Shown piece by piece: positions 1 to 64,000 of a stretch of 64,000 nucleotides of DNA. The stretch comes from Phialocephala subalpina. Its lineage: Eukaryota > Ascomycota > Leotiomycetes > Helotiales > Mollisiaceae. How positions within the stretch are numbered: the stretch's first letter is position 1; each line of letters begins with the position of its first letter. The translations under genes and the position numbers were made by a program. The notes below the pieces were generated by a model. That model made no database searches. It worked only from the letters and a program-made list of their open reading frames with translations, and was not told the origin of the DNA. Where the stretch lies: NCBI GenBank assembly GCA_900073065.1, contig FJOG01000011.1, forward strand, positions 1,070,882-1,134,881, given 5' to 3'.

Positions 1-303
1 TACCAGGGCAATCCTCGGTTTAACCTACATTGTTTCCTCGAAATCGGGGGTGAATTTGCCGAGCTTGAGTTGCCCTTTTCGATCCAACGTAACACAATTA
101 CCATAGACCGAAAAAAGAAACAAAATCGAGAATCCAACAGAGGAGTGCTCTTAGAACAACTATCGTGCCGGATAGTTGTTTTTCTCACTTCTCATTCGCG
201 AGATATTTAAGTCGAGCTTGCATGTCAATTCCCGCTTACCACAGGTCCACAGGCCCACAGGCCCGACAACATAAAAGAATCCTACTGAGTAGAAAACATT
301 TCA
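1..303. other. Window edge, no gene seen
   Basis: This is the sequence downstream of the Zn2Cys6 regulator gene that ends at 304. I see no coding frame, RNA gene or repeat in it. Confidence 0.5.
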
Positions 304-1974
304 TTACCACGTAATTATTTTCGTTCTCCTTCTCATCTTTTCATCATCCGCCGAGACTCTTTGCAAACACATCAACTCTGCTCTTTTTTCCGCCAACTCA
401 GCTCCACTCCACTTCACACCAGCAAGTCTCGCCCAACCAGGAACCTTCCCATCTTCAAGAAACTCCTCTTCAACCTCCATAGCCCACTGAAGCACTTTAC
501 CCGCAAAAACACTATCCCAGATACCTTCTCTCCTAGGATTTGACAGTAGAAAATTGATCGCTTCTCTACGAATCGACGGCTCGCGACACTTTAGGCCCAC
601 AACCCAAAGTGGGACAATAACTCTCGTATCGAAACAGAAATTCGAGGGGCGTATTTGGGTCGGCATCTCTTTCATTACTGCTTTCGCGAGGTACACTACT
701 CGCTTGTAAACAGGGTTGTATTTGTCATGTATCGATTCATCAGCGGAAAGATGAGTCGAGAGTCCAATGTATCCGATCGCCATAGATAACTGAATGAAGA
801 GCGCGTAATGTTTCTGTGGACCATCCGCTACCTTTTGCAGTACGGGCTCGAAAGCTTTGTTGAATCGCCACACGTCGGATTGAATTTCCTCTTGCTCTTT
901 CATGGCCCAGCGCCAGATCTCGGAATCCTTGCGAACGTCGGGTCCTAGATAAGCCGAGTGGGTGGTGATTAGATATACGCCTCGCCGAATAATGCCGTTG
1001 TAGTATTTTCCCGCTTCGAAAATGTCTGAGAAGGTGTCGGGCATTGACCGTGTGAATCTTGGGCCTTCCATACCGAGTACTGCATGCAATTCTGGGGAGT
1101 GCCCGTCTGCGAAGAAGGAATGCTGGACTGCTAATCGACAGAAAATCTGAATTAAGTCGTCTTCAACAATATATGGCGCTGGAGATAGTCGTGTGAATTT
1201 GTCCTGATCGTTTCTATATTTCTCCTTCCATTCTTGAATAAGCCGTATTCCAGCATGGACTTGTTTGACTGCAAAGTCCATATTCCCAGTCCAAGATTCG
1301 AATGCTAGGATGAGCAGGCAAGTTAGTAGCATAGTCCTCAAGTCCAGCTTCTTGTCGGATGCGTCAGTTGCCATGTGCTTCACAGCTTTAGCATACTGTC
1401 TGAGAGCATTTTGATGATGCTCACTAGCCGCCGTATCTCTTTCGACGGGGGTCAAAGACATTTTGTCGAAGCATTGGACAAGTTCCGCCGTCTTGTCTAA
1501 GGCACCGAGCGCGACTATAGCATGGCGGATTGCAGGGTTGAAGTGGCAAGACTCCAACAGCCGTTGGCGTGTACAACCGGAATCGAAGGTGGGAAAGATG
1601 TCGTAGCCTGTGCGAGCACAGAAAAGATCGAAGTATTGGTGCTCCGTGGCGTTGGCAAATGGTGAGTTTGCAAGAGAGCCTAAAGAAGGCAGTTTAATAG
1701 CTGGTTGAGATGGCAAGGGTTTACGCTTCGGAGGTGATTTTCCCAGAGTGAAAGTGATAGGAAGGTAGCCATCACAATCGACCCCGAATTTGATGCATCG
1801 CTGACAGATTGGCTTGCTCTCATCGCATTTCACTCTTCGGATTCTATATTGTCAAAGTTTAGCTAACTGGGTGGTAAAGGTTGCGGTGATTCCTTACCTG
1901 CATGTACCACATCCTGTTCTGGCTTTCGGTGCGTACCTTCGCAGCCTTGAATGTATTTTGCCCGTTGAACTCAT
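304..1974 (-). CDS. Zn(2)-C6 fungal transcription factor
   Basis: A predicted nuclear DNA-binding regulator of 538 aa in two exons (1974-1898 and 1843-304) joined over a 54-nt intron with a GTAAGG donor and a TAG acceptor. Without the join the zinc cluster is cut in half. With it the cluster is complete: Cys22, 25, 32, 39, 42 and 49, spacing C-x2-C-x6-C-x6-C-x2-C-x6-C, and a basic stretch around Arg26-Lys31. The start at 1974 is the first in-frame ATG and leaves a short basic N-terminus (SRLRRYAPKAR). The remaining ~490 residues resemble the alpha-helical 'fungal-specific transcription factor' middle region. A GAL4-type cluster binds CGG-type half sites in this family. The target genes cannot be read from the sequence, and no biosynthetic cluster is adjacent. 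The family call is firm and the regulon is unknown. Confidence 0.9.
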
Positions 1975-3322
1975 AGTCGCGATGCTGCGACCCAGCAAGC
2001 AAGGCCCAACAGTGAGGCTTTAAGGTTGCGCAACGTTCACGAGATATCGGCTTCGCCGTCGGGAGCTAAGCCCTGTGGCATGGCTAACGCTGCAGCAGTT
2101 GGGATTGGGGTCCAATAAATGGTCTCCTGCATGGTGATGCAGGACACTTGGTATGGTCGAGTGTCTCGCACTCTCGTCTCGAGGACTGAAAGTCTGCAGG
2201 ACGAAGAATCTTAACTTCAACTAAGAAGCTCAGAAAGAGAGTGACGGCAGAAGTCGGCTACAGCTGCAGCATCCTAAGACACTAGCCTCCTACCTGTACA
2301 ATCCTCGGCTCAGACTGCCAACCTCTCAACTACCGGGCACCACGATCACGATATAAAAATTAAAGAAGGCGTTTCTTTCCTACTCGCAGTACCGACTAGC
2401 GCAGGCAATCAACTTAGACATGCCTTATATCCTGTCAAAAGCAAGCATACAAACGCAAAAATTACACAAGACTCCCAAGCTACCAAACCCTTAACTTTTT
2501 CCTCCTCGAATCGTCGCGGCATTAAACTGCCCCGCTACATAGTTCATTTAACTAAAAAAAACCTTCACACGCAATCTCAATTTCCCAAATCAAAACTCCC
2601 TTCCTCGTATTCCATACCGACACGCCGTTCGAATGTCTTCTCTACATCTTGCGAACAGATCGCAAATTTAACCTGACAACTGCGCGGCAGGTCAAGCGGA
2701 CGTCACGAACGGAAGCATCTCATTTTGAGCCCAAAACTAATCGTTCCATACCTTCCACTTCACTTCAGAGATCGAACATCATCAGCACTTCCAAATCATC
2801 GGTACAAATCTCTCTACATGCATCTGAGATGGACAACCAGGAAGGATAATTTGTGGTTTTATGGTGTGTGGGTCGTTTTGGTATCTTTGGTGACGGTATA
2901 AGGGAGGAGAGGGTTGTGAGTTGATGGATGTGGTTGGTGTGAGAGCTTGGGATGTTAGGGGAGGGAAGAGGAGAGGGGTGATAATGAGATATGAGGTGGC
3001 TGAGACCACTGAACCTAAATTACAGAAGCGAGGAGAAAAGTATTCTTCTATCATGGCAGAGACTCAAGTAAGCCTTGAATCTGCATATATATTGAGATCG
3101 GCATGTCATATGCACAGAGGACAATGATCAAGCAAGAGTATGTCTTCGGACTTTTTTGTAATATTACTAATAGTATAATAAAACAAACCCCATCCCTTCA
3201 GCCCACAGGGCGACGAACCCATACCCATACGCCGAAGAAGATCTTCGCAAAGGCAATCGTGATTGTAACATACATATCATATCTCATAACATCATTTGCT
3301 CTGATTGATTATCAACAACTAT
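1975..3322. other. Intergenic region, no gene supported
   Basis: This holds the promoter side of the Zn2Cys6 gene and the distal 3' side of the zinc-finger gene. Short ORFs here (for example 2649-2849 and 2921-3127) have no recognisable content. Pyrimidine-rich stretches occur around 2480-2620. I see no RNA gene. Confidence 0.4.
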
Positions 3323-3822
3323 GCCCTCCCTAACCAAAGATGAAGAAAGAAAGAAAATAGAACGCCAAAAAGCAGATGTTCAATTCATCTACATGAATTG
3401 CAATGCGAGATATGTACTTAACACAAGAATCGATCAAACATATGAATAAGAAAATAAAAACCGAAGAAAGATCATAGACACCTTACTACCATACCATATG
3501 CATAACTTAAATAAACGACGAAGATATAAGAAAATGAATACATGCATTCCATCGATCATCGCAATGATCTAAGCCCTCCCTAACCAAAGATGAAGAAAGA
3601 AAGAAAATAGAACGCCAAAAAGCAGATGTTCAATTCATCTACATGAATTGCAATGCGAGATATGTACTTAACACAAGAATCGATCAAACATATGAATAAG
3701 AAAATAAAAACCGAAGAAAGATCATAGACACCTTACTACCATACCATATGCATAACTTAAATAAACGACGAAGATATAAGAAAATGAATACATGCATTCC
3801 ATCGATCATCGCAATGATCTAA
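3323..3822. repeat. Perfect 250-bp tandem duplication
   Basis: Bases 3323-3572 are repeated without any difference I can see at 3573-3822, and the match continues one base further. The proximal copy contains the stop codon (3757-3759) and about the last 22 codons of the zinc-finger gene on the minus strand. The distal copy is a second 3' end lying in the presumed 3' UTR. The protein is not changed by the duplication. Perfect identity means a very recent event or an assembly error. Confidence 0.95.
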
Positions 3823-5683
3823 GTTGACGGCGGTAGGGTAGAGGTTGAGGATCGGTGAGTTGTCGGCGATGAATGTATTGTCGAAGTTGAGATTGTTGTT
3901 CATGCTCGAGATGTCTTGTTGAGAGTACATTTGGTCATCTTCGATTTCGTCGTCGGATGCGTCGGCAGCTTCTTGTTGTGCGTCGCTGAGGGGGAATTCG
4001 GCGGCTTGTTCCTCCACTTCCTTCATCCAGCATTTCAACTCTGACATTGGTGGCCAGTCTCCACCGCCCTTTCCTCCGCGCTTCTCGGCGTCGTCGCCTT
4101 TATTGTTCTTTGCTCGACCCTTTGCCTTGGGCTTGAAGTGGGCGCGTCGAAGATGTGCGGCAGCGTTGTAGTATGCGCCGTACTTCTTTCGTTGTTGAGC
4201 ACAGGCTTTACACCTCGAGAGTGCAAGGACAGGTTTGGGATGATTTCCACCATCCGTCGGTTCGACGCAGACCCACTTCTTCACCATCATCTTGTGTTCT
4301 CGATCTTGATGTCTTCGAAGCTCGTGTTCGCCGCGAAAGCCTTCTTGATGACTATCACATTGCTTACAGAATACTCGATCGTGCTTCGGTCGTTGATAAG
4401 TAGGCTTCGAGATAGCAACTTTGTCTTGTGACCCGTCTTTTGACTCAAGCCGTGTCATCGATTGTGATGAGTTTTCTCGAGACATTGTAGAGTTTTCGCT
4501 GCCACCTTTGGGCATGAGCGGTCGTGCAGCTGCCAGACTGATCTGGTCCTGCAGACGCTTGACGTTTCGAGACGACGACGATGACGAAGAAGTACTTTCA
4601 TTCGACTCAGATTTCTCCATCTTCTCACCATAAGAGGCAGATGATGACATTTGCAAAGAATGTGAAAATTGTGACTCGTGACTTGCACCACCAGCACCAA
4701 CAAGAAGCTGAGATTGCTCCTCGGATGAGGAACGACGACTATGATGAGAGGATGGAAAATGAGCAACTTGATCATACATGGCTTGATCGTCATGAACATC
4801 AGAAGAATAAGATGCGTTCGAATTGAACTTCATCATCTGAATACTTTCGAGCAGAGGCTCGGACACAGTGCACAGACTATTTTGTCGACTCATGCTGCTT
4901 GTAAGTGTTGTCGCTGTCGTGAGTGAGTCGGATGTTGGGGTCGAAGGTATCGGTAGGTTGTTATACGAGCTGGACGAAAGTCGATGACTGTTGAGATTCG
5001 TATTCGAGGGATCCGACATTGATGGAGATATCGAGACGATCGGGGTGCCCATTGTGCGATAGATGAAATCGCTTGGGTCTTCTCCGAGATGGTCCAGCTC
5101 CGGGACCTGGTCCAACTCAGGCTTTCGCTGTTGTTGTGTTGATTGATGGGAGAAGGTGTATGAGGATAGAGGCGGATCTTGAGCCCAAGCCATCATGGCA
5201 GGGTTTGGGTTCTCGCGACGAGACTCGGTGTTGAGGGAAGGTGGGATTGCTCCATGCTGAGTGAAAGGAACATTGCCGCTTCGTTGTGAAGATGTGCCTC
5301 TTGAGTTCGTGCGTGCCATCGAAGGAGCCGACCGTTGGGACATTGTTCTTCGTTGTGGTACCGATTCGATCCGGTCCTATCTAAGATTAGAGCTGTCTGC
5401 GGGACCAGGAGGGGTGTCCTACAGAGGAGGGATGTCTCGACATGGAGGGGACTCCATTACTCGACATGCTTCGAGGAACATTGCTTCGACGTTGTTGCTG
5501 TTGCTTGTGTATAGGTGATCGATGGTTGGTGATGTGATATGATGGTGTCGACGAGGTACTCGAGGGCAGAAGAGATGCTATCTCGGCTTGGAGTTCAGCT
5601 TGTGCTGCTTGGAACTCTGCTTGCTTGGCTAATAGAGCTTGGAGACGATTCTGATCCGTATCGATTCTCAGATCTGAAGACAT
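3757..5683 (-). CDS. C2H2-like zinc-finger protein with low-complexity N-terminus
   Basis: A predicted 626-aa protein in two exons (5683-5423, 5376-3757) joined phase 0 over a 46-nt intron (GTAGGA...ATAG). Residues 1-45 are a short coiled-coil-like stretch rich in Gln, Ala, Leu and Glu (AKQAEFQAAQAELQAEIASLL). A long Ser/Thr/Gln/Asn-rich disordered region follows. Around residues 411-510 there are two zinc-finger-like units: one starting with FCKQC and ending ELRRHQDREH, and one with CKACAQQRKK ending AHLRRAHF. A Lys/Gly-rich basic stretch and an acidic tail follow. Proteins of this layout are widespread in filamentous ascomycetes and are usually annotated as C2H2-type or domain-of-unknown-function proteins. 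A nuclear regulatory role is inferred only. The last ~22 residues lie inside the 250-bp duplication. Confidence 0.8.
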
Positions 5684-7378
5684 CTTGTGTTGCTGTACTG
5701 TCGACAGTTACAGGTCGAAGGAGGGCCGATAGCTTCGATGTTTCGAGTAGCTGTAACGTCTGCAGCCTCACCTCGTCAGCGAGGGTTCACTCTATGCTAG
5801 ACCGCCTAATAATGGGGAGGCAACAAGATCTACAACTTACGGCTGGACAACACTATTGCACGAATACTGACAGTGAAGCAGTTCGTACTGGTGTTTGAAG
5901 GCAGAGAGTGATGAAGCGGAGATGCTGGTACATGAAAGTAAGGCGAAGGATGAGGTGGATGGATGGAGGAGAGACAAACTATGTATTCCTCGCAACGCGG
6001 CAGACAACACTATGGGGCTCTGCGTGATATCGTGCCAATCCCAGGATGATGGCTTAGGCGGGATGTTGGGAAGTGGAAGAAGAGGTGAAAGTGGTTGGAG
6101 GGTGACGAGAGTGGAAGTCGCACAGGCTTCTGGACGTTGCTTTGATGCTGGATGATGCTGGTCTGGCGGGATGCAGTTGTTGCGCTACCCGGAACTTTCG
6201 ATGCGTGTGAGTGGCCGTCGTGGGAGAGGGAAATGCCCACGAAATGCCCTCGAGGGCCGCTCAGTGGTTAGATAACCATGGATTTCTGACCGAACGGGCC
6301 CAAAGTCAATTCTAGTGGTTGATGACAGCACATCTTTCACATTCATCAAGCCTATCGCAGGTGCAGGTCAAGCCAGGACGGCAGCGATTCTTTCCCAATG
6401 CTTACACCGATCGGGCGCCAGGTGCATGCGTGATGCTGGCACCAAAGAAACCTTAGAAACCTTGGCGCACCAGTGCAGGACAGCACGCAGCTCACCAAAT
6501 GCCCTGTTCCATGCCCTGGAAAGTGAAGCGACGAATCATCGCGAGATCTCGTTCCTGGTCTGCCCTGCGGTTCGCTCCGACTGGGACCAGCACAAGAGTG
6601 AGGCAAACAACCTTTTAACGCTTGTTACGCTTGTCCGCCTCATTCACATCTGTACATCTCATTCGACCATCTCCAGACCTCGTCCATAATCGAAGGATTC
6701 GGATTCGTAACCAAGGGTTCCACCCAGACCACACACGTTGTCGGCCATGGTTCGCAAATATGCGCAGCATCGTTTCCCCCAGCCTGACCACGTCGACAGC
6801 ACACTTCCTTTTAGAGGCCCTGCTCACCGTGGTCTCTCAACGGCTTTGCAGTGCAACCAGTCACGGCTGAGTGCCCTACACCGACCGAAACGCTTGCTTT
6901 TGGCTGACGGGGCGTATCTGAACTGCATATCATCAGTAGATTGATTTGAGTAAGACGGCATTTGTACCTTTCTTTCGACCTAAAAAGAGGGTGTCACACG
7001 GTTGAATCTAAGGAATCCAGATTCCCTTGGCTTCATGCCGAGATGCCCGACACTTCTTGCTTGCAGTCCGTTTGTCTGATTTGCGTTTCCCCATGCAGCA
7101 GAGATGATGCTGCTCATTGACATTTGTTTCAGCGCACGTGCGAGGCATGATAGATCGGAGAAAACCGAGCATTGTACCTGTATCAGTGTACGAAAACTCT
7201 GCTCGATCCGAAGGATTACTTCTTGAGCGACACCGGATATCCGAACTCCAGAATTCGGCTTCTTCACGGTATCACATGACCCTGTCATGAACTTTGCGTC
7301 CAAGAGTCGAGTCATTTCTTCGAGGCTGGTACATAGCTCGAATCGAAACCAGCTCCAATTCGCCGAGCAACTCGCTTT
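5684..7378. other. Long intergenic region upstream of zinc-finger gene
   Basis: About 1.7 kb with only short ORFs that I judge spurious (for example 6315-6689 and 6980-7315). It should contain the promoter and 5' leader of the divergent zinc-finger gene. I see no RNA gene. The right end carries one copy of a diverged repeat (7271-7356). Confidence 0.4.
7271..7356 (+). repeat. Diverged direct repeat, copy A
   Basis: This segment begins ATCACATGACCCTGTC and ends AACCAGCTCC. It aligns by eye with 8202-8279 (ATCACATGACGCTGTCG ... ATCAGCTCC), sharing blocks such as TTCGA-GCTGGTA and GCTCG-ATCGA, with scattered substitutions and small gaps. It looks like an old duplication. Confidence 0.6.
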
Positions 7379-7942
7379 TTGGAATTGTCGCTAGCTTCAA
7401 CCCTATCAAAGTTTAAGAGAAAGGTTCCAGGAGTCAAACGGTTCCGTCGAGTGCTCAAAGCAGTGATAGCTAGTGTGCTCACAATGGATGTCAACCTCCT
7501 CCTTGAGTCACCGGTGGCTCCTCTGGGCTCTGTAAAAAGACATCAACAACGCGGGGGGGCTGTTCTCTATCAAGGCGTCGTCCAGGAGATGAATGTAATG
7601 ATGGCTATCAAGCCCAATATGACTGCCCGAGATTTACAGCAGTCGGTGGAGGAGTACTGCCACAGGAAGATGCAAGAGCTGACGAAAGAGCCGATCCATA
7701 AGTCTTCGTCATTCGAATCTCCGCGACCTACTGAGCCGTCATCTATTATTACTGCTTTTTGGCAAACAAGCGCAGAGGAGACATATATTGTTAAGGTATC
7801 CTATGCAGAGCGAATTTTTATTTACGGAGACAAAGTAAACGTTATCAAGATATATCAGAAGGATTGGGAGCACGAGGTTCCCCCAAATCACACTTGCACT
7901 ATCAGGGAAGGCAAGGGAGTAACGTTTAAGTCCTCCTCATGA
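7379..7942 (+). CDS. Hypothetical ORF, 187 aa
   Basis: An uninterrupted ORF with a basic N-terminus (LSKFKRKVPGVKRFRRVLKAV) and a C-terminal half that could be a small folded domain (SSIITAFWQTSAEETYIVKV ... KIYQKDWEHEV). I recognise no family, signal peptide or membrane segment. It lies between two copies of a diverged repeat and upstream of a decayed Zn2Cys6 gene. It may therefore be a remnant or a chance ORF. The start is arbitrary, and an internal ATG at 7483 is an alternative. Confidence 0.3.
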   Translation: MELSLASTLSKFKRKVPGVKRFRRVLKAVIASVLTMDVNLLLESPVAPLGSVKRHQQRGGAVLYQGVVQEMNVMMAIKPNMTARDLQQSVEEYCHRKMQELTKEPIHKSSSFESPRPTEPSSIITAFWQTSAEETYIVKVSYAERIFIYGDKVNVIKIYQKDWEHEVPPNHTCTIREGKGVTFKSSS

Positions 7943-8424
7943 GACTTTGGGATCTCAAATCGCCGAGTCTTGCGACTTTTACGAATATTGTTAGATGTTT
8001 TGCATGTCTTCGCAGCCTTGCCAACACCATCAGAGCTTGAGAAGGAGGAAGACTAGTGCTTCACATCGAAAACTTGAAATCCTGACGGAGGTCCGCAATA
8101 TGAAGCATCAACACACTGAATCGCTGAGCTTTTCCTTCTCTTCGATCGCTACTGCTTCTTCGAGTTGACTCGTTAGGATCTAGGATCAATTAACTCCCAA
8201 CATCACATGACGCTGTCGTGACCTCTCTGCGACAACAGCCATTACTTCGAAGCTGGTAGCTCGTATCGAGATCAGCTCCTTTGCGGTGCGGCAGTACAAT
8301 AAACCCATTCGGTAAGCGTGAGTTGTACTTCCACCAGATACTACTTCATGACGCCTAACAGTGTGGTATTTTAGAATCCACGCTGAAGAGATATGAATAC
8401 TGCTGTCGGTCTCGAAGAGCTGGT
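7943..8424. other. Intergenic, contains repeat copy B
   Basis: No coding frame is supported. The second copy of the diverged repeat lies at 8202-8279, directly upstream of the decayed transcription factor, so this was probably its promoter. Confidence 0.4.
8202..8279 (+). repeat. Diverged direct repeat, copy B
   Basis: Partner of 7271-7356 in the same orientation. It lies about 150 nt before the ATG of the Zn2Cys6 pseudogene. Transition-type differences between the two copies are frequent, as expected for a mutated duplication. Confidence 0.6.
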
Positions 8425-10043
8425 ATGACCACTCGGTCTCGATCATGTATCTCTTGTGCGAGAGCGAAAGCGCGTTGCGATAACAAGCGACCCGAATGCT
8501 CAAGGTGTATAAGCAAGGCTATCGAATGCTAGCATCCAGCGAACACGCCCAAAGGTACAGGACCAAGGATTCAGCACAATGATCATGATAATGCGCTGTC
8601 TGAACGGTGGTAGGAGATGGAGCCTTCATTGGTGGCAGATTCTCTCGGCGTTGAAAAGCGGCATGAAGCAAGCAGCGATGGTGATATGTTTCTCGATCGT
8701 GCACTTGTTATCTCGGACCCAGAGTTTCCAAATACTGAAAGGGAATATCTCGACTGGCAAGACCCCGATATCGATTTCGCCGACCTTTTGAATCTGCCGG
8801 AAATGAACGACGACGAGAGCGTTCAATACCCTTCTTCATCAGGGTCGTGGTCGTCATCTTTAGTTTGTCACTCGACACCTTCGACCGATCAAACAGTTCA
8901 AGTACAACAAGTCATCTCTTCTCCCAATCTATCGATACCAAGACTGCCAACTTCTACTCTCCGATCACTTAGCCCGCGAACAAAAATGAAGACAGGGCAG
9001 CAAAAGTCGCGAATCCCATACTCCATACCCTGAAATCTTATCCCCTGATGATGTTGCTTCATAATACCCCTCCACCATTTATCCATCCGTGTTTGATATC
9101 TTCTGATGGGGTCGAGGATAAACATATGGAGCCACTGAGTCACTGACCAACTGCATCAGTTTGGTGCATATGATTAGCTACGGGGTGCAGGGGAGCCGAA
9201 AGTTGTTCTGGAAATGTGAGCGCGGAATGTAAACGCTTGGTCGCAGAGGTACGTTTGAGTTGTTTGCAATAGATTATAGAAAGAAAGGAGCTGATGGGTT
9301 CTAGCATCTGAAATTGAATAGATGGGAACTGCTGGCTGGGATGTAGGCACGTTCTATTTATATTCTTATGAGGTTGGATGAAGGGGGGGGGGGCTGAGTA
9401 TATAATTTTGATTTTCTGTTACTTGCTGCGGTGACTGTAGGTTGAGCTTCTCCTTCTTCCCTTTTTAGTTAATTAGCTCTAATGACATGATGTAGGTGAT
9501 ATCTAAACAACTCACCCTCATCGACATCACGTGCAACACGCAGTCTGCTCTATGCATCAACAATCTCGAAACAAGCTGGAAAGAATAAATTTTCGAGAAA
9601 TCAAGACGATGGGAAGACTTCTACCCAGTCTATTGTAACGAACTGAATGTATAAATGCTAATCGAATCAAAGATTAGCAGTCGTCTATCGAGTCGTGAAC
9701 ATGCTGATCTATTTCGAGCCAGCAGCAATGTGCAATCTACAAACGGACCTTATTCTCGCATCACTGCCAGCGAAGAAATAGCTATGGGAGGCAGGTGATG
9801 AGTTTTATGGGGAAGGCGGAGAACGAAGGGGATCCTGGAGCTCAGACTGAGTTTGGATTGGCTGCAAACGGTGAGCTGGTCACACTAAATGAAGGCCAGC
9901 TGTATTGTGGTAATAAGGTGCTGCTTTATAAGTCGTTGGATGCTAGGACTCAGTCAAGGAGCGATGCAAATTGGGAGGAGTGGTGCTCGGGAATGGATGG
10001 GTTTGGCGGGCTTGTTTTGCTTGCTGCTTCCTTAGTAGTGTAG
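8425..10043 (+). pseudogene. Decayed Zn2Cys6 transcription factor
   Basis: From ATG 8425 the frame encodes a full zinc cluster (CISCARAKARC ... ECSRC ... IEC). It is then stopped by TAG at 8530-8532, where the family has an ordinary residue before the HPANTPKGTGPRIQ stretch. A second in-frame TAG follows at 8611. The same frame stays open from 8617 to 9033 (EYLDWQDPDIDFADLLN, typical of these regulators). Beyond that I can follow family-like sequence in changing frames with further stops: LKSYPLMMLLHNTPPPFIHP near 9040, KWELL near 9325, YRVVNMLIYFEPAAMCNLQT near 9690, and NWEEWCSGMDGFGGLVLLAASLV ending at 10043. A run of about ten G lies near 9386. The TAGs fit CAG-to-TAG changes, as RIP would give, but this is not proven. 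The gene is clearly non-functional. Confidence 0.85.
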
Positions 10044-11020
10044 TATTTTTCAAATACCGAGTCGGCTCTTGGGATAATTACACTAAATTGTCCTTGAGTT
10101 GTTGGCTTTCTTGTGGGGAACTGCTGCTGCTGTTCCAAGAGATCAGAGGCATTGCACAAGGTAAAACCTTGCCACATTATCCTGGAAACAACATCACATG
10201 ACCCTTGGGTGCCACGCCTTCACGCATACCAACTATCTTATGTATTATGTATGCATCTCTTTTTGCACTTCGGAGAGAAAAGCGTTGCAAGCTTGCAGTC
10301 GCTGGCCGCACCATTCTGTTCTCGTTGATGCCCAACTCCCAACTTCAGGCCATCTTCTCGGAGGTTGGAGAAGATTTTCTTGATTTGCTTCGGCAGTTGC
10401 GAACTTCGGAGGACTTACAGGATGTTGCCAACACTTCATTGCAGAAGGAAGTTATTTCCAGTGTACTGGATCGGATGCTAAATAAGTCGATGGATACAGG
10501 GTACTTGCCTGCGGACTTCTCAAGTCTCTATGGTGCCCCTCCGGTCATGTCACATGACGGCAATTGACTTGACGGAGAGAATGCTTTCTGAATGGAAGGT
10601 GACAGCCGATTTCAAGCCAGAGCTTTCCACTCTGATGAGTCCGGTCTTTGTAAATCCAAATTGAGCCGAACTATGGTGGAACAGGTGTCAGAACGGCGCA
10701 AGAATATTTTGAACGTGAATGGTTCCTGTTTTGCAGAGCACTGGGGAGAAAGAATCATAGGATACAAAATCAAAAACAACAGCATGACGAAAACTGAAAG
10801 CTCAAGTCGTAAATCCAAAATAAATATCGGAAGTCATCAAGTCAACATCACAGGACCCGGATAAACCCAACGCCTCTGCCGAGCTTCGGACCAATGGCAG
10901 CGTTGACGAGACTTACGCACAACGACTTCGTTCTCGAATGAGGCCTGACAATTCGCGATTGTGCTGCGACTCGATTTTCGAACTTCGGCACTCTTAAACT
11001 GACAGTCAGCGACATAGATC
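10044..11020. other. Intergenic, one weak ORF
   Basis: An open frame of 120 codons at 10205-10567 (…EVGEDFLDLLRQLRTSEDLQDV…) has a helix-like composition but no recognisable family. I do not call it a gene. The right part should hold the promoter of the CFEM gene at 11021. Confidence 0.35.
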
Positions 11021-11598
11021 ATGCATCTCATTGTCCTAGTCATCCTCCTTGTCTCCTGTATCTGGGCACAAACTGGCCCCCAAGCCTCTCAAATTCCACC
11101 CTGCGTCGTACGTATATAGAGTCCAGTCTGCAAGCAGTCATTGACAGCAAATAACAGAAGACTTGCGATCCTGCAGCCATAGCATCAGTAAATTGCACCT
11201 CCACCGACCAATACTGCCACTGCGTCCGGCAAGCCGGGATCCTCTCCAACATTACCGCCTGCGCAGATGGAACTTGCACGAATCCCAGTGATAGCATATA
11301 CAGTAAGAACCCCCTCTTTCTTTTATTTGTTTGTTGGAGAGATGATGGGAAAGGCGTATTGATGAAGGTGGTAGTCTTCACAACCCTGTTTGGTGAAGTG
11401 TGCGCGCCCTTTAACATCTCAGTGCCGGTTGTGGGAAGTAATTCTTCGGTGAACGGCACGAATGTTACTTACCCGAGTCCGAGTGCGACGGTTGTGTCGG
11501 TCTCTGGGATTGCGGGCAAGATGGTAAGTTTTGAGGTTGGTTGGATGGGGAATCTTGTGGTGATGATAGCTGTGGGGTTGAGTGTTGGGAATTTTTGA
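11021..11598 (+). CDS. CFEM-domain secreted protein, probably GPI-anchored
   Basis: A 151-aa protein in three exons (11021-11107, 11158-11302, 11375-11598), with introns of 50 nt (GTACGT...CAG) and 72 nt (GTAAGA...TAG). Residues 1-17 form a signal peptide (MHLIVLVILLVSCIWAQ). The spliced protein has the eight cysteines of a CFEM domain: Cys28, 32, 42, 49, 51, 64, 69 and 87. It starts with the PPC motif, has DQYCHC in the middle (Asp46 in the heme/iron-binding position of the family), and ends at VCAPF. A Ser/Thr/Asn-rich spacer and a hydrophobic tail (LVVMIAVGLSVGNF) follow, fitting a GPI-attachment signal. CFEM proteins take part in heme/iron uptake, cell-wall structure or host interaction. 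Which applies here is not visible. Confidence 0.88.
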
Positions 11599-12363
11599 AA
11601 CTGGTCTCCGTGCTTGACCTCAGCCCGAGCCTCATGATATTGAAAGCAAGTTGATTAGTGTCTTGCGGTATTTGCGTTCTCGGGACCCACGCGGGAAGCT
11701 GTCAACAGTCTCGAGTCGCGATGGTTGTGCCGAAGGGTATTTGCCTACTCCGCCATATCAGGTGGTACCTCAAGAGCCTTTAAAAACAAGCATCATACGG
11801 AGTAGATACATCGCCGTTAGCAGAATCGAACGATGTATGAGGCAGAGTTCTGTCCTTCAAACTCGAAGCTGCTGTGGCATCAGCACGTGACGCTCCTCAT
11901 ATTAGTGTTGAACTGAGGGGAAGTTATGTGCAATTAATGAAGGTCAAATTCCCACACAAGTCTAAACCTTTAAACTCGGTAGGTACATCGTTATATGCTC
12001 AGAATAATTTCCCTATAAATATGGAGCTCAAGCCTCGAGGTCTGGACGAGGCAAGAGAATGTTGAAAACAACTGCTTCCTAGTCTGTCGAGATGCTGGTG
12101 TTGAAACGATGGAAGGTAAAACTTAAAGTCGAAATTGAGATAATACAGGGAATCCCAAGGAAGAAGATGTTTGTCGTTGCGAGTCGACGTCGCAGAAACT
12201 TCGATGAGATTGCGGAATCGGATAAACTCGACCTCCGCGTGGGGAGCTTCCGACCAATAGAAGCCAAGCAGTTGATGACATCTGGACAGTTCAGCGGACG
12301 TACCTTACATCCCCTCACTCTCTCGAATGAAGATATAATATCTTACAATTGCCATATGGCACG
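11599..12363. other. Intergenic, promoter side of the Yos9 gene
   Basis: Only short ORFs without recognisable content. No RNA gene or repeat seen. Confidence 0.4.
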
Positions 12364-13813
12364 ATGCGCCCATACGTTTCAGCCTTCCTGGCATCAGCTC
12401 CAATAGCTCTAGCAAGTCAAACTGTGTTCAGCGTACACGACGACTTGCTAGCATTCCCTCAAGTACACACACTCCAAACTTCTCTCTGCGCCGAGCTAAC
12501 CAGCCCAGTATGAGGTTATCTTCTCCGAATCTTTGATCTCCGATGCAGAAGCCAGTCTCATAGTAGAGCAAGCTTCCTCTGCGATCCACGAACCTCCTCA
12601 GAGCTCGACCACCAATGGTATACAGTCGCAGCATGGAGCTCCTGGCTCTGGCCCATCTGCCGACGTCTCCTTCGACCCAGCTCACGAAACTTACGAATAC
12701 ATGTACCTGAATGGCGAGCAACACCTCTGCACAATACCGATCGTCGATACCCCTCCAAAGAACGAGACGTCTGCAGCAGAAGCGCGAGCTGCCGAACAAA
12801 AAGAGTTGGCACGCGCCACAGACAAGGGCTGGGAATTGCTCCAGGATCTTGAGGGCAACTGTCTATACTTTGTCTCTGGATGGTGGTCATACTCGTTCTG
12901 TTACAACAATGAGATCACACAGTTCCATCAGCTTCCTCCACAACCTGGAAAGCCTTTGCTTCCGCCACAGCGAGATCCTACAACAAAACAGTTCGTGCTA
13001 GGGAAGGCAAACGGGAAGGAGATCAAGGAGGATGAATGGGGCAATCAGATAGATATCCACAAGGGGAAGCAGGTAGATGAGCCGCCGAAGACGGAGCTGC
13101 AGGTCAAGGGCGACAGTCGATACTTAGTGCAAAAGATGGATGGCGGGACAACCTGCGATCTTACCGGAAAGCCGAGAAGGGTCGAAGTGCAGTTCCATTG
13201 CAATCCTCACGTCTCGGATCGAATTGGATACATCAAGGAGGTCACAACATGTTCATACTTAATGGTGGTCTACACACCCCGGCTGTGCAGCGATGTTGCA
13301 TTTATGCCTCCGAAGGAGACCAAAGCGAACCCTATTGTCTGCCGTGTCGTGGTTCCGGAGAAAGATATCGACTCCAGGCGAGAGATGAAGCTCATAGACG
13401 AGAAGAAGGATGAGCTGGGCACACAAGAGAAGAAGCCTAACGTCAACATTGGAGGACTCGTCGTCGGAGCAGGAAAATGGATGAACAAGGACGGAGCACG
13501 GATGCCCATCCCCAAAGATTTCGGCAAGGAGGACCAAGGCAAGGTCATCGAAGTCATTGCCACGGCGAAGAGCAAAGCCGAGGGTGGAAAGATTGAGATG
13601 ATCAGCGAAAGCGACATGCAGAAGATTGATCTCGAACCGGAAATGGTTGAGCAGTTGAAACATGAGGTCCAGAAAATGGCCAAGGAGAAAGGATGGAGGA
13701 TCGAAGTTGTCGACGAGCCAGGGCATGTCAGGGAGATACTTGGCATCGTGGATGAGGACGAAGGAGACGATGCAGAAGGAAGCGAGGAGGTCTTCTACCA
13801 GGAAGAGTTATGA
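12364..13813 (+). CDS. yos9: Yos9/OS-9 ER quality-control lectin
   Basis: A 467-aa protein in two exons (12364-12462, 12509-13813) joined over a 46-nt intron (GTACAC...GCTAAC...CAG). The first exon supplies the signal peptide (RPYVSAFLASAPIALA) and the conserved opening FSVHDDLLAFPQ|YEVIFSES. The MRH (mannose-6-phosphate-receptor homology) domain spans roughly residues 100-290. It is recognisable from GNCLYFVSGWWSYSFCY, the RRVEVQFHC segment and the closing TCSYLMVVYTPRLC, with Gln/Arg/Glu/Tyr sugar-binding positions plausible in these segments. Yos9 scans misfolded glycoproteins with trimmed mannose in the ER lumen and hands them to the Hrd1 ubiquitin ligase. The C-terminus ends QEEL, where a canonical HDEL or KDEL retrieval signal might be expected. 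The family call is strong. Confidence 0.93.
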
Positions 13814-14444
13814 TGTCTTGCACTTCTGGAGAATGCACACAATGATATCTATTCTTCTGCATTCCGCGGAGTGCAGGGCGTTCAGGACAGCGATGTTTAT
13901 ATCTGTGGAATGGATAAGTTCTGGTTTTCATCTCATCACTTGCCTCGTGATTTCGCGTTCTATTCAACCAAGAGCGGCCTCAAAAAGTCGCGAGCTAGCC
14001 ACGTACAATCTTGACCACAATATCCCAGCTCTAAGGATCAACAACACAACCACTCAAGTGAGTGCCTTTCATCCCTTGTCATTTTGTTGCGTGTCGCATA
14101 TCTTGATGCCGTTCTGCCACCTTGGAAGCGTTTACCAGCCGTTTCAGCTGCGTTGTCAGACGCCTCTCAGTGTCGATCAAAGATGGGATTTGCAGCCGTT
14201 TTGCAGTCTCACGATCCTGGCAACTTAAAATTGGGATGAGAAACAAAAATCAATCATTGCAAGTAGAATTGTATGCAAAGTCAAATACCGTGTATTGTGT
14301 GCTAAAAGTACAACTCCATCCACGCGGCGCATTGTAATGCAAATCAAATATCAATTGCGCCCATACCATGCACCCTCACGTCTCCTCCATCCCACCCTAC
14401 ATATCCACTCCTCAACGCCATCACAACAACCTCGAATCCTCCCA
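13814..14444. other. Intergenic between convergent genes
   Basis: The 3' flanks of the yos9 gene and of the small secreted protein meet here. A C/A-rich stretch lies around 14360-14460. No gene or RNA seen. Confidence 0.4.
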
Positions 14445-14912
14445 TTACTTGCTACCACTACCAACAATCTCCCCATAAAACTTCGCCTCAACAACAAAAC
14501 GCGAATACGCAGGCTCGCCAGCGGGAGCCGCAGTCGCATTCCCACTCATAACACCCGTATTCCCATCCGCACTCGGTCCATACCTATTCACAACCAACAC
14601 CAATCCATCAGTAGTAGTCGGCACAAGATTTGCTTGTACGTTCGTATCGGCGCATGGAACCATCTTGTTCTGGACATCCGTTCCTGAGCAATAGGTTGAG
14701 AAGGCGGGGCCAACATCTGCGGAGAATGGTCCGCTGATGTTGAAGTTGTAGGTGCACCCGCCGGGAGAGCAGCCGAGCTCGAAGTTGGAGACGGACCAGG
14801 GGGTGGTGGTGCCGGGGGTGACGGTTGTTTGCGGGGCGGGTGCGGCAGAGACGGAGGTGATGGAGAGGAGGGCAGCGAGGAGTGTTGCTGCGGAGGTGGT
14901 TGTGAATTGCAT
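14445..14912 (-). CDS. Small secreted cysteine-containing protein
   Basis: A single-exon 155-aa protein. Residues 1-23 are a clear signal peptide (MQFTTTSAATLLAALLSITSVSA). The mature part has four cysteines arranged as two close pairs of segments (LGCSPGGCTYNF and YCSGT ... VPCAD), two or more N-glycosylation sites, and beta-rich hydrophobic segments. This resembles the AA1-like/Alt a 1-type group of small secreted fungal proteins seen in plant-associated species. The similarity is by pattern only. The protein is probably extracellular or cell-wall associated, and its function is unknown. Confidence 0.75.
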   Translation of the reverse strand: MQFTTTSAATLLAALLSITSVSAAPAPQTTVTPGTTTPWSVSNFELGCSPGGCTYNFNISGPFSADVGPAFSTYCSGTDVQNKMVPCADTNVQANLVPTTTDGLVLVVNRYGPSADGNTGVMSGNATAAPAGEPAYSRFVVEAKFYGEIVGSGSK

Positions 14913-16780
14913 TTCGATTGTTCGTTTGTGACTTGAGAAGTTTATTGAGTAGTTGATTTGATTGTTCGGTTGTCAGGTTGTTTGATAAACGAGTGTTTGT
15001 TTCTGTCTGATGAAGATGGAGTGAGTTTGAAGAGGAGGTATTGCTCTACTTATATCGTTTTCTTCCACTTACATCCAGATATTAGACAAGCGTCTACATC
15101 CAGAAATATCTTGAGCATCTCCGTCATGAAGTCGTCGAGCCCTCGGTACGAGTTTGCTACCACCTCCTACGTCACTCGGTAGTCGAGAATAGAAGCACAG
15201 AAAGATATTGTATGTGCTGTCTTAAATGTAACAACTCGTATCCTTTGAGGGGCGGGTATGACCATCTGTGGCTATCAGGTCTTGGCATCTCATTTGGGAC
15301 CGGAGAGTTTGTATAATACCCGTACTAGCCGCGGTTCATTGTGGATGATTCGGTATGAGACATAAGGCTGATGACGGTGGAGATACTGGTACGAGGTTAA
15401 TGTCGATCACTGTACGTGAATTTTTCGCTTGGGTGGATACAGAAGGGGCTCAGCAGCCTCGGATGACACCGGACACTTACCTTTCGGGACATCATAGAAA
15501 CGAGCTACTCAAGTGCGATCTGTACCAACGTTGCGAGATGTTAGAAGTTTGAGGTTTTTGATTGGTCAAGTCGTACAACGTCAAAGTCTCACTTTTGAAG
15601 CTCATGGAATTCGGAAGTTGTTAGCATTAAAATATTCTGCATCATTTCCTTCAGTTTTTAGCGTTGGCGAAGATGTGCCGCTACTACCATCGAGCTTGTG
15701 ATAGACATGAGCCTCAATATGAGACGGTCTTGAGTTAGTGGAGATGACGACCGAATTTTCTAGACGTCGTCGAACGGCACCATATCAAGCGACAGGATTT
15801 GTAAACATTCCAAGTCCAATGTCCGCGACGAGAGAAGTAAGCTCTTACCCGAGAAGAAAGGCTTTGACTTGATTTTCATGAATCGATTTGAGAAAAATGA
15901 TATCACCAGTCTCCATCGCTGCTTGCTCTTCCACGGCGTCAGACGTAGGAAAGAAAATTATGCTGTGCGTTCTACTCTGCGGGCTTCTTTTCAAACCCGC
16001 AAGATCTCATGCATGGCGTACGGGATACCTCAGCAGGCTTGCATTTCACAAACCGACAAGACTAGTGGCATGCCGGCTTTCCTTGTCGATGCCCGTAGTT
16101 TCTTCCTTCCAGATGTCTGGTCCGAGAAAAGAGATTTTGAAGAAATAGTCGGGTCAAGTCTGAAACCAGAACGAAAGACTCATGAATTCTAAGTTTCGGG
16201 GTCACTACTTCAGACCCAAGCTGGGTGTTGTTGCTTGCTATTCGTTTGTCCCTTTTTGCATTCAGGTTACATGCCATGAGGTGAGGGGAGTGACGCAGTG
16301 GCGGTCAGACATCGCTTCTCGAAAGTAGCACAAATGCTGCGCATACTGGATCTGCTGATAGAAGGCTCGATATTGACAGTAGGCCATCTCGGTCGGTCAC
16401 AATTGTGACCGCTATTTCACTTTAAGTTCGGGAAATGATCTTGAGATGGAAGGGGCTATCACTATCATGTCCCAAGGAGAGCGTTACATAAGTTGCTGCA
16501 CGCTTTCTACCTTCAGGCCAGATCATATCAGGAGTCGTAAATATCTTGCAGTCTTCAGCTTAACATGGAAGGTTGAACATGGTTGCCTAAACATGCTTGG
16601 TAATTCGTTCTTATCACATGACTCTCCCACTTCTGCAATATTCTTGCAGTGTACTCAAGGATGGACTCGAGTAGCACAAGTACTGAACTAGCCTCTTTTC
16701 ACTATAGGAAGTATAGCTTGAGAAAGTTCCTCTCAATTAACTTTTTCCCCTGTTCAGAAATAGCTCGAAGGAAATCAACC
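14913..16780. other. Long intergenic region, no gene supported
   Basis: About 1.9 kb. The best open frames (15355-15552, 15869-16192, and the in-frame extension 16649-16780 before the acetyltransferase) lack recognisable domains or good start context. It should contain the promoters of the flanking secreted-protein and acetyltransferase genes. Confidence 0.4.
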
Positions 16781-17640
16781 ATGCGGTACACAGAGCATGG
16801 CATTCCTTACCTCGCTCTCCCTCCTCCACACTCCAATATCCGCCTCACACCACCCCGCAAAGAAGACGGTCCATCGGTAATGGCCATCCTCAACCATCCA
16901 TCCGTCTACATGAACCTCGCCGGACCACCATATCCCTACACTCAAACCGATTGGGACACCTGGTATCCAGAACTCTCCGAATTCACCAACAAAGCTCTAT
17001 GGGAACTTCAAGGAGCTCAAGACTCCTTAAGAAACGGCGAAGCGAAAGAAAGTGACTGGAAAAGCAGGAAATGGGTAGGTGCTGGAGTGCCGCTGAGCAC
17101 GATCCGAGAAGTGGATCATGGGACGGGAGAGGAGAGGTTGATTGGCGAGATTAATTTTAGGAGGAGGGAGTTTTTGATGATTCTGGATGTTGTGGAGAAG
17201 AAGAGAGTTAAGGAGGAGAATGATGCGAGGGAGGCTGGAGATCCGGACATTGTGTGGGAGATTGGCTGTGAGTTTCTTCCACCCGAATATAATGACCCCG
17301 CATGGCGGGATGAAGGACAGGGCGAGATGTTGGTAGCCACTCGCTGACTACATTGACAGTTTATCTCTCACCAAGTTGTCATGGTCGTGGTATCATGCCT
17401 GCAGTTGTGCGGACGCTGATAGCTGACTTCTTGGTGCCGTACATGAACGTTCATGTGATGACTGGAGCATACATGGACCACAATGCAGCAAGTAAGAAAG
17501 TACTTGAGAAGAATGGATTCATATTTGATAGTTTGGTGCCTGATTGTATTGAGATGCTGGAAGTCAAGACTAGAGTGAAAGGCAAGAAGGTAGGGTTGGG
17601 AAGGATGAAGTGGGAAAGGAAGCAATCGAATAGGGGATAG
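16781..17640 (+). CDS. GNAT-family N-acetyltransferase
   Basis: A 255-aa protein in two exons (16781-17267, 17360-17640) joined phase 1 over a 92-nt intron (GTGAGT...GACAG). The join creates the acetyl-CoA-binding motif A, WEIGFYLSPSCHGRGIM, in which the GRG segment forms the pyrophosphate loop. Without splicing the motif is broken. The C-terminal part has the family's NAASKKVLEKNGF segment (motif B). I chose the ATG at 16781 (AACCATGCGG, good context, then GIPYLALPPPHSNIRLTPP). The upstream in-frame ATG at 16649 adds 44 unlikely residues. Proteins of this RimJ/RimL-like type acetylate amino groups of small molecules or protein N-termini. The substrate is unknown. Confidence 0.88.
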
Positions 17641-18487
17641 GAATGAAGAACAGCATGAAAGAATGCGTGCATATGGGCAGAGAGATGGTAGGATTTTTCG
17701 GAACAGATGACTGAATTGAAGGACTTCCGGGTTATTCATACGAGGACAGACATTTTCCATTTCTGAACCCGAATAATGATCATCAATGAAAGTTGTCTCC
17801 AGTTGAGCCAGTAGGTAGTCTAAATTCTGGAATGTGGTGAAGGCTCTGACGCAAGAGCATGAGCTTCAAGCACTACCGCGTTGCCCAAGCAATAGAGCGA
17901 GAAGGAAGGCACACATGGTGCATCTAGGGGCAAGTACCCACGACAAGGCTGAGCAACAACGTACACTGTAGGCCACAGCCAACTTTGAGGGAGTAGTCTG
18001 GAGCGATAAGGACAGACCTACGTTCGATTATCTCGACCCCTTACTGAAAGAAAACAGTGCAAGGGTCGCGAGGCTACTGCTGATCTTGCAGTGCGTTCGT
18101 CCAGATGACGGATGACCGGAGACGCCAACAATCAATTTACTAAATGTAGCTCATGAGTTATATCTGTAAAGACTTCGTCACAGAGTCGGCGAAGCCGAAG
18201 CAATTGCCGAATTTCAACGGATCGAGAAGACTAAGCCAGGAGATTGCTGCCACTGCGGATCCGTCGATCGATCGTCTGACAATCCCTGTAGAAGAATAGC
18301 TGAAATTTTGAAACAAGGATGGGAGTAGCTATGACTCAACAAAAAAACAAAGAACATTAGACAAAACATCATCGGACCTGGGGACGGACATCTGGAATAC
18401 AAACAATTCTATTTTCACGCGCCTAAAGCACTTGGTATCACGAATTTCTCATCAATCATACCGCCATATCCCTGCTACCACACCAAC
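17641..18487. other. Intergenic between convergent genes
   Basis: The 3' flanks of the acetyltransferase and pirin genes. Only short ORFs. No RNA gene seen. Confidence 0.4.
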
Positions 18488-20317
18488 TCAATGAACCATG
18501 CTCTTCCCAATCTCGCTTTGCCAACCCTTGGCTCTTTCGAATCCGTTTGAATGTGTTTGGTAGTCCATCAAGGCTTGGTAGACTTCTTCTTGGGTGTTGA
18601 GGACGAAGGGGCCGTATTGAACGACTTTTTGATCGAGAGGGAGACCCGCGACGAGGACTGTAGGAAAAGTTGTTAGTATTTGACTTTGTAAATATGACAG
18701 AAGGACAAAAGACAAGAACAATCAAAGAGCGAGGAGCACGTGAGTAGGGTATGCTCAAACACCGAGCTAACACCGGAATCCCGGACCGTCTCGCCTGGAG
18801 CGGTAACTACCTGCTATTGGCTAAGTACTCCCACACACGCAGACCGAGCTCGAGGCCATTAATAAGTTTAAATAAGCCAAAATGCTCCAACAAAGCAAAT
18901 AGCGTGGTTGGTTTAGTGGTAAAATCCATCGGTTTGTCCTACTTCCAACAAAATACTACAGCAACTGCTAACAGAAACAGTTGCCATAAAGATGCAAATC
19001 TTCAGAAAGCTCGATGGGCCCCGGGTTCGGTCAGAGAACCCCAAAATCTATGCGGTCTGAGATGTTTACTAACATCTAACAGATTCCCGGACCACGCAAG
19101 ATTTCTCTTTTGCTTTTTGTTGTGGCTGAGTTTCAAAAAAAAAAGGAAAGAGCTGCCCACTGGAAAACTCTCGGGCTTTGGGGCACTTGGCTAAGACTAG
19201 CCACTCAGTATCATGCTTGAGAACATACAAAAGTTCTAAAGAGCTCCTTCAAAGGTTTCAAACTTTTTTGATACTGTGGTTGGGCGTTTGGCTCTCCTTT
19301 GAACATAGCCGAGCCAATATCCGGGGCTAGCCGCTCTATGTTTGACAGAGGGAAACCAGAGGCTCCTTCACAGATAATTGAGAGTTCAAGGAAAAGAGGT
19401 AACTCACTGAAATGACCATTCTCCTTTGCTCCCTCCTCGACCTCCGCAACAACCTCATCCCCCTTTTGCTCAAAGACAACATTATGATATTGTCCCACAG
19501 TCGTCTGGTCTTTTCCAACTCCAAATGCCGTACTTCCACTTAAAGTATACGCAAAGGCATTCCAGCCTTCTGGGAGATTTTGGACAACCTTTCCGCCGGG
19601 CTTTATCTCGACATCAAGAATCCAGACAGGTGTATATGCAAGGTCTTTGACGCTATCGATCCCATGGCTTTGTCCCGAGATAACCTTGATATGCACCTTT
19701 CCTTCATCAACATCGACTTGTGGAATCTCCTTAGCTCGCAGATCTCGGTATCGTGGTTCGCACTTCTTTAACTTCTCTGGCAGATCAACCCAAAGTTGCA
19801 TGCCAATATTGGCAGATCCATCCGGGTTTTGTCTCGGCATCTCTGCATGCATTATGCCCTTTCCTGCCGTCATGAACTGCAAGTCTCCTGCCTCGATCGT
19901 CCCCGCATTTCCAGCAAAGTCTTCGTGGTCAACGGCTCCCTCGAGAAGGTAGGTGATAGTCTCTTGTCCGCGGTGAGGATGGTCGGGAAAGCCTGCTCCT
20001 GGTTTGATCGTAAAATGGTCGAGCATAAGGAAAGGGGAGAAATTTCGCAATTGTGGCGTGCCAATTGATCTTCGGACTCGAGCCCCAGCTCCCTCGGCCT
20101 GCTCGACGGCAAGGAACGCCTTGCGGATTGCTCGTGCGACTGTCATGTTCGCTGATTTCGGTGCTCCGTATAGTGCGCGAGGTGGAAACAGGGGAAGGCC
20201 TTTGAAGGACGTTGTGTTGGTGTTCGTGAATAATTCGAAGGCAGTGAGTATTGTGTCTCTGAATGCAATAGACAAGAATGCAACGATGATTGAAAACAAT
20301 AGGAGAAGGACCCTCAT
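18488..20317 (-). CDS. Pirin family protein with long intron
   Basis: A 359-aa protein in two exons (20317-19408, 18657-18488). The core has the pirin cupin signatures: MLDHF, HPHRGQETITYLLEG and MHAEMP, whose histidines and glutamate are the metal ligands of the family. The C-terminal exon begins ILVAGLPLDQKVVQYGPFV, directly after ENGHF. The splice sites are GTGAGT and ACTAAC...CTACAG. The intron is 750 nt, more than ten times the usual size here, because a tRNA gene lies in it on the other strand. Pirins are Fe-binding nuclear proteins or quercetinase-like dioxygenases. The start at 20317 adds a hydrophobic N-terminus (LLLLFSIIVAFLSIAF) that could be a signal anchor. The internal ATG at 20146 (MTVARAIRKAF) gives the classical cytosolic/nuclear form, and both are possible. 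Confidence 0.88.
18867..18919 (+). promoter_or_regulatory. TATA-like element and intact A box of the tRNA gene
   Basis: TTTAAATAA lies at 18867-18875, about 30 nt before the tRNA 5' end, where fungal Pol III genes often carry a TATA-like element. The intragenic A box TGGTTTAGTGG is intact at 18909-18919. The B box is not contiguous: GGTTCG (19024-19029) is separated from ATTCC (19083-19087) by a 53-nt intron. Confidence 0.6.
18932..18980 (+). other. Spliceosome-type intron A in tRNA-Gly
   Basis: 49 nt between tRNA positions 31 and 32. The donor is GTTTGT, a branch-like GCTAAC lies 11 nt before the end, and the acceptor is ACAG. The size and signals match the mRNA introns of neighbouring genes (46-60 nt). 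Precise removal restores the anticodon stem-loop. Confidence 0.75.
18987..19010 (+). other. Canonical-position tRNA intron B
   Basis: 24 nt immediately 3' of position 37, the standard site of eukaryotic nuclear tRNA introns. It contains the hairpin AAGAT-GCAA-ATCTT and no GT/AG ends, so it should be cut by the tRNA splicing endonuclease and not by the spliceosome. The boundary can shift by one T. Confidence 0.75.
19030..19082 (+). other. Spliceosome-type intron C splitting the B box
   Basis: 53 nt inside the T loop, between TTCG and ATT. It starts GTCAGA, has the exact yeast-type branch sequence TACTAAC followed 8 nt later by ACAG. Removal restores TTCGATT and the B box GGTTCGATTCC. It shows no evident sequence similarity to intron A. 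Confidence 0.78.
19108..19118 (+). terminator. T-run terminator after tRNA-Gly
   Basis: TTTT at 19108-19111 and TTTTT at 19114-19118 begin 10 nt after the discriminator base, as expected for Pol III termination. Confidence 0.6.
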
Positions 20318-22286
20318 CAGGAAAGTCTGGGTATCTTATAGGAGAGGCAGAAGAAAGAAAAAGAATGTTCTTGGAAACATTTGACTTATGAGTAGCCTAC
20401 GATCAACCCCACAGCCTTTGCAAAGGGTGATTATGAGGCGCTGAGTAAAGACCGGATAAGCACTCGATGATTCGTCATGGCTGGCCCAGCCTCGGCACCA
20501 GCCACCGCGAGGCTGACACTAGACTGTTCTGGACCTAGTGTGCTTTGTCACTTCATCCGAATTTTCTCCCGCTCCGCTTCACTTCAACAAAGCTTCACAG
20601 TCATCCAAACTCTTGAATTATCAATATTTGGTCATCGATCACAGACTTGAGCGACTTCCTTCATCATACCATGTCTGTGTACTCTTGACTTGGTGAAAAA
20701 TTCTCCAAGATCTAATCTTAGATGCTTCTCGAGTCTTCAGCCGCTCGTCGTTCGTCACGAAGTATCTGTAAAGGGGTCCAATGGACACGAAAAGACTGAA
20801 AATAGTCATGATTTCGCGAATAGTATTGAGATTCAGCTCCATTACGGATTTGTATCTTCCATTAAAATTCTATTATAATGTTCACGGGAAGTTGAGAGGT
20901 ATGAGAGCTACTCAACTAAACAGTTGATGTTGATACCCATAGACTCGGGATTAATTTTCCCCTTCGCTGGTTCTGTTTTAGTCTGCGGACGTGAGCAACT
21001 GCTGCTTTAACCTGGGCTGAGGGTGAGCATGCCGGAGCAGAGCCTGAGCAGAGCCTGAGCAGAGCCTGAGCAGAGCCTGAGCAGAGTCTGAGCAGAGCCT
21101 GCCCACCATAATGTAGTAATTCAGCCTCACAAGTCAGAATACGGTGGGCTGTTTAGACCTCTGTGGCATGACCTCAGTTTGAGTCACGGGACTTTATCAC
21201 ATGATAATTGGCACATCCGTTTTTTACCTCAGGTACCCAGGCCATAATCTGATAGGAGTAAGGTAATATCTTCCTCTCGTATATGGCCTAAGATCCCATA
21301 GCAGCGGCAACCATGGGATTTTTATTACTTCGCGTGAACGTAACCCCCGGAACTACTTACTTCTGAGACTAGCTCATCAAGAGAACGTACCCTTTCGTAC
21401 AAGTCAAACTGGATCGGCTCAACGTGGGTGCTGGGAATGCTGACTGGTGGATGGAGACAAGAAAGTTGGGAATCGCAAGGAAAGACCACGGTTTCGGAGG
21501 TTATTTCAGCGCTATGCTAAATAAAGATTAGTTTGCAGCGGGCAATATCATTAGATGTTAGCCGATATACCCCGAGCACTGTATTACTTTCCAGTGGACG
21601 CGCCATACTTAGAGCGGGGTTGTATCTGCAGCCAGCGAATTACAACTGCGCTAAAAGGCTCGAACTACCAAATTGTGGCTCGTTCTTTAATGCCAAAAAA
21701 TAGCAGTGTCAGCCGATTAATTAGGCAAACCAATTGATCATCACTCCACAATCCTATATAACCCCACTGCAAATCATATTCCAAGTCAAACGCGAGCAAA
21801 TCAAATCGGTGAGATAACCGCTTTTACCGAGGATGCGACAAAGCTTTTTCAAACTCGGCCTTCAGTCCCCCGTGCCATTTCCGCCTTGATGAGGGAATAA
21901 TTATCAGTCTGGGATTGTCGATTTTTGCCCAGTGAATCCCGACCTCGGCTTGAGGATAGGTTGATGTGTGGTTGGCGCGGTGTTGGAGGGAGAAGTTCTT
22001 CTTTTGTATTTGTACGATGTTCAAACCAAATGTCACCACCGATTGACGTGTCAATAAGTAAATCTTACTACCAGATTGTGAGGTTATTTACCCCATACTA
22101 CCCCGCAATTACCTGTATTTCAGGGCCACCCACCTCACTAAATTACGGCGAGCTCATCCCTGTAATTCAATATCAAATAATAATTTTCGAACTATGAGAA
22201 AAAACACAAAAGTGCATAGAGGTATAATAACTATACTGGCCCTCAGTCTCAAGTAAGTAATCAAAATCAAATTGCCCCAAAAAGCA
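20318..22286. other. Long intergenic region with a short tandem repeat
   Basis: About 2 kb with no supported gene. It holds the pirin promoter, an 11-nt tandem repeat at 21035-21100, and the 3' flank of the Clr5-ankyrin gene. ORFs at 21555-21737 and 21925-22197 are not convincing. Confidence 0.4.
21035..21100. repeat. 11-nt tandem repeat, six copies
   Basis: GAGCAGAGCCT is repeated six times. The fifth copy has one change (GAGCAGAGTCT). It lies in non-coding sequence. A loosely similar GAG/CTGAG-rich stretch occurs at 27860-27970. Confidence 0.9.
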
Positions 22287-24322
22287 CTAGAAATCCATAA
22301 TATCGAGTAAGAAAGTATAAAACGATACATCAATGTCTGCTTTCCGTTCCCGACAATCCCTCAAAATGGCACAGTATTCCTCATAATTCTCCATTGCACT
22401 TCCTTTCTCCAGGTTTTTCTCAAGAAACAATTTCAGCCGAGATTTATGTCTCTCTAGAAGACGTTCTGCAATGACCACGAAAGCGCATTCCATGAAAGTT
22501 TTGCTCTTCGGCCGAAAATCGAGATACTCTAGCTTGGTCAGGCTGGCTTTTGCAATACTCCAGAGTGATTGCTTCCATGCTGAGCGCCATACTTCCACCC
22601 ATTCAGAGCCTGCCGCGGTATCGTTTTCAGGTTGTTGTGCTTTTATGTCTGCTTCCAGCAGGGTTCTGGTGAGAAAGACTCGGCATTCTCGAGACTGATA
22701 AGTAAGAAGATCAAAAAGAGTTTTGCCGGCTGTAGTTGTTATCGTACTAGATGCTCCTGCTTCTACAAGAAGTATGGTGACTTTGTTGAGTTCCGGTTGT
22801 GGTCGATAGCCTGTGAGCCATAGTTCCAATGGAGACGCACCCGCTCTGTTTGGTATGTTCACACTGACCTGACGAGCAATGAGCGCTGACGTGACCTTGC
22901 AGTGTGGAAAGGATGAATCGGGATTCCAGCGACTGTTCTTCCTGGTAAGGGCCACGTGCAAGGGATAATTTCCGTCAGATCCAGGAATATCAAGATCAGC
23001 CTCTTCGACAAGATGCACAAGAAAGCTTCCCGACGGCCTCCCCTCCCAAAATTTGCCGCTTTCGAGACAGTAATGAAGTAACGGCTGGGAATGAAACGTG
23101 AAATTCCGATTGGCGCCTGCAACGAGGAATTGTTCTAAGCACCAGAATCCGGCTTTCACCCATTCTGGTGATGCCCACCTTTCTGTATCTTTCTGTAATA
23201 TGCTGGTGTTCTCCAGAAAGACGCCAAGCAAAGCTTGACCATTTCGCATTGGGGTTGTTACATCCGGCTTGCAGTTGAGGAACTCCAGAATAATATCCAT
23301 ATAGCCCGACGATGCCGGTATAGCCTCAGCTATTATTCTGTGTAAAGGGGATTCGCCTGCTCTGTTCTGGGTGTTGATATTCACGCCAGCAAAAAGGACC
23401 GATTTAATTGCAGTTTGGATGTCGAGGTCACTCCACCAGTTCGGTAGACGGAGGAGGTAATGTAGAATCGAGTTTCCTTCGTCATCCTGAAGTGACAAGT
23501 TCGGTTGATGTTTCAGTAGGAGTTGTACCAGGTTTTTGGAAACAACAGACAGATGCAGAGGACTTTTCCCCTTGAATCCGATCGCATCCACGTCGGCACC
23601 ATATTTGAGCAGAGCTTTTGCCATACCGATGTTTCCTTTCGTGATAGCCGCGTGCAGGGGTGAGTTGTTCAGATTGTCTCGAATGTTAACAGACGCTCCA
23701 GACGAAAGATGCTCGAGGAGCTCTTTTTCCGTACCCTCAGATATTGTCTTAAATAGGTCTTGGCTTGAAGGCAAATCTACCTCTCTGTTTGGTGGGATAT
23801 AAGGTACGTTGAAGTTGTCATGAAATGAAGGCATAGGCAGGCTCGTTCTGTTCAAGGCGGGGAAGTTAAATCCTGGCGCCCAAGCTTCGTTGTTGTCAAA
23901 TTGTGACCAGCTGCAATAGATTGACATTAGAAGCATCCTAAACGGTTCTGCGGGATGAGTATTGTACTGTACTCACCTTGGAAAGTTGGTATTCTCAAGC
24001 AGGTCTGTGACATCATTAGAAGATTGAGCCCCAGAAGAGGGGCCGGCAATAGTGATTGTCTTCGTCTTGCGTCGTGGACGAGCTTGACTTCCAACGCCAA
24101 CTGGAACTTTATTCTTCCTTATCCCCCAATATTCAAGCTTCATTCGATAGGCCCTTTCGCTGAAATTTTTAGAAAGTATTATCACGAAATAAAGGACGAG
24201 ACTTACGAAGCGTCGAAATTATGTCTTCCTTTCAAGATCCGTCGAACATCATCCAAAGACTTTCCATTGGTGATGTAGAGTGTTTTTATTTCGGTCTTGT
24301 ATTGATCCCAATCCTTTGCCAT
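22287..24322 (-). CDS. Clr5-domain ankyrin repeat protein
   Basis: A 640-aa protein in three exons (24322-24207, 24159-23977, 23910-22287) with introns of 47 and 66 nt. The two short 5' exons encode an N-terminal Clr5-type domain at about residues 1-55: MAKDWDQYKTEIKTLYITNG, then SLDDVRRILKGRHNF and, across the splice, SERAYRMKLEYWGI. A basic stretch (PRRKTKT) follows. The large third exon holds ankyrin-type repeats (NNSPLHAAITKGNIGMAKALL, GKSPLHLSVVSKNLVQLLL, GESPLHRIIAEAI, GNYPLHVALTRKN) separated by less regular helices. Clr5-ankyrin proteins are a large, poorly characterised family in filamentous ascomycetes. The Clr5 domain resembles a DNA- or protein-binding helical module. A regulatory or self/non-self recognition role is only conjecture. 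Confidence 0.88.
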
Positions 24323-25476
24323 GATGCCGCCTTCAGTTCAGAGTTGACTAAGTTTTGATTTTGTTAGAAGAAAGTTGCTTGATCCAAGTCCAGCTAATGC
24401 TGCATCAGGTGACACGGGTCACGTGGGTCAGACTTGACTAAATCCACCGCCAAAACTTACGATAGCCGCCTTGCCCAACACTCTTCTGGTTCAATCTTGC
24501 TTTAAATAGAGACGATGTTGGTCTTGTACGATCCCTTTGTGCTGCTTTGGGAGTTCGAGGTCCTACCGCTCCCGGGATAGTATTTGTTGTCGGCTTGCGG
24601 GGTACTATACTTAGAAACAACGGTGATAATCTTGAGAAACGGTATGATATTGAAGCCACAGGTGCATCGGCTCTGGTTGAGACCTCCTGCTTCTGCTGAT
24701 GATTCCCCGCTGTTTAATGCTGGAATTCTTGGTCGCGCAGAAATGGGAGGGAGCAGAAGCCTCGGGGCCCAGAGCTTTAAGGTCTTCCCGGTCGGGCATT
24801 ATGAGGGGGAGGTGTGGTCTAGCACAGGGGGCTGTGCCGTGCCTGGTGCTTGGCGAATCGTGCAAATTGCACAGGACCTGCACAAAAAGGCGCAGTTTTG
24901 CATGTTTGGCAGGGATCCTTTCCCTCCAAAGGAGAGCATATGTAGACATTAATCGTATCCCAAAAGACACACCCAACCCACGAACTTGCCCCAAAAGGTG
25001 CAAATTGCACCCTCAGCATTTGGAAAGTTGCACAAAATCTGCCCAAATGCCTTTTCCTGTCCCCGAAATTTATCAAGATCAACCATAGAGTCAAAGAAAC
25101 GTAAGTATTGCACTTCATCCCGGGTTGCCTCTTCATGAATCTGCCATATGCTGTTCAATATTCTTGGGTTGTTCTTATAAGTTCTGGACAACCCCTTCTG
25201 CGTCTATTCTTTCCTTGCACAGTCCTTCCCATTGTTCACTCCAAAGGTCAATTTGCGGATTGCCGGATATTTTTCTCACATCATTACTTTTACGAAACAA
25301 TTCGGTTACGTGGCTAGCAAATGCATTCTGTACCCTCGACAATTGCGTCTTGCTGCGCAAATCCTGCCAGGTAGGCTAACAATTTGCAACTATTCCTCTG
25401 CGCAAATCCTTTCATCGCATTAGAGCGAATTGCTATGTGCAATTTCATTTATTTTTATTACTCTTTGTTGGATGCG
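24323..25476. other. Intergenic between divergent genes
   Basis: This holds the promoter of the Clr5-ankyrin gene on the left and the presumed promoter of the 25477 ORF on the right. The palindrome GTGCAAATTGCAC occurs twice (24860-24872, 24998-25010). The ORFs between 24580 and 25320 show no recognisable content. Confidence 0.4.
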
Positions 25477-26190
25477 ATGTCTGACAATTGCCTTGTGTCT
25501 AGTGAGACTGCCTCGCTCGAAAATGATGCGACCACCCCCTCTGACACAAGTCACGATGCTACTAGCGAAGGAGTGATTGCATATGCAACGCCCGAAGACA
25601 TTAGAGATGACAATCATGGAGAATATAAATTTCCCAACGCTACATGGACGTTGCAGTCCTTCGATTTCACTGATCGAGTTGACGACCCTGGCCGCGAAGT
25701 ACCCCTTGCCCTCACCCAACAAGCACTTCAACAACACAACACTAAAAACATACCTGCGGATGGCAAAACCATGAATAAATACCCATTTGATGAGCATCAT
25801 ATGAAGCCAATCTTTCCGGGCGATACGGCTGTGTATGCATCCACCTTGGATGGACATGTATGCCAGAAGGTGCATGTGGAGCCATACTCATATCCTCGCC
25901 AATGCTCAAAACATCACCTTTCAATTGCACTAGCAAAGGTGGATAACCAGAACTTCGATGCAGATATCGGACTCCTCTTTCCCCCGGTTGAGTACCAAGA
26001 TTTCCATACGTACCCGACATGCATCAACGAGGTCAACCTCTACGACCACTTGCCAAAGTCCGAGTTCTATAACGATCCTTCAAACGCCAAGCCGCCATTC
26101 TCTTCTTCAGCCCCCAAAGAGGTATTATTCCAAGTACTTAATCCATGGAGTAATGCATATGCAGGCATTGGGACACAATTTTCGTCATGA
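25477..26190 (+). CDS. Hypothetical protein, 237 aa
   Basis: A single open frame that continues upstream to 25384. I place the start at 25477 (MSDNCLVSSETASL) because the upstream codons encode an unlikely mix of hydrophobic residues. The N-terminal 60 residues are acidic and Ser/Thr-rich. The rest is Tyr-, Pro- and His-rich (YPFDEHHMKPIFPGDTAVYAS, LLFPPVEYQDFHTYPTC). I see no signal peptide, membrane segment or known motif. It could be a species-restricted gene or a chance ORF. Its length and single frame favour a real gene weakly. Confidence 0.4.
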   Translation: MSDNCLVSSETASLENDATTPSDTSHDATSEGVIAYATPEDIRDDNHGEYKFPNATWTLQSFDFTDRVDDPGREVPLALTQQALQQHNTKNIPADGKTMNKYPFDEHHMKPIFPGDTAVYASTLDGHVCQKVHVEPYSYPRQCSKHHLSIALAKVDNQNFDADIGLLFPPVEYQDFHTYPTCINEVNLYDHLPKSEFYNDPSNAKPPFSSSAPKEVLFQVLNPWSNAYAGIGTQFSS

Positions 26191-26596
26191 GTTTTCAGGG
26201 TTGACATTTTGAATGGTGAGCAGGAGTAAGGCCCACGGTTACCGGAAGGAAAAATAAGGGCACTGGTGCAGGGTCGTATGTCTTGTCTTTCGTTAGAACT
26301 CAAAATGAAAGATTATCATGCCATCTTGCTGTTGTCGCTTGACCATTCCCTCTCTGAAGTGTAAAGATATAATCTCAGCTGACACTTGCTTTGGCGTGTG
26401 AAGCCGTACGTCGTTTTTATGTGCCTGGCCACGGAGCTACAAAGAGCTAGAATAAACGACACGTCTGTATCTGTTCAACGATTATCCACCACTTCCGCAT
26501 GTATGCTTCGTCGTCTGGAGTGAAAGACGCTCACTGTGCAGTAAGCCCAGCCGCAGCCCATTTTTTTTCTGTCGGTATATGATGTAATCCAGGACC
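26191..26596. other. Intergenic, nothing seen
   Basis: Short stretch between convergent ORFs. No gene, RNA or repeat recognised. Confidence 0.4.
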
Positions 26597-27591
26597 TCAA
26601 GCCCCACAGTCATCCAAAACTGGAGCCCCAACACAAGATTTAGGAGGAAACTGCCAATCAAGCAACTCATCCATCCTTTCAGTAGACTGGAGAATCCCCT
26701 TCGAACCCGATGTGCTTAGTAAAGCAGAGTCTATATATCCATTTCCAGTCTCACCGAATGGAGGCGACCAAGCCAAGAAATCGCACTGAGACTTGTTGGA
26801 CAATGGGGATGCTAGCTGATTGCAGGTTTGGCAAGTTCTCATGCAATCGTTATTCCCGCATCTTGGTCTTGATACATATGTGGCGTAACCAGAGTCTGTC
26901 CAGGAGTCCCCGGAGGGCACGTGTCTGATTTTTTCGATTCATCGAGTGACATTGGTGTAGCGGGGAAATTCGGTAGCGGTTGCTTCATGCTGACTACGGC
27001 GTCGGAGATGAAGTTTCTTTTCATCTCTCCTCTAATTTCAGTATCCAAGATGAGATGAGATAGAAGGTCCTCCGGCTTTCGATCCAGAAGGAGTGGTAGC
27101 TCAGAGATATGGTTCGAAACGTCGGTGTCCTGAAGCTGTGTTGTTCGATTTCCAAATCCTCGCGGTCTGGTGCCCAGAATTAGTCAATGGTTGGAAGGGA
27201 GTGCAGTACATGAGCTTACAAGCACCGAAAGTGGGACAAGCATCGCACCGAAAGAGAAGGTGGTAAATCTCGAACCACTGTTCTTCTTGATCCTTTCCCA
27301 GTTTAGCTCTGCTTTTCAACTTTGCTTTGATGTCAGGGTCCATCCCTTTCGGTGCCGGAAGATTGAGGTTTAGGCAGCCATTAGTCTCGATTTTCCTCGT
27401 ATGCTCTGCCAAATCGTTCTGCTTCCTGGATTTCGTTCCACATTTGGAGCATGTAATTGGCAGAGAGTTTGTTCTGTGAAGGTGTTCTCTGGAGTCGCGA
27501 ACAGTAAGTTTGGGCTATGGATAAGAGAACGAGATTTGGCTTACTTGAGTCGGGCCATATTCTCAAATCCCATTCCAGCTGCGCAGTCCAT
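26597..27591 (-). pseudogene. Broken fungal zinc-finger gene
   Basis: A 5' exon (27591-27545) and a second exon from 27488 join over a 56-nt intron to read DCAAGMGFENMARLKEHLHR, then the finger-like segment CSKCGTKSRKQNDLAEH, then LPAPKGMDPDIKAKLKSRAK and KDQEEQWFEIYHLLF. This is the pattern of a common ascomycete family with a C2H2-like finger followed by 'GMDP...' and 'W..IY.ILFP'. Further family-like pieces follow in other frames: HISELPLLLDRKPEDLLSHL (about 27090) and PSGDSWTDSGYATYVS (about 26900). No set of introns I tried joins them, so at least two frameshifts are likely. The N-terminal half of the family is absent, because an AT-rich island begins right upstream. It could instead be a gene with an unusual intron set. 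Confidence 0.55.
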
Positions 27592-27840
27592 ATAATCCTC
27601 CTTGTTAAAATGAGTACAAAATAAAAAGAAATCTATAAAAAAAAGTACTTCTTTTAAAGGTATTTATATTAATTTAACTTATATTATAAATAAAATATTA
27701 AATATATTTTTAAAAAATATCTACTTTAAGTTCCTTAAGAACTTGTTTAGGCTCCTTAAGTATCATCATCAAAACTTAACAAAAGTAATATAAGAGAATA
27801 GAGATTAGATTAAGTGTAATTAGTTAAAAAGCAAGAAGTC
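27592..27840. repeat. AT-rich island
   Basis: Strongly AT-rich, low-complexity DNA (runs such as TATTTATATTAATTTAAC and AAATATATTTTTAAAAAA) unlike the rest of the window. It contains no ORF. It resembles a small remnant of a repeat degraded by RIP-type C-to-T mutation, and it abuts the truncated zinc-finger gene. Confidence 0.6.
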
Positions 27841-28515
27841 AAAACACGTGACAATGTGGTAAATCTTGCTCAGGTGCTCAAAGTGCTCAGGTGAGTTGCT
27901 CAGGCTACCCAGGCGAGTCGACTCAGCCGAGGGTGAGCCGAGGGTGATTAGCGCCTGAGCAAGAGCAGCAAGCTTACTAACCCCATACGGCACCCAAGAA
28001 AGAGAAAATTGATTCATAATCCCCCCCCTATTCAAGCGACAGTTCGCTTAGACTCGCGAGGCGACAATACCAAAAAATTGGAAGCTGCAAATGGCGAAAG
28101 TCGAAGGACAAAAAGGCCAAAAAAATATTTCTATTTCTCTCTTCCGAGTTTTCTTGCAAGACTCAACGCCCTAGCACAGAAGATGGCCAAGTAATCATTC
28201 CTGGTTGCTTGGTTGAATTCAGAAATGCTTATTTAAATTTATACGACCTTTACTTAGTTCGGTGGATCTTGGTCCTCCTGATTGGCCAATCTGGCATCGG
28301 TCGGTAGAGTCGGGCGTTCTTTAACCTGAGCCGCCAATTATTGGAATCAACTTTACTTGGATTTCAGAAGATGAAACCGACATTTGGGATCATGAGCATT
28401 TCATTGGTCATACTCTGATTGTGATATCCAACGCTTCGAGGATATCTGGCAAGTGCCTAGGGCAACGGACCAATGGTGGGGTGTCCAGAGCCGACATGCG
28501 TTCCATGTTTTCAAC
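27841..28515. other. Intergenic, GC-flavoured direct motifs
   Basis: Around 27860-27970 there are several loose repeats of GCTCAGG and GAGGGTGA. The rest, up to the dehydrogenase stop, shows nothing recognisable. Confidence 0.35.
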
Positions 28516-29608
28516 CTATCGTGGATGAATGACCGCTTGCACCACGGGTTTATGCCCGATATAGCTATCCAGCGCCTCATTCACCAACACCTCATCAAGA
28601 CCTTCGATGACTCTGAACTTCGGAATCAGAATCTTTCCTTCCTGAACCCACTTCCCCAAGCTCTCCCAATACAGCTTCCCAGTCTCCTCATCAAAGTTGT
28701 TCTTCCAGCCGCTCACTCCACTGCCTCGTCCCCACTTCTTGCCCCTCTTCTCGAGTTGAGCAGTCACGTCCGCAACATGAAGCACAGCAATCGAGCTCGG
28801 ACAGTGAGTAGCCACCATCTCCATAGCCAGATCAAAATCATAAGTCACCGTATCAACAACATGCGTCACCTCCTCTTCACCTCCACAAATCTCCTGAACT
28901 TCCTTGACGATGGTCTGTGAATATCGGTCAATCACGTGGCTAGCGCCCATTGTCTTCAATTCTTGCTCTCCGCTCAGAGACGCAATGGCAATGATCGTTC
29001 CAATGCCGACCATCTTAGCGAATTGAATTGCAAACCTTCCGCAGTTTGAATTACCGCCGATGATGACCAGCTTTTGTTTGCCGTAGTCGAAAGTCTTCGA
29101 CTCAGGAGAGAAGGGAGCTGGGAATCCTAGCCAGTTTTGGTGGAAAAGAGCACAGAAGATTGTGGTAGCGTTGATGGGAAGAGTAACCATTTGGTCGTCT
29201 GAGAAGTTGTCGGGTACAGGAGCAGACATATTGGTGGGCAAGATCGCGAATTCTTGAAGACCACATTGATCAGGGGTCACAGCGAGCGGGTCACCTTGAC
29301 CGTAGATGTGTTGGCCGATGGAGTACTCGGTGACATCTGGGCCGAGTTCTTGGACGATACCGGCAATGTTGTGGGCTGGGACGGAGGGGAGATGGTTTGA
29401 GATGAAGAGTCCTTTGTCTCTGCTTGCGGTGTCGTGGGGAAGGACTAGTTTGATCAGCTTTGCGAGACAACACCTGTATTTGTTCGGGTTTCGTACCTTG
29501 AGCAGCTGTTACTTTGACGACGACTTTCCTTGCTTTTGGTTTGGGTATTGGGCGAGTGCCCAAGCTTAGGGGCTTTCCAATTTCCTTGACAAGGAGAGCT
29601 TTCTGCAT
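28516..29608 (-). CDS. Zinc-type alcohol dehydrogenase-like oxidoreductase (MDR)
   Basis: A 346-aa medium-chain dehydrogenase/reductase in two exons (29608-29497, 29444-28516) joined over a 52-nt intron (GTACGA...CTAG). The N-terminal GroES-like half contains PIPKPKARKVVVKVTAAQ and, after the join, LPHDTASRDKGLF and HNIAGIVQELGPDVTEYSIG. The Rossmann half has VIIGGNSNCGRFAIQFAKMVG, a variant of the GxGxxG nucleotide loop, and ends with FRVIEGLDEVLVNEALD. The catalytic and structural zinc cysteines of classical ADHs are not evident. It therefore looks like the enoyl-reductase/quinone-reductase-like branch common in secondary metabolism and detoxification. The substrate is unknown. The start at 29608 gives the typical MQKALLVKEIGKPL opening. 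Confidence 0.85.
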
Positions 29609-30901
29609 GACTCCGGTCTCTGGTTCTGTGAAAATTTGAGCCTTTACATGAAATGCGTATTGATGTGTTTGGAGTTGTTGTTTTAATGGGGCTTCGATGC
29701 CTGAAATATATATCGAGACATCGCCGACATATCCTGGGCGAGATTGTCTGAAATCGAATGACAAAGTTGTCAACCTCAAATCATTAAGGTTCGCGATTGA
29801 TAATCACATATACTACTGTAGCCCGTAGGGTCTTGTGACCGAGATTCAATGTGAGGCTAGATCAATTCTTATCAATGTATCAGGTTTGATCGTGTTGATC
29901 TTGGAGAGTTTGCGGCACGATGCGCGTTCAGTAATCGAGGCGTGCGGAGTTCCGCCCGTGCATACACCGCACTTGCAACTACCTCTTTCATTACAGTCTT
30001 TTAAATCATCTCCGATACTCATCTCCGATTAAGGCTCACGGACTGCATTCATGCCCAAATTGAGCACCTGTTTTAGAGTTCATTGACTTCATTCATTTTG
30101 TTTCTGACCAGAGCCACTTGCTCCTTGCGCTCTTGGTGTCGAAGCTGTTTTGGTGAAGTGGCAAGCTAAGTAATCACAATGGACGATTCAATATGTCGCT
30201 GACATGTCGTTCTCAGTGGACTGTTAGACCACAACCTCTCTTTTAGACGTGTTGACCTCCGCTTATGGTTTCTCCACCTCGTACAAAAGCTAAGTACCTA
30301 AGTAGTGACCCGACTGTCTAGACGCAATGCACGATGTGATAACGAAGGCGCGTATGCTGATAGCTGTCTATATTTGTTATTTTTGAAGATTCGAGCCTTA
30401 GCTAAAATCTCAATCATCTTCGATGCACTCTAATGCTCTAAAGACATAAGGATACTTCCGTGTTAACAGGATTTGTTCGAAGTCTGCGCGAGGAAGCACC
30501 TCAACTAGAGATGCTGCATACATATACTCGGTCCGGGGCGCGGGTCGCCGTGTATTTATTGTGGATCACCTGAGAATGAACAGAGCATGGAGTACAGCGA
30601 CTCCGAGTTCTGTTGGTTGCCGTGCTTATGGGGTACAAGTAATACAACTGCTCTCGAAAACAGTACTCGCTTCGTGCCTGACTTTGGTCACTTTGGCGCG
30701 GAAGATATCAAGTCAGGTAGGTTACATACATTAATGATCACCTGCCAAATGGCAGCTATCGAACACAATCAACTTTCTAGGCAATACATATCAGTCGTTG
30801 TTTCCTCGCTTACGCTCACCTACTCTCATTCATCATCAGCGAAATATACATCTATCTCTAGCATCATCATTCTGCCTCATTATAAGTTACCAGAATCAAT
30901 C
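29609..30901. other. Long intergenic region
   Basis: Divergent promoter region between the dehydrogenase and the split secreted-protein gene. The open frame continues from 30587 into the latter but shows no protein character before ATG 30902. Nothing else recognised. Confidence 0.4.
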
Positions 30902-31262
30902 ATGCAATTCAAAATCGCTTTTTTAGTTGCTCTCCTCAGTACCGCCGTCTTAGGTGTAGCCGTCCCACCTAACCTACCAAAACGGATTGTACGCCTAGTC
31001 CCTCGTCAAAACCACAGAGTTCCTCTCGACTCCGGTCTTGCTCCGCAGTCTCGACCTCTCCGAAGAGGAATCTTTGTCATCCAGAAAGAGATCTGGCGAC
31101 ATCGCAGATACCGGCACATACTAAGAGACTTGGACGTCGAATGCAAAGGCGCCTATCTCGACCCAAACGACATAGCAAACGCCCAAAACGGCTTCTACAA
31201 CAACGCCGGGCTCTGCGACGACGAATGGCGCTCCCGGCCTATCATCTATTATGTTTGGGGTA

Positions 31263-32401
31263 CTGTTATAGTTTACATGATCACGCTCGCAGATCAAAAT
31301 AACAACGCAAATATCGTTCACTGGTCGTCGACTAAGTGCAAGAGAGTTACGCGTAGCATACTAGCTTCCGAGCTATATGCTATGAGTCACGGTTTCAATA
31401 TGGCAGCTTCCATCAAAGCCACGATCGAGAAAGTCCTCGACTACCCGGTGCTTCCACTTACAGTTTGTACTGACTCGAAATCACTTTACGACTGCCTAGT
31501 TAAACTAGGGACAACCCAGGAGAAGAGATTAATGGTAGACCTCATGTGCCTACGTCAGTCATACGAGCGTAGAGAGATTGCTGAGATCAAGTGGATCGAT
31601 GGAGACAGAAACCCCGCAGACGCCATGACAAAGTCCAAACCCTGTCAAGCTTTGAGAGACTTGATCGACTCGAACAAGGTTAATATCAAAGCTACGGAGT
31701 GGGTAGAACGTGGTCCGGAAGCCTAGGTGAAGGAAGGAAGAGAGTATAAGGGAGGAGGTTAGCGTTTTGGTGTTTTTGATATAGTGGCATCACTTTTCTA
31801 AGTATGCCCAGTGTTGGAATAGATATCACGTGTTTTAGGCTATATGCCTAGCGTGAGCATGCTCTCCATAAGAGAGCAGGCCTCGAGCTCTTAGACTCGA
31901 CAAGACAAGAATAATGAGCAGCACTGATTTTACCCTACACTTTACCCCTCCATCATAGACGCGTACGCTTACCCTAGTGATTCGTATCTCCGATTGTAAC
32001 GACACTGATCCCGAGCGAACTCCTTATTCGCGAGAAATAGGGTGTCATCAGTTTGTAGGCCGACGACGCCAAAGTAGTCTGTCGTATTGGCGTAGAGGAG
32101 GCAAGGGTCGTAGGTTGATTGGCTCATATTCAGCTTCTCTAGGCGGTGTTTATGGTAGGTGCCGAACCAGTGATTTCCGGCTTCTGGAACACCATACAGT
32201 GGCTTGATAACCTTGAGGATATAACCACTCCACTGCTCCACTTCCTTCGGTGGTCTGACGTAGAAGTCTCGATTTAACTTCGTAGTGGACTGTGTATAAG
32301 CTTGCGTAATATCTCTCAAGTAGAGACCGTTTTCCGGGAAGGTTGCCGCAAGAGCTAGCACTAATCTCTGGCTAACTCGCTGAATGGTTGGAGATTGGGT
32401 A
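31263..32401. mobile_element. Patchwork of Ty1/Copia retrotransposon fragments
   Basis: The insertion is flanked by GGGTA at 31258-31262 and 32397-32401. Three pieces are visible. (1) The C-terminal RNase H part of a Copia polyprotein on the + strand up to 31726, with ANIVHWSSTKCKRVTRS, LASELYAMSHG, CTDSKSLYDCLVKLGTTQEK and WIDGDRNPADAMTKSKPC. (2) An LTR-like stretch. (3) Reverse-transcriptase sequence on the minus strand (32361-31969) with YLRDITQAYTQS, KPLYGVPEAGNHW and a DDTLFL segment. Opposite orientations and missing gag, integrase and most of RT rule out an autonomous copy. The outer ends are not TG...CA. Confidence 0.82.
31812..31955 (+). repeat. LTR-like segment inside the insertion
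   Basis: A 144-nt stretch begins TGTTGGAATAGATATCACGTG and ends CCTCCATCA, that is TG...CA. It lies about 85 nt downstream of the RNase H stop, where a Copia 3' LTR would start. No second copy lies in the window, so the LTR identity is inferred. Confidence 0.5.
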
Positions 32402-32580
32402 ACTACACGTGGAATCCGTGTGATCCGGGCGAATTTAACGAGTGCAATGCGTTATGGGATAGTTTTTGCGGACAGTACAAGGCGGGGTTTGTGTGGATCA
32501 AGGATTGGCAGAAGACTTATGGCAGGGAGTATTATATTCCTGGACAGTGCGCGAATATCTGTGGCCAGAAGATGGTGTAA

Positions 32581-33581
32581 AGAAAGACGGAAGAAGTATG
32601 ATGGAGTGAAGGTGTGTTGGCTTGGCCTGGCATCGCTTGATGGAGCAGTCAGGAAAGACGCGCGCTTGTAAAGGAGATACTTGGCTTCATGCTTTTTCTA
32701 CCATGCTTGATTCCTTCTCAACTCTGATTTAATCCATCGCGCATCCTCAAGTAGTTATATCGGTTGACTAGTTAACTTACAGTCCAATCAATGCCAAATA
32801 TAAGTCTGAATTCCCTGGCGGCGGTTATAGCCACAGGCGCTTCTGGCTACAACCACAGGCCTGTGGCTGTAGCCGAGCACCTGTGGCTGTAGCCGAGCAC
32901 CTGTGGCTGTAGCCGAGCACCTGTGGCTGTAGCCGAGCACCTGTGGCTGTAACCAACGCCGAATTCCCTTCGATCACCCAGCAGGGATGGTCACGTGTCC
33001 AGTACCTGAATGCCCTCAGGCTCTTTCGCAGGTTCATGTGGGGCCTCTTGCCTAGAAGAAACTGTACTGTTTTACCCGAGGATTCACACCGATGAATCCT
33101 CCATCTCATCATCGTTTTCAATAGTTTCAAAAAATCATAGCTGTCATTGGTCGGTTCGCATATTTCGATCTCAAAATGGGGCTTGGGCTCACTTGCCATG
33201 GCTATCAGTGCTATTTCAGGAGTAATCTCGACTGACTGCTCCTTTAACCTCGCACTCGTTCACGAATCACCGTCCCGCGGTATCCCCTCAACTATTACTG
33301 GTAGACACGATTTGATCTAGACAAATGCAGCCAGTAGTTCCCCTACCTTACAGCAGATTGAGCCTTAAAATTCATGCAAAAAGTACCCACGCCCTAATTT
33401 CACGGTCCCATCAGCCTCCTTCCACTGCGGCGCATGCAATAGGCCATGCATTTGGAATTCTTTGTACGGTGAGATCTAAGATCTCTTCATAACGCCTGAT
33501 TTTCAATTCTAGGCGAAGTTTGCTGCTTTTGATTCTCTTACACACCATTTTCAGCGCCAAACGCTTTTGACATGACAGACA
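32581..33581. other. Intergenic with a 20-nt tandem repeat
   Basis: About 1 kb downstream of the split secreted-protein gene. Apart from the repeat at 32861-32953, no gene or RNA is recognised. The minus-strand ORF over the repeat (32825-33199) looks like a by-product of the repeat. Confidence 0.4.
32861..32953. repeat. 20-nt tandem repeat, four full copies and a partial
   Basis: Four identical units CTGTGGCTGTAGCCGAGCAC run from 32861 to 32940, with a partial fifth to 32953. The sequence just before (32830-32860) contains the same words in inverted order (CCACAGGC, GGCTACAACCACAGG), so the block can fold on itself. Confidence 0.92.
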
Positions 33582-34479
33582 ATGTCAGACATATCCTCGC
33601 AAGGGCAGAACCAGTTTCTCAATACGCCGAATAACTTCTCGTTCAATGCAACAACAACATTCGATTGGAGCAGTTCAGGACAGACATGGCTGACAGGGCT
33701 GTTCGTGGACGGGATCTCCAACACGTCAGAAAAGCTATCATTACCTCGTACGTTGAAGATCCCTCAACTGACTCGAAAGGCAGTTCCTGACAATAACAGT
33801 ATGGAGCGCACAATGTTCAAACCACTCAACAACAAATGCATGCACGGCCTGGCTGAGCAACGGAAGCGCAACATTCGGAGGACCATATGCTGATAATTTG
33901 AGACTGTACAACATATACCGCTTCAGACTCACCTATGTCGCCATCAGTAACGCTTCGGAGACAGGTAAACAACAATCATCAAACTTCGTCATGGTCGATA
34001 GTGCGAACGACACTCCTTCGAACACAACATCAACGGCGAGCGGATCATCAGCTAGTCCCACGTCTTCTGGGACATCGGCAACATCGCCAAAGCCTGGCTC
34101 AAGCTCGTTGACTGCGGGTGCGAAAGCAGGGATCGGTGTTGGTGCTGCAATAGGTGCTTTGCTGGTACTACTCGGTGTATTCTTCCTCTGGCGGCAACAT
34201 CGACGACGGAGGACACAGATAGGATACAGTGGTGCGCCGACGGAGGATGAGGCCAAGAATGAGAACAAGAATACGAATGTGTACGAACGAGGGGAATTGG
34301 ACGGGACAGTGCCAACAGCTTTGCCGGCGCAGGAAATGGATGCGAGCGCGAGTGTCATCCAACCTAAGAAACGACCGATATCCGAGCTGGGGGATATAAG
34401 TCAGACGATTGAACATCATAATGAGACAGCGAACAGCGCAGTTTGTGGTCTGAAGCCCCCTGGAGATGTAGACAGATAA
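33582..34479 (+). CDS. Single-pass membrane protein with Ser/Thr-rich stalk
   Basis: A 281-aa protein in two exons (33582-33747, 33800-34479) joined over a 52-nt intron (GTACGT...AACAG). The spliced N-terminal part reads TTTFDWSSSGQTWLTGLFVD ... LPLWSAQCSNHSTTNACTAW, with several N-glycosylation sites. This is the beta-sandwich-like extracellular part seen in many fungal 'GPI/mid2-like' proteins. A Ser/Thr/Pro-rich stalk follows, then one transmembrane helix (AGIGVGAAIGALLVLLGVFFLW), a basic stop-transfer stretch RQHRRRR and a ~95-residue cytoplasmic tail. No signal peptide is visible after the chosen ATG, so an upstream exon may be missing or the protein may be type III. It may act in cell-wall sensing, by topology only. 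Confidence 0.75.
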
Positions 34480-34969
34480 TATCAGGATGCTGTGGACTCT
34501 TGAGATGGGGAATCGAGGTCTGTCACGTGCTGTGATACTAGAAACGCACAAATGTCTAGCAGCTTGCTTCAGGCAGACTCTTCTCTTCCAAGATCTCTAT
34601 AACATGTTATCATATAACCTTCTTAGGGGGTAGTTATGTGTTTACCAGTTTAGTATAGCGTGAGAAATCGTGGTCGTCGTATTCAAAGCTCCCTACGTCA
34701 ATTCCCCCCAAGTCCTTACCGAGTCTAACCTTAAAGTGCTTACTAGACTCTGACCATGCCTTCACAGAGTTCATCCATCGTCGATGAAAGCTCAAGCTAT
34801 CCCACATTACCATTGATCTTGGACAACAGTGATTTATAGTTTACAAATTATGCGGAAGTGACGGATAGTTTGGAAGGTTTCATCTCGCGGAGTACAAGAA
34901 ATCCGACCTCCTCAATTATTCTGGGAAGTTCCCACCTGATCCGAGAGTCCTCAATCGTTAGAACCAAAT
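34480..34969. other. Intergenic, nothing seen
   Basis: Short region between two genes on the same strand, containing the promoter of the FAD monooxygenase. No repeat or RNA recognised. Confidence 0.4.
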
Positions 34970-36303
34970 ATGGGCGAACAAACACCAAAGCAGGTAGTTA
35001 TCGTTGGCGGATCCCTCGGAGGCCTCTTCATCGGAATCGTCTTCACCCGCCTTGGCCACAACGTCACGATCCTCGAACGAACCTCCGCCGACGTTCTTCG
35101 CGATCAAGGAGCCGGAATCTCAGTCTCTCCCTGCCTAACAGCCATCTACGAATCCATAAAAGCGCTCGGAACATCCGGAGCTCCAGTCATCGATTTCTTC
35201 ACCGAATACGATCGAACTGGATTTCCATATTACGATGGAAGGTGTAAAGATAAATCTTTCAGATTCTTGAAGAGAGATGGGAGTGTGAAGCAGGATTTGA
35301 AGACGCCGTTGTTGCTTGGGACGTGTAGTTGGGATTTGTTGTATAATGTGCTGAGGGCGAATTTTGATGGGGGGTATGAGATGGGGTATGTTCCGGCTGC
35401 GGGGAAGAGGGAGGGTGATGGGGAGACCAGGTATTTAGATGGGGTGAGGTTCACAGGTGTGAGGGATCTTGGGGACGATCTTATAAGGATTGAGTATGAG
35501 GGCTTGGACGGAGAGAAGAAGACCTTGGATGCAAATCTCTTGATTGGAGCTGATGGACCAAGTTCGACTGTGAGAAAGTTGATGCTACCCAAGAGTGAGA
35601 GGAAATGGGCAGGGTATGTTGCCTGGAGAGGAAATGTGAAAGAGTCTGAGATTTCTCGGGAGACGCTGGACATCATGGGAGAGAATGTGACTTTCTTCTA
35701 TCTGAAAGGGGGGCATATCTTGCAGTACTTTTCCCATCCTTCCACCACCTGAACGCACGCTGACAAATCCAAAGCTACAAGATACCGGGCTATCACGGAA
35801 CGTTGAAAGAAGGAGACAGGATGTGCAACATTGTATGGTATCACAACGTTGATGAGAGTGGCCTTCAAAGAATCCTAACCGACTCTTGTGGTCAATTGCA
35901 CAAGTTCTCGCTAGGGGCGGGTATGATCCGACCCCAAGTCAGAGAGGAACAACGAAAGATCTCTGAAGCGATCCTCACAAAACCAATGAACGAGATTTTT
36001 CAGAAAATGGAACAGCCCTTCATCCAAGCAGTCACCGATAACCTGACGACGAAAGCTGTTTTCATGGGTGGGAAGGTACTCATTGTGGGTGACGCGGTTG
36101 CGGGTTTGAGGCCGCACACGACTGGAGGGCTCTCGCAAGGAGCGATGCATGCGTTGTTTCTGAAGAGTGTGTTTGAGAAGGATGCGACAATGAGTCTTGA
36201 GGAATGGGAGAGGAGAGTGATTGGATTTGCGACTACTGCGTCGAAGATAGGTGTAGACTTTGGCACTTTGAGCCAGTTCGGTGATCATCCTCAAGCAGAA
36301 TAA
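34970..36303 (+). CDS. FAD-dependent monooxygenase
   Basis: A 427-aa protein in two exons (34970-35724, 35775-36303) with a 50-nt intron (GTACTT...AAAG). The N-terminal dinucleotide-binding motif is VVIVGGSLGGLFIGIVFTRLG followed by the acidic ILER. The DG motif appears as GADGPSSTVRKLM, and the GD motif as LIVGDAVAGLRPHTTGGLSQG. These are the three signatures of class A (salicylate/PHBH-type) flavoprotein hydroxylases, which use NAD(P)H and O2 to hydroxylate aromatic or polyketide substrates. The joined segment ILHYKIPGYHG over the splice is typical. It is a stand-alone gene: no polyketide synthase or other pathway gene is near. I chose the acceptor at 35774 because the other AG (35781) breaks the frame. 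Confidence 0.88.
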
Positions 36304-36988
36304 AGTGTACCTACCTGATCATATGTTAGTTTGCCACTCGTATGGCATCCAATCGGATCTTGGACTCGGACTTTTTGACGGCTCTTATTCCCTGTCAGAT
36401 TCTGGGACATTGAAAGAGCTAGACATATGATCCAGGGTATCCCCTTAAACCGGTGCAAGCGTGGGGCCAGCACAACTTCACCCTCGCTACAGAAAGGCTT
36501 CTTGCGCACAACACAACAACTTTCCTTCAACGCCGAGTAATTTTCATTTGAAAAATAGAGGTTAGAAATTTCGAAGGAGCTCTAATTATTTATGAAATCT
36601 CTTTTATTCATTTCAAGTACTGTGGTTGATGCGACCCTCTACTGTTTTGCACCAAAGTATGCTAACGCCACCAGTCAATGGGATACTGCAAGTCTCCTCG
36701 TTCATGGATAGAGATATATAGAAAGGTCCCGAGTTCTTGGCACTTGCCATGCACGCAGAGATTTCGTATACGTCACGTCACTTCAAAATGTAGACGACGA
36801 TTACTAGTATCTGCATTTCGTTCCAAGACATGACCGGCCCGCCGAGAGGCAGCTATCTACGTCTCATACACCGCAGTAAACACCCCGCTATGATCAAGAC
36901 CAAAATGAGACCGCTTTTTCCATGACCAGAAAATAGTCTAGAAGGTCCACGCAAGTCAGAGGGATTGAAAAAGCTGACACAGAACTCC
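36304..36988. other. Intergenic between convergent genes
   Basis: 3' flanks of the monooxygenase and the 617-aa unknown protein. Nothing recognised. Confidence 0.4.
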
Positions 36989-38896
36989 TTAGACGCTCAT
37001 CTCGGTATCGTCAGTAGACCCATCCTCGCCAACACCCTCCGCCTTGACATCGACCTCAGCTACCCAAGCCATAACTTTTTGACGAACCTTAGCACCCTTG
37101 TTCATTTCACCGTTCTCAACCTCGGGCTTGGTTGGGGGACCGTAAACAGGCTCACTAGCATAAAGATCAGGCTTGGGAGCTTCAGAGAGTCGAGTAAGTC
37201 GAGCGGCCTTTGCAAAGTTCATGCGAAAGGCTGGGGTCGGGGCTGGGGTGGACTCGTTGTTATCCATATCCATCTTGTCCTCGTTGGCTTCCTTCTTGAC
37301 CTGGGCGCCATTCTCGACCTTGCCTGAATTTCCCGAGCTCTGAGGGGCATCCAGGGAGGAGACTTTCTTGGAAGGCTTTTCGGTGTCGATATCCATGTCT
37401 TCTGCGAATCTGACTCCCTTCTTGCCCTTGGTGTTCTTCTTGACCTCGACCTTGGGCTCAGGCTTGGGGATGAACTTGATCAGACCTTGCTTCTCTGCCT
37501 CGACTACGTTCTTCATAGCGTTCTGTTCGGCAGATAGAAGCAACTCTCCTTCGATGATTGGCTTGAGTTCCGGGCCGTTCTCGACAATGTCCACCTTGTC
37601 CTTGGACTTCATCTCCTTCCCGATCCTATCTGCTGACTTTCGGCAGACGTGGAGCTTGAAATCCTTGTAGATAGAGAGCAGGTACTGCTTGAGACTTGCG
37701 TTATGGTCGATGGAGGTATCGAATTGAGTGGTCTATAGACAATCAGTATTTCAACTCGATGTTTGGTGGAAGCAAGGAAGACTTACTGCGATGTCGAGAC
37801 CAGGATGTTGTTCAGGGAGACGGTCCCAGTATTTCTGAGCCTCTTCGTCTTGAACCTGTAAGATACAATCACTGAAGCACTTGACACGGCGTCTGATGCT
37901 ATCGTCCACGTTGCGTCCTTCCAGCATATTGACCGAAATCTTGAAGTTCCAAGTCACAATCTTGCACCAAGCCGCGTTCATAAGTGTTCGACCGACGACA
38001 TAGCCTTGAGACTCGTTGAATGCCTGCAAGTCCTTGCAGAACTTAACATATCCACGACGGTGCTCCAGTTCAAACATGTTACCGGCTCGCATGATATATC
38101 GCATCTCGGGGATGTCGACGAGAGTTGAATTCGTGCCCAATAGGCGACTGACGATTTCTGGAGCGATCATAGGCTGGCGAATATCGACATCACTGCCAGT
38201 AGTCGACCACTTGATACCCCCTTGGACTCGAATATGGTCGAGTGATTGTTCCACCTTGAATGGTACATCGGAGATAGAACCCAGAAGAATCACCTTTTCG
38301 CCTCCAGCTCGATTCGCGCCAAATGCGGTGTCCCATGCTCCGTTGTATGCATACAGGTCGCCATCCTTCCTCTTATCCGCGTCACCCTTGTCAATTCCGT
38401 CCGCGTACAAGGCCCAAATCAAGCGTGTCTGATCAACCATAATGACCCAGTGAGATTGGGTGAATCGCTTTCGTTGATGGTGAGAGGCACGGAGTCGGCC
38501 CAGAGGGAAAGCAATCCTAGTCGATTCTGCGCCTTTGATGCCGTTGACGTTGATGAACTTGAGAATCTTGAGAAGTTCTGGGACATGCGCTCGTTCTTCG
38601 CGGATGTTTTCGCCATTGAGAGAGCCAGGTCGGAGAATGTCGCATTCGATGGAGTAGTCGATGATGCCGCAGGATCCCAGTGGAATCACAAGATTGTCTC
38701 TGAGAAACTTCTTGGTCAAAGTAATCAAATCTTCTGGTTGAATGTGCAGAAAGTCAAACGCGTCCAGAGTCTTGAGGAAGCTGTCGATTTTATCTTTTGG
38801 CGATGGAGGGAGGGGATACAAGGACTGTCGAATAGGATAGAAGGGCTTGTGATCAACGAGCAGGTATCCATCGGGGCTGTAGCGCTTGGAAGCCAT
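36989..38896 (-). CDS. Conserved-looking protein of unknown function, 617 aa
   Basis: Two exons (38896-37787, 37732-36989) joined phase 0 over a 54-nt intron (GTAAGT...TATAG). Residues 1-370 look like a globular domain (SPDGYLLVDHKPFYPIRQS, ALYADGIDKG, GTNSTLVDIPEMRYIMRAGN). The second exon encodes a Lys/Glu-rich, disordered C-terminal part with possible nuclear-localisation-like basic clusters (KKNTKGKKGVRF) and ends acidic. I do not recognise a family, catalytic motif, signal peptide or membrane segment. Codon usage and the clean splice signals make it a confident gene of unknown role. Confidence 0.75.
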
Positions 38897-40281
38897 CTTG
38901 TGCGAACGAAGAAGGGATTTGGTACGCGGGGAGAATATTTTGTTGAGAGGATGTTGCGAGACGGAGAGAAGGCTGAGCTTAAATCTCGACCAAATGGCGC
39001 TAGCGAGATTCTGTCTGCGATCCTCAAGAACGAATTCACTGCAAGTCCGATGACGATACCAATAAAAAGATAGAGCATCAACAGCGACCGGAATAGCGAT
39101 TCCGCTTCGGCATTATCGATCTATATTAAAATAGCGGTGACGGAAAAATGCCATACGCCAAAGTTCCACGCAAGGCGGGACATTCAGGAGAATTTTCGCA
39201 CCAAGCCATCTATAATAAAGCGAGAGGGCAAAGCAAGCTCTCACCTCTTCTCAAACGGTCTTTGAAGTCCATTGCAAAGTACTTTAGGTTCTAGGACATT
39301 ACATGGCTTTTACTTTCAGCTCTCTAATATTTGTTGTGCTGGTTTTTCAATATCGCGATTCTGTTTTGACGAAGGCGCATAATCGACCCTGGGACTGTCT
39401 TTGGCAACACTAGTTGCTAGGTTCAATGGATAAAGTAGATTGCTGCCCTCGACACCGAATCTCAAGGCCAAAGCATTTCAGGCTGACAGAATTGCGATGT
39501 AAAGAAGTCAAACAGAAGAACAAGTTGTCTTTGAAGAAAAATGTGCCACTTTGCTTCTGGGATCGGATGCATGGTTTCGAGCGATCCTTGCTATCCTGAT
39601 CGAAATTCTTGTAACTTCCTACAGTAGTCGACAGAGCTTTGGAATTCGTCGTCTCCAAGCTACTGCAGTACGTTTGCAAAGTGTATGGGCATCCTCTAAG
39701 GACGCACATTTCCTATCCTTGAACTTTCAGCATTCAACAAACATTAAAGAAACAAACAACATTCGAGGGAAAATATAAATACAAGCCCAATAAAGCACTG
39801 TGACCGTCAAATGCAAAGTTCCTCCATGACAAGCATGCCTTCAACTAGGGTCGTGGGCGACGAGATGTGTGGTCTTCAAAAGCACTGGCTTGGCTTTTCA
39901 GCAGAGTTCCTGGGTCTTTGCATCTCGCGGGCGATTCATCTTCCAATCTTGTAGCATAGTTAGGTATCTCATTGTGTGCTGCCGACGAGTGCAACAGGTG
40001 GTGATGAAGATGAAGAAGAAGGAAGTGGAGTGAGGTGAAAATAGCCGCTTCCCCCTGAGTTAGGCTTAAATTTTAACCTTAGTGGCGTCCCTAAAACCCC
40101 AGAAAAGCAGAAGCTGCAGGGGTGCCGCCAACTCGATCCAACCATCCAACCTCGACCAACTTCCCACTCTCACTCCACCGCCACCTATCATCACCGCAAG
40201 TATTCTTGCATTACACTCGTTTGAACACTTCTAAATCTGAAATGCTCTCTGTATCCTAATATACTCCATCCTCTCCCTTCA
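38897..40281. other. Intergenic between divergent genes
   Basis: About 1.4 kb shared by the promoters of the 617-aa protein and the expansin-like gene. The ORFs at 39410-39778 on both strands have no recognisable content. Nothing else seen. Confidence 0.4.
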
Positions 40282-41131
40282 ATGGCGACCAAAACCAGGA
40301 TCCACGAAACCCCAGCATGGGAAGCGCCCGCTCCCAAGAAAGGCCTCTTCTCCAAATTCAATCTCTCCAAAACCACGCCCGCCGACTCAAAAGAAGTACC
40401 ACTCGAGACATCTGCCTCGGAAACAGGCACGGTCAAACGCACCTGGTCCGACAAATGGCTACCACATTGGCTAGCATGCATGGGACGGAGTCGCAAAAGC
40501 CTCTTCTGCAGCATCGCAGCTCTCGTCCTTCTCCTACTCCTCATTCTCGGTCTCGGACTTGGGCTGGGACTGTCGCATAACTCGTGGGTCAATTTGGATA
40601 CCTTTCACCCCGGGACAGCCATCTAGCTGTTCGCGTTCTCGAGTCTGGATGTCGAACCGCTTCTTCCGGTCGATGTCCTTCTCGAGTCTGCGCAGATTAT
40701 TTTCAAATTGTACACTCCTCAAAGAACCGGCTAATCCTCCTCTCCTCAGAAAAAAGAAGGCACAGAACCTTCCTCTGCCATCAGATACAGGCATCTTCAC
40801 AGGAGACCTGACATATTACTCTCCTGGTCCAGGCTACGGTGCCTGCGGCTACGAAAACACATCCGAAGACTCCATCTGCGCTGTCTCGCACTTGCTCTGG
40901 GACGCCGTGTCTACGAGCTCGAATCCGAATAATAATCCTCTTTGTGGGAAGAAGATACGAATTACGAGATATGATTCGACGAAAGGAGGGAATAGCAGTG
41001 TGGATGTGGAGGTTGTGGATAGGTGTGTAGGGTGTCTGGCTACGGATTTGGATTTGAGTTTGAAGATGTTTACGAGTTTGGCGGAGGAGGCGGATGGGAG
41101 GGTCGTGGGGAGTTGGGCGTGGTTGAATTGA
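40282..41131 (+). CDS. Membrane-anchored expansin/RlpA-like protein
   Basis: A 227-aa protein in two exons (40282-40583, 40750-41131). The cytoplasmic N-terminus (~75 residues, basic) is followed by one transmembrane helix with a Gly/Leu-rich end (SIAALVLLLLLILGLGLGLG), making a type II topology. After the splice comes a double-psi beta-barrel of the expansin-like kind: FTGDLTYYSPGPGYGACGYE, then LCGKKIRITRY, then VEVVDRCVGCLATDLDLS with the conserved Asp, and a final VVGSWAWL. Such proteins are thought to loosen or bind cell-wall polysaccharides without hydrolysis. The intron is 166 nt with a strong GTGGGT donor. It fits the frame and gives a short linker KKKAQNLPLPSD. A shorter intron ending at 40626 is a weaker alternative. 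Confidence 0.82.
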
Positions 41132-41980
41132 GGAGGGGTGGGACTGTGTATATGGGTTGACGAGCACATACGGATAATGTCTATTGTTATTATGGGAGGT
41201 TTCTGTGTTTGGTGGCTCGTTTGGATACCCCCTGTGGCGAAGTTCGGATGAAGTGGTGCTTGAATGTCGGTTAAGAACGGGCAGATCATGGGAGGATGGG
41301 AGGATGTGTATAGGATAGAGACTCCGCAGCCGCCCTGTACACAAGCTGGACAACCAGATACACAAGTCAGAAGCTCGGACCTGTTGGGACCTCTGCTCTA
41401 ATCACGCTGTTGCTCAATATGTGATCGTGATATTCAATGGTTTGGGTCCCGATCGTCAGTACTTGCTGTTAGGCACTACAGCATGGCATGTCCCGTTCTC
41501 TCCACAGACAATGAGCGGCTTTGTTGCACGTCGCAGCCTTGCCGGAGGGTAGTGGTTCCGGCGGACGTCCCGGCTCGTGAGCGGGGAGTGATCCGGGCCT
41601 GCGATGTCTACAATGTCCTCTGTGATTCTGTTCCAAATGGTTCTACTCAATTGTCCCACTTCCTCCTCGACCTCGAAGAGCTTTACGTTCGACTTGTAAT
41701 ATCCTACGACCTGGCATTGGAAGTCCCAGCTTTATTACATATCCCAATCTGTTACCTACTTTGGAAGCATTCACACATTTTTGTCTCAAAGCTCATGATA
41801 TTCATGTCCTTTAGGCCGTTTCCATAAAAGAAGATATCATCCAACTCCAGCCGCACATACGAGGGTATCAGAATATTCAACATAACCACCACCACAATGT
41901 TCACCACCTCCAAGAATCACATCATAAGCGAGACACTTTTTCCTCTCCCATCCATCCCGCACACAATCTCACGCTCCCTG
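41132..41980. other. Intergenic between convergent genes
   Basis: 3' flanks of the expansin-like gene and the P-type ATPase. No gene or RNA recognised. Confidence 0.4.
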
Positions 41981-44900
41981 TCAAGTATCCAAAGGCCTAA
42001 AATCCCTACTTCCTCTCCTGCTCGACATCGTCCTAAACGAATGAATAGTAGGAAACATCTGCAACCCCGAAATCTCCGGATTCCATTTAATCGGCTTCCA
42101 CCTCCTCGAAATCACCATCCTCAACGTCGCATACCCAATCAACACAGCCCCAAACCCCCACGGAACCAACCAATACAACGGACTCAAACTCTTACTCGTG
42201 CCAAACACCCTCTCCACCCCAGGTGTATAAATAATAAACGCCGCAAGACTTGAGCCTGCCAAGATACAGTAGAAGGTGGCGTGATTCGCGAACATGTATT
42301 TTCCGAATGGGAGAGTGAGGCGCGTTTTGCAGGCGAAGAGGTTGAACATTTGCATCGTCATTATGGACCAGTAATACATGCTTTGTGCTTCTGCCAAAAT
42401 GTCCATTTGGTCGGAGCCTGAGATGCCGTTGTAGGGGAGGGCCTTTTTGGAAAAGTAGTAGGTGGGTGAACCTTGGCCTTTTTGCATGAGGTGCGCTGCT
42501 TTGGGGGAGATGCCACGTTTGTACATCACTAGGAAGAAAGCTGTTAAAGAGCCGATTGCTTCGAGCATTCCGATCTCGAGGTAGGCCCAACAGAGGACAT
42601 TGCCGTCGACGAGGACTTCGGCGCCAGTGTTTTCGAATCGGTCGACCCAGTATTCTTTGGTGAATTTTGTGCGGATGGAGTATCGGATCTTTTGCCATTT
42701 GGTGCGGTTCTCGGGTGCGATCACGACGCCGGATTCTTCGTCGAATTTGGACTGTGTGCGTCTGAGTGCGCGCCGACGGAAGATATTGGCTGTTTCTGAT
42801 GTAACTGGTTTTCTCGGAGGTAATTGCATCAATCCGTCCTCCGTCTCGGGAGGATCCCAAGCAAACGACAGCGCAGCAATAAGTTCAAAACCCAGATCAA
42901 TGACCAAGATCAAGATTGCTGAGAGCGGTAGTGGAATTGGGACAATAACGTAGAGTAGGTTCGGGATGATTTCGGGGGTGATATGTGAGACGGTGTATTT
43001 GATGGACTTTTTTAAGTTGACGAAGATGAGACGGCCTTCTTCGATCCCTCGGACTATGCTGGCGAAGTTGTCATCTAGCAGGATCATGGCGGCGGCCTCT
43101 TTTGAGACGTCGGAACCGGATTTGTTCATGGCGATTCCGAGGTCAGCTTTTTTGAGGGCAGGGGCGTCGTTGACTCCGTCGCCTGTGACACCAACGACTG
43201 GAAGAGTTGTTAGTGAACTCCGAGAAAGGTAGACTAGGGAAGAAAAGGAAAGAAGTGACTTACTATGTCCCATGCTCTGAGCCCGACGGACAATCTCCAA
43301 CTTGTGCTTCGGTGAAGTACGAGCAAAGATGATTTCGTCCTTCCAGAAGATATTGTCCCAGTCTGATTCGGAAAGATTGTCGATCTGTTCACCGTGTATG
43401 ACTATGGCATCGTAGTCATCTTCCCGAATTTCCTCAATGGGCCTGCCTAAGCGTTTGGCTACCATGAGCTTGGTCTCACTGATCATCAAGTTGATCTTTC
43501 GACCAATGGCTTCCGCAGTGAGGGGATGGTCGCCAGTTACCATGATAACTTTGATACCAGCGGCACGACAACGGCCAATGGCTTCTCGGACACCATGTTT
43601 AGGAGGGTCTTGAAGGGAGGCGAGACCGACAAAGATGAAGTCGCTTGTAGGATAGTTCTTCTCCTTTTTGTCAAAGACATGATCCTCAGGGTATTGGTCT
43701 CCAGGAAGCAACAGCTCGGCAAAGCCCAAGACACGATGTCCTTGACTAGCCATGTGCTCATAAGTTTCATCGTAACCCAGCTTGTGTTCAGCAGTCATTG
43801 GCTCAGCTTGCCCATCGGAACCGATGAGGAAGCGGTTGCAAAGACGCCATACACGCTCGGGAGCACCTTTGATGTAAAGAGTCAAAGAACCGTTGACGTG
43901 TGGCTTCTTGAGGATGGTCATATGCATCTTCGTCTCCGAATTGAATGGTATTTCAAAGGCCTTGGGATACTTGATGGCGAGAGCGTCATAGTTTCCGAGA
44001 GCATCGGCAGCGTAGCGAATGAGACCGGATTCGGTTGCGTCTCCTAGGATTTGACGATCCTTCATCGGGACATCAATTCTGTCGAACTTTACTCGGCAGC
44101 AGAGGGCACAGATGTGCAGAATGTCAGGCACACCGGGCTTGTCGAGGGTGGCGACTATTTTCTCGTTGCCGGCACGTTGAGACGCTTCATACAACTCGCC
44201 ACAGGTCCAGACATTGGTAGTGGTCATTTGGTTTCGAGTCAAGGTACCAGTCTTGTCGGTAGCCAGCAAAGTGATGGCTCCCAATGTCTCCACACCTTGT
44301 AGGTCTTTCACGAGGACATTTTGCGTTGCCATTCTCTTGGCGGCAATGGTCAAGAGCATCGTAACAGTTGCCGGCAAGCCTTCAGGTACCCAAGCAACGA
44401 AGATGCCAATGGCAAAGTTGAGAGCCAGAGATATGTTGTCATTGTTGACGGGGAATGCCACGCCGAAGAAGATGAGGGCAGTAAGAATGGCAAGTGTCGC
44501 GATGATCTTGACAAAATTGCCGATTTCGTGCGTGAGAGGAGATGTCATCTTCTCTTCGCCAGATGTGAGATGCGCGATTTGACCAAGAACTGTATGATCG
44601 CCGGTTCTAATTACCAAACCCCATGCTTCTCCGGAGACGCATAAGGTGCTGTTGAACATGAGATTCGAAGCTTCAAGAGGGTTTCGTGCGTCGTTGTCCT
44701 TTACGCGCTCCTGAGGCTCGGATTCTCCAGTCAAGGACGAGTTGTCGACCTTGCAATCTGAGGCAGAATAGACAAGGAGATCGGCTGGGGTCTTGTCTCC
44801 CATGCGGACCAAGACCACATCACCAGGCACCAAAGAGGAAGCTGCTAGTTGAGCCAACTTGCCATCGCGAACAGCCATACATGTCGCAGGTATCATGTTG

Positions 44901-45672
44901 AGGAAGGACTCCAAAAGTGCTTGTGACTTCTGTTGTTGGTAGAATTCGATGAAGGCATTAATAAAAGCCACCGCGATGAGGATAGCTCCCAGGTAAGTCT
45001 ATGCCAGACGTTAGCCGAGGTTCAAGCTAAACTATCTTCTTGGAGTTTAACACTGACATTCTGGAAGTTATCATGGAAGCTTATTCCTAGCAGAATGTAC
45101 TCAAGAATACCAGCTGCGATCAAGAGCAAGTTGAATAGGCTTGATAGATATTCCAGGAATTTGATGATTGCATGCTTCTTCTTGGCAGGAGTCAAAATAT
45201 TGGGACCATGTTCGACAAGACGTTGTTCAGCAATTGCAGAAGTAAGGCCCTGCGATTCTCCGGGATGTTGAATGTTGATGTGAGTAGTGTATCGTTTTGC
45301 TACATCCTCATGGGACATGAGATGTTCGTCGATATTGACATGCTTCTCTTCATCCTCCCGTTCGCGCTTACGACGGTCCTTCTCTTTCTCCGTGAACACT
45401 GGAGGAATCGAGTGGACACTCTGCTGACGTCCCTTGGTTGAAGAAATACTCTGCTGACGTCCCCTCATGGAAGTAATGCTCATTGATCGCTTGTCGATTG
45501 GAACTGTCGAGGAGGAAACATCATGTCCGCGACTGACAGCCCGTTTCCGGTCCGGTCGCTTGACACTCGGGGCAAATTGAATCCTATGGTCTCCTCCATC
45601 GTGGGTAATGGTCTCCGTAATTTCATCCTTCACAGAGGGTCCCTTCTCCGAGAATTCGTTATTGGAGTCCAT
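41981..45672 (-). CDS. P-type ATPase, Na+/K+-ATPase-like (type IIC)
   Basis: An 1188-aa membrane pump in three exons (45672-45058, 44998-43264, 43197-41981) with introns of 59 and 66 nt. The cytoplasmic N-terminus (~130 residues) is charged and carries a short repeat, RGRQQSI/KGRQQSV. The cation-ATPase N-domain follows, then M1-M2 across the first splice (LGISFHDNFQN|TYLGAILIAVAFIN). Key motifs are the actuator loop SLTGESEPQ, the M4 motif PEGLP, the phosphorylation site DKTGTLT at about residue 455, the KGAPE nucleotide-site segment, and the hinge VGVTGDGVNDAPALKKADLG created by the second splice. Ten membrane segments are plausible. Fungal type IIC pumps move Na+ or K+ across the plasma membrane or endomembranes. 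No beta subunit gene is near. Confidence 0.93.
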
Positions 45673-47346
45673 GACGAGGACTAGAGGGGCAAGTTGCCCA
45701 ATTCGCTGTAAGATCGATGGGCCAAGATCTCATATTTGGCTTCCAAGGGAATGGTGTTTGGACTGAACGTTGATGAGCTCGTCGAATTGATGATAACGCC
45801 GTCCACTATCGTAGAGCGGGGCATTGTATCGGTATCACAACTCCGAATATATGAGGCATTTATTTGATCTAGAAAGAAATCGCGCACTGGCGCATTCCAG
45901 ATAACATTCCTCGCTCTCATCCATGTTCAGGGTAGCATGCTGACACTAGCACACATGTCACCCCAGTTCCCCAGGTTTTCGAGACTTCTTCAAAGCTTTG
46001 ATTGGACCAGACTGCTAAAGCCTGCATCTTTGACAATTTTTTCGGCGCGAACCGGTAGGGATAAAAGCTTGTCTTGAAGCGTATTCGTCGCTCATCATGC
46101 CAGACAATATCGATGTCGCAAGCCACTGAAATCTAGATCACACAATCTAGATCGGAGAATTAATGGCGTTGTTTGTCATACGTGTCGTTCTTCTTGGGAG
46201 TGGGAAGGTGCTCAAATGATTGGGTGCCACGCAACGCCAGAGATGTCACGGCAGTTCGTTCGCTTTGACGACATGTCGTGCTTTAGGGAAAGCTTGTCTT
46301 CGTTCTCGCCGTATCCCGGATTATTTGCCTGGTGTTCCCGAGGAAGTCCCTATCGTGATAACCTGTCACAATGCAATATCGATCTTGCTGCATCGACAAA
46401 CTGAAGATTTGAGTGGCTTCTCCGTAGTTCGGACCTTGAACATCAGGCCAAATCAGCTGTTGATTGACTGAGATGTAGTACTAGCCTTGTCAGAAGTTTC
46501 CGGGTGCATTGCCAGTTGCTGGACCACAACTGTGACTTTTGGCAGGGAGAAAGTCCCAAAATCTTTGGATCATTTAGCGATGTGATTACCGGACCTCCTT
46601 TGCGACGTATGGCAATTTATTTGATGCAGCTTCTCCGGGGAAATTTGGTTTGCTTGCTTAAGGCCTTGGGCACTTGGAGAGACCTCTGAACAGGGCGAGT
46701 ACACGTACCAAAGATCCTTTCTTCCTCGTTGACTTATCATATCGAGGCGCTGCTGAGAGTTTCGAAAATTTCCATCCTGCTGTTCAACGGTCAGCATCTT
46801 ATAGCTTGATGTATCGTTTCAATAGTTGGAATGCTTTTGCTCGAGCTCAGACAAGAATCTATGATACATAAAGTTTTCACTTCAGCCAAGATAACCTTCC
46901 GACGAGGGCAATAGGCAGACCACAAGCTTGTCAATCATACCTCTAGTATGAGAAATAAATAACCAATTGCCCTTTGTTGATGTTCTGGCAAGGAAAAGCC
47001 CAACAAGCTGGACCCGCACCACCTACTTTAAAGGGCAAAGTCTAGAGTGAAGACTTAACTCCAATCTCGAGGTTGTTTGGAAGGATTGTACTGTGAGAGC
47101 ATTTCTGCGTGTCAAAATTAGCGGAGCGTCTTTTTATCTGCAGTCAATGAAAACCACAGCGCTCTCAATCTCCCAGCCTCGCTTGGACATTCTGGAGCCC
47201 ACTTACTGCGAACAGGGACGATGGTTGGCCGATACTGAGAGGCTTATTGAATGTAGTATCTCAGCCTAGCCTGGTCTCCTTCAATGTCCTCGGCAGGTTG
47301 GGAGATTGACAATGTTAGAAAAACCACGTACCTGCTGAGCATTACT
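45673..47346. other. Long intergenic region
   Basis: Upstream of the ATPase and downstream of the 47347-48606 ORF. Several ORFs of 60-83 codons exist but none has recognisable content. The ATPase promoter must lie near 45680-46100. Confidence 0.4.
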
Positions 47347-48606
47347 TCAAGTTGTGAATGAAGTATTCAGATTATCGAGCCATCTGTTACACTCCAGAGC
47401 AGAGAGAACATTGAGACCATTGTTATGGACTTGCTTCCAGTCGTCGCCGTCAATCTCTGCCTGAAGACTTTTGAAAAATGAGGACATCTTGTTACGTTCA
47501 AGACAGCCAGTGCGAAGTCTCGTCTGGCATATGGCTTCGGTGATAAGGATCCCGTCAAAGTCGCTCTTCTTCCCTGGCTCACCGCTGATAGGCTCCCACT
47601 CCACTAGGCTGTATACCTTGAATGTGGTATTAGGGTTGCTAAGCTCCGTGTGAAGTTCGGATGGTATTCTCCTGCGGAAGTCAGGATCAGCTGACTGAAC
47701 AGCTCGCATGAGCATTCCACCACGAGCGCTGCGATCGCTCCCAATGTAGTGGAAGACCGTGTACCTATACCTCAAACGAGGTAACGGCGCCGTCATGTCT
47801 AATGGAATGGTCGAAGGTTGGCTCACAGTGATTTGGGAAATCGCATTGAGGAGTTCTTCGGGGGGCCCCATTGAAGGTTCGATTGGCTCTTTCCTGACAA
47901 GGCGAATAAGATACACTCCTCTTTTGTGGCGTCCTGTCTCCTAGTTTTGTTCGAATTCGCGCAATGTAGGATACTTTTTCGCTTGTCGAGGTCCCCATAT
48001 CATCGGTAGTGGCAATGGGATATCTGGGTGCCAATGAGTGAGCAGCTTCGGGCTTATCAGGAACAGAGAACGTGCCCGATTGCGGAAATGGTCAGCAATA
48101 TGGGCCGCGGCTTGCCGCCTATCCTGTCGAAACTCGTCCAGAAAAGCCACAGCTCCGGCGTCTTTATATTCAGGATTCTTATGTATGGTTTTCCGCTGCA
48201 CTTTGACATGCCTTTCTAATAATTCGATCAGCTCGTTCCTCTGTCGCCGCGAGTCTAGGTTCGCTGATATTCGACCGCGGGAGATTTGTAAGTGTCCCTG
48301 TTGTCTGATTCCGGCTTGTCTCTTCTTAAGCGAAGCCTTTGGGGTGGGAGCGCTCGCAGCTTCCACCTCCTGTGTGTGCTGAACCATAAAACTATTCTTC
48401 AGCGAAGGCTTGGGCGCGGCAGCACTCCCGGTTTCTACCTCTTGTGTGCGCTGAGCCATCAAATTGTTGGTTTCTGGTGATGAGAAAAAGCCATATTGGG
48501 CATCGGATAGTTTTCGGATAAGCTTGGCCCTCGCAGATCGCTTTCTATTCTGGTTGTGTTTCGACTTGCTCTCGATCAATGGTGGACGAACCGGGACAAT
48601 GGGCAT
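47347..48606 (-). pseudogene. Hypothetical gene with an in-frame TAG
   Basis: From ATG 48606 the frame runs to TAG at 47943-47941 (221 aa). The same frame then continues (ETGRHKRGVYLIRLVRKEP…) without further stop to 47347. The first part is basic and has an internal repeat (AQRTQEVETGSAAAPKPSLK and VQHTQEVEAASAPTPKASLK). The second part looks globular (LRYRYTVFHYIGSDRSARGG, FKVYSLVEWEPISGEPGKK). I found no intron with correct phase that removes the TAG: GTATCC...CTAG at 47975-47942 is 34 nt and shifts the frame. Options are a recent nonsense mutation (CAG to TAG), two adjacent genes, or stop-codon readthrough. No known family is recognised. Confidence 0.5.
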
Positions 48607-49355
48607 CTTGCCTTTCGATGTGTCAGTAGTACTGCACTGACCAAGATCAGTTCAGGAATCTCTAAGCATTAAGGTAGCTTATTCGACGACAGGAAAAGAA
48701 GGACATTGCCGAAAAGGGATACTATGTAAGGCAGGAGGTATCAAGGATAGCTTCAGCAGAACGATGTGGAGGAGGCTACTACACTGCTGCCACGCTCCAT
48801 TCTAGATAACCTTGTTCATCAATCTTGACATAACAGATTGACTTACAGCTTCAGATATATATCATAAGCAGACGGCGATGAGATGGGGGAAGATGCTATG
48901 AATGAAGAAGGTTGAAACAAGAGAAGCAAAGGAGGCTCAGCTAGCTAAGATGATCTCGCACAGACCTCTCATCCCTCGTCGATGCTCGTCGCGTCTAAGG
49001 CACTGTATCACGTGCTACAAATATTGATAAGGTGCGTTTCCTGAACATTTGTACCATAAGCTTGCGTAAGAGGCGTCAAAAACAAGGAGCTTACGGACTA
49101 TCTGGTGATCAGTGAGATCTGGTATTCATATGTAATCATGCGACAGTATATCTTGGTTTCATTATCTGTACATGATGGGTAAAGCTTGTTGTGCTAGCTT
49201 GAAGACAAGATGTAGCATTTGCCGGCGCGCTCGAAGAATGTCTGAAACGCATTCGTGGATTTACTTGCCGAGTAAGACCTTTTCTTTCCAGGAGGTACAT
49301 CTTGTTCCTTGTTTGAGTCGTCGCAGACTGAACTCTGTCTCGTAGAGTCAATTAC
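48607..49355. other. Intergenic, nothing seen
   Basis: Promoter side of the interrupted gene and 3' flank of the methyltransferase gene. No RNA gene or repeat recognised. Confidence 0.4.
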
Positions 49356-50460
49356 TTATTTGACCTCGCCTCCACCTAAGATATCCGTGATATTAATCTG
49401 CCCACTTCCTCTAGGTAGAGGCTGTGCTTGGTTTGGACCTTCTTTCCACCCAATCATGTATATCATCCTGAATGTTGCTGGTATAGATCCATCTTCGTTC
49501 CCGTAAAACTCCCGGTATATGCCTTCGTTCGCTAGTAGGACATCGCGCTTGATAGCTCCTGCTTCCCTGCCAAGGATAGCATTACTTTCTCCCATAGCTT
49601 GCAAGTCCTGCATCAGAGCGAACGTATCCGGGTAGTCAACAATAATATCGTCCACGTCCACGGTCAACATTTTAAATCCTGCCTTTTGTAACAGGCCTCC
49701 CATATCCCTCACATCGGCTAATGGCGAAACATGAGGCGATACCCCACCTCTTCTCTCCATATCTGCTAATTGTAATGATGTCCGCAATTCGTAAAGCGTA
49801 TCTCCGCCAAACATTGCTCCCATAAATGGAGCATCTGGCTTTAGAACATTGTTGATTTGTGCAAGTAATGAAGGTAGGTCGTTAATCCAATGCATGCTCA
49901 ATGAGCTCAAAACGGCATCAAACGTATTTGCTTCGAAGGGTAATCGTTCCTCATCGTCGAGCACTTCGCGTGTGAGGTTGATCTCCTTGTTGAAGGGGAG
50001 GTTTGCGTCGCGGTAGAGCATGGTCCGGGAAGAATCAGCGGCTGTGAGATGCGATAGTCGAGAAGATAGGGGTGGGGAAGTCGTTTTCGAAGGATCAATG
50101 TCTGGGTCTGGCAGAGTGAGTGCCCGTGCTATATTACATGAATTTGCGCCAAGGTCGAGGACATGGTTGAAGTGCCGATTTATATCCTGGGATAGTCAGC
50201 ATTTGCCGGGCAATTGATCTATTGAAGCTTACTAGCAATCTTTCGGACAATCTCATGGCTACCTCATCTTTGAGGTAGTCTGTCTGACGACTTCTTTCCA
50301 CATTTGCAGCAGCTCGTTCCTTTTGTTGGTATTTCGTATGTCGATTAAAGACCTGCAACGTTGGCGATCCCGGAGCTTGAACCGCATAGTTTCTGGAAAG
50401 GCATACTCTCCGTCGGATTGCCGGTCGTGGAAGAAATGGCCTCAATGTGGCAGGCTTCAT
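49356..50460 (-). CDS. NDUFAF5-like mitochondrial methyltransferase (complex I assembly)
   Basis: A 352-aa protein in two exons (50460-50233, 50186-49356) joined phase 0 over a 46-nt intron (GTAAGC...CCCAG). The N-terminus is Arg-rich and non-acidic (MKPATLRPFLPRPAIRRRVCLSRNY), as in a mitochondrial targeting peptide. The conserved FNRHTKYQQKERAA and LKDEVAMRLSERLL follow. The methyltransferase-like SAM site is HVLDLGANSCNIARALT. Later motifs are FDAVLSSLSMHWINDLP and GGDTLYELR...GGVSPHVSPLADVRDMG, very characteristic of NDUFAF5. In animals this protein hydroxylates an arginine of the NDUFS7 subunit early in complex I assembly, and I infer the same role here. An upstream in-frame ATG (50604) is possible but less likely. 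Confidence 0.92.
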
Positions 50461-50960
50461 TTTGGCATAAAATTTGGAGGAGGTTTTGGAGTAGAATAAG
50501 AAAAGGAAGAGAAGGCTGGTGACGTCCAGGAATTTGACGAGGCTCTTAGTCGAGGTACCCCTGTTCGAAACGCTCGGACAAAGCTTCGTTAGCGTCCGCT
50601 GCACTCCTCCACGAGGGGATCAACATCACCACCGACTTCAAGTTCAATTATTCAGCGGCAATATCGACGTTTATCTCACGACACACTTCCAGGAAAGCTG
50701 GCTATCACGCCAAAATTGTATTGACGGATGGAGTTCCACGAGCAAGGTTAATTCGACGAGGCTCTTGCGTTCTGCCGTCCTCCTGAGTAGTCGCAGTCAC
50801 CGGTGAAAGCCTCCTTTTACGAACAGTCAGCATCAGCAGAAGGACATTTGGGATCCGAGGATCGTGTGCGGCGACTACTTTCTGGTTCTAGGACACACCC
50901 TCATTCGGAAGAGCTTAGCCACATTACTTTGACCTGCAGGGAACCACAACAGCGCCCATC
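50461..50960. promoter_or_regulatory. Shared divergent promoter region
   Basis: 500 nt separate the starts of the minus-strand NDUFAF5-like gene and the plus-strand AP-2 alpha gene, so both promoters must lie here. I can point to no specific binding site. Confidence 0.5.
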
Positions 50961-53900
50961 ATGGCCTCCTCGGCGGCAGGCTTTCTGAGCCGCGGATCCT
51001 CAGGGAACAATGCGAACATGCGCGGACTAGTCCAATTTATAGCAGATTTGAGAAATGCAAGGGCGAGGGAGCTGGAGGAGAAAAGGATCAACAAGGAATT
51101 GGCTAACATAAGGTTGGTAATTCTGCTACGAATAGCTTCAGGGGTGGTGCTGGGCTAACTTGGAGTTCGTACAGACAAAAATTCAAAGGTACTCCTCGAG
51201 CCGAGCGACTCGATGTCTCTGTTCTTTGCGCATGCTGATATGTGAAACAGATGGCAACCTCAGTGGCTACCACAAGAAGAAATATGTCTGCAAGGTATAC
51301 TTCTTGCCCTTCCTCCAGAGAGTACTTTCTGACACGCTCCTAGCTGCTCTACATCTACATACTTGGATGGAACGTCGATTTTGGTCACTTGGAAGCAGTC
51401 AATCTTATATCCGCGAACAAATATTCAGAGAAACAAATTGGCTACCTTGCGATGACCCTTTTCCTCCACGAGCAGCACGAATTGTTACATTTAGTCGTTA
51501 ATAGCATACGGAAGGATTTGACGGACCACAATGAGTTATTCAATTGTCTGGCACTACATGCCATAGCTAATGTTGGTGGGAGGGAGATGGGAGAGGCGCT
51601 CAGTGGAGAAGTACATCGACTTCTGATATCTCCGTTAGTTCCGGAATACCCATTTCACATACCTCAGCTGAACTTGTTCTAGAACATCGAAGTCATTCGT
51701 CAAGAAGAAGGCCGCCCTGACTTTACTCCGATTATATCGCAAGCACCCAGATATCGTCCAACCGCAATGGGCCGAACGAATCATTTCTCTGATGGACGAT
51801 GCCGACATGGGTGTAGCTCTATCAGTGACATCTCTCGTGATGGCTTTGGCACAGGATCAGCCAGAACAGTACAAGGGCAGCTACGTCAAAGCGGCGTCTC
51901 GACTAAAGAGAATATTAGTTGATGGAGAGTATGCCCAGGATTACCTCTACTACAAGGTTCCATGTCCATGGATACAGGTCAAGCTGTTAAGACTGCTGCA
52001 ATATTATCCTCCATCAGGTATTATCTCGAGATACAGGAATATACAAATAACAGGGCTGACATGAAGTAGATGATGTTCATGTTCGCGAGCTCATTCGAGA
52101 ATCACTCCAGAAAATCTTGAATCTAGCATTAGAGATGCCCAAGAATGTTCAGCAAAACAATGCGCAGAATGCTGTCTTATTCGAGGCAATCAATCTAATC
52201 ATCCATCTCGACACTGAGCAGGCCCTGATGAAACAAATATCACACAGATTGGGCAAATTCATTCAGTCAAGAGAGACGAATGTTCGATATCTTGGATTGG
52301 AAGCAATGACACATCTGGCCGCACGAGCAGAAACTCTCGACCCAATCAAACAGCATCAATCCATCATCATCGGCTCGCTAAAAGATAGGGATATCAGCGT
52401 TCGGAGGAAAGGTCTTGACTTGCTGTACAGCATGTGCGACCAGACCAATGCTCAGCCGATTGTTGGCGAACTCCTACAGTACCTTCAGAACGCAGATTTT
52501 GCGATACGGGAGGAAATGGTCCTAAAGATCGCTATTTTGACGGAGAAATACGCAACGGACATCCAATGGTACGTGGATATCTCGTTGCGACTCATCGCAA
52601 TGGCAGGAGACCATGTCAGCGACGAAGTATGGCACCGAGTAATCCAGATTGTGACGAACAACGAGGAACTGCAGGTCTATGCTGCTCAAAATATTCTACA
52701 ATATGTCAAGGCAGATCACTGCCACGAGACCTTGGTAAAGATTGGCGGATACATTCTTGGCGAATTCGGCCATTTGATTGCAGAAGACAAGGGCTGCAGT
52801 CCGATCGAACAATTCCTAGCTCTCCAAGGCAAGCTCCAAGGCTGTTCGTCCAGCACGAGAGCTATCATCCTATCATGCTTTATCAAATTTGTCAACCTTT
52901 TCCCAGAGATCAAGCCGCGGCTCATGTATGTTTTCCGCGCATACAGCCATACATTGGACTCGGAACTTCAACAGCGCGCATGCGAGTATCTCGCCCTTGC
53001 GAGTCTACCCACTGACGACTTACTTCGGACTGTGTGCGACGAGATGCCACCTTTCCCCGAGCGCCAATCAGCTTTGCTATCGAGACTTCACCAGAAACAT
53101 GCCAACACTAGCGACAAACGAACCTGGGTCGTTGGAGGCAAAGACGCAAATGCCAACGAGAAAGACTTCAGTCTTGCAAAGAATCCAGGCCTGAAGCGAG
53201 CTTTCAGCAACGCAAACGGCATTTCATCTGCCGCCAACGGCGCCGCGAATGGAACGGCTACCAACGGTACGAATGGGCATGCGAAGGGTGCCAATGACCT
53301 CGATGGTTTGGATATGCTGAATGCCGGTCCATCAGAACCCAAGACATTGAAGGCGCCTAATCTGGCAAGTGCGGCGCATCTTTCGCCTGATTGGGAAATT
53401 GGTTTCAACCGACTTATGCTCAAGGCAGAAGGTGTGCTCTACGAAGATGGACAAATCCAGGTTGGGGTGCGGTCAGAGTACAGAGGGCAGATGGCTTGCG
53501 TTGTCCTCTACTTTTCGAACAAAGCTCCGGCACCTGTCAGCTCGTTCACAACAACACTAGATTTGGAAGCAGCCGAGAAAGAGAATCTAAGCTGGGAAGT
53601 CAAGGGCTTGCCTGAGAGCACCATCAGTACAGGTTCTCAAAGTCAGCAAATGATCATGTTTGAGGCGAAGAAAGTCTTTGACAAAAGCCCGACTATCAGA
53701 ATCAGCTACCTTGCCGGCGCCCTGCAAGCACTCACACTCAAATTGCCTGTGGTAATTCACAAGTTTATGGATCCTGCTGAATTGTCTGCGGACGACTTCT
53801 TCAAGCGATGGAAGCAGATTGGTGGGGCACCACGTGAAGCTCAACGTATATTTGGCGTTAAAGGGGGAAAGGGAGGAGATCGCGAACTCAACGACATGTT

Positions 53901-54266
53901 CATCAGAAAGACCGTTGAAGGTTTCAGATGGGGTGTCCTCGACGGAGTCGATCCGAATAAGAAGAACTTCGTCGGAGCTAGCGTGCTACACACCGGCGAG
54001 GGTGGCAAATTTGGTTGCTTATTGAGATTGGAGCCCAATTATGGGACTCAGGTATATTTCCACTCCCGTGCCTCATCGGTTGCCAATGCTAACGAATACA
54101 GATGCTGCGTCTCACCATCCGAGCAACGGATGAAAGTGTGCCTCCGGTCCTGATCAAAATGATGGAAGACCGCCTGGCAGTCGGAGTTTCGACAGGACCA
54201 GAAGTGTTCGAAGCTCCAACTAGGAGGGAAATTTCAGATGTGTTTGGGAATGTGTTAGTGACATGA
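50961..54266 (+). CDS. apl3: AP-2 complex subunit alpha (alpha-adaptin)
   Basis: A 993-aa protein in seven exons: 50961-51112, 51175-51188, 51251-51294, 51344-51633, 51683-52017, 52070-54051 and 54102-54266. All introns are 49-62 nt and every phase fits. Exon 2 is a 14-nt microexon that completes LANIR|QKFK|DGNLSGYHKKKYVCK. The adaptin trunk of helical repeats covers roughly residues 1-620, including GYLAMTLFLHEQHELLHLVVN and VSVRRKG-like SVRRKGLDLLYSMCD. A Gly/Ala/Asn-rich hinge (NGAANGTATNGTNG) follows, then the C-terminal ear (FNRLMLKAEGVLYEDGQIQVG, FFKRWKQIGG). AP-2 alpha links clathrin, cargo and PI(4,5)P2 at the plasma membrane in endocytosis. The other AP-2 subunits are not in the window. 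The last exon was found beyond the main open frame and supplies RLTIRATDESV to the end. Confidence 0.95.
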
Positions 54267-54458
54267 CATAATTGAAAGGGGTTCTTGTTCTTTTTTCGCC
54301 TGCTAATACGGCATTTGGGAAGGGAGCGTTGTTGGTCATCGCACATAGCAGCATTTAAATGGAGTCTTGTTAATGTCCCACCCAGAAACCCACTGCCTGC
54401 TAAGTAGCAGATCACATAGCAACATCGATTCACATTTAATTCCTTGAAAATTGGTTTA

Positions 54459-55498
54459 CTATTTGTCTTTAAATATAGGCTGTCTCTTCCCTACGAAAGC
54501 CATCATACCTTCAGTACGATCCTCGAGTGAGAAGGAGCTGTAGTACAAACTTCGCTCGTATTTCAAACCTGCGTCCATATGTGTTTCTTCCGCTGCTTTC
54601 AGTCAGTGGTTTCTCTGGATGAGCTGCGGATTAGAGGATGTGGCCGCGAACTTACAATTCAATATTGCCTGTTTTGCCAATTGTACTACTGGAACAGACT
54701 TCGAGGCAATCTTATGCGCAGCATCAATTGTCGAAGTATATAACTTATCCAAAGGAAACGCCCTGGCGACCAGCCCCAGCCGCTCAAGTTCTTTCCCTGA
54801 CATAGTGGAAGAAGTGAGGATCATATCCATCGCCTTCTGCTTGCCTACGATTCTCGCCAAGCGCTGAGTACCTCCGGCTCCTGGAATCGTCCCAACGGAC
54901 AATTCTGGGAGTCCGAACTTGGCGTCGTCAGCTGCGTAGAGGATGTCGCACATCATGGCAAGTTCGAAGCCGCCTCCGAGGGCAAAACCTGCTACGGATG
55001 CTATTATGGGCTTACGCATTTTGGTTATGGCGTCGGAAAGGTCTTTTAGATATTGGATTCTATGCGCCTCGACTGTTGAGAGGTGTTGCAGTTCACTTAG
55101 ATCGGCTCCCGCTATTGGAAATTTTGTCAGCAACAACGACAGCATAGACCTTGATCGAGTACAAAAGAGTAGGGAAGTGGGGACGAAATATCAGAAGCTA
55201 TTAGCATTTCGAAGTTTGATCGCAAACAACCTTTTCGGAGAGTTCTCGTACACTTGAGATGAGAACTCTGGAGTATGATAGAGTACCTACCAGAAAATGG
55301 CCCACTTGATCTGCTTCCAGTCAACACCACTACCCTGACCTTATCATCTCGCTCTACCATCGCGATAGCACGGACGAGACAGTCAATTGTCTGCTGGGAA
55401 AGAGCATTTCTCTTCTCTGGTCGGTTGATCTTCACGACGGCCACTCCTTTCTCATCTACCGTGACTTGGATCAGGGAGGTGTCGGTTGAGAACTCCAT
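54459..55498 (-). CDS. Enoyl-CoA hydratase/isomerase family protein
   Basis: A 266-aa crotonase-fold protein in three exons (55498-55291, 55111-54656, 54595-54459) with introns of 179 and 60 nt. The first join creates the classic GPFSAGADLSEL oxyanion-hole loop. The second oxyanion segment is GFALGGGFELAMMCD. The hydratase acid-base region is FGLPELSVGTIPGAGGTQRLARIVG, with the expected Glu in PELSVG. The last exon has LEDRTEGMMAFVGKRQPIF, the usual C-terminal 'F.eKR.P.F' signature. This fits short-chain enoyl-CoA hydratase of mitochondrial or peroxisomal beta-oxidation. An in-frame upstream extension to ATG 55663 (about 55 residues, Ser/Gln/His-rich) could be a targeting sequence. I chose 55498 as the conservative start. 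It converges on the AP-2 alpha gene with 192 nt between stops. Confidence 0.9.
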
Positions 55499-57950
55499 TG
55501 AATTTCGAGCAATTTGATTGGTCTGATGATAGGATGGGTCAGAGTAGTTGGTCTGATACTGGTTGGTCTGTTGAGGTGCTAGGCCAGATGGCTTGAAATG
55601 GCGAGAGAATATGTTGGACTGTTTGTGCTGATGAGGCAACGTGCCTGATTTTGGGGACCACATTGGTATCGGAAACTATATTGGACGATAATTGTCGGAA
55701 GTTGATGAGGTCTTTTCTCAAAGCAATTCGGGGAAGGTGCAACGACGAGAACCGGTACCCTAATGCGGAACACACCCCGAGCTTAATTAACCACGACCCT
55801 TTTTCGACAAGGGCAAGATCTACCTGCACCTCATCGATTCAAGGAGATCCTGGCATGACACCACTTTAAGGTTCGGAAGCGCGGCAAGCACCCGTTTCAT
55901 CCCATCCTCCGGGCCAAGTCACATAGAAACCTCAAGGTTGCGCTCGGCACCTCTGCCGGACGATGAATTCTTGAAACCTGCAGGTGCCAGTCCGTGGCTC
56001 CCAAGAGCTTGAAACATTTGGTAGCGTTCCATCAGTGGACAAATGGGCTGAGCTTGGCGACGAGATCCACCATGTTGTCGCGTCGACTTGACTGTTCATC
56101 AATTTCTCGCATCGCGTTGCTCCACCTCAGTCATTTGCCAACCTTATTTTGTTGACACATTTCTCCACATTTTGGATATACTGAATCGGAGATATCCCAA
56201 AGATAGGCGATGCGAGATTGAAGTTTTGAAATCGAATCGTGGGTAAAGTTTACTGATCCCCGTATCCTTACCTGTTCGTTCCATCACAACGTACTCATGA
56301 CGACGAATCTGTTTTTGTGATCCTTTAATTTGTTGCTAAATCAAAGCTTCCTATGACGAGGCTTAGATCATAGGCTTCGCTCGAACGAAGTCTAGTCACC
56401 CCTTAGTCCTCGTCTCGACTCTTGAGCATATGACTGCGTCTACGGTAGCTCGTCGGATATGTCCCCAGGGATAGCCACGTTCAGCACAAGCAACCATCGT
56501 CTCATTCTTTTCGGCTTCGATACGTCTGATTGCAGAGTGTGATCAGCTGCACACAGTACCTGCCTTCTTCGTCACTTTACCTGCCTTGTTCGTCGCTTCA
56601 AAGGACAGATCGTTGGTTTTCTAGCCTCGGCCGTCAAAGTGCCGCTGCGGTCTTCAAAGACTCATGCAAGAGATTACCATCGAGTTCCTCAAAAAGATTC
56701 GGAGAGTAGGCTGCCGTTAGCATTTCAAAGCTCAAATTTCGCTCATGCTTCCATGTGTACCGTATATTCAAGATTGAGGTGGCTCGAGGCAGGGGTCAAT
56801 CCACAAGCGAAACTCTTGGCGCAAATATCGAATAAACATGGGGCTCTGTTCTGCCAAAATGTACCCATGCTGTTATCAATTGGCCGGAAAAACCACCTCC
56901 TCGAATGAATTGTTGTTTCTTCAACCCATCAGAAGCATTAGTTTTCCGTCAAGTAAATCTGTCTTCATACCTATGGTGGAAGATTCGAAAAGCTCGGCGT
57001 ATGACAAACATTAAGAATCTCCGTCCTGCATGATCGGCTTCAACTTCCAACGTTAAACTTATCTCATTACAAGCTTTTCATGTATCAAAACGCAATACCA
57101 CCTCCCAGAGTGAGGGCAATTGGCTGGTCAAGAACTCACATTTCCCCGCCACGATAAGAGTCCAACTTATCTGCCGATGCATAACGCTCTTGCGGTGAGC
57201 GTAAAGAGGGTGGACACATCGGAGCGAACCCGTATCTGTAGATCATATGTCACTCTGCTGTTGCTAGAGAGCTTCTCTCATACAAAAATGTGTAGGCAAG
57301 GTCTGCGCGTGCGTTCACTATAGCACGCCCCTCTCCAAGCTATATGTACAACATTCAAGGGTTCGCTCCGATGTGTCCATCCTCTTTACTTGTATAGTAG
57401 TATGTCATCCCGTCTAGTATCTTGCCTGCACCTTGAAGCATCACCACCACCATGTCGCTGCTTGAAATGGCATCAAATCACATTTTCAGTCCAAGACCGG
57501 AAACTGGAAACAAAATCGTCAAGTCATGCATGTGTCAGTTCTTGCCAAACTGAATACTTCTGCAGGACGTACCAAGCTTCTCCGCTAATCAAGAAGGCGG
57601 ATCCGGCTCCCACTGCCAGTTCCCTTTAGACGAAATGAGGAAGTTCGTGGAACAAGTGGACCTACACCTGACTACATCGGAATAGCTCCAAACGGGCTCC
57701 ATATGTCTTGCAAGTTTGGTATCTCGAAATGGTGCAAGGAAGTATTCTCCATACTTTTCCCGGAGCTCGGACGGTGAGTGGATCCGGTGGAGGATGGAGG
57801 TTGGTCTGTTGACAGTCTTTGTCTTTTATTCAGAGCTTTCCCACCCCGAGATGTTTGTTTTGAGTACACTGGTTTTGGCCGACACCTCGTCTCTCCTCCC
57901 TCACCCCGACTTTTCCTTACATTTGAGGCTGGTCTTCTCCACATATCATC
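55499..57950. other. Long intergenic region with an inverted repeat
   Basis: About 2.45 kb without a supported gene. ORFs at 56639-56908, 57120-57323 and 57390-57629 lack recognisable content. An inverted repeat lies at 57201-57389. The right end carries the promoter of the NRPS-like gene. Confidence 0.4.
57201..57389. repeat. Inverted repeat, 31-nt arms
   Basis: The left arm 57201-57231 (GTAAAGAGGGTGGACACATC...) is the reverse complement of the right arm 57359-57389 except for one base. The 127-nt centre is not repetitive. The layout resembles a MITE or the end of a folded-back element. I do not see a clear target-site duplication. Confidence 0.85.
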
Positions 57951-60900
57951 ATGGCAATGTTTCAAGGCCTTGATGGTCTTCAATTTTCTGATCAGGTCCT
58001 TTTTAATCAATTCGGCAGGGGCCAAGATGTTCCTACACCATTCAAGACAGTCCATGAAGCTTTCGAAGCCATTGTCGACCAGCATCCCAATGTCATCGCG
58101 GTCGAGCAAGATGGGCGGAATCTCACCTACCATGAATTGGAGATGGCTGCCAATGGTCTCGCAAATCGCCTCGTGTTAATGGGCCTAGAGCCACGACAGC
58201 GGGTCTGCCTCGTGGTTCAACGCTCTCTGCCAATGACGATCGCTATGCTGGCGATTCTGAAATCTGGTTGCCAGTATGTTCCGCTGGATGGGCAAGTGAC
58301 TGCTGAGTCTGCGCTGCAACATATTATGAAGGACACAAAGGCACCTTTCATACTGTGTCTCGAAAAGTTCCATGAAAAAGTCCAGAAATTAGCGCCACAT
58401 GGAACATCGATTGTTGTCCTGGATTCATCGTTGGAGGAGCCGTCATCTTTCACTAGACCAATGGTTCAAGTATCGAAACGGGATGGAGCATATGCGATCT
58501 ATACGTCAGGTAAGACTATGTTTCCAGGTCCCCGGAACTCGGGATCGATCTTCTCTAATGGATCTCAGGGAGCACCGGCCCTCCAAAAGGCGTCGATGTT
58601 GCACATTCTAACGTCGTCAATCTTCTCTGCAACTACTCCGGGAACCTAAATATTAGGCGGGGAACGCAGGTGGCACAACTACTTTCTATTTCGTTTGATA
58701 TGGGTTTGTGATCACAGATGACAAGAACGTGTTGCGATGCCCTGCTGATCTTTTGGCAGGACAATGGGAGATTTTTGGGACGCTAATGAACGGAGGGACT
58801 CTGCTGATCAGAACAAGTGATTGGAAGTACGTTCTGAGAAGAGTGAGCATCCCTTCAAGATTTTCTGTCTCCTATTGATAAGAGAAACAGGCACACACCG
58901 TCATTTCAACACCATCAATCTTGGCAACATTTCCCAGGCAAGATTACCCAAACATCAAAGTGGTAGCATTGGCTGGAGAGCCATGTCCAAAAGCGTACGT
59001 GTAATTCACTTAATATGAAAGGACAAGGTCTGATCTACGAATCCAGACTGGCCGATGATTGGGCTCAGCAAGTAACATTCTACAACTGTTGCGGCCCGAC
59101 CGAAGTCACCATCGTCAACACCATGCACAAACACAAGACCGGGAAAGAGCTTTCCATCGGCAAACCCGTACCAAATACTAATGTCTACATCCTCAACAAA
59201 GACGAAAATCCTGTACCCATTGGCCAGACTGGATTGATGTGGGTAGGAGGAGCGGCAGTGTCGAGGGGCTACTTGAATCTCCCAGAGTTGACATCTACGA
59301 GATACAAGTACGATAAGTTTACGAATGATGGGTGAGTTCTGAGGTTTCTGAAGTAAAAGAGACCGCAACTCACGTCCATGTCAGCTCGATAATGTTCAAT
59401 ACTGGCGATCTTTGTCGCTGGCGGCCAGACGGGTCGATCACTCATGAAGGACGGGCAGATGATCAAGTAAAAATAAAGGTGTGAGGAGTGAAGATCGAGA
59501 TGGCCAAATCGCTAATTTTGAATAGGGGTTTAGAGTCGAACTTGATAGTGTTTCCGCATCGATGGAGGTAAAAGTCTCTCTTCTTATTCTTTGAAACGCT
59601 CATTGACGGCGATCAGGCAACTCCTGGTGTCAGTAAAGCATGCGCGATATTCAGCGAGCAAGTCCTCTGGGGCTTCTACTCTACCTCTTCCCATGTCAGC
59701 GAGGAAGAGGTGAAAGCAGTGGTGGAAAATCGACAACCATACTACGCAGTTCCATCGAAGTTTGTGTTCCGAGAAAATCTGCCAATGACCTCGAATGGCA
59801 AAATTGACAAGCGCGCCCTCCTGGCTTCTGTCGGTGTCACATCTGCTGCAGCTCCATCTTCGACTCCCGTCACTACTACCATAGCTCTGACCACCCTTCC
59901 AAACTTCTCGAAACCTGCACCCGCTATTCTACCTTCCGAGAAACAGCACATGCAAGTCATCATTTCGTCGCCCTCCAGAGTCGGAACGGCCTCTTCCACA
60001 GACAGCGAATTCCCAGAAAAGTTCGCAATTCCACCAAAGAAAGGACGACACGGCCTTCGTGCGATACGGCATCGAATCTTCTCGCTCTATCGTCGCCTAT
60101 TCTCGATTGTCTTTGTGGGAAACATCGTTGCCGTGCTATGCATGATCAGATTTGGAAAGACTGGTCACGCATTGAACAACGTCTCTACAGCTGTAGCTGC
60201 CAATCTGTGCATGGCAGTCCTGATGCGACAGGAACATGTCATCAACCTCTTGTTCACGATTGCCTGCTCCGTCCCGACTTCAGCACCAATGTGGCTAAGA
60301 AGGAATTGTGCCAAGGTGTACCATATTGGAGGGTTGCACTCTGGTTGTGCGATAGCTTCTGTGATATGGCTGATCATCTTTACGGTGGGAACAACGATCG
60401 CAAACACAGATTCCGCAGTATTGGTTGTGTCATACTTGATCATAGCCCTGATGCTTGCCATGGTTGGTTTCGCTCACCCGACAATGAGACAGAAGTATCA
60501 CGATCGTTTCGAGCTGGTGCATAGATTTGCAGGCTGGACAGCACTTGCTCTCTTCTGGGCCCAAACTTTGGTCATTGCCGATGCTTCCCGTGGCGCTCAA
60601 TCTCTTGGACAAGCCCTGATCTCAAGTCCAGGTTTCTGGCTGCTTTCAATCGCAACAAGCAGTGTCATTCTTCCATGGCTGAGCCTGCGAAAAGTCACTG
60701 TCCGAGCAGATGTTCTATCTCGACATGCTGTTAGGCTATACTTCACGTACGCAAACCCAACAGTCGGAACCGCCATTCGACTCTCAGAAAGACCTCTGCT
60801 CGAATGGCATGCTTTCGCTACTATCGCAAAACCCAACGACAAGGAATTCTCAGTCCTTGTCTCTAACGCAGGGGACTGGACAAAACGACAAATCAACACT

Positions 60901-61308
60901 GCTCCCACTAAAATCTGGGTCCGCGGCGTCCCAGCCTGTGGCGTTCTCCGCATTGCACCTCTCTTCCGCTCCATCGTCTTGGTTGCAACTGGATCTGGAA
61001 TCGGCCCTTGCTTGCCTGTCATCTACGCCAAGAAAGTGCCAGCTCGAATATTCTGGTCAACACCTCATCCCGAACAGAATTTTGGGCACGAGGTCATCGA
61101 GGCGGTGAAAGACGCGGATCCGGATGCTGTTATCCATAATACGAAGACGATGGGGAGACCGGATATGGTTGCTATCACCTATAGATTATTGAGGGAGAGT
61201 GGTGCAGAAGCTGTTGCGATTATTAGTAATAAGAAGTTGACGCAGATGGTTGTTTATGCGATGGAGGCGAGGGGGATTCCGGCTTTTGGGGCGATTTTCG
61301 ATTCTTAG
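57951..61308 (+). CDS. NRPS-like adenylation domain fused to membrane oxidoreductase
   Basis: A 997-aa protein in eight exons: 57951-58509, 58569-58703, 58760-58842, 58891-58994, 59047-59331, 59385-59478, 59526-59567 and 59617-61308. Introns are 47-59 nt and all phases fit. Residues ~25-500 form an AMP-binding adenylation domain with its core motifs: LKSGCQYVPLD (A2), TSGSTGPPKGV (A3, restored by the first splice), NCCGPTE (A5), FNTGDLCRW (A7), GRADDQVKIKGFRVEL (A8, restored by a splice) and NGKIDKR with the catalytic Lys (A10). No carrier-protein (DSL) motif follows. Instead there is a Ser/Thr/Pro linker, then about six transmembrane helices from residue ~580, then a ferredoxin-reductase-like part with EWHAF (flavin-site-like) and VATGSGIGPCLPVIYAK (NAD(P) loop). 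Similar proteins occur in other ascomycetes and are annotated as NRPS-like. The substrate and reaction are unknown. Confidence 0.88.
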
Positions 61309-61885
61309 GGGAGGGGTTCTATTCTTTGGTGATTGGTGTCAGGGAGGATTAATATCTTTGCTAGATCATATGTTTATTTTCAATTTATTGTTTCATTCTT
61401 GATGGATGTTGATGCCTAGAAAGTTTTGTTAGTTTTGTCAAGAGGCGTTCTGAGAGATTATACCCATGTTTTGCTATGCAAGTGTATGGTTAAGAGATAC
61501 TAATTCCTTTCTTGACCACTATTTCGCTGCTGTATTGACCTTGAATTAGAGAACTACGAGAGCATGTGGAGCTTTTTGTTCAGTTAGACACACTTTGCCA
61601 TCCCTCAACATCAATCAGGAGTCAGGAAAGGACAAAGCCCGTCAATATGACTATGATTTCCCGGCTCAACCTCAACCTCCATCTCGGTATCTTGAGAGGG
61701 TTGCCATTCATAAAGTTCAGATACCTAGGACCAACGTCTAGTCAATGCTATTGCTGTAGACCTCCGACAATGTTGAAGTGAGTAAACCTCCGACGATATG
61801 CTTCAACATTCCATTGCCAATGCCAACAGAACTCCATCTTAGCCTTCCCAACATACTAATGAGCCAGTTCAAGCAAAATATAACA
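61309..61885. other. Intergenic between convergent genes
   Basis: 3' flanks of the NRPS-like gene and the GPI-type protein. Nothing recognised. Confidence 0.4.
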
Positions 61886-63058
61886 TCATAAACTAAGCAT
61901 CAAAGCCGCCGTCCCAGCAGCTAATACCAGACACACCCTCCAGACCCCTGATATCGAAGCAGCACCACTTATCCCCGCCGGACTCGACGTTCTAGTCGCC
62001 GCCCCAGTCTCCACAGCCCCTGCCCCTCCCCCCGTCCCCGCTGCGCTCGTCCCCGTAACCCCCGCCGCAGACACCGTCCTCGCCACCCCGTCTGCCGTCC
62101 ACGTAAACACCCGTCCACTCACCGGGGTCTTAATTTCTCCTTCTCCCTTGGTATCAAAAAGACTCAAAGTTCCATTTGTGGGAAACTCCTCTGGGCTATA
62201 AAAATGGGTCGTGTTGTCGGCGGGAGAAGAGAAGCCTAGCTCGGTCGTGCAGTTATAAGCTTTTAAATAGGGGTCGCAGAATTCCCAGTCGGTGTCTGTG
62301 AAGAGGGAGGCGAAGTAGGTGTCGGCGCCGAGGAGGGAGGGGAGGGTTGAGGGGCATATGTCGTATATTCTGCTCTCTATCAGCCATTCCGTTCTATTTC
62401 AACTCCATAAATAGTAAAGGGGGAACAAGCGAGGCGAGAAAGAGAAAGGTAGAGGCAAGGGTTGACGTACGCTGACAAAATCCCACTCTGGTAACAACAA
62501 GTACACGCCTCCCCATAATTCAAAACATCATCCGTACTCAACAACTCATCCAAATTCGTGTGATTATTTGTACAAGCTTCCAAATGATTCACATCATTCA
62601 AAATACTCAACTGCACCTTTCCAATCGGACATGAACAGCCATTTGGAGCGTTGTCTGGTGGTGGCCAATATGGAATGTTCTCAAGGTCTGGGTTGAGGCA
62701 GAAGTTGAGGTAGTCGGAGATAGTGAGTTGGTATTCGCAGTTGTAGACCTAGGAGTCATGTGAGTGAGTTGATGATAAGGGAAAAGAGGGGAGGAAGGGA
62801 GGGTACCTGGTTCCAGCAAGAGGATGCAGCGCAGTCTATGTAGGAAGTCGAGCGAGCGCATTCGCATGCGTTGATGCAGTCTATGTTTTTGTCTTTGCAG
62901 TCTCTGTTCACACAATCCGAGTACGAGGAATCGGCGTCTTTATAACATGTCGAAAATCCCGTGGGGTCAACACAGTCCGTTGAGTTGTAGTACCCCACAT
63001 CCGCAGCCCTCACACCCACCGCAATGGCGAGTCCATATAGTGAAGCTTTCTTAGCCAT
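61886..63058 (-). CDS. Cysteine-rich secreted protein, probably GPI-anchored
   Basis: A 337-aa protein in three exons (63058-62807, 62748-62471, 62369-61886) with introns of 58 and 101 nt. A short signal peptide (MAKKASLYGLAIAVGVRA) precedes a cysteine-dense region with repeated short spacings (DCVDPTGFSTC, DCVNRDCKDKNIDCINACEC, SCWNQ|VYNC, GCSCPIG, EACTCCYQSG). About 20 cysteines lie before residue 235. A Thr/Ala/Gly/Ser-rich stalk follows, then a hydrophobic C-terminus (WRVCLVLAAGTAALMLSL), the pattern of a GPI-attachment signal. The layout fits a fungal cell-wall or surface protein. The cysteine spacing is not a standard CFEM domain, and I recognise no named family. Confidence 0.82.
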
Positions 63059-64000
63059 ACTGATTATGAAGTGTGGTCAACGTCGATCCATAAGCGAGAG
63101 TGTCGTTGACGATGTACGTCTGAAGTGATGAGACGACGTGACGTCGGGGCTTCTTAAGCTTAAGTATGATCAGCGCCAATGCTCAACCCCACTTCCGCAT
63201 TCTGAACATTGCTTGGCAATGTCAAATGCTAAAGTGGATGAGCCTTGGGATGCCAAGAGAAAAACACCTCTTTTTGAGAGCCCGATCTTCAAGAACAGGG
63301 TAAAGACGTAGAGGTTCTGCCCGGCGGCTTGTATCCCGCCTCAGCCCGCGTGCTAGAGGAGGCTCTATGATGATCTATCAGCTTTTCAGGAACGCGGGAC
63401 ATGGATTAGGCAGAATGTGCCAAGGTATGAACCATATGATGAGCTTGGCGAGTTAAGGCTCTTCAGTCACTTCATCCGTCACTTCAAGGCGAACGACTCT
63501 TGGCTTGTTCTCAAGTCCTTAAATGATCAATGGTGTATACACTAATGGCTTAACCTACTCATGAGAGGCTGCTGTCAGGTAAAGCCTTACTCGGACATTC
63601 CTTGGCTGTGGAGCTTGAGGTTGACTGTGAGGCAAAAAGGAAAGTGCAGAGCCTCACTTGATCCCCTCGACGTTAGTTCGTATGAATGATATCCCCACAC
63701 AACCTGTTTCTGAGGCTCAAAAAGAAATATATAGGATGAAAGATGGAGATGTTTTCTCCGGACTTCCGAGTGGCCAAGATTGCCAAGTACATTCCACAGG
63801 CGCGAAGTCTTGACGCCAAGCGCCATGCCGTGAACAAGAAAGACAAGATTTCAAGTTCTGCAGGAGTGGGAAGATATCGTTATAAGGTCAAGATAGAGTT
63901 ATTGGCGTCTTGCAAAAGTTTGACTTGAAGTTTGACCATCTTCGTAGTCCGATTTGAATGGTGTCTCTCCTGACGCATATATCAGCATATTCTGGGGCTT
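63059..64000. other. Right window edge, no gene supported
   Basis: This contains the promoter of the cysteine-rich protein gene (TATA-like or CT-rich elements are not distinct). ORFs at 63587-63826 and 63743-63928 overlap on opposite strands and have no recognisable content. Confidence 0.4.

Follow-up and report, generated by a model that had tools for sequence, protein, structure and literature searches.

Eukaryotes are taught to have two separate splicing systems, the spliceosome for mRNA and an endonuclease plus ligase for tRNA, the latter acting at one fixed site. Whether a single nuclear tRNA gene can carry introns of both kinds is a question raised by a locus in a 64,000-nucleotide stretch of Phialocephala subalpina contig FJOG01000011.1 (the whole stretch is called 'the window' here). 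The original prediction, made from the sequence alone, was that a tRNA-Gly gene in this window contains two spliceosomal introns as well as an ordinary tRNA intron; if true, one precursor would need both eukaryotic splicing systems.

Anatomy of the tRNA-Gly(GCC) locus

Removal of nucleotides 18932-18980, 18987-19010 and 19030-19082 left exons that, when joined, were recognised by ARAGORN as a 71-nt tRNA-Gly(GCC) with a perfect cloverleaf and 7/7 acceptor pairs, and the predicted coordinates were exact. In the unspliced locus no tRNA was called by ARAGORN, nor by Rfam at the gathering score. The following elements, all on the forward (+) strand, were distinguished:

18867..18874 (+): TATA-like box TTTAAATA, about 34 nt 5' of the tRNA-Gly
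18902..18931 (+): exon, tRNA nt 1-31, with acceptor 5' strand, D arm and 5' anticodon stem
18909..18919 (+): A box TGGTTTAGTGG, intact
18932..18980 (+): spliceosomal-type intron 1, 49 nt, site 31/32, GTTTGT..CTAAC..CAG; edges match paralogue L004
18968..18972 (+): branch motif CTAAC of intron 1, branch A 9 nt before the intron end
18981..18986 (+): exon TTGCCA, 6 nt, containing the GCC anticodon
18987..19010 (+): canonical 37/38 tRNA intron, 24 nt, tRNA endonuclease type (ARAGORN; edge ambiguous by one T)
19011..19029 (+): exon with 3' anticodon stem, variable region, T stem 5' strand and T-loop TTCG
19024..19029 (+): 5' half of the B box (GGTTCG), split by intron 3
19030..19082 (+): spliceosomal-type intron 3, 53 nt, T loop 57/58, GTCAGA..TACTAAC..CAG
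19069..19073 (+): branch motif CTAAC of intron 3 (inside TACTAAC), branch A 10 nt before the intron end
19083..19098 (+): exon with T-loop remainder, T stem 3' strand, acceptor 3' strand and A73
19114..19118 (+): T run TTTTT, likely Pol III terminator

The middle interruption had been placed at the canonical site, and ARAGORN likewise called a 24-nt intron at 37-38; this TSEN-type position is occupied by 18987-19010, but not by 18932-18980 or 19030-19082. The two outer interruptions lie at 31/32 and in the T loop, run from GT to AG and carry the expected branch motifs (CTAAC with its A 9 nt, and TACTAAC with its A 10 nt, before the end). The donor of intron 1 is GTTTGT and that of intron 3, GTCAGA, is weak; both branch sites fell inside predicted hairpins in computed folds.

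For comparison, mRNA introns were placed in the alpha-adaptin gene of the window by means of the P. subalpina protein (100% identical over the 95% aligned; longer tblastn pieces 99.1-100%). The comparison comprises the three introns that could be placed:

51634..51682 (+): alpha-adaptin mRNA intron, 49 nt, GTTAGT start
52018-52069: alpha-adaptin mRNA intron, 52 nt, GTATTA start
54052-54101: alpha-adaptin mRNA intron, 50 nt, GTATAT start

The predicted resemblance in size to mRNA introns was borne out, with 49 and 53 nt for the outer interruptions against 49, 52 and 50 nt for the alpha-adaptin introns, two of which (2/3) had no G at +5. The published mean intron length for P. subalpina is 80.2 (PMC5148876, in excerpt).

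To gauge chance matches, one or two candidate introns (GT or GCAAG start, AG end, 38-120 nt, YTAAY ending 1-28 nt before the AG) were removed per try on both strands of the 64-kb window, followed by ARAGORN. Five matches resulted from 4372 removals, all of them alternative readings of the tRNA-Gly locus, among which the solution originally predicted was the best (114.9). No tRNA was obtained in 18 first-order shuffles of the window (3 shuffles with 26,569 removals and 15 shuffles with 133,809 removals). With the tRNA-Gly as the sole locus matched in the window and none in the shuffles, a chance collection of exons was rejected.

Glycine paralogues

Pattern searches of the genome revealed four Gly 5' ends. 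One paralogue, L004 (on C117), has only a 20-nt intron at 37/38 and thereby marks both spliceosomal-type insertions of the window gene; a search for uninterrupted copies elsewhere in the genome had been proposed as a check, and L004 is such a copy, free of spliceosomal-type introns. Given this paralogue, the window copy may be dispensable. The other two are themselves interrupted: L003/L048 (C112) has a GT-AG intron at 31/32, as in the window, and a second intron (GTAAGT..CTAAC..TAG) in the T stem at 49/50, while L002/L047 (C57), in which 6/7 acceptor positions are paired, has a GC-AG intron one base earlier, at 30/31, and a second intron at the T-stem site 49/50. The window gene thus combines a 31/32 intron shared with C112 and a T-loop intron of its own at 57/58. 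Relative to L004, three of its acceptor pairs are changed on both sides (GCGTGGT/ACCACGC versus GCGTTTG/CGAACGC), and all are still paired. The changed acceptor bases of the window gene lie in exons that are separated by all three introns.

Interrupted tRNA genes across the genome

A search of the genome assembly (68.15 Mb, 119 contigs) with the Rfam tRNA model at E up to 10 yielded at least 52 places (63 of 2196 first-look candidates were scored). The DNA of all 52 was inspected, and 16 were found to be interrupted by spliceosomal-type introns. Nine further genes came from the Gly pattern (window, C57), from a DNA search with concatenated tRNAs (Phe C119, Phe C63, Thr C64, Ile C116, Leu C45) and from scans of flanks (Phe C36, Asp C38). 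Altogether, the count comes to at least 25 tRNA genes, which serve 12 amino acids and carry 35 spliceosomal-type introns; ten of the genes have two each. The set consists of Gly (three genes), Thr(CGT), Thr(AGT), Met(CAT), a Met-like body with anticodon AAT, Arg(TCT), Arg(CCG), Phe (three), Gln(TTG), Ser(GCT), Ile(AAT), Trp (two), Leu(AAG), Leu(CAG), Leu(CAA), Lys(CTT) (four) and Asp(GTC). Left out were L079, a possible 17th interrupted gene among the 52, the anticodon arm of which is ambiguous, and the truncated or decayed copies L057/L080 (Phe) and L051 on the plus strand (Thr), which retain intron pieces. The reading of the window gene as having two spliceosomal introns and one ordinary tRNA intron is supported by L004, by the two interrupted Gly paralogues and by 22 other genes, and the original prediction understated a phenomenon that recurs across the genome.

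The intron sites, numbered approximately and by eye from the cloverleaf, are spread over all of its parts:

Acceptor side: 5/6 in Thr; 6/7 in Met, Met-like, Arg and Ser
9/10 to 17/18: 9/10 in Gln and two Leu; 10/11 in Trp; 13/14 in Thr and Arg; 15/16 in Phe; 17/18 in Ile
24/25 to 31/32: about 24/25 in Arg; 25/26 in two Phe; 26/27 in Leu; 30/31 and 31/32 in Gly
47/48 to 64/65: 47/48 in two Trp; 49/50 in two Gly; 55/56 in four Lys; 57/58 in the window Gly and Asp; 62/63 in Ile; 64/65 in four Lys

ARAGORN found a tRNA in 25/25 genes after intron removal, a count that is not independent because the set was assembled on successful removal, and none in 19/25 before it. The anticodon was as assigned in 18/25, and in the remaining seven (two Phe, Leu(CAG) and four Lys) the anticodon-loop intron was placed otherwise. 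After splicing in silico, 7/7 acceptor pairs were formed in 24/25 genes. An additional insertion at the 37/38 site was present in 16/25 (12 by ARAGORN, the four Lys by eye).

The matches of a DNA search with 16 fungal or yeast tRNAs were limited to three copies of Met and a Pro gene without a spliceosomal intron. A Val pattern matched three places (four for the reversed control): the Leu(AAG) gene already known, a Val gene with only a 37/38-type insertion, and a third place at which there is no tRNA. For other Pol III genes, all seven full-length U6 matches and all 23 full-length 5S matches over the cut-off were uninterrupted, with two weaker U6 matches (including a partial one on C34, model positions 1-48) and five weaker 5S matches below it. 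Within these searches, intron gain looks concentrated in tRNA genes. The published description of the P. subalpina genome (69.7 Mb, 91 tRNAs, 20 5S loci) makes no mention of split tRNAs in the excerpt consulted (PMC5148876).

Intron signals and class

The ends of the 35 introns are GT-AG in 34 cases and GC-AG in one, the set having been chosen on such ends, and their lengths are 47-60 nt with one of 81. A G at +5 (GTNNG) was seen in 34/35, the full GTAAGT in eight, and the 3' ends are CAG (20), TAG (14) or AAG (1). The branch motif YTRAY, its A lying 9-14 nt short of the intron end, occurred in 33/35 introns compared to 21% in shuffled introns; the Gln C42 intron and the second Trp C51 intron were without it in the tested stretch. 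Part of the set had been found by a scanner that required a branch motif, and alignment to paralogues is therefore the fairer test. All 19 introns that were aligned to an uninterrupted paralogue (covering Gly, Phe, Asp, Thr(AGT), Gln, Ile, Trp, Leu(AAG) and Ser) had GT/GC-AG among 1-4 equally good gap placements, although the GT-AG reading supplied the insertion lengths and introns that are related count as non-independent, so that any estimate of chance is rough. With GT/GC-AG ends, GTNNG, a branch site near the 3' end and mRNA-like length, the introns have the features of the U2 type. Introner-type mobile introns were considered and rejected: in an all-against-all comparison of the 35, the best pair was 76% identical, and the six best pairs were same-site paralogues.

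Conservation of exons and introns

All four Lys(CTT) genes found carry two spliceosomal-type introns each. Their 72-nt exons are identical, whereas the introns are on average 68% and 73% identical, with a baseline of 58% identity for shuffled first introns. A 30-nt pattern of the Lys(CTT) 5' half, which is blind to a different 5' half, matched no place in the genome beyond these four at up to three mismatches. By eye, a T-T mismatch is seen in the anticodon stem of Lys. A Lys gene of a helotialean relative (contigs L087 and L088) has an anticodon-loop insertion and no T-arm introns, and differs from the Lys exons at two positions, 49 and 63 of 72, which make up one compensated T-stem pair. The two contigs are filed under a bacterial MAG, and an adjoining protein shares 83% identity with one from Rhexocercosporidium. 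Among six places matched by an Asp pattern were four uninterrupted genes, one decayed copy and the interrupted Asp(GTC) gene on C38, the exons of which are identical to the uninterrupted copies; its intron lies between TTCG and A, the site of the window T-loop intron. The paired acceptor changes of the window gene, the identical Lys exons beside diverged introns, the compensated T-stem pair and the identical exons of Asp C38 together speak for selection on the spliced tRNA product.

Spliceosomal-type introns were absent from Lys in L087/L088, from Arg(CCT) in L090 and from the tRNA-Asp on L093, so that no second species with the feature was found among these. A search of the MAG that contains L087 produced 15 matches, all of them weak (best E 0.001), and the four places fetched contained a degenerate Gly piece, an uninterrupted Arg(CCT) gene and two bacterial tRNAs. 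Exact searches of viral contigs gave 0 matches for three patterns, and one contig with an uninterrupted tRNA-Asp.

Transcription signals

A TATA-like box (by a pattern written after examples had been seen) was present within 70 nt upstream of 21/25 interrupted genes, compared to 1.3% of random 70-nt stretches, and a run of at least five T within 90 nt downstream of 25/25, compared to 8.3% of random 90-nt stretches. In uninterrupted tRNA genes the corresponding numbers were 24/29 and 28/29. In Schizosaccharomyces pombe, tRNA genes rely on TATA boxes upstream, and a U6 intron is spliced. As a type 2 Pol III promoter the window gene is incomplete, its A box being intact and its B box split, and no substitute B box with up to two mismatches was found in 18902-19250. 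The B boxes of Lys and Asp are split too, internal promoters thus being often broken; a B-box-like GGCTCAATTCC, with 1 mismatch, lies at the 3' end of the four Lys genes. Transcription by Pol III would be driven by the upstream TATA, and Pol III would tolerate the introns because this box, rather than the split internal promoter, positions the polymerase. Transcription of the window gene could be weak or absent, given a split B box without a substitute.

Proposed maturation pathway and alternatives

Judged from sequence, the window locus is very probably a nuclear gene for tRNA-Gly(GCC) and belongs to a group of at least 25 tRNA genes that have acquired U2-type spliceosomal introns; it would be expressed as follows. 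Pol III, positioned by the TTTAAATA box (through TFIIIB) and the A box, would transcribe the gene and stop in the T run. From the uncapped transcript, the spliceosome would then take out the introns at 31/32 and in the T loop. Only after this removal could the RNA fold as a tRNA, which would put the tRNA endonuclease and ligase step, at the 37/38 intron, after the spliceosomal one; RNase P and RNase Z would trim the ends. For the genome as a whole, it is likely that spliceosomal introns have colonised nuclear tRNA genes on a large scale and in every arm, with the spliceosome serving as a tRNA-maturation machine, TATA positioning Pol III, each Lys(CUU) copy found needing two spliceosomal events and many precursors needing the endonuclease too.

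Against this pathway, the window gene could be a dead tRNA-Gly pseudogene, intron-tolerant once, with the tRNA supplied by the uninterrupted paralogue. Such a history concerns the window copy only and is compatible with the genome-wide reading, so that the two likelihoods overlap. It would fit the split B box without a substitute in the searched range, the existence of L004 and the occurrence of truncated or decayed copies with intron pieces (L051 plus strand, L057/L080). The perfect cloverleaf, in which three acceptor pairs differ from L004 on both sides and are still paired, and the intact splice and branch signals argue against it, and Lys(CTT), with 4/4 found copies interrupted and identical exons, cannot be accounted for in this way; we consider a dead window copy unlikely. 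An assembly artefact or chance exon collection has a negligible probability: only one assembly is available, but the same anatomy is seen in 25 genes on many contigs, at different sites and with empty sites in paralogues, and neither the rest of the window nor the 18 shuffles gave a match.

Two further alternatives concern the enzymes. The eukaryotic tRNA endonuclease measures the mature domain, for which it needs the acceptor stem and the T loop. It, or some other BHB-type activity, might remove the extra introns at unusual sites in place of the spliceosome; ectopic multiple tRNA introns are handled by BHB endonucleases in archaea and Cyanidioschyzon merolae (PMC3978253, in excerpt), and 16/25 genes here also have an insertion at the usual 37/38 site. 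Several of the introns, however, interrupt the acceptor stem or the T loop, and GT/GC-AG ends in 35/35, a +5 G in 34/35, a branch motif in 33/35 and mRNA-like lengths are none of them expected of BHB introns, making this explanation highly improbable. Rather less far-fetched, though still improbable, is that Pol II makes the units as spliced non-coding RNAs which release tRNAs, the spliceosome acting on a normal capped transcript. The spliceosome does normally work on Pol II transcripts, and the internal promoters of several genes are broken; on the other hand, TATA-like boxes and T runs are as frequent as in this genome's uninterrupted tRNA genes, Pol III transcripts would terminate at T runs of this kind, and spliceosomal introns are known in U6, a Pol III gene (PMC5832005, in excerpt).

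Spliceosomal removal from Pol III transcripts, the preferred reading, would make these genes a natural system for asking how uncapped Pol III transcripts come to be recognised by the spliceosome and how Pol III works with split internal promoters. Intron gain can be studied here because empty sites stand beside filled ones in the same genome. The genes also expose a blind spot of tRNA gene finders, given that ARAGORN found nothing in 19/25 unspliced loci, and other genomes may hide the same.

Comparison with known systems

Spliceosomal introns occur in lichen rRNA genes and were reportedly described in fungal nuclear rRNA genes by Rogers in 1993. The fungal rRNA-gene introns are likewise of mRNA type in a gene not transcribed by Pol II, but their hosts are Pol I rRNA genes and not tRNA genes. 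A link to a lichen lifestyle was rejected, the organism being a helotialean root endophyte. Canzler is said to have treated U6 introns in 2016. Among the matches listed in a search of open-licence full texts (preprints excluded), titles and abstract starts included none on spliceosomal introns in nuclear tRNA genes, and the excerpts consulted of PMC11782384, PMC8393795 and PMC13247085 do not mention them. The spliceosome is not known to take part in making tRNAs, though a report may exist elsewhere.

The fungal U6 snRNA and U3 snoRNA genes, the former transcribed by Pol III, similarly contain mRNA-type introns in small structured RNA genes; such introns have been found in many fungi, and a 2017 paper names U3 and U6 as the sole small structured RNAs in which an intron is known to be frequent (PMC5832005, in excerpt). 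The P. subalpina case differs in affecting tRNA genes of many isotypes, whereas the full-length U6 and 5S matches are uninterrupted. Nuclear tRNA introns are described as exclusively at 37/38 (PMC3978253, in excerpt), and the 24-nt middle intron of the window gene conforms to this TSEN type, while the remaining introns sit elsewhere and have GT-AG ends and branch signals. Introns off 37/38, several per gene, are likewise known from tRNA genes of archaea and C. merolae, the archaeal ectopic sites being in the anticodon arm, D arm, T arm, variable arm and acceptor stem (same excerpt of PMC3978253); the tRNA endonuclease cuts those introns, which are of the BHB type, whereas the introns reported here look spliceosomal.

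Glycine tRNA genes: predicted folding and intron position

The branch sites of both spliceosomal-type introns of the tRNA-Gly(GCC) gene were placed by folding prediction inside hairpins (window 18961-18984 and 19055-19084), and the predicted hairpin at the intron 1 branch site would span the 3' splice site, pairing intron bases with bases of the anticodon-loop exon. Two interrupted glycine paralogues in the same genome carried a GC-AG intron at 30/31 (L047, 305-354) and a GT-AG intron at 31/32 (L048, 5042-5091), respectively, a difference that possibly reflects a one-base intron slide.

Other interrupted and decayed tRNA copies

Two further P. subalpina loci had unusual or putative interrupted tRNAs:

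L062 (C42), 78-204, plus strand: Met-like tRNA body with an acceptor-stem intron and anticodon AAT instead of CAT
L079 (C62), 98-146: putative tRNA with a long variable arm, an indistinct anticodon arm and an apparent GTGGAT..CAG intron after nucleotide 6

Thr and Phe tRNA copies, decayed or 5'-truncated, were present at L051 (plus strand, 154-212) and L057/L080, with the apparent intron 3' end still fused to the downstream exon.

Lysine tRNA genes and fungal-type sequences filed under other organisms

Two contigs filed in the genome of Deltaproteobacteria bacterium isolate CPC1 (L087, NYXK01000182.1; L088, NYXK01000116.1) appear to be helotialean fungal, as both carry a eukaryotic tRNA-Lys and an L087 protein is nearest to Helotiales; they are probably contamination of that record. 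An uninterrupted fungal-type tRNA was also found on a contig filed as viral:

L093 (IMGVR_UViG_3300029285_000020), 3625-3697: tRNA-Asp

In the four P. subalpina tRNA-Lys(CTT) genes (L075-L078, on C43, C42, C39 and C51) and in the copies from the relative (L087, L088), inspection by eye revealed a shared T-T mismatch in the anticodon stem (TGTGG versus CCTCA). In both fungi a hairpin resembling a T arm and containing a B-box-like GGCTCAATTCC also overlapped the 3' end of these genes and extended beyond it. This hairpin could serve as an external B box, making a split internal B box tolerable.
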